This document shows positions 1-31,827 of a stretch of DNA of 31,827 nt, piece by piece. Under the pieces are notes generated by a model. That model was not told the DNA's origin. It made no database searches and saw nothing but the letters and a program-made list of their open reading frames with translations. The DNA is from a virus. Location: IMG/VR virus record IMGVR_UViG_3300037349_000044, positions 1 through 31,827 of that record. One strand, written 5' to 3'. Position 1 is the first letter of the stretch; each line of letters begins with the position of its first letter. The position numbers and the translations under genes are program-made.

Positions 1-325
1 CTGCAGCAGTACCTTGTATATAAACAATGGTACCCTTCTTAAGATTATTCTTGAATCCTTGAGGTGCCGCATTGGTCTGAAAGTTTACTGCTTGAGACGT
101 TCCTGGAAGTAAGATCATGTGAGGAGTAACGCCATCAAAACTTATTGTTATCGTATTCGCCGCTGCATTGCTGGTTAGATTAATATAGAAACAACTTATG
201 GGTAATCCATCATCCGGTTGGATTGCAGCTGGATCAGCCACATTGATAGGAGTATACGTATCAGCCGCTATAGCAGCAGTTGATCGCATAGTTAAGGGTA
301 TTGGTAACGCAAAATCTAGAGCCAT
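1..325 (-). CDS. Partial virion-associated protein, C-terminus outside window
   Basis: An open reading frame starts at the ATG whose complement lies at 323-325 and runs off the left edge of the window, so only the first 108 residues are visible. The start is supported by an AGAGGAG Shine-Dalgarno site a few bases upstream. The protein opens with MALDFALPIPLTM and is rich in Ala, Thr, Asn and Ile with alternating beta-strand-like segments and no charged clusters, as in phage decoration or tail-fibre proteins. It is the most downstream visible gene of the minus-strand virion block and is separated from the gene before it by a clear terminator. I do not recognise the family. A virion structural role is inferred only from composition and location. 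Confidence 0.6.
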   Translation of the reverse strand, partial: MALDFALPIPLTMRSTAAIAADTYTPINVADPAAIQPDDGLPISCFYINLTSNAAANTITISFDGVTPHMILLPGTSQAVNFQTNAAPQGFKNNLKKGTIVYIQGTAA

Positions 326-343
326 TATTACTCCTCTGTGGGT

Positions 344-377
344 TAAAAGAAACCCCAACCAGGATTCGATTGGGGTT
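344..377 (-). terminator. Intrinsic terminator after the 73-aa gene
   Basis: An 8-bp perfect stem, AACCCCAA at 351-358 with TTGGGGTT at 370-377, has an 11-nt loop. On the minus strand it is followed by TTCTTTT. It sits 9 bases past the stop codon of the 73-aa gene, which is where a rho-independent terminator is expected. Confidence 0.75.
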
Positions 378-385
378 ATATAGTT

Positions 386-607
386 CTAAGCGTTTGCAGA
401 AGGTTCTGAAACAACTTCAACGGGTGTTTCAGGTGCAATTTGTGGTTTCATCTTGTCGGTGAGTTTTGTGATCTCATCAACAACGCCTTGCAATAATTCA
501 TGAACTGCTGCGTATGCATCGCCAGCTTCACAACCCATAGGTAGTTGTAAGCTGATCTTTTTGCCGTTCTTGGTAACTTCCCAAACTTCATACATAAACT
601 TGTCCAT
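386..607 (-). CDS. Small hypothetical protein (73 aa)
   Basis: A 73-residue acidic protein opens with MDKFMYEVWEVTKNGKK. Its central part (about residues 27-52) is probably helical, and the tail is rich in Pro, Glu and Val. An AGGGAG site lies about 7 bases before the ATG. Strong hairpins flank the gene on both sides, so it may form its own transcript segment within the virion block. I do not recognise the family and no catalytic motif is visible. A virion-associated or assembly role is possible from location only. Confidence 0.65.
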   Translation of the reverse strand: MDKFMYEVWEVTKNGKKISLQLPMGCEAGDAYAAVHELLQGVVDEITKLTDKMKPQIAPETPVEVVSEPSANA

Positions 608-637
608 GAGGATCTCCCTTTTAGAGTTAATTAAATA

Positions 638-681
638 GGTAGTGACATAACTGATAAAAAACGTATCAGAATGTCACTACC
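638..681 (-). terminator. Long two-part hairpin between fibre gene and 73-aa gene
   Basis: GGTAGTGACAT (638-648) pairs with ATGTCACTACC (671-681), and inside it CTGATA (651-656) pairs with TATCAG (664-669), giving a nearly continuous stem of about 17 bp. On the minus strand the hairpin is followed by TATTTAATTAA, not a clean U-run, so it may be a weak terminator or an RNA-processing and stability element. Confidence 0.55.
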
Positions 682-696
682 ACCGAAACTATAGAA

Positions 697-2652
697 TTAA
701 CTTATGCACCACCAACTAATGAGCACATTATCTCCTGCACCTAAAGCGCCTCCAGCAACGTTTTTCGTTGATACAACAATGGATCCAGCGGCTTGAGTAA
801 TGCCTTGGATCTGCAGTAATGCACCATTCGTTGAAGCATTAAGATTGGTAACTGTTACGAATACTCCAGAGGTAGTAAGTATTTCACTTGATACAATCGT
901 AAATGCTTGTGATGCTGCGCCAGCTGTTGTGAATCCAGTAAAGGTAACAACACCAACTCGTACGTTTGATGTTACTGTTGCTGTTGGACTTGCAACTGTT
1001 GATGTAGCAGGTTGTAACGCAACAATACCCGCTGCATTGAGTGCAATACCACCAGAGCCAGATTGTATAGTTGTGGTAGATGTTGTGTTGGTTGATCCTA
1101 GTGTTACCGTATTAGCACTTGCACCATTAGCTATCGTTACCGTATTTACACCAGCTCCATCTGCAAGATGAACAACTTTACCACCAGTACCTGTTGCAAG
1201 ATTAAGTGTTTGGGTTCCCGCTGTAGCGTTACCTGACAGGATAGATACCGTTGAGTTAGCTCCAGCTGCACCACCAGAAATAAATACCGTCTGAGCTGAT
1301 GTATTTACACCACCGCCGATTGTAATTGCATTTCCGGAAACACCGTTACCGATACCAATACTCTTAGCCCCAGCGCCATCAGCAATAGATATCGTTTGAG
1401 CCCCTGAACCTTGGGCAAAATTGATCGCACCAGTTTGAGCCCCCGTTCCACCAATATTAAGTGTACCCGTAGTCATTCCAGCACCAATAGACACTGAACC
1501 AGCTGTTTGTACGTTGGCTATCGCGACTGTGGAAGCCCCTGCGCCATTAGCTATTAATACACTGTTAGTTCCTGAAGATGAACCCAGAGTCAGTGTACCT
1601 GTTTGGGCTGTACCGCCAATTGATATAGTACCTGTTGTCATCCCAGTACCCACAGCAACTGAACCAGCTACTTGTACATTTGCTATTGCAACAGTAGATG
1701 CTCCAGCTCCATTAGCGATCAGGACACTATTTGTACCTGAAGAAGAACCAAGTGTTAATGTACCTGTTTGTGCAGCACCACCAACAGTTATAGTACCCGT
1801 GGTCATTGCTGCACCAACTGCAACTGATCCAGCTGTTTGAGTGTTACCAATCGCAATGACGTTCGCGCCAGTTCCACCAAGTGAGATCGTCTTAACTACT
1901 GCTGCGCCTGTACCAATATTGATCGTCGTAGCGGCAGCATCACCTGAAATAGTAATAGCACCAACGCCTGAATTTTGCGTAATTGGGCCAGCAGCCGTTG
2001 TGAGTAAGAATCCGCCGGTTGATGTGTTTGCTGTTATGCCGCCGCCTGCCGCTACTGCTGAAAGCGTAACGTCAGTGGCTGCACCACCAGCACCTTCTAT
2101 GAGCGCTGTAGTGAATGCATCTATCGTAACCCCTGCGCCAGTCGATTCTATTGTAATAAGACCCGCATCTTCAATGCCGGTGATTGCAATACCGCCAGTA
2201 ACCGTGAGAACTCCATCTATTTGTGTAGCGCCAACAATATGGACCGTTGAGGCAAAGGTTGCTGCGCCTGTTACACCAAGTGTACTTGCAAGCGCTGTTG
2301 CGCCCGTGACGCCGAGAGTGCCACCCATAGTAGTATTACCTGCGGTTACTGCAAAATTACCAGCGGTAACCGTAAGATTACCAGCTGTTATTACTGCATT
2401 ACCTGGATTTACCGTGAGAGAGGTAACCATTTCTCCGCCGCCTACAGAGGTCAGCCAAATAGCTGCGCCCGTTGAATCGAAACCACCACTTATGTACGCA
2501 GTGCTTCCCACTGTGTCTACCCAGACCTGTCCGATATATCCCTGATCCTGGGCGGTGGGTGCATATGTTGCTATTATTGGTGATGGAGCTACTGTTTCAA
2601 GAGGTCCAGGTAGACCGATATAACTATTAAGACGCGTATTTACATTTGCCAT
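697..2652 (-). CDS. Repetitive tail fibre/adhesin-like protein
   Basis: This 651-aa protein is extremely rich in Gly, Ala, Thr, Ser, Val and Ile and nearly lacks charged residues. From about residue 85 it consists of short repeats of types such as TLGVTGATALAS, TAGSVAVG and TGTLTLGSSSGTNSVL. This looks like the parallel beta-helix or beta-roll repeats of phage fibres and trimeric adhesin heads. A 55-aa (165-bp) unit is repeated nearly unchanged. The N-terminus (about 1-75) is not repetitive and could attach to the virion. The C-terminus (about 580-651) is also non-repetitive, with a TSNVRVGVVTFTGF segment, and may be the tip or trimerisation region. A GGAG site precedes the ATG. Role in host binding is inferred from repeat architecture and position among tail genes. 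Confidence 0.7.
   Translation of the reverse strand: MANVNTRLNSYIGLPGPLETVAPSPIIATYAPTAQDQGYIGQVWVDTVGSTAYISGGFDSTGAAIWLTSVGGGEMVTSLTVNPGNAVITAGNLTVTAGNFAVTAGNTTMGGTLGVTGATALASTLGVTGAATFASTVHIVGATQIDGVLTVTGGIAITGIEDAGLITIESTGAGVTIDAFTTALIEGAGGAATDVTLSAVAAGGGITANTSTGGFLLTTAAGPITQNSGVGAITISGDAAATTINIGTGAAVVKTISLGGTGANVIAIGNTQTAGSVAVGAAMTTGTITVGGAAQTGTLTLGSSSGTNSVLIANGAGASTVAIANVQVAGSVAVGTGMTTGTISIGGTAQTGTLTLGSSSGTNSVLIANGAGASTVAIANVQTAGSVSIGAGMTTGTLNIGGTGAQTGAINFAQGSGAQTISIADGAGAKSIGIGNGVSGNAITIGGGVNTSAQTVFISGGAAGANSTVSILSGNATAGTQTLNLATGTGGKVVHLADGAGVNTVTIANGASANTVTLGSTNTTSTTTIQSGSGGIALNAAGIVALQPATSTVASPTATVTSNVRVGVVTFTGFTTAGAASQAFTIVSSEILTTSGVFVTVTNLNASTNGALLQIQGITQAAGSIVVSTKNVAGGALGAGDNVLISWWCIS
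1340..1840. repeat. 165-bp tandem repeats inside the fibre gene
   Basis: Equivalent points recur at about 1509, 1674 and 1839, a period of 165 bp (55 codons). Each unit encodes the series GSSSGTNSVLIANGAGAST followed by VAIANVQ and GMTTGT. The repeats are in frame, so unit gain or loss would change fibre length without breaking the gene. Confidence 0.75.
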
Positions 2653-2663
2653 GATATCTCCAA

Positions 2664-2684
2664 GAGTAGGAATTTTTCCTACTC
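2664..2684 (-). promoter_or_regulatory. Hairpin just upstream of the fibre-gene ribosome site
   Basis: GAGTAGGAA (2664-2672) and TTCCTACTC (2676-2684) form a perfect 9-bp stem with a 3-nt loop, ending a few bases before the GGAG site of the fibre gene. It has no U-run after it. A 5'-leader stabiliser or translation control element is plausible; termination is less likely. Confidence 0.45.
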
Positions 2685-2737
2685 ATCCTATAGGATTGAA
2701 ATTTTACCTAAAAGATATAACCATGGTGAAAATAACC

Positions 2738-2766
2738 TTGACAAGTGAACGCGCTTCATTTATAGT
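2738..2766 (+). promoter_or_regulatory. Sigma70-type promoter of the RHH gene
   Basis: A perfect -35 box TTGACA lies at 2738-2743, followed by a 17-bp spacer and a -10 box TATAGT at 2761-2766. It points to the plus strand, away from the surrounding late genes, and would start RNA near 2773. It directly precedes the ribbon-helix-helix gene. Confidence 0.8.
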
Positions 2767-2802
2767 GGAGAAGTAAAGTAAATGTTGATGGAGATAAATA
2801 AC

Positions 2803-2979
2803 ATGAAACAACTCAATAAGAGCAAGATAGATAAAGACAGCAGAAAGAGATTAGTATTTGATGTAGATTCTGCGACTCATGCACGTATTAAAGTTGAATC
2901 TGCTGCAAAGAATATGTCTATGGCACTTTATATTATGACTGCGATTAAGCAGTATTTCGACAAGACACGAACATTTTAA
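2803..2979 (+). CDS. Ribbon-helix-helix DNA-binding protein (58 aa)
   Basis: The core RKRLVFDVDSATHARIKVES followed by AAKNMSMALYIMTAIKQYF fits the Arc/CopG ribbon-helix-helix fold: a basic N-terminal arm, one beta strand (RLVFDVD), then two helices. Such proteins bind DNA as dimers and act as repressors or antitoxins. An in-frame ATG also exists at 2782, but the promoter would start RNA near 2773, and GATGGAGAT lies at correct spacing before the ATG at 2803, so I prefer 2803. The gene is on the plus strand inside a long minus-strand block and has its own promoter and terminator. No toxin partner is adjacent. A regulatory role is inferred from the fold; its target is unknown. Confidence 0.75.
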   Translation: MKQLNKSKIDKDSRKRLVFDVDSATHARIKVESAAKNMSMALYIMTAIKQYFDKTRTF

Positions 2980-2992
2980 TTTGGCTTCATTA

Positions 2993-3057
2993 CACCGGCA
3001 GATCAATAGGTTAAACTCTCTGCGATTACATCGCTTTGGCTGCCGGTGTTGTCTTTT
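2993..3057 (+). terminator. Terminator after the RHH gene with a nested hairpin
   Basis: CACCGGCAG (2993-3001) pairs with CTGCCGGTG (3040-3048), followed on the plus strand by TTGTCTTTT. The 38-nt loop contains a second hairpin, GCGAT with ATCGC, near 3022-3034. It lies 13 bases past the RHH stop codon. Confidence 0.65.
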
Positions 3058-3074
3058 AGCATCAGGAATATAAC

Positions 3075-3200
3075 ATGACACTCTTAGGACATCTAATTTT
3101 TGAGATAGCAGAGTTAATAGCTATCTGTTTTGTTATTGAGAGAATATTTAAAATTTTCATGTGGTTGCTTGATACAGTAAGCGATTACAATCATCGTTAA
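3075..3200 (+). CDS. Possible 41-aa membrane peptide
   Basis: An ATG at 3075 with an upstream AGGA site opens a 41-codon frame starting MTLLGHLIFEIAELIAICFV and continuing with a hydrophobic, aromatic segment, so most of it could form one transmembrane helix. It ends four bases inside the 3' end of the large minus-strand gene that follows. It lies just after the RHH gene's terminator, so it would depend on readthrough or another promoter. No family is recognised. The good ribosome site and hydrophobic pattern support it, but the short length means it could be chance. Confidence 0.35.
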   Translation: MTLLGHLIFEIAELIAICFVIERIFKIFMWLLDTVSDYNHR

Positions 3201-5815
3201 CTTTTATCCTCGATCTCTTTACCCAACTTATTAACCTTAGATATAAGAGTCGGTATACTTCGTCTCGTTGCATCTTTAATTAGTTGCATTGTTTTACGAT
3301 ACAATTTAGGATGATCTTTAAATGCCTGTCGGACTCGTTTAATTTCATTATAAGATGAATGAATTAACTGGGCTACTATAGGAGTTACAATTTTTCCACC
3401 TGGTAAAACTTGTCCAAGTGCTGTTCCGAATAATGCCCCTCCAAATTTATTAACTCCCTTAGCAAGTTTCTCAATATTACTTTGTAATCTTTCTTGAGCA
3501 GTTTTATCCTTCAATAACTTATCGTAATTTTCTTTACCTATGGCCTTTATAGCGTTTCGATGTTCGATTTCAGTAGCTTTAAATACCTGTTGATGTTGCT
3601 TAACTTCTGATTTGTGCGCTGACTCTGCAATCTGCTGTTCACGACTAAGTTCTTTTATATGCTGTTTTTGATCTGATACAAATTCTTTCTGACCACTCTT
3701 AAGTTTAGCTGCTTCTTTGTAGAGACCTTCTGCTTTACGCCATGGTTTATTATGTTTAGTGTTATTATTCTTGGTAATAAAGTCGTTAACTGAACTTACT
3801 ATTTTACCGGCATTTTCTCTAAATACAGAGCTCGAGTTCTTATCAAATATCTGATTATTGATGTTACGTTTAAGTATCTTAGCATCCCCAATACTCAGTT
3901 TACCGGCTGGATCTTTGGCCGTACTTTGCGTAGTCGTTTCTATATCTCGTATGATCTTTTCAAGTTGAACCATATCAGTCGTAGACATTCCCTTAGCAAA
4001 GTTATCGTTTACTTTGGTTGCTTCTTTATTGATAGAACTTGCTGAGAACTTACCAGATTCTTCATGTTTAGCAGCTTGTTCGTATAATGGTTTCATTTGT
4101 TGATAGTTCTCTTTGATCTTCTTGTCGTATGCCTTGAGCTCTTTTTGTGCTTTATTGATTGGTGTTTTTTCGGATAGTTTCTTACCAGCCGTGCTCAACT
4201 TACTCGATTCTTTAAGCAAACTACGTTCAGCATGATCATTAGTTTTAACAAGGTCCTTTATACGAGCGGCTTTATCTTTTTCAAACGCATCACGGGCATA
4301 TTTATCGACTGTCTTAGCACTAGGTCTATTTACTAAAGCGGATGCTCCCATACTGCCTAAAGCGCCACCAATTGCAGAACCAGTTTCACCTCCAAGTGCT
4401 CCTCCTAAAGAAGAACCTAGTTCTGTTCCTGTAGCTCCTGCTAATGCTCCCAAAGGAGATGAACCGCCTGCATAAAAAGAAGGAGCAATCTGAGAGATAC
4501 GACCTATAGATTTCTCTATGGCTGAAAGTTCTTCTGGATTTTCACCCATCATGCCAAGAAAATCCTGGGTTCCCTTTAACCCTAATTTACCACCAGATGA
4601 TTCATTAAGGATATCTCCCCATCCACCCATCATTGAGGCTAATGCATTACGACCAATAAGTCCCGGAAGTCCTGTGATCCTATCAAATAGACCTTTTTGC
4701 TTACCTTGGTTGCTTTGCATGGCATTTTGATCACCTTGTTGGTTATTTTCCGGGGTATCTTCAGGTCCATTATGCTGATTATTTAGGGTAGCTGCCTGAA
4801 ATGCTGCTTGTGGCGCATTTTCAGGGCTACCTTCACTACCTATACTCTTTTTTTTTTCATCGCCATAATCACCGGCGAGTATTCCTTGTTTACCTATGAG
4901 TCCATCAAGGATCCCTTGAAGCATTTCGATTTTAACGTCATTATCGACTTCAAGGTTGGGTAACTGTTTAAGCATTTGCTTGATTCTGAAATCGGTTACA
5001 CGACCTTCTATAAGACCAACAAGTGTCTCTAACTCTTTAGAATATTTTTGAGTATCTTTAGTTTGGGCTGGAGTGAATCCTTTTGAAAGCCATCCTTCAA
5101 CACCATTAACTACATTTCCACCTTTAGCTAATTGTAAAAGGTGTTTAACATTTTTAACAATTTGATTATTAGTATGCTTTTTTAGTGCAATTTCTTCTTG
5201 TTTTTGAGCATTCTCAAGTTGAATCTTCTTCAGTTTCTCTTGGTCTAATTGATTGAGCTGTTTCCCATTGGATGTTGATTGACCTAAAAGTTGAGCTGGA
5301 GTCATTTGACCCTTAGGTCTAGGTTGTGAAGATGGTCGTCTTACAGGGTTATTTTGACCAACCGATGGTTGTTGCTGCTGTTGTTGTTGATTGTTTCCTT
5401 GTGCATATTGATTAAGTATATCTTGTAGATTTTGCATGCCATTTTGTGGCCCACGAGCATTTACATCAAATGGTTGACCTTGATTTTGGAACATTTGCTG
5501 AACATTTTGACCCTGATTTCCCGACATTTGACTGTATTGTTCGGGCCCAGCTTCTTGTTGAGATTTCGCTGCAGAAAGTTGAGTTAAAATCTGAGCAAGA
5601 GCTTTTGGATTACTTTTAAATTGACCAGCTAATCCAGCTTCTTCTGGTGTATAACCCGCTTTTGTCAGGGTATCATTCCATCTTTGGTTTTCTTGCTTAC
5701 GTTGCATGGATTCAATTTTACCTTGAACTAAGTTATTAAGACCTCCAGATATACCCTGTCCGAGTAATTCTGAGAGTCCACCAACCCAGCCCTTATCTTG
5801 TAATACTTGTGCCAT
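3197..5815 (-). CDS. Large coiled-coil virion protein, candidate ejection protein
   Basis: This 872-aa protein has distinct zones. Residues 1-90 are helical with a Gly-rich start. Residues about 90-180 are rich in Gln, Asn, Pro and Gly with a run of Gln. A helical Lys/Gln/Leu-rich stretch follows. Around 440-500 there is a Gly/Ala/Ser-rich hydrophobic segment with GxxxG-like spacing (for example LGSSLGGALGG). From about 510 to 770 it is strongly charged and probably coiled coil, then hydrophobic again (GALFGTALGQVLPGGKIV) and basic at the end. Large helical proteins with membrane-compatible segments encoded beside podovirus tail genes are often internal ejection (pilot) proteins. That role is inferred here; no muramidase motif is visible. 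The gene starts one base after the end of the preceding Gln-rich gene. Confidence 0.65.
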   Translation of the reverse strand: MAQVLQDKGWVGGLSELLGQGISGGLNNLVQGKIESMQRKQENQRWNDTLTKAGYTPEEAGLAGQFKSNPKALAQILTQLSAAKSQQEAGPEQYSQMSGNQGQNVQQMFQNQGQPFDVNARGPQNGMQNLQDILNQYAQGNNQQQQQQQPSVGQNNPVRRPSSQPRPKGQMTPAQLLGQSTSNGKQLNQLDQEKLKKIQLENAQKQEEIALKKHTNNQIVKNVKHLLQLAKGGNVVNGVEGWLSKGFTPAQTKDTQKYSKELETLVGLIEGRVTDFRIKQMLKQLPNLEVDNDVKIEMLQGILDGLIGKQGILAGDYGDEKKKSIGSEGSPENAPQAAFQAATLNNQHNGPEDTPENNQQGDQNAMQSNQGKQKGLFDRITGLPGLIGRNALASMMGGWGDILNESSGGKLGLKGTQDFLGMMGENPEELSAIEKSIGRISQIAPSFYAGGSSPLGALAGATGTELGSSLGGALGGETGSAIGGALGSMGASALVNRPSAKTVDKYARDAFEKDKAARIKDLVKTNDHAERSLLKESSKLSTAGKKLSEKTPINKAQKELKAYDKKIKENYQQMKPLYEQAAKHEESGKFSASSINKEATKVNDNFAKGMSTTDMVQLEKIIRDIETTTQSTAKDPAGKLSIGDAKILKRNINNQIFDKNSSSVFRENAGKIVSSVNDFITKNNNTKHNKPWRKAEGLYKEAAKLKSGQKEFVSDQKQHIKELSREQQIAESAHKSEVKQHQQVFKATEIEHRNAIKAIGKENYDKLLKDKTAQERLQSNIEKLAKGVNKFGGALFGTALGQVLPGGKIVTPIVAQLIHSSYNEIKRVRQAFKDHPKLYRKTMQLIKDATRRSIPTLISKVNKLGKEIEDKS

Positions 5816-5816
5816 C

Positions 5817-6392
5817 TTACATTCCTCCTCGAGCTATTGCACCGCCGTAAGCGCCGGCTGCTTGTGCACCAGATGAGAGTAACTGTTGAAATAGACCTTG
5901 GAAACTTGGATTATATTGGTTCTCAAATTGTGGTTGCATACCTTGTCCAATAGCGCCGAGACCCTGTTGACGATTCTGTTGTCCGTATTGTGACATGAGT
6001 CCACCAATAATATCTTGTAATTGATTATTACTGCCTTGTAATTGACTCGTAAAACTTCCACTCGACAATTTGTTGTCACCGAGCCCACTGAATCTTGCCG
6101 CCAAACTCGGCACAGTATTCTGCGACCACTGGTTATTTAACTTATTCGCAATGGGTTCAAATCCTTGATAAGGATTTTGAACCTGATTCTGACCCCATTG
6201 TCGTAAGAAATCAGAACTTTGTTGTTGCCCTGGGGTTTGAGTGGCTACTTGATTATTAAACCCTTCACGACCAATAAGGAGTTGAAGCAACTGTTGCCAA
6301 AAACTTTGGCCTTGTTGTTGCTGGATCCCCATATTCTGACCGCCCTGCATACCCATTTGCCCTTGTTGGGGCATCATCTGATTCATCGCCAT
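5817..6392 (-). CDS. Gln/Gly/Met-rich virion protein (191 aa)
   Basis: The protein begins MAMNQMMPQQGQMGMQGGQN and stays rich in Gln, Gly and Asn. A middle segment, FSGLGDNKLSSGSFTSQLQ, resembles regions seen in small virion or ejection-complex proteins. The start at 6392 is chosen because GGAGAG lies directly before it; a longer frame upstream would overlap the previous gene and has no such site. It sits 11 bases after the preceding gene and almost touches the 872-aa gene, so the three are probably translated from one message. I cannot name the family. Virion assembly or DNA ejection is the likely context. Confidence 0.6.
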   Translation of the reverse strand: MAMNQMMPQQGQMGMQGGQNMGIQQQQGQSFWQQLLQLLIGREGFNNQVATQTPGQQQSSDFLRQWGQNQVQNPYQGFEPIANKLNNQWSQNTVPSLAARFSGLGDNKLSSGSFTSQLQGSNNQLQDIIGGLMSQYGQQNRQQGLGAIGQGMQPQFENQYNPSFQGLFQQLLSSGAQAAGAYGGAIARGGM

Positions 6393-6403
6393 ATCTCTCC
6401 AAT

Positions 6404-6907
6404 CTATATTTTTAAATATTCTAATACAACATAACATGCACTAAACGTTACTGCAGTGTTATTTATTATTGTCACGTTTGTCCCATCTGCTTTAAGGACT
6501 ATATCTCCAGCTGGATCAGCATATGGTAATGGATAGTATCGTGAGTTTGCTGGTGTAGCATTATAGAAGGATGCAGCTCCGTAGATATCCACAAAGGTCC
6601 AGGTAGATCCAATCGTCAGTCCATGCGCAGTAGTCTTAGTTCCAGGTGGCAGTGATCCAATAGATAACGATAGTCTATACGTATTACGCTGACGCTGTGG
6701 ATAGTTGTTGGTCAGATTGAACCACATATTAGAGGTGACAAACTCTTCTTGAAGATACTGACCAGTCTCTTTGAGGTTGAGTGCAATAATGATGCTATTC
6801 AGCGTTTGATAGAGTCGTAGAATGAACTGTTGCTTGTCTTCCCCAGGAAATGGATAGGTCGTTGGTAAATAGATACCTGCGTTAAGAAATTGTTGTGGTG
6901 TTGCCAT
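6404..6907 (-). CDS. Virion structural protein (167 aa), function unknown
   Basis: The N-terminus (MATPQQFLNAGIYLPTTYPF, about 1-60) looks helical and includes FILRLYQTLNSIIIALN. The C-terminal half is beta-rich with Gly, Thr and Asn (GTKTTAHGLTIGSTWTFVDI) and ends in a hydrophobic strand. This two-part layout, a helical attachment part plus a beta-sandwich-like end, occurs in tail spikes, head fibres and neck proteins. It is packed between the nozzle-like gene and the Gln-rich gene with nine bases between it and the former. No enzymatic motif is visible. Confidence 0.6.
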   Translation of the reverse strand: MATPQQFLNAGIYLPTTYPFPGEDKQQFILRLYQTLNSIIIALNLKETGQYLQEEFVTSNMWFNLTNNYPQRQRNTYRLSLSIGSLPPGTKTTAHGLTIGSTWTFVDIYGAASFYNATPANSRYYPLPYADPAGDIVLKADGTNVTIINNTAVTFSACYVVLEYLKI

Positions 6908-6916
6908 ATCGTATCC

Positions 6917-9157
6917 TTATTGCAATCTACTACTAGGTGTTGCACTGATTGAAAGAGCATGCATCTCAAATGGAGCGTATGCAGTAGCAACATTAAGTAA
7001 CTGTGCCAAGTTGTAGTAGATCCTAAATTGTATTACTTCTCCGTCACCTTGAAAGTAAACAGGATGCCATACGCGTGATGACGTTGCTTCATAGGGGTAT
7101 AACGCAGTATAGGGAAAAAGATCTAATGTACCCGTTCCTAGTAGTGCTCCTGTGAGTTCCGAAGTATCAGTCATGGATGTCTCATCAGTTGCTACTTGAT
7201 AATCTACTTGTATCTGTCCTGTTCCTGTTGTTGATACCATGAAGTCTATCTTAGATATGTATGCATTCCGTCCGTCTTTGGCATAGAAGTTAAACTCTTT
7301 AGTCTGGATATCTATTTGTGCTATGGTGGCAAGAGTTCCACCGCCGGTATAAACGCCTGAAAGAAGGGTATCTTCATTATAATTTACAATAAAGGTGTTC
7401 TGATTAGGGACCATCGTTATCTGCGATGGAACGCCATTAATCGTTGCGCCTATGTTTCCTGTATCAGCTATATTATTAAGAGTAACTACCTGATCTTGCG
7501 ACAGGTTATGGTTGATACACGTCACCGTAACCATGTAACCAGTACCGCCTGTTGAGGTAAGAGTAAGATTATTTATGGCAAGATTAGGACTATTAGCTGG
7601 TAACGTAGAATCAAGTATAAAGGTCCATCCTTGCTGGTTACCGCCGATTACATCGCGGAACCCAGACTGTGCCGATCCATCATCCCATCTTAATTCTGAT
7701 TGCCATGGTGTATCTGAGGACCATAGAATACCTGTAACGGGCTGAAAATAGCCCATACAGGTTATAGATTCATCATTAACTGCCCATGAGTTGTTTTCAT
7801 AGTTATAAACAAGTACAGCATTCGGATAGAGTTGGGTCACTGATTGTTCATTACTGGGAAAGTTCCAGTACACAAGTTCGGTGTAATAATCTCTGATTCC
7901 TGAAACGCGAGCAGGCCCATTGTTTGACTGATTAATTTCAAATACCTGATCCGGTATATTGGCATCAATACGTTGGGTCTCAAACCCATTGCAAGAATGT
8001 ATACCAACGTTGCCTATACCAAGAGCGAACTTATCAAATGGAACGACTGAGAAGGGGGAATAAGCGCCTAGTTCAGTATTAATCTTTTGGAAGACAAATG
8101 GATTTGCGTTGTTGCCCGTGAATGCTATTTCCCAGGTCGAACGCTCGAAGAATACAATCAGACGATCCTTTACAAATTCTACCGTGATAATTGCTTCTGT
8201 TGTCGCAGCGTCTATGAAGTTACCGTTACCGGGAAGATCTTGATTCCAAGCATCAGCAAACGTTGGAGAGCCAAACCCTGAATACCTACATCTATTTTGA
8301 TAGTTAACACCAGGTTTATCAGGCCCCTCAAAGGTATTAAACGCAAGCATACAGTTCTTGAAGACGACAAGGATCTGGGCAGATAGAAGATAATTAGGAA
8401 CTTCGTCTATTTGCGGATAAAAGAAATACCACGATCCATTGTAGAGATATCGCATATATTCATTAGAGTTAAAGTTAGTAACAAAGAGTGCTTTCTGCGA
8501 AGGGTTGGCATCATACCACATTGTACCCCAGAAGAACTCTGAGTCATTACCTGACCAGGTAGCAGCTCCTGCATTACCGGCAGCTTCAGTGGCAAGTCTT
8601 TGCCACCCAGTTTGATATTGATAAGCAAATTGGGTATCGAATGCAATAACCGGTTCATTATTAAGAACAATCGTATCTTCTGAGAGTATACCCATAACTG
8701 GAGTACCTGGATAATAGTAAACAGTTCCTACTCCTGCATCAACTAAAGTGATATTTCCATTTGTTGTATCAAATGTCCCTTCCGCAGAACTATTTGATAA
8801 CATGAGTTGATTTCCTAGAGCTACAACCGTAAACCATTCTGTTATAAGATTAGGTCCAGACATATATTGAATACTTATTTGTTGACCAATCTGAGTAAGA
8901 TTATTAACTCCAGGAGCCGTAAAAAATTGTGAACCTCCTCCTATTACGTTTGTTCCAATATTTACACGAAGACGAGTCAATGTTTGATCAGTCGTATGAG
9001 TCAAATAGTCTGTTCCAAATCTCTTTTTAACACGTCCACGCCATACATATGCATTCTGAAGGAAACTGAACGCATTATCAGGAATGAGCCATGGAAGTCG
9101 ATTTGTCTGTAGACCTGAGTTCTTATCTATAGGTGCAATCAAAAACTTATCTGCCAT
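6917..9157 (-). CDS. Tail hub/nozzle-type protein (746 aa)
   Basis: This is the largest beta-rich protein of the tail block. The N-terminus, LQTNRLPWLIPDNAFSFLQN followed by a basic VKKRFGTDYL segment, is like the opening of podovirus tail nozzle or stabilisation proteins (T7 gp12 or P22 gp10 type), where a channel is decorated by beta-propeller blades. Repeated short motifs such as GNVGIHSCNGFETQRID suit a propeller. At about residues 525-610 is a module with the pattern VTVTCINHNLSQDQVV then NGVPSQ, also found in two neighbouring virion proteins. The nozzle assignment is inferred from size, composition and position directly after the adaptor and fibre-tip genes. It abuts the upstream gene with one base between. 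Confidence 0.6.
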   Translation of the reverse strand: MADKFLIAPIDKNSGLQTNRLPWLIPDNAFSFLQNAYVWRGRVKKRFGTDYLTHTTDQTLTRLRVNIGTNVIGGGSQFFTAPGVNNLTQIGQQISIQYMSGPNLITEWFTVVALGNQLMLSNSSAEGTFDTTNGNITLVDAGVGTVYYYPGTPVMGILSEDTIVLNNEPVIAFDTQFAYQYQTGWQRLATEAAGNAGAATWSGNDSEFFWGTMWYDANPSQKALFVTNFNSNEYMRYLYNGSWYFFYPQIDEVPNYLLSAQILVVFKNCMLAFNTFEGPDKPGVNYQNRCRYSGFGSPTFADAWNQDLPGNGNFIDAATTEAIITVEFVKDRLIVFFERSTWEIAFTGNNANPFVFQKINTELGAYSPFSVVPFDKFALGIGNVGIHSCNGFETQRIDANIPDQVFEINQSNNGPARVSGIRDYYTELVYWNFPSNEQSVTQLYPNAVLVYNYENNSWAVNDESITCMGYFQPVTGILWSSDTPWQSELRWDDGSAQSGFRDVIGGNQQGWTFILDSTLPANSPNLAINNLTLTSTGGTGYMVTVTCINHNLSQDQVVTLNNIADTGNIGATINGVPSQITMVPNQNTFIVNYNEDTLLSGVYTGGGTLATIAQIDIQTKEFNFYAKDGRNAYISKIDFMVSTTGTGQIQVDYQVATDETSMTDTSELTGALLGTGTLDLFPYTALYPYEATSSRVWHPVYFQGDGEVIQFRIYYNLAQLLNVATAYAPFEMHALSISATPSSRLQ

Positions 9158-9158
9158 G

Positions 9159-9782
9159 TTACATCCCTATCGCAAACCATTGGAATGGGAAATTACGTGT
9201 ATCATTTGTAGAAGTTCTTGTTGATCCTTTTGCGGTGAAGTTTGTAGCTGCTATAGCAACAACTTGTATGTAAATATTAATTGAGTTACTCGACGGAGGA
9301 GCACCCCCCAGCGTTGTTGCTATCACTTGGAAACATGTTCCAAATGCTGGACCAACTGTATTAGTAGGAAAGTTTAAGGTTGAAGTGTCGTTATTCTGAG
9401 CAGTCCATGTAGCAGTTCCCCACTTAATGAGTAATCCTGAAGCAAGACGACTATACCCATTGACTGTTTGCAATATCCCTTCTGTAAACGCTATTCCTCC
9501 AGCACTAAGAGCAGAATTCTGCGGAATCCAATTGAGCTCAGGATTTCCACTTGATACCCCAGCAAGAACAGCTAGACCACCTTCAAGGGCCAGCGTAACG
9601 GGAGACTGGGTCTGTTGTGGCATCTGTAAGAATGCATGTTTACCTTGTGTTCCAGATCCAGAACCATATGGTACGTGGTTCTGCGAGAATGCAGGATCTA
9701 TAAATTCTACAAAGTTATTAAGAATAGGATTCTGTGTTACTAAAAGTGTCTGATTCGCTTGAGGTACTTGGTTTAATGCCAT
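9159..9782 (-). CDS. Tail fibre tip with gp53-like C-terminal domain
   Basis: The 207-aa protein has a short N-terminal segment, a Gly-rich link and a C-terminal domain with the layout of gp53-like tail-fibre tips: SRLASGLLIKWGTATW, then LNFPTNTVGPAFGTCFQVI, then NFTAKG and a final FPFQWFAIGM. In that family the domain is the distal receptor-contacting part, with the conserved GLxIQWG and WxAIG signatures visible here in variant form. The start at 9782 is chosen because AGGGAG lies six bases upstream; a longer frame to 9896 would run into the preceding gene. It lies between the adaptor and nozzle genes. Host recognition is the probable role. Confidence 0.7.
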   Translation of the reverse strand: MALNQVPQANQTLLVTQNPILNNFVEFIDPAFSQNHVPYGSGSGTQGKHAFLQMPQQTQSPVTLALEGGLAVLAGVSSGNPELNWIPQNSALSAGGIAFTEGILQTVNGYSRLASGLLIKWGTATWTAQNNDTSTLNFPTNTVGPAFGTCFQVIATTLGGAPPSSNSINIYIQVVAIAATNFTAKGSTRTSTNDTRNFPFQWFAIGM

Positions 9783-9792
9783 TTTAAACTCC

Positions 9793-10833
9793 CTAATAAG
9801 GCCAGTTGATGTTTCCCCGCCATGCCCAGCCCGTGTTACGTGAACTATTATAAATTGTCTCTGATGTAGAATTTGCTTGTTGAGTAATTGATGCACGATT
9901 GACCAGATTCATCTGTTCACGCAAGGAGGGCATCATCTGTTCTATGCTAGTATAATCACCACGATCTTCAAAGATTTTCTTCCCAGCCAGGTAACTAATA
10001 AACTCCCACCACTGTGCAAGCTGTGGCATGTCTGTTTGTTGGAGCAATACCGTAGGTCTAATATCAGCTTCTATGATCACCGGATAGACCGTATCAGGAC
10101 ATGGTCTCAGCGTAAAAGTATAATCGTAATAGAGTGCTGCTATTGGTTTGCCTGGTTGATAAGGGATTATGTTTGCCATTACAGGGTTCAGCGTTCCATT
10201 ATCAAGGGTATTATTAGGAAAGAATGCAACAAACTGACCTGTTAAATAGTCTATATAACCATACGGCGACGGAACTGCTTGGGGTTGATTAAAGAGCGAC
10301 AAATACCCTACTTCATTGTTAGTTGGATAATCGACTAAGACCATAGCGGTACCGTTAATGTCAAGACACGAAATGGAAACATTGTTCTGATATACCGGGA
10401 ACGCTTCAAACGTTCCGGTAAATGGACCTGTGGTTCCATCTCCAAAGAGACCGGAGACATTGTACGTGGTCACTGTATTAGGCCAATACCCAAAGAAGTC
10501 ATCGGGCCATTGTGAATAGTTGCACTGCACACCCGCTATGAACAGCGGTTGGTGCACTGCTATATAGTTATTGTTGAAGTTGTAAAAGGGATTATGTATG
10601 TCGGTCGTGTTGGTCGTATACGTATCGATGTTAGGTTGGGTATACCACGTGAAATTAGTACGTAACGAGAAGAGCCGCAAATGGTTAGGAAAATCATAGA
10701 GTATTGCTGAGTTTATATAGGCATTGAGTTGGCTATCTGAAAGTTGTGAAGTACTTGGTGAACGTGTAATACGCCGAACCTTTTGCTGGATCGTTTGTAG
10801 ATTAGAATAATTACTATCAGGTAAAATTGGCAT
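9793..10833 (-). CDS. Probable head-tail adaptor/tail tube protein (346 aa)
   Basis: The N-terminal 50 residues (NLQTIQQKVRRITRSPSTSQ, then LSDSQLNAYINSAILYDFP) form a helical segment of the kind seen in short-tailed-phage adaptor or gatekeeper proteins such as T7 gp11 and P22 gp4. The rest is rich in aromatic residues, Asn, Thr and Pro and is probably beta-structured. The protein is longer than the classical adaptors, so extra domains are present. The position before the fibre-tip and nozzle genes supports a neck or tail role. Family assignment is by pattern only. Confidence 0.5.
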   Translation of the reverse strand: MPILPDSNYSNLQTIQQKVRRITRSPSTSQLSDSQLNAYINSAILYDFPNHLRLFSLRTNFTWYTQPNIDTYTTNTTDIHNPFYNFNNNYIAVHQPLFIAGVQCNYSQWPDDFFGYWPNTVTTYNVSGLFGDGTTGPFTGTFEAFPVYQNNVSISCLDINGTAMVLVDYPTNNEVGYLSLFNQPQAVPSPYGYIDYLTGQFVAFFPNNTLDNGTLNPVMANIIPYQPGKPIAALYYDYTFTLRPCPDTVYPVIIEADIRPTVLLQQTDMPQLAQWWEFISYLAGKKIFEDRGDYTSIEQMMPSLREQMNLVNRASITQQANSTSETIYNSSRNTGWAWRGNINWPY

Positions 10834-10843
10834 AGAGCCCCCG

Positions 10844-11236
10844 TCAAGGTTGTTTCCAATAAGTGCCAGGACTTAATGGATAGGGCAACACATTTTGCGT
10901 GCTCCCATTGGTTTGTGAGGTTAATTCACCATACGAAACAACGTTAGCAAGCTGACCTGTGTTATTGGTCATAGTGGGTACCACAAACGGATTAAAAAGA
11001 ATCGAATCTATTGGGATAGAAAAGTTGAGATCGTCTATAATCGTTATGGCACCCGAGAGTTTATCTATCTGAGACATGCCAAAATAATACGGTACGTTTA
11101 AGCGAACAATAAGACCATTCAAATACTGATGAGCGAACGAGGTAGTAACTACTGCCGGATTGGCATTTGTAATAGCCACAATGATCCTCATTGCTGGCTG
11201 GACTACTGGTTTCATAAACGCGTATATATTTGCCAT
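10844..11236 (-). CDS. Small virion protein with FCCH-like module (130 aa)
   Basis: Residues about 18-85 follow the pattern I-T-x-A-N-P-A-V-V-T-T, then F-A-H-Q-Y-L-N-G-L-I-V, then GMSQIDKLSGAI and NFSIPID. This is the layout of the E1 FCCH-like beta module often seen in phage structural proteins: a VxT strand, a His-rich turn, a GxxV strand and an [L/I]xG turn. The N-terminus is MANIYAFMKPVVQPAMR. The gene is ten bases upstream of the adaptor gene and ten downstream of the 171-aa gene. It is probably a head-decorating or connector component; the precise role is unknown. Confidence 0.55.
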   Translation of the reverse strand: MANIYAFMKPVVQPAMRIIVAITNANPAVVTTSFAHQYLNGLIVRLNVPYYFGMSQIDKLSGAITIIDDLNFSIPIDSILFNPFVVPTMTNNTGQLANVVSYGELTSQTNGSTQNVLPYPLSPGTYWKQP

Positions 11237-11245
11237 GTTTATCCT

Positions 11246-11761
11246 TTATTGAACTGCAGGCCTGTGGATTGCAGGAACAATTGGATTCACTTCTACTTCA
11301 ATAAGGTTTGATGCTTTTGAATCCCAGTCATCATCGATATCCATATATTCAAGTGAGGTGAATGAGAAACGTGGAACCTTGCGCTTAGCGGACATCGTTG
11401 CATTAGAGTTAAGACGTCCATCGTTGATGGCTGCTTTCTGCGATGTTGCTTTACCAAATTCATCTTTTAGATTGATATATTCAACGTAGTGACAGTTCAT
11501 ATTAAGATGGCGTGCAACGCCTCGAGGTATGCGATGTTTTTCGCCGTGTACCAGGTGATAGAATACAAAGTCATCACCAGGGTATAATTTGAGACCAAAC
11601 TTATGGTAGTTCCCCGGTCGTTCAAGGTTAGTAAATATTCCCGTGATCAGTTCGTTATCACGCGCTCTGCAACGTGCGATATCTTTTTTAACTTCTTCTT
11701 TAGACATCTTCTTTTTTTTGGACATCAGCTCAGGTTCTTGATTGAGAAGTCTTATTGCCAT
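11246..11761 (-). CDS. Conserved-looking hypothetical protein (171 aa)
   Basis: The N-terminal third is very basic (MSKKKKMSKEEVKKDIARCR), followed by a globular part with YPGDDFVFYHLVHGEKHRIP and RHLNMNCHYVEYINLKDEFG. It ends with an acidic MDIDDDWD and a Pro-rich tail. Two in-frame Met codons exist at residues 1 and 13; the first gives MAIRLLNQEPEL and has GGGAG upstream, so it is kept. It sits between the virion protein and FCCH-like genes, so a head-completion or virion role is likely. I do not recognise a named family and see no catalytic motif. Confidence 0.55.
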   Translation of the reverse strand: MAIRLLNQEPELMSKKKKMSKEEVKKDIARCRARDNELITGIFTNLERPGNYHKFGLKLYPGDDFVFYHLVHGEKHRIPRGVARHLNMNCHYVEYINLKDEFGKATSQKAAINDGRLNSNATMSAKRKVPRFSFTSLEYMDIDDDWDSKASNLIEVEVNPIVPAIHRPAVQ

Positions 11762-11781
11762 TGCATTTCTCCCATTAAATT

Positions 11782-11802
11782 GGCGGGACGATTCGTCCCG
11801 CC
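11782..11802 (-). terminator. Strong GC hairpin after the 373-aa gene
   Basis: GGCGGGACG (11782-11790) pairs perfectly with CGTCCCGCC (11794-11802) around a 3-nt loop, 11 bases past the stop codon. On the minus strand AATTTAAT follows, not a U-run, so it may weaken transcription or protect the upstream mRNA end. Confidence 0.55.
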
Positions 11803-11812
11803 ATAGTTTGTG

Positions 11813-12934
11813 TTAGCGATTCCAGGACTTACCAGCAACCCAAGAAACTACATTGGTTGCGACACCTGCCGGACTATTAGCACCAGCTACAAGCAGCAAT
11901 CCTTTTTGGGCTATATTCATTACTGAATCCCCGTATGGATATGCTGGAGCAGGAGTTGCAATAGATGGAGGTGCAGGAAATACCGTACCAATGCCGTAAG
12001 GGTTGGTATTAGCGATACCGGTATTTTCACCAAATGGAATGACTTGAGCAGCAGTGAACCCAGGGCCAGTTGTCAGAGGCCATGTGAATGCACCAAGACC
12101 TGAGACGCTCACGTCAACAGTTATGGTATTCGTTTGACCAAGATAATCAGCAGCACCAACGTTAACGATGGTTACGGCTTTGCCGTTCAGCGTTGACATT
12201 TGACCATAAGCAAGTCCAGTTACTTGTGGGATTACCAAACGGACCTTTTGGCCGATTTGGAATGTATGTTGGACCGTTAACGTAATAATCGCTTGGTTAG
12301 AGTTTGCTGGATTAGCAATAATGTCAGCAATAAAACGATCATTAGGATAAATGTATGGGTTAAATGGAATAACGGCATACGTACCAGCGATACCCGCAAG
12401 AGCAAGCTGTTTCATATAGATCAGATCCATGCTCACGTTATTGACAACGTTTGCAACGGAGAAATCTATAGCAGAAAGTTGTTGAGCATTGACCGTTGAA
12501 TAGATCCTGATGATACCAACAGGAACACTATTACCACCAACGGCAGCAACCGTAGGAAGACCATTGGTGTTACCTGTAGTCACTTGAGGTACACCACCGT
12601 TGAGACCAGCACCACCATTAATGTTAATAGCAGTTAAGGCAGTAATAGGACCAGCAGTAGTGATAGAACTGTCTTGGTAGAAGAATCCACCATTAGCAGC
12701 TATTTCACCAATATTAAGAGTAGTCCCAGCATTAGTTTTATTATAAACAATACCTTGACCAGCAGGCATACCAGCACGCCAGAAATACTGAGCACCAGCG
12801 CCTGTACCAGCAGCATACGCTACTGTTTCATTGTAGACCGTAATGAAATCAACACCGGTTGGAAAAGGAAGGAAAACATTCTGTCCGGTTGAAACGAAAT
12901 AACCGGATAAATTACCAGACCATACTTCAAACAT
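11813..12934 (-). CDS. Virion protein with FCCH-like module (373 aa)
   Basis: The protein is rich in Gly, Ala, Asn, Val and Thr and poor in charge. It starts MFEVWSGNLSGYFVSTGQNV. Around residues 205-285 it has the module AIITLTVQHTFQIGQKVRLV then GQMSTLNGKAVTIVNV, the same layout as in the 130-aa and 746-aa proteins. The last 80 residues are Pro/Ala/Gly-rich. It is the gene directly after the major capsid gene (ten bases apart), the usual place of a head-decoration or minor capsid protein. The role is inferred from position; the strand-rich composition agrees. Confidence 0.55.
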   Translation of the reverse strand: MFEVWSGNLSGYFVSTGQNVFLPFPTGVDFITVYNETVAYAAGTGAGAQYFWRAGMPAGQGIVYNKTNAGTTLNIGEIAANGGFFYQDSSITTAGPITALTAININGGAGLNGGVPQVTTGNTNGLPTVAAVGGNSVPVGIIRIYSTVNAQQLSAIDFSVANVVNNVSMDLIYMKQLALAGIAGTYAVIPFNPYIYPNDRFIADIIANPANSNQAIITLTVQHTFQIGQKVRLVIPQVTGLAYGQMSTLNGKAVTIVNVGAADYLGQTNTITVDVSVSGLGAFTWPLTTGPGFTAAQVIPFGENTGIANTNPYGIGTVFPAPPSIATPAPAYPYGDSVMNIAQKGLLLVAGANSPAGVATNVVSWVAGKSWNR

Positions 12935-12944
12935 AGTGTTCTCC

Positions 12945-13889
12945 TTAACTTAATGTGCATTGTAAATTGGTAAGCCATTGATCGTCGTAAATCCTGTTTA
13001 CTTCGGCCATTGTGTAACCAATTGTAACGTTTTGAGCCAACGCACCAGAGAAGATTGCAGGTCTGAAAATTATTGCTGATGAATAATTATCTTGATGAAC
13101 GCAACCGTATGATTCCATGCCCGCAACAAAGTTGTTGTAAACAGTGTTACCAAGTTTTGAAGCATAGAGTGTCTTTGAACCTACAGAAGAGACCATCATA
13201 CGAACGTTGGTTACTGAACCCCATTCTTCACGAATAGTGTCTTTCTGATTAGCGTAATTCCACTGTGGTATGAATCCATTAAGGTTATTGAAATCTGGAG
13301 TCATATCAGAATGTGAAAGCATGAGATACGCGTTACGAGTTGGACCTGAAGCGAAGTTACGACCAGGTTGAATTCTATCTAACATGTACCACGCATCGTT
13401 GCCCAATAAGGCAGCGCATACTTCGTCAATGTCCGATAATGATACATTCGAAGGAAGATCGCCGTTAGTTCCGCCAGTTGCACGGTATACCGTACTCGTG
13501 GCTGCTAAAGTATCTCTCATCAGTTGATCTTCAGTCATGCGCATTGATAGACCACACAGTTCTGAGATTTCGTGGAGCACTTGATCTTGGTTTTGTAGAA
13601 ATACGCGTTGGTTAACCGCGGCGTATAACCCGTAAAAAGAGACTGTAGCATCGAGGTCCGTTCTTACTACTGGGATGCCAGCAGGTTCAGAACCATCGGG
13701 AGATAAAGGAACAATAGCAGTAGGGAATCGATCATAACGTGATGATCTGAGTGTGTTACCACCCTTGGTTTCAATGTATTTATCCATTGCTCCAAGTTTC
13801 ATGATCAAGCCAGGTTGATGTACTGCAAGGAGTACCTTATCAACGGAGACCTGAACTTCTGGTGGTAAATTATACGTTGTATTCAACAT
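12945..13889 (-). CDS. Major capsid protein, N4-gp56 family
   Basis: The 314-aa sequence follows the N4-gp56 capsid family layout. An N-terminal helix (VDKVLLAVHQPGLIMKLGA) is followed by the G-loop-like segment GGNTLRSSRYDRFPTAIVPL, where family members have GGxTIxFRRxxxLPxAxxPL, then LDATVSFYGLYAAVNQRV and the helix MRMTEDQLMRDTLAATSTV. The family builds the icosahedral shell with an HK97-type fold. The length is slightly short for the family. It lies downstream of the scaffold-like gene, separated by a terminator and a 311-nt gap. No N-terminal delta domain is obvious, consistent with a separate scaffold. The assignment rests on recognised motif order plus gene position. Confidence 0.85.
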   Translation of the reverse strand: MLNTTYNLPPEVQVSVDKVLLAVHQPGLIMKLGAMDKYIETKGGNTLRSSRYDRFPTAIVPLSPDGSEPAGIPVVRTDLDATVSFYGLYAAVNQRVFLQNQDQVLHEISELCGLSMRMTEDQLMRDTLAATSTVYRATGGTNGDLPSNVSLSDIDEVCAALLGNDAWYMLDRIQPGRNFASGPTRNAYLMLSHSDMTPDFNNLNGFIPQWNYANQKDTIREEWGSVTNVRMMVSSVGSKTLYASKLGNTVYNNFVAGMESYGCVHQDNYSSAIIFRPAIFSGALAQNVTIGYTMAEVNRIYDDQWLTNLQCTLS

Positions 13890-14201
13890 AATTTAACCCT
13901 CAAAGATAGTAATAAGATTACGTTTCGTTTAACCGATATACGCATTCCTATCATCCTTTGAGTGGCGAGCTCTTTACGCCCTGTTTACAACATTACTCGT
14001 AACCAGTGTGCTTGACGAGAGCAGTACGTCGAATGAACGGGGATGTTCTTCAGTCGTGATGACGAGTCACAATACAGTCGAATGGAGCTTATAATGGGGT
14101 TAGGACCATTGCAAATAAAAAATACCCCCAGGGAAAGGTTAGAGGATTGGAGAAACAAAACCCTGGGAGTATAAACAAAAAAGAAATAGGTATGCAATAT
14201 T
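13890..14201. other. 312-nt gap between scaffold and capsid genes
   Basis: The gap holds one clear element, the terminator near the scaffold end. The remaining 220 bp probably contain the capsid-gene leader and perhaps a promoter on the minus strand. I found no convincing sigma70 promoter there: the best pair is TTGCAA and TATAAG with a short 15-bp spacer. No conserved open frame is present on either strand; the 70-codon minus-strand frame here spans the terminator and looks spurious. Confidence 0.6.
14113..14172 (-). terminator. Intrinsic terminator between scaffold and capsid genes
   Basis: The inverted repeat ATACCCCCAGGG (14122-14133) and CCCTGGGAGTAT (14161-14172) gives a 12-bp stem with one G-U pair and a 27-nt loop. 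On the minus strand it is followed by TTTTTATTT. It lies 29 bases past the scaffold stop. It could separate portal and scaffold expression from abundant capsid expression. Confidence 0.75.
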
Positions 14202-14891
14202 TTATCGTCGTTTTATAGCGTCTAATCGCTGTAAGGTCAGTTCACGTTCAGTATCATTCATGACGAATCTATCAGAATCATTAAATTTGGCTAGTGGTGA
14301 ATCTGACATACTTGGTCCAGCAGTAGCAGCTGAACGAGGTTTAGTTCTGTTTGCAGCGATACGAGCATCTGCATCAGCAGTGTTATCTTTTATAACCCAG
14401 GACTTGATCATCTCATACGCAGTCTCACCCTTATCGTACAGATCAGGAGTGTACTGTAATGCATTGAACTGAGATGGTCGTTGCTGTTGAAGCATCGCAA
14501 TGTTCTCAGCAGTTACAACTGCATCAAAGTCTTTGTATTTGGAGCGTAATCTGAGTTCTGTTGCATGATTATTAAACTGCTCAAGTTGCATCTTGGTTTG
14601 TTTTAACTCGTTCTTAATCGACTTGAGGTGCTTCTTGTATTGCTTACCTTCAATGTAGAGATCATCGTCAACACCATACTCATCTTCTTCAGGTTGTTGT
14701 GGACCCTCAAGAGAACGTTTAAGTTCTTGTTGATGGCGTTCGAGATCAGAAGCGCGCTGTTCGGCGCGTTCTGCTCGCTCACGTAATGCTTTAAAGTCGA
14801 ATTCTTTCTTTGTAGGTTGTACAACAGGTTCTGGTGCTACTTCGGTAGCTAACTGTGTATCTTGCACAGGATCTTGTATCATATCTTCCAT
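14202..14891 (-). CDS. Scaffolding-like protein (229 aa)
   Basis: The protein is highly charged. Residues about 30-65 (FKALRERAERAEQRASDLER) and about 85-110 are predicted coiled coil. A Pro/Gln/acidic segment lies between them. It ends in a short basic tail, RLDAIKRR. Scaffold proteins of this kind lie directly upstream of the capsid gene, have helical coiled coils and bind the capsid by a basic C-terminal helix, all matching here. No protease motif is seen. The role is inferred from position and architecture. The ATG follows a GGAG-like site and the gene starts ten bases after the 167-aa gene. Confidence 0.7.
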   Translation of the reverse strand: MEDMIQDPVQDTQLATEVAPEPVVQPTKKEFDFKALRERAERAEQRASDLERHQQELKRSLEGPQQPEEDEYGVDDDLYIEGKQYKKHLKSIKNELKQTKMQLEQFNNHATELRLRSKYKDFDAVVTAENIAMLQQQRPSQFNALQYTPDLYDKGETAYEMIKSWVIKDNTADADARIAANRTKPRSAATAGPSMSDSPLAKFNDSDRFVMNDTERELTLQRLDAIKRR

Positions 14892-14901
14892 AAGTTCTCC
14901 A

Positions 14902-15405
14902 TTATGCGTCCGCAGACACCTTTATAATCGCATCAGGTTTATCGCCATTCAATCGTTTTACAAACGTAAGCAGATCGCCTGAGGCATCCATAAGTACAAA
15001 TTTGACCATGTTTTGATATTCTTTTTTCTGTGAATATTCGTGAGCATTGTGAATAATCTGAGTGTAAAGACGAAGATCTGGTAAGTGCCAGAGGTAATCA
15101 AGTGACCCTGATTCATGGAAGTATTTCCAAACCGTCTGCTTATATGATGGTGTTGGTGCAGAGTGACGCACAAAGACAATCGTCTCAGGAACTCGTCCGA
15201 GATGATGGAACTTGATACGCATCTCTATATAGAAATCTTTGTTTTGAAATACAGGATCAGCAAGTGCTTGAGTTATACCCTCGTTAATTTGATTCATGAT
15301 GGCGGGTTCCATCGCTTTGGTGTACTCACGGATGTCATCTTCTAAGATCTGGTTCTTAGCACGATGTTCGGCGAGTATCTGTCCGTAGGTTTTATCATCT
15401 TGCAT
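14902..15405 (-). CDS. Hypothetical protein between portal and scaffold (167 aa)
   Basis: The N-terminal 50 residues are helical and charged (YGQILAEHRAKNQILEDDIR). A central part FYIEMRIKFHHLGRVPETIV and VRHSAPTPSYKQTVWKYFHE looks like an alpha/beta fold, and the end has LLTFVKRLNGDKPDA. No named family is recognised. A GGGAG site precedes the ATG and a 9-bp hairpin lies just upstream at 15444-15474. Location suggests an early capsid-assembly role, but this is a guess. Confidence 0.6.
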   Translation of the reverse strand: MQDDKTYGQILAEHRAKNQILEDDIREYTKAMEPAIMNQINEGITQALADPVFQNKDFYIEMRIKFHHLGRVPETIVFVRHSAPTPSYKQTVWKYFHESGSLDYLWHLPDLRLYTQIIHNAHEYSQKKEYQNMVKFVLMDASGDLLTFVKRLNGDKPDAIIKVSADA

Positions 15406-15443
15406 GGTATTCTCCCTTCTAGGACGATACTAGAACGGGAGAA

Positions 15444-15474
15444 CCACCTCTGCAAGTTTAAATCACAGAGGTGG
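15444..15474 (-). terminator. Hairpin between DUF6496-like and 167-aa genes
   Basis: CCACCTCTG (15444-15452) and CAGAGGTGG (15466-15474) make a perfect 9-bp stem with a 13-nt loop. On the minus strand it is followed by TTCTCCCG, which is a poor U-run. It may be a weak terminator or an RNA-processing site. Confidence 0.45.
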
Positions 15475-15500
15475 AAAAGGAGAAAGCAAGAAGCAAGATG

Positions 15501-15746
15501 TTATTTTTTCTTAGATTTCTTTTTTGATTGACCACTCTCATGCATTGCTATCGCAATTGCTTGGCGTGGGTTCTTAACAACAGGACCTTTTTTGCTACCA
15601 GAATGGAGCTCATGAGCACCAAATTCGTGCATCACTTTTTCTACTTTTTTCTTCTTAGCCATTTTACCTTTTGGTTTCTCTTTCTTGGCGGTCTTCTTCT
15701 TATGTTTCATACACGGTTTAGTACAGCTCTTAGTACATGATTTCAT
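15501..15746 (-). CDS. Lys-rich DUF6496-like small protein (81 aa)
   Basis: After a Cys/Lys-rich opening (MKSCTKSCTKPCMKHKKK, with three CTK/CMK-like repeats) and a long basic stretch, the C-terminal half reads KVMHEFGAHELHSGSKKGP then NPRQAIAIAMHESG. This matches the DUF6496 pattern: KVMHEF, LxSGSKKG, then RxQAIAIAxSEAG. The family has no assigned function. The start at 15746 is preferred over a TTG at 15773 because GGGAAATTT gives a correctly spaced ribosome site. High charge suggests nucleic-acid binding, possibly with packaged DNA. It belongs to a group of three very basic small proteins after the portal gene. Confidence 0.7.
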   Translation of the reverse strand: MKSCTKSCTKPCMKHKKKTAKKEKPKGKMAKKKKVEKVMHEFGAHELHSGSKKGPVVKNPRQAIAIAMHESGQSKKKSKKK

Positions 15747-15765
15747 AAATTTCCCATAATAAAGT

Positions 15766-15782
15766 GGGGGCAAGGCGCCCCC
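15766..15782 (-). terminator. GC-rich hairpin before the DUF6496-like gene
   Basis: GGGGGC (15766-15771) pairs with GCCCCC (15777-15782), loop of five. On the minus strand ACTTTATT follows. It lies 6 bases past the stop of the 50-aa gene, so it may attenuate transcription between the two. Confidence 0.45.
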
Positions 15783-15788
15783 AGAGAC

Positions 15789-15941
15789 TCATACAGTAGT
15801 AATATAATCCGCATTCCAACCACGTAATTGCTTACGTGTAGGTTTCTTCACATTACCTTCCATTTGTAATGACTTAGGGGTCTTCATTACTGCATAGAAG
15901 ATCTTGCGTGCCTTACCAGCAGGACGAGGTGCTTGTGCCAT
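15789..15941 (-). CDS. Small basic hypothetical protein (50 aa)
   Basis: A 50-residue basic protein starts MAQAPRPAGKARKIFYAVMK and ends RGWNADYITTV. The start is set at 15941 because AGAGGTGG lies five bases upstream; the frame is open further, but that part overlaps the preceding gene and shows no ribosome site. It is between two other small basic genes downstream of the portal gene. No family recognised. A DNA- or capsid-associated role is possible. Confidence 0.55.
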   Translation of the reverse strand: MAQAPRPAGKARKIFYAVMKTPKSLQMEGNVKKPTRKQLRGWNADYITTV

Positions 15942-15951
15942 ACGCCACCTC

Positions 15952-16230
15952 TTATTTGTACGGTTTAAATACCTTTTTAAAGTCGAACATAGTTTCAGCC
16001 ATTTGTGATTCGACACCTTCATAAGGTCCAGGCAATTCACCATGTTGATGGTACGGAGAGTTACCCATTTCATGCATAATGACATGATCTGGAAGATTAG
16101 AACGCATGTTCATATCTTCAGTGACCATACCTTTGCCACGTGCTTTCATGATTCTGTGATGACGTTCTTCGCCAGAGCGTCCTTTACCTTCATGCATCAT
16201 GCCATCATGATGTTTTTTGTGCTTTGGCAT
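15952..16230 (-). CDS. His/Met-rich small protein (92 aa)
   Basis: The N-terminal half is strikingly rich in His, Met, Lys and Gly (MPKHKKHHDGMMHEGKGR, then ERHHRIMKARGKG), and the C-terminal half contains MHEMGNSPYHQHGELPGPYE. The start at 16230 is chosen from an AGGGCAG site; a longer frame to 16251 lacks one. The His and Met spacing could bind metal, though no formal zinc motif is visible. It follows the portal gene by 59 bases and precedes the 50-aa gene by 10. Function unknown; probably a small virion or DNA-associated protein. Confidence 0.6.
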   Translation of the reverse strand: MPKHKKHHDGMMHEGKGRSGEERHHRIMKARGKGMVTEDMNMRSNLPDHVIMHEMGNSPYHQHGELPGPYEGVESQMAETMFDFKKVFKPYK

Positions 16231-16289
16231 ATTACTGCCCTTTCTGTGCAACGTTCGGTATTCTCCGAACAGGTTGTTATTGAGAACCT

Positions 16290-18314
16290 CTACAACAGAG
16301 GGTTTACTTCCTTTTTAATATCTTCATCATTCTGGTCAGCTTCTTTTAAGTTGTTTATAGCAGAGAGTAGTTCGGTGATGTGTGCTATGTCCAGAGACTC
16401 GATCTCCTTTATAATCTTGATTTTATTCAAGAACGCCTCTTCTTCTTGCTTACGAGATTCAGCTATTTTCTCGATAGCAAGTGCACGGTTCTCTTCTACG
16501 CGTGAGTTACGTTCATTACCTGATGCTTGTTGTGAGTAGGCCATAGATTCAGAGAGTTTGGAACGAGACTGGATCTCTTGCATTTGGATCTCCATCTGTT
16601 GTTGTTGTTGCTGTTGAGCTTGTTGCATCTGTTGTTTCTGACGTTCAATAAGGTCAGTCTTACCCTGCATAGTAGATTTCTCGAGAACGTACTCTGCATC
16701 TTTAAGGATGCCACGTTCAAAGAGATCAAGCGCTTGGAGGAACTCCATCTGCTTCTGGGTCTCAGTCGCAAATCCAGCTTCAACGGCACAATGATACTTA
16801 CCAAATGCTTTGTTGTAGAAGAGCGGTGACGCTTGTTCACCTTCGAGCATACGTTCTATCTTTGAAGGTCCGTAGTTGGCACGCATAACATCCATGCAGA
16901 TTTCACCGAGCAGGTTCTGAGAATCATCAAGGCGATCAAAGATTGGTCTTAGATTAACAAGACCTGCCCCTTGTTGCAGAGCTGCTCGGTACCCAGATTT
17001 GTCTTCACCCGTATTGAATCCCATATTCTCTTCAGAGATCCCAGTACAGAGATGAAACTCGTTACCAAGACTATCCTGCATCTGAAAGAACGAAGGAGGG
17101 ATCTGAGGTGGCTGTATTTGTTGTATGTCAGTCATCTGTGCATCATCTTTGAGGGGGATAACACGACCCTGACCAGGTTGAAAGAGATGCTTAATATCAA
17201 TAACAGCATTCTCTTTAAATATCCAGCCTGAGTTGGAAACTGATTCAATAAGGTCAAGTGAGAGGATGATACGTCTATTAAGTAACATCTGTGGATCGCG
17301 TAGAGAACGAGCAATACCTTGAATACGATTATAAAAGAATGGCAAAGAGGAATTATAGTACCCAACAACGGGGATAAAGGGGTATCTGTCTATATTTAAG
17401 GGCTGAGGACCATCAAAGAAGACACGATCATTGATCATGATGGCGAGCCGTACTGTTGGTACCTGTTTAGTCTCTTTATAGACACGTGGGTTATGTTGTA
17501 AGAAATGTTTTACATAGTCGGGTGACTCGTTGGTTACTTCTAACCGTTCTCCCGTGACTTTATCGATGATATCGATACGTTCACGGTAATCTCTGTAGTA
17601 ATATTCATCATAGGTGACACGATTAATTTGACCTATGCCATATGCTTCGGGCATGTACTGGAACCTGGAGTCATGTCCAAGTTTACGCATACCACCAGAG
17701 AGAGACATGATCTCATCATACTGATCAGGGATCATACTCGCGGCTTGTCGATGAGTAAGAAAATTACGTATCCACACAAAATTACAGTCAGAAAGATCAA
17801 GATTTCGAAAATATGGGTCGATATAGTATTGATTATAATCATAGTTCCCTACTTTAAGATCACCAAAGATAGGATCATCTGTAAAGTCTAAGTACACATG
17901 TAAGATATTCATACCAGAGATACATGCACCTTTATGAAACGCTTCAGAGATCGTATTGTAGACACGTTCATTCTTATAGGTCGTCATGAGTATCTTGGTC
18001 CATTGATCTGCCGTATCTTGGTCTCCTCCTTCTTGAGGAACCACGATAGTGCTCTTACGGTTAGACCGTTGATAACCAGTTACCATGTTGATCATGGGCC
18101 GGGTACGATTAAAGTAAAACTGTTGAGATCCCCCAAAGGGTTGATTAGTGTTCCATCCGTAAAGATTCATGGAACCAGATTCAAGCATATTATCTATATT
18201 AGCTTCAGTCTGATAACTCTGCCATAAAGGTTGACTAAGCAAAAAACTGTCATCGATTCGTTTCTTAATACCATTATACGAATCAAGATCAGTTTCAAGT
18301 GATCCAATTAACAT
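16290..18314 (-). CDS. Portal protein (674 aa), P22-like type
   Basis: The protein forms the packaging ring at one capsid vertex. Length (674 aa, compared with about 725 for P22), position between terminase and scaffold, and sequence layout support this. There is a helical N-terminus with NRTRPMINMVTGYQRSNRKS, a wing region with long acidic and aromatic loops, the segment FFYNRIQGIARSLRDPQMLL, which corresponds to the conserved stem region of portals, and GISEENMGFN. The C-terminus (about 565-650) is a Gln-rich helix with runs of Gln followed by a charged coiled coil, as in the barrel of P22-like portals. Membership in the P22 group is inferred from size and this C-terminal coil. Confidence 0.85.
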   Translation of the reverse strand: MLIGSLETDLDSYNGIKKRIDDSFLLSQPLWQSYQTEANIDNMLESGSMNLYGWNTNQPFGGSQQFYFNRTRPMINMVTGYQRSNRKSTIVVPQEGGDQDTADQWTKILMTTYKNERVYNTISEAFHKGACISGMNILHVYLDFTDDPIFGDLKVGNYDYNQYYIDPYFRNLDLSDCNFVWIRNFLTHRQAASMIPDQYDEIMSLSGGMRKLGHDSRFQYMPEAYGIGQINRVTYDEYYYRDYRERIDIIDKVTGERLEVTNESPDYVKHFLQHNPRVYKETKQVPTVRLAIMINDRVFFDGPQPLNIDRYPFIPVVGYYNSSLPFFYNRIQGIARSLRDPQMLLNRRIILSLDLIESVSNSGWIFKENAVIDIKHLFQPGQGRVIPLKDDAQMTDIQQIQPPQIPPSFFQMQDSLGNEFHLCTGISEENMGFNTGEDKSGYRAALQQGAGLVNLRPIFDRLDDSQNLLGEICMDVMRANYGPSKIERMLEGEQASPLFYNKAFGKYHCAVEAGFATETQKQMEFLQALDLFERGILKDAEYVLEKSTMQGKTDLIERQKQQMQQAQQQQQQQMEIQMQEIQSRSKLSESMAYSQQASGNERNSRVEENRALAIEKIAESRKQEEEAFLNKIKIIKEIESLDIAHITELLSAINNLKEADQNDEDIKKEVNPLL

Positions 18315-18387
18315 ACGCTACTCCGAGTTAAATGTTGCAACATTTACTGTCACACTAGCTCGGTTCTGCGTACCGGCAAAATATAGA

Positions 18388-18421
18388 TGCCACGAGTCCA
18401 ATCTTCTAACAACTCGTGGCA
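18388..18421 (-). terminator. Hairpin beyond the MTase 3' repeat
   Basis: TGCCACGAG (18388-18396) pairs with CTCGTGGCA (18413-18421), a perfect 9-bp stem with a 16-nt loop. On the minus strand ATCTATATTTT follows, so it can act as a rho-independent terminator for the methyltransferase message. Confidence 0.55.
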
Positions 18422-18480
18422 CACTTTCATCTACGCTGATGAAATTTCTCGGAAGAGATGATAAATTTTCTAATACTTAA
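18402..18480. repeat. 79-bp direct repeat, copy 1 (3' of MTase)
   Basis: This segment is identical over 79 bp to 19603-19681. It contains the hairpin TTCATC-TACGCT-GATGAA (18426-18443) and ends in CTAATACTTAA, the reverse complement of the last codons and stop of the terminase gene. Together with copy 2 it brackets the methyltransferase gene. Confidence 0.9.
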
Positions 18481-18500
18481 TCGTTATATCGAATACACAG

Positions 18501-19499
18501 TTAAATATTAACTTTTTGTATGATTTTTGGATCATCAAAGCGGACACGTGATTGCTCAACATATGAATCTTGAATTTCTATTGATACCCATCTTCGATCG
18601 GCCAATGCAGCTGCAAATCCTGTAGTATTGCTTCCAGCAAAGGGATCTAGAACCAGGTCACCTTTATTTGTCAGAAAATTTATAAAGAAGGATGCAAGGC
18701 CAATTGGCATTCTTGCAGGATGAGGGTTTAAACCTCTTTGCTTACATTCACGGATAAAAAAGCTACCAGAGTCGGTATTAGCCATGGAAAACACATTAGG
18801 TAGTCGGATTTCTTTAATTGGATCTATTGCTTCGACCTCAAAGACATTGTGCGCTATGGCACCACCATGATCTTTAAGGAAACTCTTTTCTCCTATAATG
18901 TGTTCCGATGGTCTTTTTCCAGCATTATAGCTTGCTCGTTTTAGCAAAGACTTCATCGATTTACTGTAGGGCCGAAGAACTTGTGCATTGTCTGCTTTCG
19001 GGAAATCAGACTTAGCTAACCACCATACATGAGTAAAGCTATCAACGGTTCTAATCCGATTGACGGTTACCCACTGAGCTGGTGATGGAAGTCTCGATGG
19101 ATTATAACAAATAAATTGTTGAATCAATTTTAGATTTGCATCTGGGTGTTCTGTAAAGCCTAAAAGTGCCTTCATGTGCAACAAGGATTGAACTGGGCGA
19201 TCGTGTTCCCAGGCATTTCCAATCTCAAGCACGATTGAACCATCATCAGTTAGAAGATTAGAAAAAATAGGAGCCATGGAAATAAACCACTGGAGATATT
19301 TATCACCAGTTAGATTTCCATAACTTTTTTTACTGTTAAGTGGATAAGGAGGTGAAGTAATTATTAAATTTATTTTGCCTTTTAACATTTCTAACTGTTG
19401 ACCATTAAGTAACGATAGAGAGTCGCCAAGAAGATATGCACCTTCATGCGAAGCGTGCATTACAAGATCTTGAGGAATAAGGTTCACGATATTTTGCAT
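18501..19499 (-). CDS. DNA N4-cytosine/N6-adenine methyltransferase
   Basis: The 332-aa protein has the two hallmarks of an amino-methyltransferase. Catalytic motif IV is TSPPY at residues 48-52 and the AdoMet-binding motif I is DPFAGSNTTG at 285-294, with Asn where Gly is more usual. Motif IV comes first and motif I near the C-terminus, the beta-class order, so residues about 110-270 should hold target recognition. TSPPY occurs in both N4-cytosine and some N6-adenine enzymes, so the target is unclear. No restriction nuclease gene is adjacent, so it is an orphan, probably protecting phage DNA from host restriction. It stands between identical 79-bp direct repeats, which points to insertion as a cassette downstream of terL. 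The ribosome site is weak. Confidence 0.85.
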   Translation of the reverse strand: MQNIVNLIPQDLVMHASHEGAYLLGDSLSLLNGQQLEMLKGKINLIITSPPYPLNSKKSYGNLTGDKYLQWFISMAPIFSNLLTDDGSIVLEIGNAWEHDRPVQSLLHMKALLGFTEHPDANLKLIQQFICYNPSRLPSPAQWVTVNRIRTVDSFTHVWWLAKSDFPKADNAQVLRPYSKSMKSLLKRASYNAGKRPSEHIIGEKSFLKDHGGAIAHNVFEVEAIDPIKEIRLPNVFSMANTDSGSFFIRECKQRGLNPHPARMPIGLASFFINFLTNKGDLVLDPFAGSNTTGFAAALADRRWVSIEIQDSYVEQSRVRFDDPKIIQKVNI

Positions 19500-19602
19500 A
19501 CTTCAATAGCCAAATTTTATAGTTCAAATTCTTATACAATTTCTTAATGTTGCTATATTACCATTTTGAAGAAAATGGTGTTATCTTTTTAAAATAATCA
19601 TT

Positions 19603-19681
19603 TCTTCTAACAACTCGTGGCACACTTTCATCTACGCTGATGAAATTTCTCGGAAGAGATGATAAATTTTCTAATACTTAA
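19603..19681. repeat. 79-bp direct repeat, copy 2 (5' of MTase)
   Basis: Identical to 18402-18480 and 1201 bp away from it. The repeat runs directly into the partial terminase end at 19671-19695, with which it shares CTAATACTTAA. Confidence 0.9.
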
Positions 19682-19695
19682 ATGATTTGTCCAAT
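19671..19695 (-). pseudogene. Duplicated 3' end of the terminase gene
   Basis: On the minus strand this 25-bp segment encodes LDKSFKY followed by TAG, exactly the last seven residues and stop of the terminase at 19986-20010. The two differ by one synonymous base (GAC versus GAT). The remnant shows that a terminase end, possibly from a related phage, was joined behind the 66-aa gene. Confidence 0.8.
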
Positions 19696-19696
19696 C

Positions 19697-19714
19697 TTCA
19701 TCTACACCGATGAA
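19697..19714. repeat. TTCATC-N6-GATGAA hairpin copies
   Basis: The stem TTCATC/GATGAA with a 6-nt loop beginning TAC occurs four times: 18426-18443 and 19627-19644 (loop TACGCT), here (loop TACACC) and 19773-19790 (loop TACGTC). The stem is unchanged while the loop varies. Three copies are preceded on the plus strand by ACTTTCATC- or ACTTT-type sequence and lie at the ends of inserted genes. Confidence 0.75.
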
Positions 19715-19730
19715 CTTTATAATCTGTATA

Positions 19731-19773
19731 AAGTATGCCACGAGAGCAAGCTTATTTCCCCCATGACATACTT
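19731..19773 (-). terminator. 12-bp hairpin after the 66-aa gene
   Basis: AAGTATGCCACG (19731-19742) pairs with CATGACATACTT (19762-19773), with two G-U pairs on the minus-strand RNA. TTTATA follows on that strand. Placed just past the stop of the 66-aa gene, it fits a terminator and shares the CCACG core with the hairpin beyond the MTase gene. Confidence 0.6.
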
Positions 19774-19777
19774 TCAT

Positions 19778-19978
19778 CTACGTCGATGAATTTTCAATAT
19801 CCAACTTTTCATCAATATACTTAATCATTCGAAGTACCCATTCAGCATATTCAAGAAGTTCTTTTGCAGTGTCTTTATCAGAATATTTAGAGTCGGCATC
19901 AGACAAAACTCTTCTATATTTTTCTATATCGCGTTCAACGTTCCAATAGAAATTCTGCAATACTACATATCTCAGCAT
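19778..19978 (-). CDS. Small helical hypothetical protein (66 aa)
   Basis: A 66-residue protein with the helical, charged sequence NFYWNVERDIEKYRRVLSDA then KELLEYAEWVLRMIKYIDEK. It starts seven bases past the terminase stop, with AGG in TTAGGTAGGGA about nine bases before the ATG. A repeated hairpin overlaps its stop codon. It lies between the real terminase end and a duplicated terminase end, so it is probably an inserted accessory gene. No family is recognised. Confidence 0.55.
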   Translation of the reverse strand: MLRYVVLQNFYWNVERDIEKYRRVLSDADSKYSDKDTAKELLEYAEWVLRMIKYIDEKLDIENSST

Positions 19979-19985
19979 TCCCTAC

Positions 19986-22481
19986 CTAATACTTAAATGA
20001 TTTATCCAATATCAAAGGGATCTTGGGTCTATTACCATAGAGTGCTTCTGCTTTCTTGCGCTCGAACTCTTCAGGGGTTAGACCTCTGACTGTCTTATAC
20101 AATCCCTGACACATATATCTAACGCTATCCATGTAATTCGAGGCCCAGTTGTGCACGGGTTTAGCGCCATAAACCTGACGTTGTTCGTTCCATTCGTAGT
20201 AGTAGTTCTCGAATGCATCAATGAGTGATTTACATTTGGTCTGATCTATCCACATCTTGGGCATGTGAGTACGAACATTCTCAATACCATCTTCTATTGA
20301 TGCTTGAGGAAGTACCGTAAAGGTAATACCCAACTGTCTAGCTTTCTCATACCGTGAAACGGCCCCCCCGCCAAATTCACGGACAGCTATATCGTGAGGA
20401 GCGATATACTTGTCCATCTGGTATGGTTTACGGGACATAATGTCAATGTAATGATCAAGACCGAAACCGAAGTTAGAATAACAATCTATAATTTTAATGA
20501 TAGAGTTATTTGCTATCGTCTGAAACCAGATCAATGTAGTAGCGTTATTCTTGCCACTCACGCCTATATCCATAGCAACATGTGTCAATAGTCCCGGTTC
20601 CCATGAAACGTTCGTTATACGCGATTCTTGACGCATCTTTTCAAGGTCTCTGCCATACACACAACCATCTACACCTTGTATGAAGGAACATTCATACTCT
20701 TGCATGTACTTTTCGTGACTCATCTGAGAACGTTCCAACTCGAGGATCTCCTCGTCAATGTGCTGGATCTCTGATGTCTTCTTGAGTGTCACCCACCAGT
20801 CATCTAATTCAAGACAGGTTACATATTGTCTCCATACATGGTTTTTACCCCATGGTGTTGTAAGAAATATCACGACTCCGTCGTTAGCGGCCAGCATGGG
20901 CCGCACGACATCGTATGCAGCTTCAGATTCACAATACGCCCACTCAGAGAATATGACCATGGATGCATTAACACCACGCATAGAGTCATACTGATTAGAT
21001 CCAATAAGGCGGATGATAGAATCGTTCTTGAATGTTATCTTGAGTTCAGATTGGTTGAGATTAGCGATCAGTTGCTTAGGTATATAGTCGAGGAACTTCT
21101 TACCATCAATGGTAATACCATCCCATATTACTTTCTTCGCATCAGTAAATGTAGGTAAGCAATAGAATATAAGACAGGTCTTGCGTAGAGCGTGGCGTAT
21201 AGCGAGATTGAATGTAGATATATCTTTACCTGAATTGTGTACGAGGAATCCATTTGCTATGAAGTTATGGTTCTTTTCAGTTTCAATATCATAAAGTTCT
21301 TCTGGTGCTGATTCAGACAAGGTAAACCTAGACATGAAACATGATTTGATCTTACTGAATCTACGCGTTATTTGAGAAGCATAGTCCAATGCATCTTCCT
21401 GTGCTTGTTCTTTCCCATAGACGCGAACATTAGATAGGAGACGATATATATCTCTTCTTTTTGCTAGTTTGACCTTCCAATTAGACCTATTTCTCTCTGG
21501 GTAAGGATATTGGGGCAGAAGACCAAACTTTCTTAATAACCAATAAATATCCCATGCGTACAACTCACTACTACCACAATTCAATGTAATCTCTAAACCA
21601 GGAGGGATTGTATTCCCCGTATCTTGAGCGGTGAACCCTGACTTATGCAGGTATATATTACCGTCTCCAGATATGAGGGCAGCAAAGAAATGAAGCAAGG
21701 ACCACTCATTAAAGTCCCAGATAGATGCGGGTAATCGTCTTTCGCTCTTAGGGACATCAGCACCTTCTTGTCTAAATAATTCTTTAATGGGATTCTTGAA
21801 TGTTCCACCACCACGTGTCTTATTGGAGAAACCTAAATCAAATCCATTACCCTTAGCACGTTCTATAACTGATACATCAAATAGTTTTAGAGCAAGTTCT
21901 GTAACTCTATCAAGAATGACTCTATTGGTATTAGTGAACTTAGGTTGTTGATATCCTGACACATATCCATCAGAGAGCATAAACCCCCAGAAAGAAGCGA
22001 GGTCGGAGTTATTAACAGATCCATATTTAAGACCACCATAATGCATGAGAGATCTATTGGGTCCGATATCAGTTATTTTATCGAATACAACTTTAGATGC
22101 TAATGAGGTAACATGGGCAAACTTATGATCTTTAGAAGTGATTAAAAATTGATGACTAAGAGAAGATACCTTGACTGTATCCTTAACACCAGTTGCCCAA
22201 TGGTTCTTAACTATATCTTCTTCAAAGGATTCGCCATTCCATGACAATATCTTATCACCAGAAATAATATCTTTTAGATACTTAAATGAACCATTACTCA
22301 TAAGTATATGAGACGAACCAGAAAGACATCTTCTGGGCCATATGGCCAGAATTTTGCGGTAACCGTGATTTTCACAACTATCCCAAAGTTCTGATTGATA
22401 ATCCCGTAAACTGAAGTCATCAAGTACTAATCTGTCTTCTACATTCATAGCGTCCCAATATTCTTTTCCATTACAACCCAT
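19986..22481 (-). CDS. terL: Terminase large subunit interrupted by an intein
   Basis: The 831-aa precursor is the ATP-driven DNA packaging motor plus a 365-aa intein at residues 52-416. Splicing would leave 466 residues, normal for TerL. Joined exteins read AIWPRR-SGKDIS, the Walker A loop, so the intein sits inside the nucleotide-binding site. Walker B is seen as VIFSEW (509-514) and the coupling motif as LTTPWG (540-545). The nuclease domain has AMDIGVSG with Asp638, and NYMDSVRYM with Asp785, as in RNase H-like terminase nucleases. Without splicing the ATPase cannot form, so packaging depends on the intein. The upstream 79-aa gene overlaps the start by 11 bases. The last 25 bases are repeated downstream. 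Confidence 0.93.
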   Translation of the reverse strand: MGCNGKEYWDAMNVEDRLVLDDFSLRDYQSELWDSCENHGYRKILAIWPRRCLSGSSHILMSNGSFKYLKDIISGDKILSWNGESFEEDIVKNHWATGVKDTVKVSSLSHQFLITSKDHKFAHVTSLASKVVFDKITDIGPNRSLMHYGGLKYGSVNNSDLASFWGFMLSDGYVSGYQQPKFTNTNRVILDRVTELALKLFDVSVIERAKGNGFDLGFSNKTRGGGTFKNPIKELFRQEGADVPKSERRLPASIWDFNEWSLLHFFAALISGDGNIYLHKSGFTAQDTGNTIPPGLEITLNCGSSELYAWDIYWLLRKFGLLPQYPYPERNRSNWKVKLAKRRDIYRLLSNVRVYGKEQAQEDALDYASQITRRFSKIKSCFMSRFTLSESAPEELYDIETEKNHNFIANGFLVHNSGKDISTFNLAIRHALRKTCLIFYCLPTFTDAKKVIWDGITIDGKKFLDYIPKQLIANLNQSELKITFKNDSIIRLIGSNQYDSMRGVNASMVIFSEWAYCESEAAYDVVRPMLAANDGVVIFLTTPWGKNHVWRQYVTCLELDDWWVTLKKTSEIQHIDEEILELERSQMSHEKYMQEYECSFIQGVDGCVYGRDLEKMRQESRITNVSWEPGLLTHVAMDIGVSGKNNATTLIWFQTIANNSIIKIIDCYSNFGFGLDHYIDIMSRKPYQMDKYIAPHDIAVREFGGGAVSRYEKARQLGITFTVLPQASIEDGIENVRTHMPKMWIDQTKCKSLIDAFENYYYEWNEQRQVYGAKPVHNWASNYMDSVRYMCQGLYKTVRGLTPEEFERKKAEALYGNRPKIPLILDKSFKY
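21234..22328 (-). mobile_element. Intein with LAGLIDADG homing endonuclease in TerL
   Basis: The intein begins with Cys52 (block A, CLSGSSHILMSNG) and ends with YDIETEKNHNFIANGFLVHN, the classical blocks F and G with penultimate His415, terminal Asn416 and Ser417 as the downstream nucleophile. Block B-like ITSKDHKF is at 114-121. Between the splicing blocks are two LAGLIDADG-type motifs, LASFWGFMLSDG (161-172) and LHFFAALISGDGNI (263-276), each with the acidic residue needed for DNA cleavage. All splicing residues are present, so the intein looks active. Homing endonucleases of this type copy the intein into intein-free alleles, here at the conserved Walker A codons of terminases. Confidence 0.93.
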
Positions 22482-22710
22482 ATCCTTTAAACTCTTTTGA
22501 ACATGTCTCTTCTATTTCACTATAAAAAATCGGATCCAAGAAATGAAAGTACTTACGCGCTATAAAATCTCTCTTCAGGAACTTAACTATACGTAACCTA
22601 TCACGTGCTAAGGATATATCCAGAAGGTTGCGATAAGCGTAAACGAAGGTATCAAACCATGCTCGTACATCATCGTCTGTGGAATCACTCGCCAAAGTCT
22701 TTGAATACAT
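22471..22710 (-). CDS. Hypothetical protein upstream of terL (79 aa)
   Basis: The protein is helical and charged: WFDTFVYAYRNLLDISLARD and FLKRDFIARKYFHFLDPIFY. A GGAGAAGA ribosome site precedes the ATG. It overlaps the 57-aa gene upstream by 26 bases and the terminase gene downstream by 11 bases, so translation is probably coupled. It could be part of the packaging complex given its place, but it lacks an obvious small-terminase helix-turn-helix. No family is recognised. Confidence 0.6.
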   Translation of the reverse strand: MYSKTLASDSTDDDVRAWFDTFVYAYRNLLDISLARDRLRIVKFLKRDFIARKYFHFLDPIFYSEIEETCSKEFKGYGL

Positions 22711-22858
22711 TCTTCTCCGTCAAGAGTAATGTCAGGAGCTCTTCATGCTCTGCACAGAAGTACAACTTCTTAATACCATCTTCATGATGACACTCAAGTG
22801 TAGACTCTTGAGGTTGACCACAAAAGTTACACTCTATGATGTGTGGCTTATGATTCAT
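22685..22858 (-). CDS. 57-aa Cys/His zinc-finger-like protein
   Basis: This short gene encodes MNHKPHIIECNFCGQPQEST then LECHHEDG and LYFCAEHEELL. Cys10 and Cys13 (CxxC), Cys23 with His24/His25, and Cys35 with His39 could bind one or two zinc ions in a treble-clef or HNH-like arrangement. Its ATG overlaps the stop of the gene upstream (TAATG), and its end overlaps the next gene by 26 bases, strong signs of a real coupled gene. A small DNA- or protein-binding factor is likely; the specific function is unknown. Confidence 0.65.
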   Translation of the reverse strand: MNHKPHIIECNFCGQPQESTLECHHEDGIKKLYFCAEHEELLTLLLTEKNVFKDFGE

Positions 22859-23100
22859 TAGACCACCTTATCTTTTAGTTCTTCCCATCTTTTTTTCCAC
22901 GCATCCTCACCAGGTTTGCATTCACAAAAAGCATTGCCGGTCATACAGACATCTAAACGAGCACTTTCAACTTCTAAATCCCTTTTAAGTTTATCATTCT
23001 CTTTTCTTAAACGATTCACAAAGTATGTACATACGGAAGACCAGAAAATAAGTTGCGCAGTATTGAGTATACCCAAAAACAAGAGTCTCCAATCAATCAT
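22858..23100 (-). CDS. Membrane-anchored coiled-coil protein (80 aa)
   Basis: Residues 5-28 are hydrophobic (LLFLGILNTAQLIFWSSVCT) and could anchor the protein in the membrane. Residues 29-50 are a charged helix (RLRKENDKLKRDLEVESARL), followed by Cys-containing CMTGNAFCECKPGED. The layout of a short N-terminal membrane helix followed by a coil resembles small inner-membrane spanins, but there is no outer partner gene and the protein is short, so that is only one possibility. It overlaps the gene before it by four bases (ATGA) and the 57-aa gene by one base. Confidence 0.55.
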   Translation of the reverse strand: MIDWRLLFLGILNTAQLIFWSSVCTYFVNRLRKENDKLKRDLEVESARLDVCMTGNAFCECKPGEDAWKKRWEELKDKVV

Positions 23101-23267
23101 CCGTTGCTCTTTCTTAGGAGCTCATCCAACTCTTCATCGATCTTAGCTAGTGCTTCCTGCTCCTGGAGTAACCAACTCTTATCTTGTTTCATCTGTGCTT
23201 TGAGTGCACTAATCTGTGCTTTGTGTGTTGTCTTCTTATTCAGTAGTTCTTTTAGATATTCATTCAT
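23097..23267 (-). CDS. 56-aa coiled-coil protein
   Basis: The frame starts MNEYLKELLNKKTTHKAQIS and continues as an uninterrupted charged helix to a TGA that overlaps the ATG of the 80-aa gene (ATGA). Its own ATG overlaps the end of the probable small terminase gene by eight bases. The heptad-like spacing of Leu and Ile suggests a coiled coil. The tight overlaps on both sides support a real gene despite its length. Function unknown; association with the neighbouring packaging proteins is possible. Confidence 0.6.
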   Translation of the reverse strand: MNEYLKELLNKKTTHKAQISALKAQMKQDKSWLLQEQEALAKIDEELDELLRKSNG

Positions 23268-23778
23268 TACTTGACTCCGATACTGTTTCTATTGATTTCT
23301 TCTTCTTTGGTTTCACTTTGCCCGTATCAGGGGCATCTTTAATATACACCACTTGTATCCCCTGTTGTAACTGCTCATCCTTGCGCAGATCCGCATGGTA
23401 CTTATTAACTTCCTTCCATTCAGGAAGATACAGATGCAGATCCTTCAAAACAAGGGTCTCGGATGCTTTCCTACGATACGCATCCCGATAATGGGTATCA
23501 CCTAGTCGTATCTTAACTTCGTCTCTCATTTCACGTAGATCTTCGTATTCAGTGCACCATCTGCAGAACTTATTATATGCAATGCCATACTCTCTACAGA
23601 ACTGATAAAGGGTAATAGACGTTTCCTCAAGAGACCAAAGATCAAGCGTTGTTATCAATCTCTGCCGCCATTCCAGTAACCCCGGATGGAGCATTTCAGC
23701 ATGCCGCAAACTGTTCATCCCATTCGGAGACAGCGTTTTCATAACCGTGCTATCTTCACTCTTTTTTAATTTCGCCAC
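23260..23778 (-). CDS. Probable terminase small subunit (172 aa)
   Basis: Residues about 55-80 (SITLYQFCREYGIAYNKFCR) look like a helix-turn-helix DNA-binding unit. They are followed by EYEDLREMRDEVKIRLGDTH and a segment LYLPEWKEVNKYHADLRKDE, which resembles the oligomerisation and C-terminal part of small terminases, including the W-K-E-V core. The C-terminus is Lys-rich. Small terminase recognises the phage packaging site and hands DNA to the large subunit. The gene lies upstream of terL in the same operon, though four small genes intervene. I assign it by pattern and location. Confidence 0.55.
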   Translation of the reverse strand: MAKLKKSEDSTVMKTLSPNGMNSLRHAEMLHPGLLEWRQRLITTLDLWSLEETSITLYQFCREYGIAYNKFCRWCTEYEDLREMRDEVKIRLGDTHYRDAYRRKASETLVLKDLHLYLPEWKEVNKYHADLRKDEQLQQGIQVVYIKDAPDTGKVKPKKKKSIETVSESSNE

Positions 23779-23971
23779 GTTTGATTAATCTCTTCGTTAA
23801 CTTATTCACTATCTTTGTCTCATACGCTAACTCTTTACGAAGCAATTTTATCTCTTGTTCATGATAAATCACAAGCTGTCTGAGATATTCTATTTCAAAT
23901 TGATCATCTGACTGTCCGAATGCTTTAAATTTAATATCATGTGTAACAGGATCTATGTATGATTTTGTCAC
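23756..23971 (-). CDS. Small coiled-coil hypothetical protein (71 aa)
   Basis: After an N-terminal MTKSYIDPVTHDIKFKAFGQ part, residues 25-70 form a charged helix (YHEQEIKLLRKELAYETKIV), probably a coiled coil. It overlaps the gene before it by four bases and the probable small-terminase gene by 23 bases. No motif points to a function. The overlaps support a translated gene. Confidence 0.55.
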   Translation of the reverse strand: MTKSYIDPVTHDIKFKAFGQSDDQFEIEYLRQLVIYHEQEIKLLRKELAYETKIVNKLTKRLIKRGEIKKE

Positions 23972-24348
23972 ACTTTAACTCTCTTTGGTCGACCACCTTT
24001 ACTCTTGACATGTTCTATGTCTTTATATTTCATGATTACACGTCCAGGGTTCATTGCTTCAGACATACTGCACTGTTCATGGCTCTTTCGGTATTTTTCA
24101 AACTGATCCTTATTCACCTCATGACACTGCTTCAACACTTCAAGCTGCTCTAAAAGACCCTTAAAATCCCTACGAAGAGCAGATAAAGCAGTATCCTTAT
24201 TAGCTAGTTCTTCCTGCAAAGAAATAATTTCTTTCTTCAACCGTTCAACTTCATGTTCATAGTGCATTGCATGATCAAGGAGCTGTATTCGTTCAGCTGA
24301 GCTGAGCTCAGGTTCTGGACAAAAGAGATTGCGCAGATACTTAATCAT
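23968..24348 (-). CDS. Coiled-coil protein with AT-hook-like tail (126 aa)
   Basis: The start is set at MIKYLRNLFCPEPE (24348), where GGAG lies six bases upstream and the ATGA overlaps the end of the preceding gene. Residues about 25-80 are a strongly charged coiled coil (HEVERLKKEIISLQEELANK). The C-terminus ends SKGGRPKRVKV, an AT-hook-like GRP core flanked by basic residues that could hold the DNA minor groove. A DNA-bridging or organising role is a reasonable guess; no family is recognised. Confidence 0.55.
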   Translation of the reverse strand: MIKYLRNLFCPEPELSSAERIQLLDHAMHYEHEVERLKKEIISLQEELANKDTALSALRRDFKGLLEQLEVLKQCHEVNKDQFEKYRKSHEQCSMSEAMNPGRVIMKYKDIEHVKSKGGRPKRVKV

Positions 24349-24917
24349 TTGGACTCCACCATCTCTAGACCTAGACCACAAACATAAGCCATAGCATCAG
24401 TTCTTTGCCACTTCTTACCCGTCTGTTTTCTTATTTTCTCTCTGACATTATCTAACCGAATAAACCATTCTTCAGGAATCATGACAGTTTGTCTTCCCAA
24501 GATTTCTTTCGAGGGTTTAGATGATTTCTTAATCCAGTCATGACAAATTGATGCAAGACCACCTTTTGGCATAGGACAAAATACAGTATAGGCAGTCATT
24601 TTCTTGTTTCCAAGAACACGAAGGACAAGCGCTACGTTCCCGTACTTACCATCACATGCCATAACAGAGTAATGATAGTTCGTATTCGTTAGATTGCTTA
24701 TACTCATGACATCAATAGTCTTAAACTTTTCACCCTTACCAACACCTTTTGAAATAAAGAGATCTTTCAAAGTGATAGACAGATCATTGTCATGAAAGAA
24801 TTTAATGATGTGGTCTAAAGCACTATCAAAAGAGGGTTTATCAATATTATTAAGATGACGATACCCATACTCATCTAATTCACCAGGACCAGGATATTTT
24901 TTTCTTGCTTCTTCCAT
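24345..24917 (-). CDS. Hypothetical early protein (190 aa)
   Basis: A mixed alpha/beta protein starting MEEARKKYPGPGELDEYGYR. The middle contains YSVMACDGKYGNVALVLRVL, and the C-terminus (VMIPEEWFIRLDNVREKIRK, then DAMAYVCGLGLEM) could form a small helical DNA-binding part similar to ribbon-helix-helix tails. It overlaps the RusA-like gene by one base and the downstream coil gene by four. Operon position next to a Holliday-junction resolvase suggests replication or recombination, but the sequence alone does not show it. Confidence 0.55.
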   Translation of the reverse strand: MEEARKKYPGPGELDEYGYRHLNNIDKPSFDSALDHIIKFFHDNDLSITLKDLFISKGVGKGEKFKTIDVMSISNLTNTNYHYSVMACDGKYGNVALVLRVLGNKKMTAYTVFCPMPKGGLASICHDWIKKSSKPSKEILGRQTVMIPEEWFIRLDNVREKIRKQTGKKWQRTDAMAYVCGLGLEMVESK

Positions 24918-25378
24918 TACTCTAATTCCCTTAAAATAAACTCAGTTCTTGTTTCCATATCATAGATCTTACGTGCACTCAGACTGCACACTTGGCTATC
25001 GTCTTTGATCATTCCCACTTTGACACAGATATCTAGTACCCACTTAACCAGATTATCAATATCTGGACGTGAAACATGCCACTTCTTATTACCACGACGC
25101 TGCTCAGGTAACTTCATGTAGAAGTGGAGCTCAACATGCAAGGGTTTAATCATGATTGTTCGGGTACCGTGCTGTTCGGCAACTATTTCTACAACACGAT
25201 CACGATCTTCCTCTTGATCAGAATACATACGTTGCATTCTATTAGACCAACGAGGACGAGCTAATGGAATCGGAGGACCATCTATTCTATAAATCAAGTG
25301 ACCGTCTGATGTTACCTCAGGTTTAATCTCTTGAGTCTTTAAACGGACTGGAGCCGTTCTCTTAAAGATCATCTTCAT
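24917..25378 (-). CDS. RusA-like Holliday junction resolvase
   Basis: RusA-family nucleases cut four-way DNA junctions as dimers. The N-terminal IDGPPIPLARPRW (32-44) is the typical G-x-P-x-P-x-x-RPR opening. The catalytic signature is SRPDIDNLVKWVLD (103-116) with Asp106 and Asp108, followed by GMIKDDSQV (122-130) with Asp126 and Asp127. A Lys follows in SARKIYD. The length of 153 aa is slightly above the usual 120-140 because of an N-terminal extension. Neighbouring genes are early type. In phages the enzyme resolves recombination intermediates before packaging, which fits with the RecT- and ERF-type genes on the other strand. Confidence 0.85.
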   Translation of the reverse strand: MKMIFKRTAPVRLKTQEIKPEVTSDGHLIYRIDGPPIPLARPRWSNRMQRMYSDQEEDRDRVVEIVAEQHGTRTIMIKPLHVELHFYMKLPEQRRGNKKWHVSRPDIDNLVKWVLDICVKVGMIKDDSQVCSLSARKIYDMETRTEFILRELE

Positions 25379-25487
25379 CTACTCATCTCTTGCCTATAAG
25401 AGCAACACAGATGCGTTGTGCTCGTCGATAATGCTTGTTCCTTTGTACTGACACTAGCATGGAGATTTTCGATTAGCAAGGGGATTG

Positions 25488-26573
25488 TCATTCGTGTTTG
25501 GGAGAGGTGGGGTGTGTTGGGGGATTATCGGACGTTTTAAGGTAGTGGAGGATCTTCGCTCGGTCTTCATCTGTGTATTCAGGATGAGGCCACATACTCT
25601 TAATGCCATCAGAAATACTATAAGGACCATTAAGTTTCTTTTTCCATAGTTCAGGGTTGTTCTTTTTTAAATCGAAACACATTGCTATGAGTTTCGATTG
25701 TTCGATAGACAAATCTCTTGGATCGACTTCTGGTTGGTAAAATCTAAGATCAATTCGTTTCTTAGTCTCCGATTCATTCCCTTTGATGGGCTCGTTTACT
25801 TTACTAGCATGATTCTGTTGGCCCCTTGTATTGGGCAGCTCAAGTTTATGCGAGCTGGTCCCATTCTGGACTCTGTTCCCATAAGGGTTGTTCCAATTTG
25901 GAAATAGAGTTCTATACTCTTCATAATCTTCTTTTGCCATCTCTCGTTCCTTTTCAACGATTGAATTGTCTATTTCAGGGGCGTTCCCCCTGAACCATGT
26001 AACATATGGGCTACCTGGGCCTCCGTAGGTTAGGCCCAAGGTTGCCTCCCGTATCTCTTCAGACCTCTGACCATGTAACATGGCCAAGGTTCTCTTAGTA
26101 TGCATAGTAGATAAGTCTATAATATTATTATCTGACGATAATATTATATCCTTATTAACTATAGGTAGGTTTTTTCCAGTCTGGCAATTTCTAGGCAGAT
26201 AAAAAGAAGTATTGTTACAAGAATAAAGATTGGGCATCAAAGGTAGTAAGAGGAACACGATCCTCCTCAAATACTTTGTCGCTTGATAAAGACATGTCCT
26301 TTTGACCCCACGATGAATAACTTTGAAGAATCCACGATCTTTGAATTCTTTGATCCATTCGTTAACGGTATCTTTATGGGCACCCACTATCTTAGCCATA
26401 GTGATCTGAGACATAAAGAAAGAGCTCTTAACCATGACATTGTTGGTTATAAATTCAAATAGATGGTTTTTCTGTTGATTAATAGATTTAATGACTGAAT
26501 AAGTTTCTTGAGTTATTTTAGGACCGACAATCTTTTTTTCAGATCTTCGTTGACAACGGCTCCGATTCATCAT
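25488..26573 (-). CDS. Winged-helix replication initiation-type protein (361 aa)
   Basis: The N-terminal 110 residues hold a helix-turn-helix with wing: MSQITMAKIVGAHKDTVNEW, then IKEFKDRGFFKVIHRG. This is the usual fold of phage and plasmid replication-initiation or DnaD/O-type proteins. The middle (about 115-290) is low in recognisable structure and includes SSHKLELPNTRGQQNHAS, a fragment of which is duplicated in inverted orientation at 26876-26990. The C-terminus (RFYQPEVDPRDLSIEQSKLI, then LWKKKLNGPYSISDGIKSMW) is a helical domain of the kind that can contact helicase. The function is inferred from this arrangement. It is the first large gene of the minus-strand operon. Confidence 0.6.
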   Translation of the reverse strand: MMNRSRCQRRSEKKIVGPKITQETYSVIKSINQQKNHLFEFITNNVMVKSSFFMSQITMAKIVGAHKDTVNEWIKEFKDRGFFKVIHRGVKRTCLYQATKYLRRIVFLLLPLMPNLYSCNNTSFYLPRNCQTGKNLPIVNKDIILSSDNNIIDLSTMHTKRTLAMLHGQRSEEIREATLGLTYGGPGSPYVTWFRGNAPEIDNSIVEKEREMAKEDYEEYRTLFPNWNNPYGNRVQNGTSSHKLELPNTRGQQNHASKVNEPIKGNESETKKRIDLRFYQPEVDPRDLSIEQSKLIAMCFDLKKNNPELWKKKLNGPYSISDGIKSMWPHPEYTDEDRAKILHYLKTSDNPPTHPTSPKHE

Positions 26574-26650
26574 AAAATGACGCTACCTTTCGGAAGTTTG
26601 GGTAAGTACCCTTTCGGAATGTGTATCCTTTTATTGTTAGAGCGGCTCAT
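26570..26650 (-). CDS. Possible 26-aa leader peptide upstream of the replication gene
   Basis: An ATG at 26650 opens a 26-codon frame, MSRSNNKRIHIPKGYLPKLP and then KGSVIL, whose stop overlaps the ATG of the replication gene. Within it two copies of TACC(C)TTTCGGAA (26584-26595 and 26607-26619) encode the repeated LPKG/IPKG motif. The overlap suggests translational coupling. The ribosome site is weak, so it could also be only a leader with an operator-like repeat. Confidence 0.3.
   Translation of the reverse strand: MSRSNNKRIHIPKGYLPKLPKGSVIL
26584..26619 (-). promoter_or_regulatory. Two direct TTCCGAAAGG repeats before the replication gene
   Basis: TACCTTTCGGAA (26584-26595) recurs as TACCCTTTCGGAA (26607-26619), start to start 23 bp, about two helical turns. 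Between them GGGTA and TACCC form a small inverted repeat. The spacing suits a protein-binding site just upstream of the replication gene. Confidence 0.4.
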
Positions 26651-26764
26651 TGAATTATCTTTCTGATATACTCGAAAAATACAACCTGGCGGGTGCATTA
26701 AGAGTGGTTAGTAAGTTAATAATTTGATAGCAATCTAAACAATATACTTCGTTTCTTCAAGCAC

Positions 26765-26776
26765 TTTGTGCACAAA
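26765..26776. promoter_or_regulatory. Perfect 12-bp palindrome before the tRNA-like gene
   Basis: TTTGTGCACAAA is a perfect palindrome ending three bases before the tRNA-like acceptor stem. A dimeric regulator could bind it, or it could be an RNA-processing landmark. No regulator for it is identified. Confidence 0.35.
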
Positions 26777-26779
26777 CAC

Positions 26780-26868
26780 GCAAATATAGCTTAAGTGAGC
26801 GTTAACTCACGCTGGTAGAGCACTCCCTTTGGCGGGTGGCGGTGTTGGTTCGAATCCAACTATTTGCA
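26780..26868 (+). tRNA. tRNA-like gene, best read as Pro(TGG), with D-loop insertion
   Basis: The acceptor arms GCAAATA (26780-26786) and TATTTGC (26861-26867) pair over all seven bases. T8-A9 follow, and the D-stem is GCTT with GAGC. The T-arm is GTTGG-TTCGAAT-CCAAC (26844-26860), perfect. The anticodon arm CTCCC-TTTGGCG-GGTGG has one mismatch and one G-U pair, placing TGG (26830-26832) as anticodon; C37 and G38 are unusual. The D-loop is 25 nt instead of about 8. Removing TGAGCGTTAACTCACGC (26796-26812) leaves a canonical AAGTGGTA loop. The inserted part can form a 5-bp hairpin (GTGAG with CTCAC). CCA is not encoded. It may be a functional odd tRNA or a decaying one. The isotype is uncertain. 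Confidence 0.6.
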
Positions 26869-26875
26869 TTCTATA

Positions 26876-26990
26876 ATGGGGGCAACTCTCATAGACTCGA
26901 GTTGCCCAATACAAGGGGCCATCAAAATCATGAAAGTAACAGAACGAGGACAGGCCCATCAAGGGGAAAAAGAGAATGTCCATATCAACC
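26876..26990 (+). pseudogene. Inverted, diverged fragment of the replication gene
   Basis: On the plus strand this segment can be read as NGGNSHRLELPNTRGHQNHE, matching NGTSSHKLELPNTRGQQNHA in the middle of the minus-strand replication protein (DNA about 25745-25867). The match includes GCCCAATACAAGGGGCCA. It begins within ten bases of the tRNA-like 3' end and stops near 26990, where another frame starts. It is a non-functional duplicated piece in opposite orientation. Confidence 0.75.
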
Positions 26991-27191
26991 CCGATCGTTA
27001 TATAAGAACCCATACTGCTTCACCTCATCCCACACCTGAGGATAATTAACCTGCAACGATTGTCTGTATTCTGGTCTAGACATCAAGCATGCAATAACTT
27101 CTTCTTGTAAGAGAACGTCATCGTCCTTCTTGGCTTGGAGATAGAGGTTTACTTTTTGTATGATATAGGGACCGACTATTTTTACTTGCAT
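26985..27191 (-). CDS. Small hypothetical protein, possibly truncated (68 aa)
   Basis: The protein starts MQVKIVGPYIIQKVNLYLQA and ends GFLYNDRG at the junction with the replication-gene fragment. The stop and last codons fall inside the junction region, so its natural C-terminus may be missing. KIVGPxIxQ resembles residues 14-22 of the replication protein, a weak hint of shared origin. An AGAGG site lies about 11 bases before the ATG. Function is unknown. Confidence 0.45.
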   Translation of the reverse strand: MQVKIVGPYIIQKVNLYLQAKKDDDVLLQEEVIACLMSRPEYRQSLQVNYPQVWDEVKQYGFLYNDRG

Positions 27192-27459
27192 TTATTACGA
27201 TCCTCTGCGCAGAAAGCCCACTCGACAACTTCAGTTGTGGGATGAATGCGCACAATATTTTTATTGAACAATTCAATGCAAAATGCTACTCTACTAACTC
27301 AAAGTCACGACTGGTAAAATAGCGGGCTTTGTTTAATAGTGTATTAAAATTTTGAGAAGGGGCATCTTCTCTTGGGCTAGGCAACGTAAGACCCGTAAAA
27401 AAGGCAGTTTCTGCCTGTCCTCCAGAGCTACAAGTCCATAAGGCGAAGAGCGCCGGAGG
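27192..27459. other. Structured non-coding stretch
   Basis: No convincing gene lies here. From left to right it has a CCCAC..ACAACT-TC-AGTTGT..GGG hairpin (27217-27241) followed by ATGAAT; AAAGCCC (27213-27219) matched at long range by GGGCTTT (27324-27330); a GAGAAG..CTTCTC hairpin (about 27353-27371); an intrinsic terminator for the minus strand; and a GC-rich foldable segment (27413-27459). A 61-codon minus-strand frame at 27333-27518 crosses the terminator and repeat and looks spurious. Confidence 0.55.
27397..27415 (-). terminator. Intrinsic terminator of the left arm of the inverted-repeat unit
   Basis: On the minus strand the sequence reads GGCAG-AAA-CTGCC-TTTTTT, a compact 5-bp stem with a U-run, about 90 bases past the stop of the 99-aa gene. 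The right arm keeps only AGAAACTGC of it (28497-28505). Confidence 0.7.
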
Positions 27460-27507
27460 GTTTGAATCCAGAATCCAACGAGATTTATCCGTTGGAGTAT
27501 GTCAATT
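27460..27507. repeat. 48-bp inverted repeat, left copy
   Basis: This copy is the exact reverse complement of 28449-28496. Inside it, TCCAACG and CGTTGGA form a 7-bp hairpin. It overlaps the stop codon of the 99-aa minus-strand gene. Confidence 0.92.
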
Positions 27508-27801
27508 GCATTTATCACCCCGCACTAAATCTTCTTTTATTTTTTCTGCCTTTTTTAAACTTTCAAATAAATCACATATTTTTTCTGCCTTTTTTAAACA
27601 ATCAAATAAATCACAAAGCTTATTTAGATAGTTTGGTTGATTAAGAAATAACCAATTTTCAATTCTTTTGTCTTCTTCGAGAATATCAACTAAGTCAAAG
27701 TAAATTTTATCCAATTTTCCGATTCGAAGATCATAGTCCAATACCTCTAATTTTGCTGAGATGTAGCGTTCGATGTAGTTATCATTTATTTCGTTCGACA
27801 T
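27502..27801 (-). CDS. Small acidic helical protein with in-frame tandem repeat (99 aa)
   Basis: The N-terminal part (LEVLDYDLRIGKLDKIYFDL then VDILEED) aligns by eye with the divergent 92-aa protein on the other side of the promoter region (VRILEHTLARGNMAEIS then LLIDIFGDE), so the two are probably paralogues. Residues about 63-88 repeat LCDLFDCLKKAEK and ICDLFESLKKAEK, encoded by a 39-bp tandem duplication (27539-27616). The leader ACAACAAGGAACAAC before the ATG is the same as that of the 92-aa gene. The function is unknown. Confidence 0.6.
   Translation of the reverse strand: MSNEINDNYIERYISAKLEVLDYDLRIGKLDKIYFDLVDILEEDKRIENWLFLNQPNYLNKLCDLFDCLKKAEKICDLFESLKKAEKIKEDLVRGDKCN
27539..27616. 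repeat. 39-bp tandem duplication in the 99-aa gene
   Basis: Two adjacent copies (27539-27577 and 27578-27616) share TTTTTTCTGCC, TTTTTTAAAC and TCAAATAAATCACA in order, with few differences. The period is a multiple of three, so the frame is kept. Each copy has two A/T runs prone to slippage. Confidence 0.85.
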
Positions 27802-27845
27802 GTTGTTCCTTGTTGTGTTTGTTTCAATTTCAACTTCATGTCTAT

Positions 27846-27874
27846 ACTTTACATCATTATATAAATCGTGTCAA
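27846..27874 (-). promoter_or_regulatory. Promoter toward the 99-aa gene
   Basis: On the minus strand a perfect TTGACA (27869-27874) is followed by a 17-bp spacer and TAAAGT (27846-27851). The -10 box is moderate. It is the better minus-strand candidate in the divergent region. Confidence 0.5.
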
Positions 27875-27897
27875 CTAAATGTATTAAAGGATAACAC

Positions 27898-27926
27898 TTT
27901 ACAGATAAATAATAGTTATATATACT
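27898..27926 (+). promoter_or_regulatory. Promoter toward the 92-aa gene
   Basis: TTTACA (27898-27903), a 17-bp spacer and TATACT (27921-27926) form a good sigma70-type promoter pointing to the plus strand. Transcription would begin near 27933 and may continue through the plus-strand gene series. Confidence 0.65.
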
Positions 27927-27968
27927 ATTGATAGTGAAGCAAGAGCAATATATACAACAAGGAACAAC

Positions 27969-28247
27969 ATGAAAACAATTAAAGAGATTGAACTACAAGT
28001 AAGAATACTTGAACATACTCTGGCGCGCGGAAATATGGCTGAAATTTCTAATCTACTTATTGATATTTTTGGAGATGAGCATGATCCAATAAATGAAGAA
28101 TGGGTGTGTACAAAGAATTATATGGAAGAATATCTTAATGATGCATTTAGAGAACTACAACAAATGAAAAGATCTCTTGATGGATTCTACCATGCATATT
28201 ATATGTTTAGAAAAGATGAAGTAGAGTTAAAGGATAAAAATGTCTAA
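27969..28247 (+). CDS. Small helical protein, paralogue of the 99-aa gene (92 aa)
   Basis: The protein opens MKTIKEIELQVRILEHTLAR and contains NLLIDIFGDEHDP then NEEWVCTKNYMEEYLNDAFR. The aligned pattern of the divergent 99-aa protein and the shared leader sequence show a common origin. The next gene's N-terminus (KVKDLELLVRLAMLEI) is also similar, so three related frames exist in one kilobase. No enzymatic motif is seen. It overlaps the next gene by eight bases. It could be a small accessory or anti-host factor, which is speculation. Confidence 0.65.
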   Translation: MKTIKEIELQVRILEHTLARGNMAEISNLLIDIFGDEHDPINEEWVCTKNYMEEYLNDAFRELQQMKRSLDGFYHAYYMFRKDEVELKDKNV

Positions 28248-28449
28248 AGTTAAAGATTTAGAACTACTGGTCAGATTGGCAATGTTAGAAATACAAGAAG
28301 CGTGCCACGAATTCAATAAAGAGAATAGTACTTATCAAGCCTGTGCACCTCGTGAAATAACCTTTGAACACGAATTTAATCCTTTGCAGCATCAAAAACC
28401 AACAAGAATAACATTTTCAGTAGCGCTACATCCTAAATATCAGAGATAA
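28240..28449 (+). CDS. Small hypothetical protein ending at the right inverted repeat (69 aa)
   Basis: It begins MSKVKDLELLVRLAMLEIQE, similar to the start of the 92-aa protein, and then differs: TFEHEFNPLQHQKPTRITFS. AAAGGATAAAA before the ATG is a suitable ribosome site. The stop codon touches the first base of the right 48-bp repeat. No family is recognised. Confidence 0.6.
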   Translation: MSKVKDLELLVRLAMLEIQEACHEFNKENSTYQACAPREITFEHEFNPLQHQKPTRITFSVALHPKYQR

Positions 28450-28496
28450 ATTGACATACTCCAACGGATAAATCTCGTTGGATTCTGGATTCAAAC
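28449..28496. repeat. 48-bp inverted repeat, right copy
   Basis: Exact reverse complement of 27460-27507. After it the right side continues AGAAACTGC, which in the left copy follows only after a further 47-nt GC-rich segment, so the right arm has lost that segment. Confidence 0.92.
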
Positions 28497-28715
28497 AGAA
28501 ACTGCTTAAGTATTAGTGAAGAAGATAATTTTAATATTTTTATTGCTGCATTACGCTACGCAGTAGATCACACAATTGAAATGACAGCTGTTTCTAAAAA
28601 GGCACATCTAGGACGTGAGAATCTCTATAAAATATTGGCTCCTGGTCGAAGTTGTAAATTCCACATGATAGTGAAAATTATCCATGCTTTAGATATAAAA
28701 ATAAAATTCGAGTAA
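28497..28715 (+). pseudogene. 5'-truncated HI1420-family antitoxin gene
   Basis: The open frame reads IFIAALRYAVDHTIEMTAVS then KKAHLGRENLYKILAPGRSC and KFHMIVKIIHALDIKIKFE, ending at 28713-28715. This is the C-terminal two-thirds of the addiction-module antidote protein of HI1420 type: ALxxVAxxxGMTxxAxxAGLSRENLYKxLSPxxxPxFxTxxKxxxALGxKL. The usual N-terminal 30-40 residues and any normal start codon are missing. Upstream in frame is only the inverted repeat, back to a TGA at 28452. The helix-turn-helix remains. No HigB-type toxin gene is adjacent. It is probably a remnant cut when the repeat-bounded unit arrived. Confidence 0.75.
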
Positions 28716-28718
28716 TAA

Positions 28719-28898
28719 ATGAAGCAATATATTGAAGTGACCGAAGAAGAATGGTTGAAGGCCCCTCAAGAGAAAAGAAGAACAAGATACCGAGGTGAAA
28801 ATATAGAAATTAAACCATTGACGGGGATTAGATATGGAGATGGAACGTACGAAAATTATAAACCAGTCATAAGAGAATATTTAATTGAAAAGGAATAA
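28719..28898 (+). CDS. Small hypothetical protein (59 aa)
   Basis: The frame MKQYIEVTEEEWLKAPQEKR continues with RTRYRGENIEIKPLTGIRYG to a TAA at 28896. It starts three bases after the antitoxin remnant and ends one base before the next ATG, a compact operon spacing. It is charged, with no recognised motif. A role as small early gene is inferred from context. Confidence 0.5.
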   Translation: MKQYIEVTEEEWLKAPQEKRRTRYRGENIEIKPLTGIRYGDGTYENYKPVIREYLIEKE

Positions 28899-28899
28899 C

Positions 28900-29106
28900 A
28901 TGAATAACAAACAACATATTCGAGATGGTCTCATCAGAGTCATGAGAAAACGAACCCTCTCCTTAAGACAGGCCAGTGAAGAAATACCTTGTAACCGAAT
29001 AACACTTGATAAATTCTTAACATCAGATGACAAATTAACGCCAGTTATGGTTATGATGATAGAGCAATGGGTTAACGATAATTTGAAAGAGACAAATGAA
29101 GTATGA
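28900..29106 (+). CDS. Small helix-turn-helix-type regulator (68 aa)
   Basis: MNNKQHIRDGLIRVMRKRTL is followed by SLRQASEEIPCNRITLDKFL, a probable helix-turn-helix in which SLRQASEEI is the first helix and RITLDKFL the recognition helix, then a C-terminal helix. It resembles short Cro or XRE-type phage regulators. The start at 28900 is preferred (AAAAGGAAT upstream); an in-frame TTG at 28885 would overlap the preceding gene. Its place at the head of the recombination genes suggests a regulatory role, not proved by sequence. Confidence 0.5.
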   Translation: MNNKQHIRDGLIRVMRKRTLSLRQASEEIPCNRITLDKFLTSDDKLTPVMVMMIEQWVNDNLKETNEV

Positions 29107-29383
29107 TGTTAATTCCCCCTGCGGCTTTTGCACAAATATTAACACAATGCATATGAGTTGGTGTTCAGGAAATGACGATGAACGCGGATTCGTTATCCAG
29201 AACTATATTTACTTTTGCAACGATCATATTTTTATCTATGAAGGTTTTAGTCTCGTTACACTTTTATTTTTTGTTAATAGTGATGTGATTATGGCTGGAG
29301 TTAATGCACTGAAAGAGATTCGTAAAGATCTGAATAGAGATGCTCTATTTGAAAAATATACCGAAATTTTAAGGACAAAATGA
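29096..29383 (+). CDS. Hypothetical protein with Cys pairs (95 aa)
   Basis: The N-terminus MKYDVNSPCGFCTNINTMHM has CGFC at residues 9-12, with a further Cys at 23 and one in FCNDH near 42, so a zinc-binding site is possible. A hydrophobic patch FSLVTLLFFVNSDVI and a charged helical tail follow. It overlaps neighbours by 11 and four bases, as usual for translationally coupled phage genes. No family is recognised. Confidence 0.5.
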   Translation: MKYDVNSPCGFCTNINTMHMSWCSGNDDERGFVIQNYIYFCNDHIFIYEGFSLVTLLFFVNSDVIMAGVNALKEIRKDLNRDALFEKYTEILRTK

Positions 29384-29661
29384 CACCAAGACGCAGGATA
29401 CTCAATAGAATCAATGGATACCTTGAATGTCTAAACCACTATTCAGACAACAAGGATCATAACCGATATAAATTCTACGCTCGTATGTTGTTTAAGACAC
29501 ATATGACCGAGCAGATATTTAAGAGCTACTACCCAGAATCACATAAAGAGATAACAGCAGCTATAGAGGAATGGGATAAAGAATTGCATGAACAGCAGAT
29601 TAAAACATATAACTTGCCAGAGAGCGCCCCTAACGGTATCTGGCGTGGAAAGAAATATTGA
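29380..29661 (+). CDS. Hypothetical protein upstream of recT (93 aa)
   Basis: A helical, charged protein starting MTPRRRILNRINGYLECLNH and containing RYKFYARMLFKTHMTEQIFK. The ATG overlaps the stop of the gene before (ATGA) and its TGA lies one base before the recT start. No motif suggests a function. The tight operon arrangement makes an early recombination or replication role possible. Confidence 0.5.
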   Translation: MTPRRRILNRINGYLECLNHYSDNKDHNRYKFYARMLFKTHMTEQIFKSYYPESHKEITAAIEEWDKELHEQQIKTYNLPESAPNGIWRGKKY

Positions 29662-29662
29662 T

Positions 29663-30337
29663 ATGAATACTTTGCAACACCCAGAGTGCAAGAACAATGA
29701 CGCACTCTTATCAGGCATTATAGAAGATATCAGAAAGTTGAATGAGCGGTTCGATAAGATGGCAATCGCATTCAAGGACAAATCCGTACCTAAGAAACCT
29801 GGTACTTCTTTCGATGACAAACAATTAGAACTCATTAAATCAGTTGCCGCTGTGGGCGCAACTGATAATGAGTTAAAGAACCTACTCTATCTTGCTGAGC
29901 AATATGATCTCGATCCATTAAAGAAAGAAATCATATTCATCAAGGGACGTAATGCACTGACCACCAGAGATGGTCTTCTTAAGATCGCTAATCGTGATCC
30001 CCAGTTTGATGGTATAGGGGGCGATGTAGTCTATGAAGGTGATACGTTAGCCAAACGTGATAATGAAAGTATTCATATCACGTATGGCACTGAGCACTTG
30101 GTATTCAATAAAGAAAAGATCAAAGGAGCATTTGCAAATGTATATCGAAAAGATAGATCAAAGTGCACAACAGTATTTGTATCTTTTAAAGATTATTTTA
30201 AAAAAAGTACCACCAATACTCCAAGTATTTGGGAACAATTCCCCAACGCTATGATACTTAAGGTAGCAGAGTCGATGGCACTTAAGAGAGCGTTCTCATT
30301 AAGTGGATTAACGAGTCAAGAAGAGATGGGTGAATAA
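29663..30337 (+). CDS. recT: RecT/Bet-type single-strand annealing protein
   Basis: The 224-aa protein would pair complementary single DNA strands during phage recombination. Visible features are YLAEQYDLDPLKKEI and FIKGRNALTTRDGLLKIANR, the usual RecT/Bet core (a strand, then LTTRDG and the K-A-x-R helix), QFDGIGGDVV, and the C-terminal WEQFPNAMILKVAESMALKR then AFSLSGLTSQEEMGE, where the family has WxxxPxxMLxKxAxxxALRxAF followed by a T-x-E-E-M tail. The start at 29663 is the first ATG after the previous stop; an open frame from 29588 overlaps that gene and lacks a ribosome site. Its 3' end is duplicated twice downstream. Confidence 0.85.
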   Translation: MNTLQHPECKNNDALLSGIIEDIRKLNERFDKMAIAFKDKSVPKKPGTSFDDKQLELIKSVAAVGATDNELKNLLYLAEQYDLDPLKKEIIFIKGRNALTTRDGLLKIANRDPQFDGIGGDVVYEGDTLAKRDNESIHITYGTEHLVFNKEKIKGAFANVYRKDRSKCTTVFVSFKDYFKKSTTNTPSIWEQFPNAMILKVAESMALKRAFSLSGLTSQEEMGE

Positions 30338-30591
30338 TGAGTATCTGGGTATCAATTAAAGATAAACTCCCAGACGATAATCAGGAATGGGATTGGGTCC
30401 TCGTGGGTTGTATTCAAGATAATTATATGACTGCATGGACAATAGCGCGGTACTCTCTTTCTTTAGGATGGGAATTCTTTGATGAACCTATAACTACTAG
30501 TTGTCCTTACGCAGGTGATTCTTTAAGCTATATTTCAATTGACGATATTACTCATTGGATGGAAATAGAAATGATTAAGGAGGAAGAATGA
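30337..30591 (+). CDS. DUF551-type small protein (84 aa)
   Basis: The N-terminus MSIWVSIKDKLPDDNQEWDW followed by VLVGC matches the DUF551 pattern WIxVxDxLPExxxxVLV, and the end DDITHWMEIEM gives the usual closing TxWM/THWMP segment. The family is common in phage early regions and has no known function. The gene's ATG overlaps the recT stop (TAATG), so translation is coupled to recT. Confidence 0.75.
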   Translation: MSIWVSIKDKLPDDNQEWDWVLVGCIQDNYMTAWTIARYSLSLGWEFFDEPITTSCPYAGDSLSYISIDDITHWMEIEMIKEEE

Positions 30592-30635
30592 CAATAAAAG
30601 AACTCATAGATCAACTCGATATCCAACAACAAATC
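30588..30635 (+). pseudogene. 5' fragment of the 117-aa gene, fused to recT debris
   Basis: The start MTIKELIDQLDIQ is identical to the beginning of the 117-aa gene at 31299 (at least 39 bp identical). After about 13 codons the sequence changes to recT-derived DNA in another frame and stops at TAG near 30702. It is a truncated copy, not a functional gene. Confidence 0.85.
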
Positions 30636-30843
30636 AAAGATCAAAGGGGCCTTTGCAAATGTATACCGAAAGGATCGTGCACAGTGTACTACTGTGTTTG
30701 TTAGTTTTAACGATTATAATAACGGTCAAGGTGTTTGGCCACAGTTTCCCAACGCTATGATATTGAAGGTAGCAGAGTCTATGGCATTAAAGAGAGCGTT
30801 CTCATTAAGTGGATTAACAAGTCAAGAAGAGATGGGTGAATGA
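30636..30843 (+). pseudogene. 3' fragment of a second, diverged recT
   Basis: The frame reads KGAFANVYRKDRAQCTTVFV then VWPQFPNAMILKVAESMALK and ends GLTSQEEMGE with TGA. It corresponds to recT 30115-30337 but has many silent changes and a different, shorter loop (NDYNNGQG for KDYFKKSTTNTPS). It therefore comes from another recT allele, not from a simple local duplication. The frame remains open, yet it has no proper start. Confidence 0.85.
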
Positions 30844-31076
30844 TGAAAGAATCAATAAAACTTACCGAATTTTTTGATATTTTCTATAGTGTTTTAGAAA
30901 TAGCAACCATGGAAAAAGAAAGATTGAAAGAAATGATAAAGGAGGAGCAAGAATCTTTACGACCCGATCAAAGCGAAATTGACTCAATTTGGAGCATGGT
31001 TAGATATGAAGATGGCCGTATAGGCGTATGTACATACGCATTAGAAAAAGCCAAGGAAATAGGTTTATGCACATAA
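30843..31076 (+). CDS. Small charged hypothetical protein (77 aa)
   Basis: The protein starts MKESIKLTEFFDIFYSVLEI and is mostly helical and acidic, with EKERLKEMIKEEQESLRPDQ. The ATG overlaps the stop of the recT fragment (TGATG), in the same relation that recT has to the DUF551 gene. An ATG three bases upstream is possible. It is flanked on both sides by recT 3'-end pieces, so it is an inserted accessory gene. Function unknown. Confidence 0.55.
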   Translation: MKESIKLTEFFDIFYSVLEIATMEKERLKEMIKEEQESLRPDQSEIDSIWSMVRYEDGRIGVCTYALEKAKEIGLCT

Positions 31077-31090
31077 TATGGTCCGAGCAG

Positions 31091-31111
31091 GAAGAGATGG
31101 GTGAATGATGA
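31091..31111 (+). repeat. Third copy of the recT 3' end (21 bp)
   Basis: GAAGAGATGGGTGAATGATG plus A is identical to 30826-30846 and differs by one base from the recT end at 30320-30340. All three copies lie directly before the start codon of a different small gene and include that start codon and its purine-rich leader. Confidence 0.85.
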
Positions 31112-31302
31112 AGATAAATGAATATCTGAACGTAGAAGAAGCAGCACAATTTCTTGGGGTGACAGCCAATACTCTTAGAAACTGGGATTATTCTAAGAAA
31201 TTAATAGCCTATAGAAATCCCCATAATAAATATAGAATGTATAAAAAAGAAGATCTTGAAAAATACCTTGAGGGAATTATTACTGTCAGGGAATGGAAAT
31301 GA
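31108..31302 (+). CDS. MerR-type helix-turn-helix protein (64 aa)
   Basis: YLNVEEAAQFLGVTANTLRN followed by WDYSKKLIAYRNPHNKYRMY and KKEDLEKYL is the winged helix-turn-helix of MerR and excisionase-type proteins: VxEAAxxLGVxxxTLRxW, then a K-L-x-x-x-R turn and Y-R-x-Y-x-x-x-DL. Such short proteins regulate transcription or act as recombination directionality factors. With no integrase in view the role is open. The ATG at 31108 follows a copy of the recT end; ATG 31105 is an in-frame alternative. Confidence 0.8.
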   Translation: MKINEYLNVEEAAQFLGVTANTLRNWDYSKKLIAYRNPHNKYRMYKKEDLEKYLEGIITVREWK

Positions 31303-31652
31303 CAATAAAAGAACTCATAGATCAACTCGATATCCAAGTTAGACAAACATTTGATGAATACAATGATCTCCATAGACAACTTCATCAGTATGGATACAAG
31401 GACCTTAGTGACGAAGACCATGCGAAAGCTGTCTACTTGATAGGGCTCATTGATGATAAATATGCTGAGATACATCCAGCATTCAGTTATGTTGGTCAAC
31501 GGTATGAGCATGTAGCAAAGGTAGTTCATTCACATTTAGATTGGGTAGAGAGACTTAAAAAAGCAGTATCAATGACGGGTACCAAAGAACAAGCAGAAGA
31601 GATACTTAAACGAGCTCAACAGAAACCACAAGAATTAAATATTGTACATTAA
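31299..31652 (+). CDS. Hypothetical protein before the ERF-like gene (117 aa)
   Basis: The protein begins MTIKELIDQLDIQVRQTFDE and is helical throughout, with ending KEQAEEILKRAQQKPQELNI. The start at 31299 is supported by the duplicated copy at 30588, which preserves exactly this ATG, and by ATGA overlap with the MerR-type gene; an ATG six bases upstream is less likely. No family is recognised. The duplicated 5' end shows that DNA beside it has been copied during rearrangement. Confidence 0.6.
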   Translation: MTIKELIDQLDIQVRQTFDEYNDLHRQLHQYGYKDLSDEDHAKAVYLIGLIDDKYAEIHPAFSYVGQRYEHVAKVVHSHLDWVERLKKAVSMTGTKEQAEEILKRAQQKPQELNIVH

Positions 31653-31747
31653 AAGGATGTACCAACCTGAGCCCCCTGGGCGAAGTTTGGCGCAGAAGGA
31701 ACTCCAACTCGAACCGTCTCGGTGAGAATTGGTGGAAAGGGAGATAC
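31653..31747 (+). ncRNA. GC-rich foldable leader before the ERF-like gene
   Basis: This 95-bp gap is clearly richer in G and C than its surroundings. It can form GCCC-CCT-GGGC, TTGG..CCAA and ACCG-TCT-CGGT hairpins, and ACCAA near 31661 can pair with TTGGT near 31731, closing them as a multi-branched structure. A 22-codon frame from 31657 also exists but has a poor ribosome site. It may be a structured leader; no known class is recognised. Confidence 0.3.
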
Positions 31748-31827
31748 ATGGAGATACGTAAATCACAATCCGATGACATCGGGTTGATCTCATTAGCGCT
31801 GTCTAAAGCACAAGGTACCTATAAAAC
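31748..31827 (+). CDS. Start of an ERF-family-like annealing protein (partial)
   Basis: Only 26 codons are inside the window: MEIRKSQSDDIGLISLALSK then AQGTYKT. The I-x-x-L-x-x-A-L-x-K-A-Q pattern matches the N-terminal start of ERF-type single-strand annealing proteins (LxKALxKAQxE). An AAGGGAG site lies five bases upstream. Position at the end of the recombination gene series agrees. Because so little sequence is visible, the assignment is tentative. Confidence 0.5.
   Translation, partial: MEIRKSQSDDIGLISLALSKAQGTYK

Follow-up and report, generated by a model that had tools for sequence, protein, structure and literature searches.

The origin of mosaicism in phage genomes is debated, with homologous recombination at short boundary sequences on one side and random illegitimate joining on the other (PMC3945230, PMC3029335). 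A short conserved junction sequence has been proposed to guide recombination in mosaic phages (discussed in PMC3029335), and annealing proteins of the Red-beta and Erf groups are described as recombining short diverged sequences and creating mosaics (De Paepe 2014, PMC3945230). Repeated elements at gene borders include the PeSLs of T4-type phages, mobile regulatory cassettes made of a promoter and a terminator stem-loop (Arbiol 2010, as cited in PMC4503421), and the start-associated sequences of cluster K mycobacteriophages, a genome-wide 13-bp motif (PMC3203893). Homology-facilitated illegitimate recombination has been reported in E. coli conjugation (PMC3240628) and proposed for the T6SS immunity-gene arrays of Vibrio cholerae, where alleles are gained sequentially (PMC5361080).

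The locus described here lies in a viral metagenome contig (IMG/VR record IMGVR_UViG_3300037349_000044), of which positions 1 to 31,827, hereafter the window (31,827 nt), were analysed. Between recT and a 117-aa gene, three small genes stand in series, separated by pieces of the genes that flank them. We read this arrangement, with a probability of about three in four, as three slot alleles concatenated by misaligned recombination between phages, the flank scraps being the scars of the process. It shares with homology-facilitated illegitimate recombination an illegitimate joint and old and new alleles in series with remnants of neighbouring genes, and it may share a homology anchor on the opposite side. 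It differs in that the setting is a phage genome and the slot runs from recT to a small core gene, scraps of both flanks are kept, and the mechanism is one that we infer from its product. The features of the locus are as follows.

29588-30337, + strand: recT, single-strand annealing protein (PF03837 2.8e-29, phrog_2780 2.9e-30), likely start ATG 29663; left flank of the slot
30317-30341, + strand: recT tail copy 1, the recT 3' end with its stop and the overlapping start of the DUF551 gene
30337-30591, + strand: slot allele A, DUF551-family gene (PF04448 8.7e-5)
30587-30626, + strand: right-flank scrap, the first 39 nt of the 117-aa gene plus 1 base, 100% identical to 31298-31337
30627-30843, + strand: foreign left-flank scrap, the last ~72 codons of a diverged recT (recT'), frame open, startless
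30840-31076, + strand: slot allele B, 77/78-aa gene, no relatives known
31088-31112, + strand: recT tail copy 3, 24 of 25 nt as in copy 2
31105-31302, + strand: slot allele C, HTH_17/MerR-like DNA-binding protein of 65 aa (PF12728 5.8e-12)
31299-31652, + strand: intact 117-aa gene, right flank of the slot, conserved in the family, 58-59% identity to the closest relative
31749-31827, + strand: start of an ERF-like gene, truncated by the contig end, matching the ERF-like gene of the closest relative in position and sequence

The recT tail GAAGAGATGGGTGAATRATGA has just three exact matches in the window, at 30320, 30826 and 31091, against 0.01 expected by chance as judged from shuffles; no other record in viral_contigs contains the exact pattern. 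Over 25 bases, copies 1 and 2 differ at two positions and copies 3 and 2 at one. Start codons overlap or abut the stops of the tails (ATG 30337, 30840/30843 and 31105/31108), and the preliminary description was thus right on both the three recT ends and the starts that they set. Among all 44 predicted genes of the window, a systematic scan detected copies of the 3' end just for recT and terL, so these two sites were not cherry-picked by eye; all copies lie downstream of the source gene and on its strand. The predicted Shine-Dalgarno strength of the recT tails is only moderate (-4.6 to -4.9 kcal/mol), and a translational role for them is plausible.

Allele A runs into a chimera made of the 40-nt scrap of the 117-aa gene (30587-30626) and, from 30627 on, the 217-nt 3' piece of recT'. 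The join is out of frame because the recT' frame is offset by one base; it had been noted as such before, with a copied gene start of 39 bp that is corrected here to 40 nt. A Pfam RecT match (4.3e-6) covers 30694-30843. When recT' (30628-30843) is compared with the local recT, 37 of the 213 aligned bases differ (19 synonymous, 18 non-synonymous; dN/dS 0.17), and the recT' loop is five codons shorter. In simulations of neutral decay of the fragment, 80% hit a stop codon and the stop-free ones changed at least 17 residues; the actual number of amino-acid changes, 10, was matched by none of them. To judge from this pattern, recT' was a working gene of another phage, under purifying selection, while it diverged. 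The earlier attribution of the piece to another phage is upheld by the dN/dS, the shorter loop and the simulations, which point to a foreign piece and not to a decayed local duplicate. The last 28 codons of recT' are closer to the local recT than the preceding part (dS 0.29 vs 1.07), hinting at either a later exchange or constraint on the tail.

The two halves of the chimera are unlike in divergence, with 0/40 differences in the scrap of the 117-aa gene vs 37/213 in recT' (p 0.0013). Since the scrap is identical and recT' is diverged, a single local duplication cannot account for both. A tandem duplication of the whole recT-to-117-aa region, followed by decay or divergence in place, would agree with the tandem order and orientation of the repeats, but it is contradicted by the mismatch between the halves, by a startless recT' fragment with synonymous-biased divergence and a five-codon loop difference, and by intervening genes that are unrelated to one another. 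We regard such a duplication as extremely improbable.

Each of the three slot genes is preceded by a recT tail, the cassettes beginning on the recT stop. At the other border, the TGA of the DUF551 gene falls inside the ATGA start of the 117-aa copy, and that of the HTH_17 gene within the ATGA start of the intact 117-aa gene. Each unit therefore bears the borders of one slot, and the DUF551, 77-aa and HTH_17 genes are best read, on their sequence, as alleles of that slot placed in series. The 77-aa gene (78 aa counted from the first ATG) ends at 31076 and is followed by an intergenic gap, the next recT tail starting at 31088; it has no Pfam or PHROG match and no relative in viral_contigs. A 262-aa slot gene of another record, L146, has an N-terminal part related to the HTH_17 protein (1.3e-20).

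The preliminary description had attributed the array to serial cassette insertion. In one form of this reading, mobile gene cassettes were inserted one after another at the recT 3' end, for instance by a site-specific or homing process, each copying the local tail. Three tails beside one core gene are in keeping with this, as are the 79-nt direct repeats around a methylase near terL and a LAGLIDADG-like gene in the terL-portal slot of a relative (G004), both described below. However, the second tail consists of 217 nt of foreign recT and is no copy of the local one, the other flank, the 117-aa gene, has also left a scrap, and the cassettes contain no recognisable integrase, transposase or nuclease. 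The window proteins searched (small ORFs in part) likewise yielded no integrase or transposase, and the HTH_17 protein matches transposase and excisionase families through its HTH domain only. Repeats at this and the other sites treated below vary in length (24, 40, 79, 96, 111, 125 and 217 nt), and instead of the constant ends of an inserted unit, 24 to 217 nt of a sequence that differs per site were found. Cassette insertion is thus judged unlikely, and the preliminary wording is replaced here by the concatenation of alleles, because scraps of both flanks are present and each allele carries its own recT tail.

The closest relative, IMGVR_UViG_3300027860_000020 (G001; recT 66% and 117-aa protein 59% identical), is the sole relative with a recT-to-117-aa slot. 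Its slot is scrap-free and holds a fourth, different content, an HTH_3 gene and a 78-aa gene, followed by the 117-aa gene and an ERF-like gene (L002 6468-7151; PF04404 3.2e-5, just under the cut-off). Eleven further relatives with the 117-aa gene were found; no recognised recT lies ahead of it in the stretches examined, and they are therefore unusable as donors. Among phage records, there was no DNA match to the slot region and no match to the 117-aa protein, and RecT matches were only distant. Of two recT scans of genome_contigs, one gave no relative and the other distant ones only, mostly RecT of Halanaerobiales. A search for other genomes in which recT directly precedes the 77-aa or the HTH_17 gene, suggested in the preliminary description, yielded no donor in the viral_contigs, phage records and genome_contigs searched. 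Of the two outcomes that it had set against its own reading, the absence of donors thus holds for these collections, and an equal divergence of the three tails from one local ancestor is contradicted.

A second set of gene-end repeats lies in the slot between terL and the portal gene.

19986-20010, - strand: terL 3' end, source of this set of tail repeats
19671-19695, - strand: copy of the terL 3' end (24/25), after a 66-aa gene
19603-19681, - strand: left copy of a 79-nt perfect direct repeat, the last 12 nt of terL plus an intergenic hairpin, upstream of the methylase
18501-19499, - strand: N6/N4 DNA methylase (PF01555 7.8e-31) inserted in the slot, missing from the slot of the closest relative
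18402-18480, - strand: right copy of the 79-nt direct repeat, just ahead of the portal gene

On the minus strand the order is terL, 66-aa gene, terL-end copy, 79-nt repeat, methylase, 79-nt repeat, portal. The terL-portal spacing is only 60 nt in G001, and the spacer of another relative (L101) is similarly short. The earlier suggestion that the same logic operates at terL is thus supported by 79-nt repeats carrying a terL tail around the methylase and by an unoccupied site in G001. The hairpins of the repeats fold strongly (z -4.3), with no recognised T-run. An Rfam search of the window gave tRNA only, so the hairpins belong to no catalogued family. No excess of promoter- or terminator-like signals was seen at the recT or the terL slot when scored irrespective of the host sigma factor.

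The methylase and the right-hand terL joint are also present on a separate contig, L071 (99.84% identity over 8.8 kb), which stops at the left edge of the 79-nt repeat. Its end could reflect a polymorphism in the population, although assemblers break at repeats anyway. An assembly chimera of co-existing strains also has to be considered: the window is a metagenome contig, the recT joint is known from this one contig, strains of the virus exist, and L071 ends at the repeat. Nevertheless, the sequences joined at 30626/30627 have no long k-mer in common by which an assembler could be misled, the methylase and right-hand terL joint are repeated in L071, and the same architecture occurs in other contigs (see below), making a chimeric assembly very unlikely.

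Several further observations concern terL and its slot. TerL of the window (19986-22481, - strand) contains an intein at about residues 53-416 (Intein_splicing 2e-9, weak LAGLIDADG); TerL of G001 is intein-free and continuous, with 84% identity in the main extein. Two phages carry different DNA methylases in the terL-portal slot, each within long near-perfect direct repeats (L213 6717-8921, 96 nt; window 18402-19681, 79 nt). In L146, the slot encodes a protein (4984-5772) that combines a MerR-type HTH with an RNA polymerase alpha C-terminal domain, possibly a transcription factor mimicking alpha. In G004, a 23-nt repeat around TTTGTGGCAACT occurs in three copies in the slot (L058 2886-3411), two of them after terminator-like hairpins, beside the LAGLIDADG-like gene, of 164 aa.

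Other repeats were noted elsewhere in the window. A perfect 48-nt inverted repeat (27460-27507 / 28449-28496, arms 941 nt apart) surrounds a change in transcription direction, and G001 has one copy of it at ~91% identity (8539-8592). Part of a 361-aa replication-like gene has an inverted copy at 78% (25777-25865 and 26875-26968), directly after a tRNA gene at 26780-26868. An imperfect 165-nt tandem repeat lies within a 651-aa gene (1445-1774), with a diverged form in G001.

Recurrence was assessed in relatives gathered by portal and terL searches and reduced to 115 non-redundant records (1.52 Mb). The full architecture, X-Y1-Z'::X'-Y2-Z, in which scraps of both flanking genes X and Z separate two alleles, occurs in two of these besides the window. 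In L081, upstream of terL, X and Y1 are followed by a piece of the Z start (61 nt, identical), a piece of the X end (125 nt, 90%), Y2 and Z, with a 3-nt overlap between the two pieces. In G005, a Fic-family allele and a 91-aa allele are arranged in this way, and the right-flank scrap is 91% identical. With repeats of at least 78% identity counted and local shuffles as the null, 3 records were observed vs 0.57 expected (p 0.009); an earlier run on a partly different record set gave 5 vs 0.34. Matches in L193 and L180 fall in repeat-rich or paralogous genes and were excluded, as were those in L121, G006, L084 and L086, which are weak or unclear. Partial forms comprise a 111-nt terL end (94%) after the MerR-type gene with an RNA-polymerase alpha C-terminal domain in L146, 96-nt repeats (98%) on both sides of a further DNA methylase in the L213 terL-portal slot, a 34-nt perfect gene tail flanking a DUF551-like gene on both sides in L208, and a 41-nt copy of the terL start in L190. 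The proposal that gene gain beside core genes is a general mode is strengthened by these cases.

Short repeats are concentrated at gene borders more widely. Both copies of non-intragenic repeat pairs lie at gene boundaries in 29/61 cases vs 3.7 expected, about eight times above expectation, with a maximum of 12 in 2000 simulation runs. Eight reference phages show a similar density, mostly from Lactococcus phage 98101 and including one T7 promoter pair; the footprint is therefore not special to this phage family. In phage 98101 (L223), a 106-nt repeat (99%) lies at two gene borders (8322-8427 and 8779-8884), the short gene between the copies being annotated as dUTPase. Tandem paralogues account for some of the boundary repeats (L131; DUF551 arrays in G002 and L121), so these repeats are not all scars. 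Between boundary repeats, DUF551 genes appear enriched (5/26 vs 20/1348, p 7e-5), which we take as a lead only; in 3 of the 5 cases (one in G002, two in L199) the repeats may stem from DUF551 copies lying nearby.

Many boundary repeats contain a ribosome-binding region and a start codon, and the same test detected the T7 promoter pair. Both fit a reading in which the tail repeats are selected translation-start or transcription modules, comparable to start-associated sequences or T7 promoters, and no recombination scars at all. The repeats nevertheless hold out-of-frame tails of neighbouring genes and long coding pieces (217, 125 and 111 nt) for which a start signal has no need, and we consider it highly improbable that they are such modules alone. 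Like start-associated sequences, they are short repeats at the translation starts of many small genes; here, in contrast, each is private to one gene border, and no single genome-wide start motif was found, the 3'-end repeats being confined to recT and terL. To PeSLs, as far as these are outlined in PMC4503421, the resemblance is gene gain beside a repeated expression signal at gene borders, the difference being that the repeat is a coding tail with a start region or, at terL, an intergenic hairpin. No promoter plus terminator stem-loop was found in the repeated unit at either slot by the same scoring.

The observations described above have led us to propose a model for the origin of the recT array. 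A variable slot between recT and the 117-aa gene would hold different alleles in different related phages, its genes beginning on the recT stop and ending on the start of the 117-aa gene. During co-infection, recombination out of register between such genomes would then have joined alleles A, B and C in series: recT, DUF551 and the start of the 117-aa gene first, then the recT' end with the 77-aa gene, then a recT'' end with the HTH_17 gene and the 117-aa gene. The outcome would be one genome with three alleles and scraps of the flanking genes as separators. Most likely, the near-identical right-hand flank served as the anchor, with an illegitimate joint at the other end. Right-flank scraps, compared with the intact gene of the same record, are identical in the window (40/40) and L081 (61/61) and 91% identical in G005. 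A one-sided anchor with an illegitimate joint opposite fits because the halves of the chimera are unlike, the right-flank scraps are identical in two cases, and homology at the joints is near zero (0 nt in the window, 3 nt in L081); the divergence pattern of recT' indicates that DNA was acquired from another genome. An identical product would result from a crossover of two genomes that was illegitimate throughout.

Help may have come from annealing proteins of the phage itself, the window phage having both a RecT and an ERF-like gene. Such a role is plausible, given that phage recombinases of the Rad52-like type work on sequences that are short and diverged (PMC3945230). The sections of that paper on relaxed recombination treat in-register exchange, however, and concatenated alleles are not described in them. 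Among the scraps that persist is the recT 3' end, which positions the start codon of the next gene, so that each added gene could stay translated.

Unlike the boundary sequences of mosaic phages, the junctions here are duplicated and diverged, and the event can therefore be ordered and dated. Duplicated flanks record both types of end in one event and can be found automatically in any genome. As reference phages show a similar density of boundary repeats, the array is a variant of known phage mosaicism, each event in it ordinary, and no new system. Concatenated alleles might also be a regular and reversible stage of phage gene exchange, in which partial duplication of the flanks lets a phage carry several alleles, each translated from a copy of the core-gene tail, and later lose any one by homologous recombination between scraps; this wider proposal is speculative and, in our estimate, rather doubtful. 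Duplicated flanks provide a countable footprint of gene gain and predict that a slot can be reset by deletion between scraps. That a few reference phages have a similar density suggests a general footprint, and phages seem to gain genes recurrently through the concatenation of slot alleles.
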